Assembly: GCA_015904075.1 (NCBI GenBank)
Contig: JABMDH010000021.1
Location: 1 to 7,470 of the forward strand
Direction: 5' to 3'
Source: Nitrospira sp.
GTDB lineage: Bacteria; Nitrospirota; Nitrospiria; Nitrospirales; Nitrospiraceae
DNA length: 7,470 nucleotides
Shown here: positions 1-7,470 of the stretch, piece by piece
How positions within the stretch are numbered: the stretch's first letter is position 1
Layout: the number at the start of each line of letters is the position of its first letter
Position numbers and translations under genes: made by a program
The notes under the pieces: generated by a model
Told to the model about the DNA's origin: nothing
Seen by the model: the letters and a program-made list of their open reading frames with translations, nothing else
The model's database searches: none

Positions 1-33
1 TTCCAGTGGATTGTCGCCGAACATTCCCGCCAT
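1..33 (-). CDS. 5' end of an unidentified gene running off the left edge
   Basis: Only the first eleven codons are inside the window, reading MAGMFGDNPLE, so the product cannot be named. The start is well supported: an AAGGAGG Shine-Dalgarno sequence at 40-46 (minus strand) lies six bases before the ATG at 33. The 166-base gap to the end of the small exported protein gene at 200 contains no other gene and only a weak GCCGG/CCGGC inverted repeat near 126-145. The strong ribosome binding site suggests an independently well-translated gene, not a continuation of the upstream cassette. I have no basis for a function. Confidence 0.55.
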   Translation of the reverse strand, partial: MAGMFGDNPLE

Positions 34-199
34 GGTCGTCCTCCTTGGAGCTTACACGCTGGCATTCTCTGGCTTCACCATCTGCGCCCGTGCCCGATCG
101 TGTACCGTGCGATTGTCACGCGTAGCCGGCAGCTTTCGACCGGCGTGTCGCTCCGCGAACATTGTCTCCGGCTCAGAACCACACCCTCTCACACCCCGA

Positions 200-487
200 C
201 TATTTATTGCTCTTGTTCATGAGTGAATCCATCATCCCACCCACACCGCTGCTGGGTGATGCCAGCGTAGACAACTGATCTTTGGCCTGTTTGATCGATG
301 TCATGTTCTTTTGGAGGGCGTCCACATTCTTCTGCATCTCGATCAGCGACGTCCCAATCTGAGCCACCGAATCTTTGAGTCCAAACAGCCCCTGGGCCGA
401 GGCCACATGGAGGGACACTCCCCCAAGGCCGAATCCGAGCAAAAACGCAGGAATCGCGATAACACTTATCGAGCGCATGGCAGTCAT
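200..487 (-). CDS. Small exported coiled-coil protein, unknown function
   Basis: The 95-residue product is not a family I recognise. Residues 1-31 form a typical Sec signal peptide: a short basic start, a hydrophobic core around 8-26, and a probable signal peptidase cut after VASA. The mature part from about 38 to 75 has hydrophobic residues spaced 3-4-3-4 (V41, I44, L48, M51, V55, L58, M62, I65), which predicts one amphipathic helix or short coiled coil. The tail is rich in Gly, Ser, Met and Lys. I chose the ATG at 487 because AGGAGG lies five bases upstream (493-498); an upstream in-frame extension to 550 has no such support. It follows the cytochrome c gene on the same strand. A decayed second copy lies at 2412-2701. 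Location in the periplasm is inferred from the signal peptide. Confidence 0.7.
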   Translation of the reverse strand: MTAMRSISVIAIPAFLLGFGLGGVSLHVASAQGLFGLKDSVAQIGTSLIEMQKNVDALQKNMTSIKQAKDQLSTLASPSSGVGGMMDSLMNKSNK

Positions 488-518
488 GGAAGCCTCCTTA
501 GTAAAGATGGGTTCTCTC

Positions 519-572
519 TCACCACTCACAGCACCTGTCCAGCTGTTCACTCATGGAATAGTCCCAAGCCAT
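519..572 (-). CDS. Possible 17-codon leader or small protein ORF
   Basis: A short reading frame, MAWDYSMSEQLDRCCEW, begins at an ATG preceded seven bases upstream by AAGGAGGTG, one of the best ribosome binding sites in the window. It ends 31 bases before the start of the small exported protein gene, in a different frame. The duplicate copy keeps the first nine residues, MAWDYSMSE, although two of those codons changed at the third base (GCT/GCA, TCC/TCT). That is mild evidence of coding constraint. It could be a leader peptide coupled to the downstream gene, a true small protein, or chance. The two adjacent cysteines near the end are not kept in the other copy. Confidence 0.35.
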   Translation of the reverse strand: MAWDYSMSEQLDRCCEW

Positions 573-694
573 GACACGGCACCTCCTTGATAGACACAGG
601 GAGGGAATAGATCCGCCGTTTGTTTTTGGCGGGCGAGGCACTGATCCCTTGCAGCTCCGTGAAACGGGAGCGGGGCGTCGACTTGTAGGCTGCG

Positions 695-1099
695 CTAAAA
701 GATTCCGGCTTGCTTTTGGAGCCAGCGGACGTATTTCACGATCTGCTCGACGTCATCCGGTTTCACGGCGTCGATCTTCGGCATGTCGCCGAACTGCCAA
801 TGGTGCGATTTAACGCCGTTGGCGGCGGCGCGCTGGAAGGCGGCATCGCCATGATGATTGGGCTCATAGACTTTGTGCACGAGCGGCGGCCCTTGCTTGG
901 TTCCGACGCCTCCTGCCCCGTGACAGGCTGAGCAATTGGCGGTGAACTTCTGTTCTCCGTCGCGCAGCTCGGCTGGAGCCGGACTGGCCGCTCCTTGCGG
1001 CGGAGGCGGCTCGGTTTGGCTGCATGCCGGTGCGGCACTAAGCACCAGTGCGATGAAACTGACCCCAAGCATCCGTGGCATCTTCATAGTTGTGCTCAT
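695..1099 (-). CDS. Periplasmic monohaem cytochrome c, copy A
   Basis: The 134-residue product is a small class I cytochrome c. Residues 1-26 form a signal sequence ending in SAAPAC. Cleavage could be by signal peptidase I after APA, or Cys26 could be lipidated, but Pro at -2 makes the lipobox poor. A Pro/Ala-rich linker (about 27-44) leads into the haem domain. CSACH at 56-60 attaches haem covalently through two cysteines with His60 as axial ligand, and Met106 in GDMP is the likely distal ligand. The C-terminal helix, VEQIVKYVRWLQKQ, is typical of the family. The likely role is electron transfer in the periplasm; the partner is unknown. I chose the MSTTMK start because it is shared with copy B; no clear Shine-Dalgarno precedes it, and MKMPRM four codons later is an alternative. 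It is followed by the small exported protein gene. Confidence 0.9.
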   Translation of the reverse strand: MSTTMKMPRMLGVSFIALVLSAAPACSQTEPPPPQGAASPAPAELRDGEQKFTANCSACHGAGGVGTKQGPPLVHKVYEPNHHGDAAFQRAAANGVKSHHWQFGDMPKIDAVKPDDVEQIVKYVRWLQKQAGIF

Positions 1100-1114
1100 C
1101 TGGTTTGTCTGGTT

Positions 1115-1191
1115 GGTTTCGTTCATCCGGTTTCTGTTGTTTTTCTGGTTACTCTGGTTCAACAAGAGAAACCGAACAAACGAAAGAAACC
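1115..1191 (-). repeat. Long imperfect inverted repeat between truncated queC and cytochrome copy A
   Basis: GGTTTC (1115-1120) pairs with GAAACC (1186-1191), CGGTTTC (1128-1134) with GAAACCG (1168-1174), and GTTG with CAAC (1160-1163), giving an interrupted stem of about 18 pairs. The left arm and loop also carry repeated CTGGTT/TCTGGTTTG words. No U-tract follows in the direction of the cytochrome gene, so a simple intrinsic terminator is not shown. It may act as an RNA processing or stability element, or be a remnant of a dispersed intergenic repeat. Confidence 0.5.
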
Positions 1192-1202
1192 CTTTCGCCT
1201 TT

Positions 1203-1673
1203 TCACGATACCGCATACGGGATCGGATCCTCAACTCCCGCGTCGGCAAATCCCTGTTTGCGAATGAGGCAGCTGTCGCACAGCCCGCAGGCCACGGCTC
1301 CGACTGGATCATAACAACTGTGTGTCAGGTGAATCGGTGCGTTCAGCGTCATACCGAGGCGAATGATATCCGCTTTGGTCATCGACAACAGCGGCGTACG
1401 CACCTCGATCCGTCTTCCCTCGGCGCCTGCTTTCGTCCCGGCCTGCACCACGGCCTCGAATGCCCGAAGAAACTCATCGCGACAATCGGGATACCCCGAA
1501 TAGTCCACCACGTTTGCGCCGAAATAGATCACCGAGGCCCCCAGCACTTCCGCATGGGCTGCAGCGAGCGACAGAAAGATTAAATTTCTTCCCGGCACAT
1601 AGGTAATGGGGATGCCCTGACCACGGTCTTGTTCGGTGCGATTTTTTGGAACGGGGAGATCATCTGTCAGCGC
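1203..1673 (-). pseudogene. queC: 5'-truncated queC (7-cyano-7-deazaguanine synthase), copy A
   Basis: This is the 3' two thirds of a queC gene, matching intact queC from about residue 83 (ALTDDLPVPKNR) to the last residue. It keeps TYVPGRN, the GYPDCR segment and the zinc-binding cysteines HSCYDP, CGLCDSC. It lacks the N-terminal part with the SGGLDST ATP pyrophosphatase loop, so it cannot carry out the ATP-dependent conversion of carboxydeazaguanine to preQ0. The 5' break is sharp: 18 unrelated bases separate it from the TGA that ends the HlyD fragment, and that TGA is in the same reading frame. No ATG lies near the break; the first plausible start is a GTG at 1598, deep inside. The remaining frame has no stop or frameshift, and it differs from copy B by only a few residues (for example S/P, D/T, M/L, A/T). 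Confidence 0.85.
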
Positions 1674-1691
1674 GACATTCTCACCGTCTGA

Positions 1692-2198
1692 TCACCGCTC
1701 CCTGAGGCTTTCTTTGACGGACTTAAGCAGCGGGCTCAAGAGATACTCGATCACGCGGCGCTGGCCGGTCTTAATCTCTACCGTGACGGCCATGCCGGAC
1801 GTCAGATGGACCTGCTTCCCCTCGACCTGGATGGTCCCTCGATCCATGCTAACCCGCGTGGGATACACCAATCCCACTTTTTCGATTGGCGCCGCGTCGC
1901 CGGACACAGTCAAAACCCGGCCTGGAATGGTTCCATACAGGGTGAACGGGAAGGCTTCGACTTTGATTTCAACCGGTTGCCCCTCGCTCACAAACCCGAC
2001 ATCTTTGTTTTCGACCTGCGCTTCCACCTCGACCGGATGCTCCTGCGGCACGACGATAAGAAGCGGTTGGGCCGGTGTCACCACACCGCCGACCGTATGC
2101 ACGGCCAGCTGTTGCACTACCCCGTCAATCGGCGTCGTCAGCCGCTGCAAGTCGGCCTTTTGGCCGGCCTTCGTCACGTCCTGTGCGGCAGCCGGTTG
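1692..2198 (-). pseudogene. C-terminal fragment of an HlyD-family type I secretion membrane fusion protein
   Basis: About 165 codons remain. The fragment starts in the end of the alpha-helical hairpin (AAAQDVTKAGQKADLQ), then has the second lipoyl half (TPIDGVVQQLAVHTVGGVV), then the beta-barrel and C-terminal domain (GLVYPTRVSMDR, SGMAVTVEIKTGQRRVIEYLLSPL). It ends at what looks like the native HlyD C-terminus. Full-length adaptors have roughly 400-480 residues with a membrane anchor near the N-terminus; that anchor, the first lipoyl half and most of the hairpin are missing. The frame is closed by a TAG about three codons upstream of the recognisable part, and the only internal start is a GTG at 2177 with no good ribosome binding site. 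No ABC exporter gene is nearby. I read it as a translocated gene remnant wedged between the two duplicate copies. Confidence 0.85.
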
Positions 2199-2262
2199 GA
2201 ACTATGTCAGCGGAGAGCGGCACAGAGGCAGAATCGTTTAAGGAATAGTCCGAAGGACGAGC

Positions 2263-2368
2263 ACTCCACCATGAACAGGCTGCACAGAATCCGAACATGA
2301 TGGAGTCTCCGTGCAGTCCTTCCGGGTTGGAGAGGCCCCGGTTGGCCGATCGCCGCGAGGCCAACCGG
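2263..2368. repeat. Two inverted repeats in the spacer between the duplicate copies
   Basis: The spacer at about 2199-2377 has no supportable gene. It contains a perfect 10-bp stem, CCGGTTGGCC (2338-2347) with GGCCAACCGG (2359-2368), around an 11-base GC-rich loop. It also contains ACTCCACCATG (2263-2273) with CATGATGGAGT (2296-2306), 10 of 11 paired around a 22-base loop. Neither has a following T-run on either strand, so intrinsic termination is not shown. They sit beside the abrupt start of copy B homology at 2378 and could mark the end of a mobile or repeated element, but I recognise none. Confidence 0.5.
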
Positions 2369-2411
2369 AACCGTTTATCTCCGGCTCAGAACCACACTTT
2401 TCAAACCCCGA

Positions 2412-2701
2412 CTATTGTTTCCCCTTATTCATATGTGAATCCATCATCCCACTCATACTGCCGCTTGGCGATAAAGACAGGGACGACAACTGATCTGTTG
2501 CCTTCTTGATCGCTGCCATATTCTTTTGGAGCGCATCCACATTCTTCTGCGTCTCGATCAGCGAAGTCCCAATCTAAGCCACCGAATCTTTGGTCCCGAA
2601 GAGCCCCTGGGCCGAAGCCACATGGAGGGACAGGCCCCCGAAACCGAATCCGAGCAAAATGCAGGAACCGCAATGATGCTGAACGAGCGCATAGTCGTCA
2701 T
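2412..2701 (-). pseudogene. Decayed second copy of the small exported coiled-coil protein gene
   Basis: The sequence aligns end to end with the intact gene at 200-487, from ATGACGACTATGCGC to a TAG at the matching place. It is broken in two ways. One base is missing in the A-run near 2656-2660, which shifts the frame inside the signal peptide. CAG of the intact gene has become TAG at 2574-2576, in the segment VA(Q)IGTS. A 3-base insertion near 2460-2485 keeps frame. The strong AGGAGG site in front of copy A is also gone, lost with the flanking deletion. It cannot make the intact protein; the two lesions and the missing ribosome binding site suggest established, not fresh, inactivation. Confidence 0.85.
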
Positions 2702-2736
2702 AATCGCAGTTCACTCATAGAATAGTCCCATGCCAT
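2698..2736 (-). CDS. Copy B counterpart of the short MAWDYSMSE ORF
   Basis: This 12-codon frame, MAWDYSMSELRL, shares its first nine residues with the ORF at 519-572. Here the flanking deletion has changed the tail, and its TGA overlaps the ATG of the decayed gene that follows. The upstream Shine-Dalgarno is weaker (GAGG, about 11 bases before the ATG). Without the copy A match I would not list it. Confidence 0.2.
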   Translation of the reverse strand: MAWDYSMSELRL

Positions 2737-2858
2737 GAGACGGCACATCCTCGATAGACAGAGGGAGGGTATGGATAGGCTTGTTTGTTGTGAGCGAGCA
2801 CGGCACTACACTCTTGCAGTACCGTGACACGGCAGCGGGGCGTAGACTGGGCTGCTGG

Positions 2859-3263
2859 CTAAAAGATCCCGGCTTGCTTTTGGAGCCAGCGGACGTATTT
2901 CACGATCTGCTCGACGTCATCCGGTTTCACGGCATCGATCTTCGGCATATCGCCGAACTGCCAATGGTGCGATTTCACGCCGTTGGCGGCAGCGCGCAGA
3001 AAAGCGACATCGCCATGATGATTGGGCTCGTAGATTTTGTGGACGAGCGGCGGACCTTGTTTGGTTCCGACGCCTCCGGCACCGTGACAGGCTGAGCAAT
3101 TGGCGGTGAACTTCTGTTCGCCATCTCGCAGCTCGGCCGGAGCCGGACTGGCTGCTCCTTGTGGCGGAGGCGGCTCACTTTGGCTGCAGGCCGGCGCGGC
3201 GCTGAGGAGGAGCGCGAGGAAACCGATTCCAAATATCTGCGGTATCTTCATAGTGGTGCTCAT
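2859..3263 (-). CDS. Periplasmic monohaem cytochrome c, copy B
   Basis: The 134-residue product has the same length as copy A and about 90 percent identity by eye. CSACH at 56-60 binds haem and Met106 (GDMP) is the likely second axial ligand. Of about twelve differences, eight lie in the signal sequence (residues 7-19); the part after the signal differs at only four places (T29S, V77I, A86V, Q89L). Most base differences in the haem domain are at third codon positions, which points to selection on both copies. The start was chosen at MSTTMK by conservation with copy A; the upstream extension MNHMNEPHH is not shared and no Shine-Dalgarno decides the point. It lies downstream of intact queC, 104 bases away, and its probable role is periplasmic electron transfer. 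Confidence 0.9.
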   Translation of the reverse strand: MSTTMKIPQIFGIGFLALLLSAAPACSQSEPPPPQGAASPAPAELRDGEQKFTANCSACHGAGGVGTKQGPPLVHKIYEPNHHGDVAFLRAAANGVKSHHWQFGDMPKIDAVKPDDVEQIVKYVRWLQKQAGIF

Positions 3264-3299
3264 GTGATGTGGTTCATTCATATGGTTCATCTAGTCTCT

Positions 3300-3346
3300 C
3301 GTGTTTGTCCGGTTGCGCTGGTTCAACAAGAAAACCCAAACACACG
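3300..3346 (-). repeat. Inverted repeat between queC and cytochrome copy B
   Basis: GTGTTTG (3301-3307) can pair with CAAACAC (3337-3343), with a possible CG extension to 3346, around a loop that itself holds GTTG/CAAC. It is the positional equivalent of the larger hairpin at 1115-1191, but the two differ more than the flanking genes do. No T-run follows on the minus strand. Confidence 0.4.
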
Positions 3347-3367
3347 AAAGAAACCCTTTCGCATCAT

Positions 3368-4084
3368 TTACGATACCGCATATGGGATCGGATCCTCAAC
3401 TCCCGCGTCGGCAAATCCCTGTTTGCGAATCAGACAGCTATCGCACAGACCGCAGGCCACGGTCCCAACCGGGTCGTAGCAACTGTGTGTCAGGTGAATC
3501 GGCGCGTTCAGGGTCATGCCGAGGCGAATAATATCCGCTTTGGTCAGCGACAGCAGCGGCGTACGCACCTCAATTCGTCTTCCTTCGGCACCGGCTTTCG
3601 TCCCGGCCTGCACCACGGCCTCAAATGCCCGAAGAAACTCGGTGCGGCAGTCAGGATAGCCCGAATAGTCCACTACGTTGGCGCCGAAATAGATTACCGG
3701 AGCCCCTAGCACTTCCGCATGGGCTGCGGCGAGCGACAGAAAGATTAAATTTCTTCCCGGCACATACGTAACGGGGATGCCCTGACCACGGTCTTGTTCA
3801 GTGCGATTTTTTGGAACGGGGAGATCATCCGTCAGCGCCGACCCGCCGATTGCCCGCAAGTCGACCTCGATCACGAGATGCTGCTGCGCTCCCAAAGCCG
3901 CCGCGACCTGACCGGCTCGTTCGATCTCTATGGCGTGCCGCTGCCGATAGGCCAGGGTCAACAGATAGATCTCATACCCGTCTCGCTGTGCCACTGCCGC
4001 CGTCACGGTGGAATCCAGCCCGCCGCTGGCAAGGATGACCGCCCGTTGACGTCTGCGCTCGTTCACAACAGCGATCTGCCTCAT
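3368..4084 (-). CDS. queC: 7-cyano-7-deazaguanine synthase QueC
   Basis: QueC is a cytoplasmic enzyme that converts 7-carboxy-7-deazaguanine, ammonia and ATP into preQ0, the precursor of queuosine in tRNA. The 238-residue product has the usual length. SGGLDST at 20-26 is the ATP pyrophosphatase loop. TYVPGRN at 106-112 and GANVVDYSGYPDCR at 134-147 are family signatures. Cys202, Cys211, Cys214 and Cys217 (HSCYDP, CGLCDSC) form the zinc site. I chose the ATG at 4084 (MRQIAVV); no strong Shine-Dalgarno precedes it. A GTG at 4066 is an alternative, with GAGG rather far (12 bases) upstream. An open frame continues to 4264 but overlaps the end of the DksA-like gene and looks non-coding. The preceding gene ends 113 bases away. 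No queD, queE or queF is in the window. Confidence 0.95.
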   Translation of the reverse strand: MRQIAVVNERRRQRAVILASGGLDSTVTAAVAQRDGYEIYLLTLAYRQRHAIEIERAGQVAAALGAQQHLVIEVDLRAIGGSALTDDLPVPKNRTEQDRGQGIPVTYVPGRNLIFLSLAAAHAEVLGAPVIYFGANVVDYSGYPDCRTEFLRAFEAVVQAGTKAGAEGRRIEVRTPLLSLTKADIIRLGMTLNAPIHLTHSCYDPVGTVACGLCDSCLIRKQGFADAGVEDPIPYAVS

Positions 4085-4197
4085 GTTCCATGCCGAAACC
4101 GCGTGAGGACATCCCTCACGCCCGGCACGACAGCCTGGAACCATGTGTTGATGAAGTGGTGCGCGGCTGAGCGCCGCACTGCCGGAACGGCTGATGA

Positions 4198-4791
4198 TTA
4201 ATCGCGATCTTCTTCTCGCTCGATTTTTTCCAACAACTCTTCGCGCGACTGGCACTCGACGCACAGCTTGGCAAATGGCACGACTTGCAGCCGTTTTTCA
4301 CTGACTTCGATCCCGCAGTTGGCACAAATCCCATAGGTGCCTTCGTGCAAACGGGTGATCGCCTCATCAATGGACTGCCGGCGACGGTTGCGCATCTCCA
4401 TCAACGAGATGCCGAGCTCCCGCTCCAGATCCATCAAGGCTTGGTCGCCGACGTCGCGCGCCGACTCTAATCGCCGCTGCTGATCCTCCGTCAGTGACTG
4501 TCCTAAGCTCTCTTCGATTTCTTTAATAATCGCCTGCCGCTTCTCCAGCAGCATCTTATGCAGTATTTCCTGACGCCGCTCCCGGGCTTCCCGCTCCTTG
4601 GCCGTTTCCTTGGGACGAAGGTTCGTTTCCGTGACGACCACCGCCGGAGCTGGTTTCACGACAGCGGCCGCAACCGCCGATTTCACCGCTACTACAGCGG
4701 CTGCCGGTTTCGACTTTCCCTGAGCAGACCGAACTGACTTGGGCTTTGACTTGGCTACCGGCTTTTTCTTGGCTTGTATTTTCGTGGCCAT
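4198..4791 (-). CDS. DksA/TraR-family zinc-finger transcriptional regulator
   Basis: The 197-residue product has a lysine/alanine/valine-rich low-complexity N-terminal arm (about 1-60), then a long charged helical region (about 65-145) matching the DksA coiled coil. It ends with a C4 zinc finger, CANC then CVEC, 17 residues between the pairs as in DksA. The downstream RLHEGTYGICANCG and RLQVVPFAKLCVEC are family signatures. Proteins of this type bind in the RNA polymerase secondary channel and alter promoter choice, often with ppGpp. The basic N-terminal extension is longer than in E. coli DksA and resembles the arms seen in many non-proteobacterial members. The ATG at 4791 was chosen because GGGAG lies about four bases upstream; an open extension to 4842 runs through a hairpin and is unlikely. 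queC follows after 113 bases. Confidence 0.9.
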   Translation of the reverse strand: MATKIQAKKKPVAKSKPKSVRSAQGKSKPAAAVVAVKSAVAAAVVKPAPAVVVTETNLRPKETAKEREARERRQEILHKMLLEKRQAIIKEIEESLGQSLTEDQQRRLESARDVGDQALMDLERELGISLMEMRNRRRQSIDEAITRLHEGTYGICANCGIEVSEKRLQVVPFAKLCVECQSREELLEKIEREEDRD

Positions 4792-4820
4792 GACGCTCCC
4801 ACTCATTCCTGAGACGTTAG

Positions 4821-4844
4821 AGATGCCGAAAAAGCTCGGCATCT
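4821..4844 (-). terminator. Hairpin between the sigma-Apt frame and the DksA-like gene, possible terminator
   Basis: AGATGCCGA (4821-4829) and TCGGCATCT (4836-4844) form a perfect 9-bp stem with a 6-base loop. It lies 56 bases past the stop of the sigma-Apt frame and 29 bases before the DksA-like start. The minus-strand sequence after it is TCT-rich at best, with no true U-run, so it may be a weak terminator or a 5' leader structure of the DksA-like mRNA. Confidence 0.45.
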
Positions 4845-4899
4845 ATATCACGGCACTTCGTCTTTGACAAGAGGATGTGGTGCGACCCTTGGAGGACCG

Positions 4900-6051
4900 C
4901 TACGGATAGATGATGGTCGAATGGACGTCGTACCCGGCGAGTTTGCTGCGCCCGTTCAGGCCCTTGAGCTCGACGAGAAAATCGAGTCCGACGATTTCTC
5001 CACCGAGCTGACGGACCAGATTCACCGTCGCTTCAGCCGTTCCTCCCGTGGCAAGGAGATCATCCACGATAAGCACGCGTTCCCCCATGCCGATCGCATC
5101 CCTGTGGATCGCCAGAGAGTTCGCGCCATACTCGAGGCTGTATTTCACTTCGTAGCAATCGGCCGGAAGCTTCCCCGGTTTGCGGACCGGAACAAACCCG
5201 GCGCCGAGACGCGCCGCCAGGATTCCCGCAAAGATGAACCCGCGAGACTCAATACCCACCACTTTCGCCACACCACGTTCCTGATACCGGCTCGCCAATT
5301 CATCCGCCAGGCTCCGCATCGCAGCGGCATGATCGGCGGTCTCGTCGGGAGACAGTCCGATCGGGTCTTCGATCACGTCGCGAAGGAACGTATCGGACTG
5401 ATCGTTGATCGGACTATCGAGCGAACAGGTCGTACGAACCAACTGCTTCAGATCGAGCACTTCCTCTTCGGAGGTTTTCATTTTGACGGCGACTTCTTGC
5501 GCCCTCGGTTCACGGCCCAGCTCCTGCACCAGCTGCTCGACCTTACCGAGATAGCGGTTCAACCGCTCGACGACATGGACCGGCAGACGCACAAGCTTCC
5601 CTTGATTGATGATGGCCCGTTCAATGTACTGCCGGATCCACCACGAGGCGTAGGTACTGAACCGGAAACCGCGTTTGTAATTGAATTTTTCGACGGCCTT
5701 GATGAGGCCCAAATTGCCTTCTTCGACGATGTCGGAAAAGGGAAACCCCCGATGCATATAGCGTTTCCCGATACTGATGACGAGACGCAAGTTGGACTCG
5801 ATCATTTGCTGGCGCGCCTGTTCGTCACCGGCCATAACCAGCTTACCAAGATGCTGCTCCTGCTTGAACGTCAAGAGGGTCGACCGGCGAACCTCCCGCA
5901 GATAACTCTTGAGCGTATCGAGTCCCTCGGATCGTCCGGATTCTTTTTCCGGCCGATCGACAACACTCGTCGATTCCGCGTCATCCGCGTCGTCGACGGT
6001 CTGCTGTCGAGAGTCACTCACCGCAAGATGCCCGCCGCGTAGTCGGCTCAT
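4900..6051 (-). CDS. Fusion frame: RpoS/RpoD-type sigma factor lacking region 4, joined to N-terminally truncated adenine phosphoribosyltransferase
   Basis: One unbroken 383-codon frame holds parts of two unrelated proteins. Residues 1-43 are an acidic arm. Residues 44-240 match group 1/2 sigma-70 factors: region 1.2 ([10 protein letters not shown]), region 2 with [31 protein letters not shown] and [11 protein letters not shown] (2.3-2.4, promoter melting and -10 recognition), and region 3 (GRIEP-like [10 protein letters not shown], up to [14 protein letters not shown]). Region 4, which reads the -35 element, is absent. From about residue 241 the sequence is adenine phosphoribosyltransferase: [28 protein letters not shown], and the PRPP motif [13 protein letters not shown] (327-339), through a normal C-terminus. 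About 35 N-terminal Apt residues (the PGI-FKDIT hood segment that contacts adenine) are missing. The start ATG at 6051 has GGGAG nine bases upstream. Met245 is the only nearby internal start for Apt and has no ribosome binding site. Whether either half works is unknown. Confidence 0.85.
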
Positions 6052-6103
6052 ACGAAATCGCTCCCTGCTTCCTCTAGTCCTGCCTCACACATGTCGGGCA
6101 GCG

Positions 6104-6406
6104 TTAGTACCAGATACTGAACTGTGAAAACCGGCCGGTCGCTTGCTTCCATTCTGTCTCGATCTTCGTTACGCGCGCGGCCGGTGGACCGGTCTTGAGC
6201 TCATGCACGAGCGCGTCCACCGCAGCCCTCGTACCTTCCACATCCAGCTCGACCCGGCCATCGTCGAGGTTTCGAACCCCGCCGAAAAGCGCATGACGCG
6301 ATGCCACACGCGCCGCAAACGCCCGATACCCCACCCCTTGCACCCGGCCGCTTACCAGAATCTGCGCGCGAACCGCTGTCGCGCCAGCCGCCTCAGCCAT
6401 TCGCAT
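6104..6406 (-). CDS. acyP: Acylphosphatase
   Basis: This 100-residue protein has the full acylphosphatase fold signature: SGRVQGVGYRAF near residues 19-30 (phosphate-binding loop with the catalytic Arg in GYR), then GGVRNLDDGRVELDVEG at about 42-58 (catalytic Asn in RNL), and a C-terminal FSIWY beta strand. Such enzymes hydrolyse acyl phosphates such as 1,3-bisphosphoglycerate or carbamoyl phosphate in the cytoplasm. Length is normal (about 90-100). The ATG at 6406 is the first in frame after a TGA; ATG at 6400 is equally possible and neither has a clear Shine-Dalgarno. A better AGGAAGAG site upstream serves an ATG in another frame. It ends 52 bases before the sigma-Apt frame, so the two may be cotranscribed. 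Confidence 0.9.
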   Translation of the reverse strand: MRMAEAAGATAVRAQILVSGRVQGVGYRAFAARVASRHALFGGVRNLDDGRVELDVEGTRAAVDALVHELKTGPPAARVTKIETEWKQATGRFSQFSIWY

Positions 6407-6526
6407 TACCGTGACGCATCACAACCTGCTTCATACCGGCTCTTCCTGCCCACGGATACTCTCACACCTCCCTACACTCGTCACGCATTTTGCTATTCTG
6501 CACGGACACGCGGATCGTAGCAGCCA

Positions 6527-6547
6527 CCGACAATCTTGTCGGGACAA
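6527..6547. promoter_or_regulatory. Overlapping palindromes, possible operator or leader hairpin
   Basis: CCGACAA-TC-TTGTCGG (6527-6542) is a perfect 7-bp inverted repeat, and TTGTC-GG-GACAA (6536-6547) overlaps it. Three alternating GACAA/TTGTC half-sites thus lie in 21 bases, about 120 bases upstream of the acyP start. This arrangement resembles a dimer binding site with an extra half-site. No recognised regulator consensus matches, and a loop of only two bases makes an RNA hairpin less favourable. Confidence 0.3.
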
Positions 6548-6696
6548 CGATGCCGCACTAATGCATGTACACAAAGAACGCGGGTGGAATGAGAACCATC
6601 TTCCCTTGCACGGTGTGTCCGCCGGAAACAATCGCCAAGCTTGGGAAAGAACCGGCCAGTCACATGACGTGCTGTATTATCGTACGGGAAGCGGTG

Positions 6697-6909
6697 ATAC
6701 TTGAGGAACCTATCCGCGGGCATCAATGACGATACCGCAATGAAGAACCGGCGATACGAGCAGGCTTGAAAAAGAATTGCAGAGAAAATACTTGAGGAAC
6801 TAATCCGCAGGCACGATCCGCAATACAGCGATTCCCTGCCTGCGGACCACACGAAGTGCGGCGTCATCATATGGGGAGAGAAGATACTTGTGGAGTCTAT
6901 CCGCCGGCA
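6697..6909. repeat. Three copies of a 26-bp direct repeat, two within covarying hairpins
   Basis: The unit, roughly ATACTTGAGGAACTAATCCGCNGGCA on the plus strand, occurs at 6697-6722, 6788-6813 and 6884-6909, with periods of 91 and 96 bases. In copy 2, CCGCAGGCA (6805-6813) pairs with TGCCTGCGG (6837-6845). In copy 3, CCGCCGGC (6901-6908) pairs with GCCGGCGG (6933-6940). The A-T pair of copy 2 is a C-G pair in copy 3, so the stem is conserved though the sequence changed. Both hairpins are followed by CACACGAAGTG. Copy 1 lacks the pairing arm and the CACACGAAGTG tail. Transcribed from the tRNA, copy 3 comes directly after the CCA end. Confidence 0.75.
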
Positions 6910-6958
6910 TCACTTACAAAAGCTTTAAAAAAGCCGGCGGGGCACACGAAGTGTGGTG

Positions 6959-7035
<77 letters not shown>

Positions 7036-7052
7036 ACAAGAGCGAGAGAAAC

Positions 7053-7076
7053 AGGAAACGGGAAACGGGAAACGGA
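7053..7076. repeat. GGGAAAC heptanucleotide tandem repeat
   Basis: AGGAAAC GGGAAAC GGGAAAC GGA lies between the end of the alanine dehydrogenase gene and the 5' end of the tRNA. It is just over three units of a simple 7-base repeat. A regulatory role is not evident; strand slippage could vary the copy number. Confidence 0.7.
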
Positions 7077-7081
7077 TTGTC

Positions 7082-7470
7082 TTACAAGATGGGGGTAAAA
7101 CGCAACCCATGGGCATCCGCCACACCCTGACACGTCACCAAGCCGTCTTTGACGTTCACCCCTTTGGCCAATCCGGGATCGGCGCGGATCGCCCGATCGA
7201 CCCCGTCCGAGGCAAGCCGGACCATATACGGCAAGGTGGCATTCGTCAACGCCAGCGTGGAGGTGCGCGGCACAATGCCTGGCATATTGGCGACACAATA
7301 ATGGACCACCCCGTCGACAACATAGACCGGCTCAGAATGGGTCGTCGGCTTCGTCGTTTCGAAACAGCCACCTTGATCGACAGAGACATCCACCACGACA
7401 GCCCCGGGTTTCATCCGCGAGACCGTGGCACGCGAAACCATCTTGGGCGCTTTTGCGCCGGGGACCAGCA
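7082..7470 (-). CDS. ald: Alanine dehydrogenase, C-terminal part (5' end outside the window)
   Basis: The visible 129 codons are the C-terminal third of alanine dehydrogenase, which interconverts L-alanine and pyruvate plus ammonia with NAD in the cytoplasm. [14 protein letters not shown] sequence enters at the edge, followed by [19 protein letters not shown], whose VDQGG holds the catalytic Asp. [16 protein letters not shown] is the nucleotide-side loop, and [12 protein letters not shown] closes the protein. The stop is a TAA at 7082-7084, a normal end for the roughly 370-residue family. The N-terminal domain lies beyond position 7470, so integrity there is not known. The tRNA-Pro gene begins 46 bases downstream on the same strand. 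Confidence 0.93.

Follow-up and report, generated by a model that had tools for sequence, protein, structure and literature searches.

The question raised by this locus is whether a frame that runs from an RpoS-like sigma factor straight into an adenine phosphoribosyltransferase (Apt) represents a new regulator, a recent deletion in a Nitrospira strain, or a fault in the contig that carries it. We analysed the whole stretch of 7,470 nt (hereafter the window) and observed a single open frame of 383 codons with an ATG start on the minus strand (6051..4900, open reading frame list). Residues 1-240 of the encoded hybrid were assigned to sigma regions 1.2, 2 and 3, and residues 241-383 to the phosphoribosyltransferase (PRT) core of Apt. 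The first-pass annotation had described an uninterrupted frame passing from sigma regions 1.2-3 into Apt at about residue 240, near 5320-5340; Pfam and NCBIfam agreed with this description, and reading the window against the closest related locus (L001) located the join after residue 240, at 5332/5331, exact to about 2 nt. The features at and around the join were as follows.

4198..4842, minus strand: gene for a DksA/TraR zinc-finger protein, the normal downstream neighbour of apt (Pfam, relatives' loci)
4900..5331, minus strand: Apt codons 32-174 and stop, carrying the PRT core and PRPP motif but not codons 1-31
5331..5332, minus strand: joint c, the sigma::apt join, in place of 331 nt of L001 (6721-7051)
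5332..6051, minus strand: RpoS-like sigma factor, codons 1-240, region 4 missing (Pfam, NCBIfam, identity to L001)
6104..6406, minus strand: acylphosphatase gene, the normal upstream neighbour of the sigma gene (Pfam, relatives' loci)

Both parts of the hybrid were 95% identical to the respective L001 proteins, and the hybrid is therefore not a chance similarity. The sigma part matched the Pfam models Sigma70_r1_2 (residues 45-77), Sigma70_r2 (83-147) and Sigma70_r3 (162-237), each above cut-off, while no match to sigma region 4 was observed in the hybrid at E <= 0.001. It resembles the Nitrospira RpoS-like sigma factor (L001, 317 aa; TIGR02394) over residues 1-240 and shares its upstream acylphosphatase gene, but differs from it in that region 4 (77 residues), which recognizes the -35 element, is absent and the chain runs on into Apt. 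In line with this loss, which the first reading had also proposed, the hybrid scored 248 bits against the NCBIfam RpoS model TIGR02394, below the cut-off of 378.7, and covered profile positions 7-225 of 285.

The Apt part gave 52.1 bits with the Pfam model Pribosyltran (residues 246-360, cut-off 26.3), and resembles adenine phosphoribosyltransferases (TIGR01090; PDB 4m0k, 5yw2 and 2dy0) in its core fold, its GIESRGF motif and a stretch which we take to be the PRPP motif (both intact, as first reported), its C-terminus and the downstream dksA-like gene. It differs from them in lacking the first 31 residues. The first reading had put this loss at about 35 residues. Within the absent residues lies a VPDFPKPGILFYDITTLLK-type segment that is visible in the Apt consensus; the N-terminal segment of Apt is called the hood and contacts adenine. 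NCBIfam Apt models matched the hybrid only from profile position 28-37 on, with TIGR01090 at 170.3 bits falling below its cut-off of 185.85 and NF002636 nevertheless passing with 174.9 bits (cut-off 125). Structure prediction was applied to the Apt part. The resulting AlphaFold2 model had a mean pLDDT of 93.5, and its 12 best matches in the PDB were all APRTs, with query TM scores of 0.93-0.96; the Apt core is thus predicted to fold well even with the first 31 residues removed. Measured dN/dS ratios were 0.05-0.09 for the sigma part (against L001, L002 and L005) and 0.06-0.09 for the Apt part (against L001, L002 and L100).

How the same genes are arranged in relatives was examined by scanning genome contigs with the hybrid, which returned 118 relatives, the best 80 being kept for comparison; their titles name Nitrospira or higher Nitrospirota groups, with the exception of one Nitrosospira. 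At 78 of these 80 loci the sigma gene reads on to a stop codon of its own and is followed by apt as a gene in its own right, as the first-pass annotation had anticipated, and the homologous sigma and Apt parts lie 331-351 nt apart. L054 begins within the sigma gene at a contig end, and L028 and L055 end, also at contig ends, before apt. In L001 the sigma gene (317 codons) and apt (174 codons) are separated by 4 nt, and the 331 nt absent from the window consist of 234 nt (sigma codons 241-317 and the stop), the 4-nt spacer and 93 nt (Apt codons 1-31). A single loss of 331 nt suffices for both truncations and for the preserved frame, which is what had been suggested. One in three deletions of this kind would leave the frame intact, so that the preserved frame does not point to selection.

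The order acylphosphatase - sigma - apt - dksA-like - queC - cytochrome c in the window is that of L001, and among 81 loci these neighbours were matched at 79 (acylphosphatase), 79 (dksA-like), 75 (queC) and 73 (cytochrome c). Within the genus, the sigma gene was observed in 70 of 79 genomes (E <= 1e-80), once in each except G072, where two partial matches correspond to two pieces on two contigs; apt was observed in 71 of 79 (E <= 1e-25), again once in each except G021, which has one whole and one cut copy. Other irregularities of the sigma gene were runs of N (G026 and G010), one internal TAG (G040), and a frame break in region 4 near a contig end (G023:C114, the contig of L028, coverage 1.27). 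Among the genomes read, which are a part of the set, no gap-free deletion in sigma was observed besides that in G021.

In that genome (L100/L108, G021:C249, around 1026-1094), gap-free deletions have removed the acylphosphatase gene and the part of the sigma gene between about codon 20 and codon 242, while apt is whole, and one of these deletions ends 6-11 nt from the sigma break of the window. G021 is a low-quality genome of 1.5 Mb that carries this locus on two contigs, with 90.6% identity between them across 480 nt; its deletion may itself be an artefact, and it is not a strong witness. At the break point in the sigma gene of L001 (6720-6734) there is a perfect palindrome, CGGCGTGCGACGCCG, which ranks among the strongest hairpins in the sigma-apt region. 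The best-folding 40-nt window near this left break is exceeded by only 0.1% of such windows; of the four deletion ends examined, two were at the palindrome and two were away from it. Ligation at a GATC site was also considered for joint c and is unsupported, though conceivable: a GATC is present there, but none occurs at either side in the two closest relatives, L001 and L100. Several relatives at a greater distance do have one on the Apt side, shifted by about 3 nt.

We then asked whether a second hybrid of this kind exists. The protein search used a database of 5.8 billion proteins clustered at 90% identity, so that a hybrid could be hidden within a cluster. No sigma-Apt hybrid appeared in the best 120 of 7,989 scored proteins, and coverage of the hybrid reached 69% at most; the top match among them (P0001) is an intact sigma factor of 317 aa that aligns to 63% of the query at 99% identity. 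A search with the Apt part, restricted to proteins 0.55-1.75 times the length of the hybrid, likewise yielded none for which the Pfam columns show sigma region 2 or 3 fused to Apt (best 120 of 1,919 matches). The closest Apt of normal length among the matches listed was P0241, at 96% identity. Two proteins known from a single record each read across genes of the same operon, P0121 with sigma region 4 plus Apt and P0122 with Apt plus a DksA-like domain.

Searches of genomes across the join, which score the best 5-10 candidates per genome, gave the same picture. With 400 nt around joint c, 72 of 79 genus genomes matched one or both arms and none joined them; some of the Apt-side matches begin 2-3 nt before the joint, and a 29-nt match across it in G003:C19 sits in an unrelated ORF of 523 aa on the other strand. 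When 120 nt were used, matches came from 77 of 175 family genomes, and none joined the arms; two matches begin 3-4 nt before the joint, and six short chance matches of 27-42 nt cross it (G003, G040, G068, G069, G087 and G153). A 25-nt junction pattern had 0 matches in viral contigs, and in the open-licence literature we found no paper that combines a sigma factor, adenine phosphoribosyltransferase and Nitrospira. No second genome with the fusion was found in the genus and family searches or among the proteins listed, as opposed to a conserved gene fusion, which occurs in more than one.

The remainder of the window contained two further joints, which we located by comparison with G001, the genome of L001, together with two copies of a queC-cytochrome c segment.

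695..1312, minus strand: cytochrome c, copy A (Pfam)
1203..1598, minus strand: queC, copy A, reduced to its 3' part (131 codons when counted from the first start), with homology extending to 1673
1673..1674, minus strand: joint a, where sequence 18 nt past the HlyD stop is joined to mid-queC (comparison with G001)
1692..2177, minus strand: type I secretion HlyD gene, C-terminal third, 161 codons (TIGR01843 positions 262-422)
2186..2187, minus strand: joint b, where HlyD is cut mid-gene against unmatched sequence
2859..3290, minus strand: cytochrome c, copy B (Pfam)
3368..4264, minus strand: queC, copy B, complete (Pfam, NCBIfam)

Aligned to G001 (C1:455000-512000), the window falls into the pieces 690-1673, 1674-2186, 2852-5330, 5333-6523, a short 6711-6768, and 6929-7470. 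Relative to G001, in which 28 kb separate them, the two sides of joint a share no bases at the join; a side of this joint is matched in 45 of 79 genus genomes, and none crosses it. At joint b only the HlyD side can be compared, and the 50 of 79 genus genomes that match it likewise do not cross; nothing matched the sequence just beyond (2187-2286). Joint c shares at most one or two bases relative to L001. The HlyD fragment is identical to a G001 frame of 465 codons (C1:464003-465397) at 158 of 161 amino acids, and HlyD was found in 56 of 79 genus genomes (E <= 1e-40), G001 being the best at 98%. Window 1674-2186 is thus a piece of 513 nt, the C-terminal third of HlyD with its 3' flank, with sharp cuts on both sides. 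As a control we used the queC-cytochrome spacer, which is weak in that 63 of 79 genomes match but no more than 2 cover almost its full length; a better control is G001 itself, which aligns unbroken over 2852-5330 and 5333-6523. There is no N anywhere in the window, and no tandem repeats were reported in it. The window therefore shows what is expected of a chimeric contig, several joins absent from the relatives searched, at 1673/1674, 2186/2187 and 5331/5332.

The two queC-cytochrome copies form a direct repeat of about 1.5 kb (162-1673 with 2375-3838; the 3' part of queC, cytochrome c and a small protein) at 83% identity, while L001 has a single copy. Copy A was closer in dS to L001 (queC 0.27, cytochrome c 0.26) than to copy B (0.43 and 0.48), with standard errors of about 0.06-0.1 for these comparisons. 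A tree of ten sequences placed copy A with L001 (SH-aLRT 94, bootstrap 88), but an AU test did not reject A and B as sisters (p 0.07). The cut queC gave dN/dS of 0.04-0.14 against four others, resembling the 0.05-0.10 of intact copies among themselves, which indicates that it was cut recently; and since queC of L001 is complete, copy A, if it groups with L001, is not an old truncated duplicate. That one copy belongs to another lineage is supported but not proven by these sequence comparisons. A contig put together from two lineages would be a simple account of the copies, and a real tandem duplication is also possible.

On this evidence we lean towards the explanation that the sigma-Apt hybrid belongs to a stitched contig, an artefact of assembly or of the library, because three sharp mid-gene joints lie within 7.5 kb, none of which was found in the related genomes searched, together with an odd pair of copies. 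Pieces of Nitrospira DNA would have been wrongly joined in library making or assembly, and the misjoin at joint c would have dropped 331 nt, namely the last part of the sigma gene and the first part of apt next to it. The palindrome at the sigma-side break may have made a polymerase stall or jump, which is suggestive only. The three joins would share one technical cause, and the source organism presumably has separate, intact sigma and apt genes. The first-pass annotation had itself allowed for an artefact, and this option gained weight from the two further mid-gene joins and from a pair of queC-cytochrome copies that seem not to be sisters. Similar to chimeric DNA and contigs in general, the window has abrupt joins of separate segments, singletons, and possibly mixed lineages. 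It differs from published amplification chimeras in that its joints are direct and nearly without shared bases; in one study 85% of chimeric joins were inverted, and in 76.8% priming involved at least 2 complementary bases (PMC1855051).

Several observations count against an artefact. Joint c taken by itself is colinear and looks like a plain deletion. The dS values against L001 were similar on its two sides (sigma 0.329 +- 0.053, Apt 0.342 +- 0.067), a similarity that is weak evidence, as acylphosphatase in the same unbroken block gave 0.16. In G001 no more than 28 kb separates the sides of joint a, so they are not random fragments from a community; as a pair, joints a and b look like the junction of a tandem duplication combined with a deletion, and this could be real. 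The result of the AU test further lowers the odds of an artefact, and the nearby deletion end in G021:C249 could mean a real deletion hot spot.

These observations lead to the main alternative, which we regard as possible though somewhat doubtful: a real and very recent deletion of 331 nt in one Nitrospira strain, the product of which probably has little or no function. In that case the loss may have been promoted by the hairpin at the sigma-side break. A colinear, in-frame join with similar dS on either side is as a deletion would leave it, and the strong hairpin at the left break in L001 and the deletion in G021:C249 ending 6-11 nt away are consistent with it; the low dN/dS of both parts (0.05-0.09) and the 99% identical intact sigma factor P0001 fit a recent event. 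However, a deletion at joint c leaves two further sharp joins in the same contig to be accounted for, has one or two shared bases at most to work with, and would have removed two conserved single-copy genes at once. The supporting case in G021 may be an artefact, only two of four deletion ends are at a hairpin, and the closest Apt listed is 96% identical compared with 99% for the closest sigma, with the caveat that members of the 90% clusters are hidden. If the deletion is real, the result is a strain without an RpoS-like sigma factor and without its adenine salvage enzyme; a strain with the hybrid alone would probably lose both functions, because sigma and apt are single-copy in most relatives searched.

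The hybrid is probably not a new regulator. A working protein, in which a sigma factor for -10 and extended -10 promoters only is fused to an Apt core predicted to sense PRPP, is highly improbable: regions 1.2-3 match Pfam models and the truncated core keeps its predicted fold and PRPP motif, but no second example was found in the protein, genus or family searches, the hybrid as a unit bears no mark of selection, the conserved N-terminal segment is missing from the Apt domain, and the join is probably an artefact. By analogy with PurR of Bacillus, there would be a very slim chance that the Apt core, freed from adenine chemistry by the N-terminal loss, ties transcription to the PRPP pool. The first-pass annotation had offered, as one option, a functional hybrid linking purine state to transcription; of its interpretation, the adjacency of the genes and the single loss were supported and the functional hybrid was not. 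Were it real, it would be a case of a sigma factor gaining an enzyme-derived sensor domain through one deletion.

Known systems provide precedents for parts of such an arrangement. In Bacillus PurR, too, a phosphoribosyltransferase fold is preceded by a transcription domain, and this PRT domain binds PRPP without enzyme activity (PMC8789054); this pairing of a DNA-binding domain with a PRPP-sensing PRT speaks for a working hybrid. PurR has a winged helix at this place, whereas the hybrid has sigma regions 1.2-3 and no N-terminal winged-helix DNA-binding domain, and the PRT of the pur operon repressor was only distantly related (E 5e-9 to P0241). A second precedent is sigma-70 (1-565), which like the hybrid lacks region 4 and is active at the extended -10 galP1 promoter and not at T7 A1 (PMC6237814); it differs in being engineered. 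In SigO-RsoA the sigma regions are split over two proteins (PMC10141391), unlike the single chain here. Neither sigma-70 (1-565) nor SigO-RsoA is described in these sources with an enzyme domain.

The locus also carries a caution for annotation: where an in-frame, domain-perfect hybrid appears in a metagenome-type contig, one may question it by checking whether that contig has further joins that relatives do not share.

In a scan of 4700-6600 there were 0 promoter-like sites (0.6 in shuffled sequences) and 4 terminator-like sites (1.8 in shuffled sequences, sd 1.5). At Rfam gathering thresholds only the tRNA was detected. Window 6524-6930 gave only short matches in relatives' loci. Between the tRNA-Pro and acylphosphatase genes, at 6697-6928, a 45-nt motif recurs in three imperfect copies at intervals of about 95 nt.
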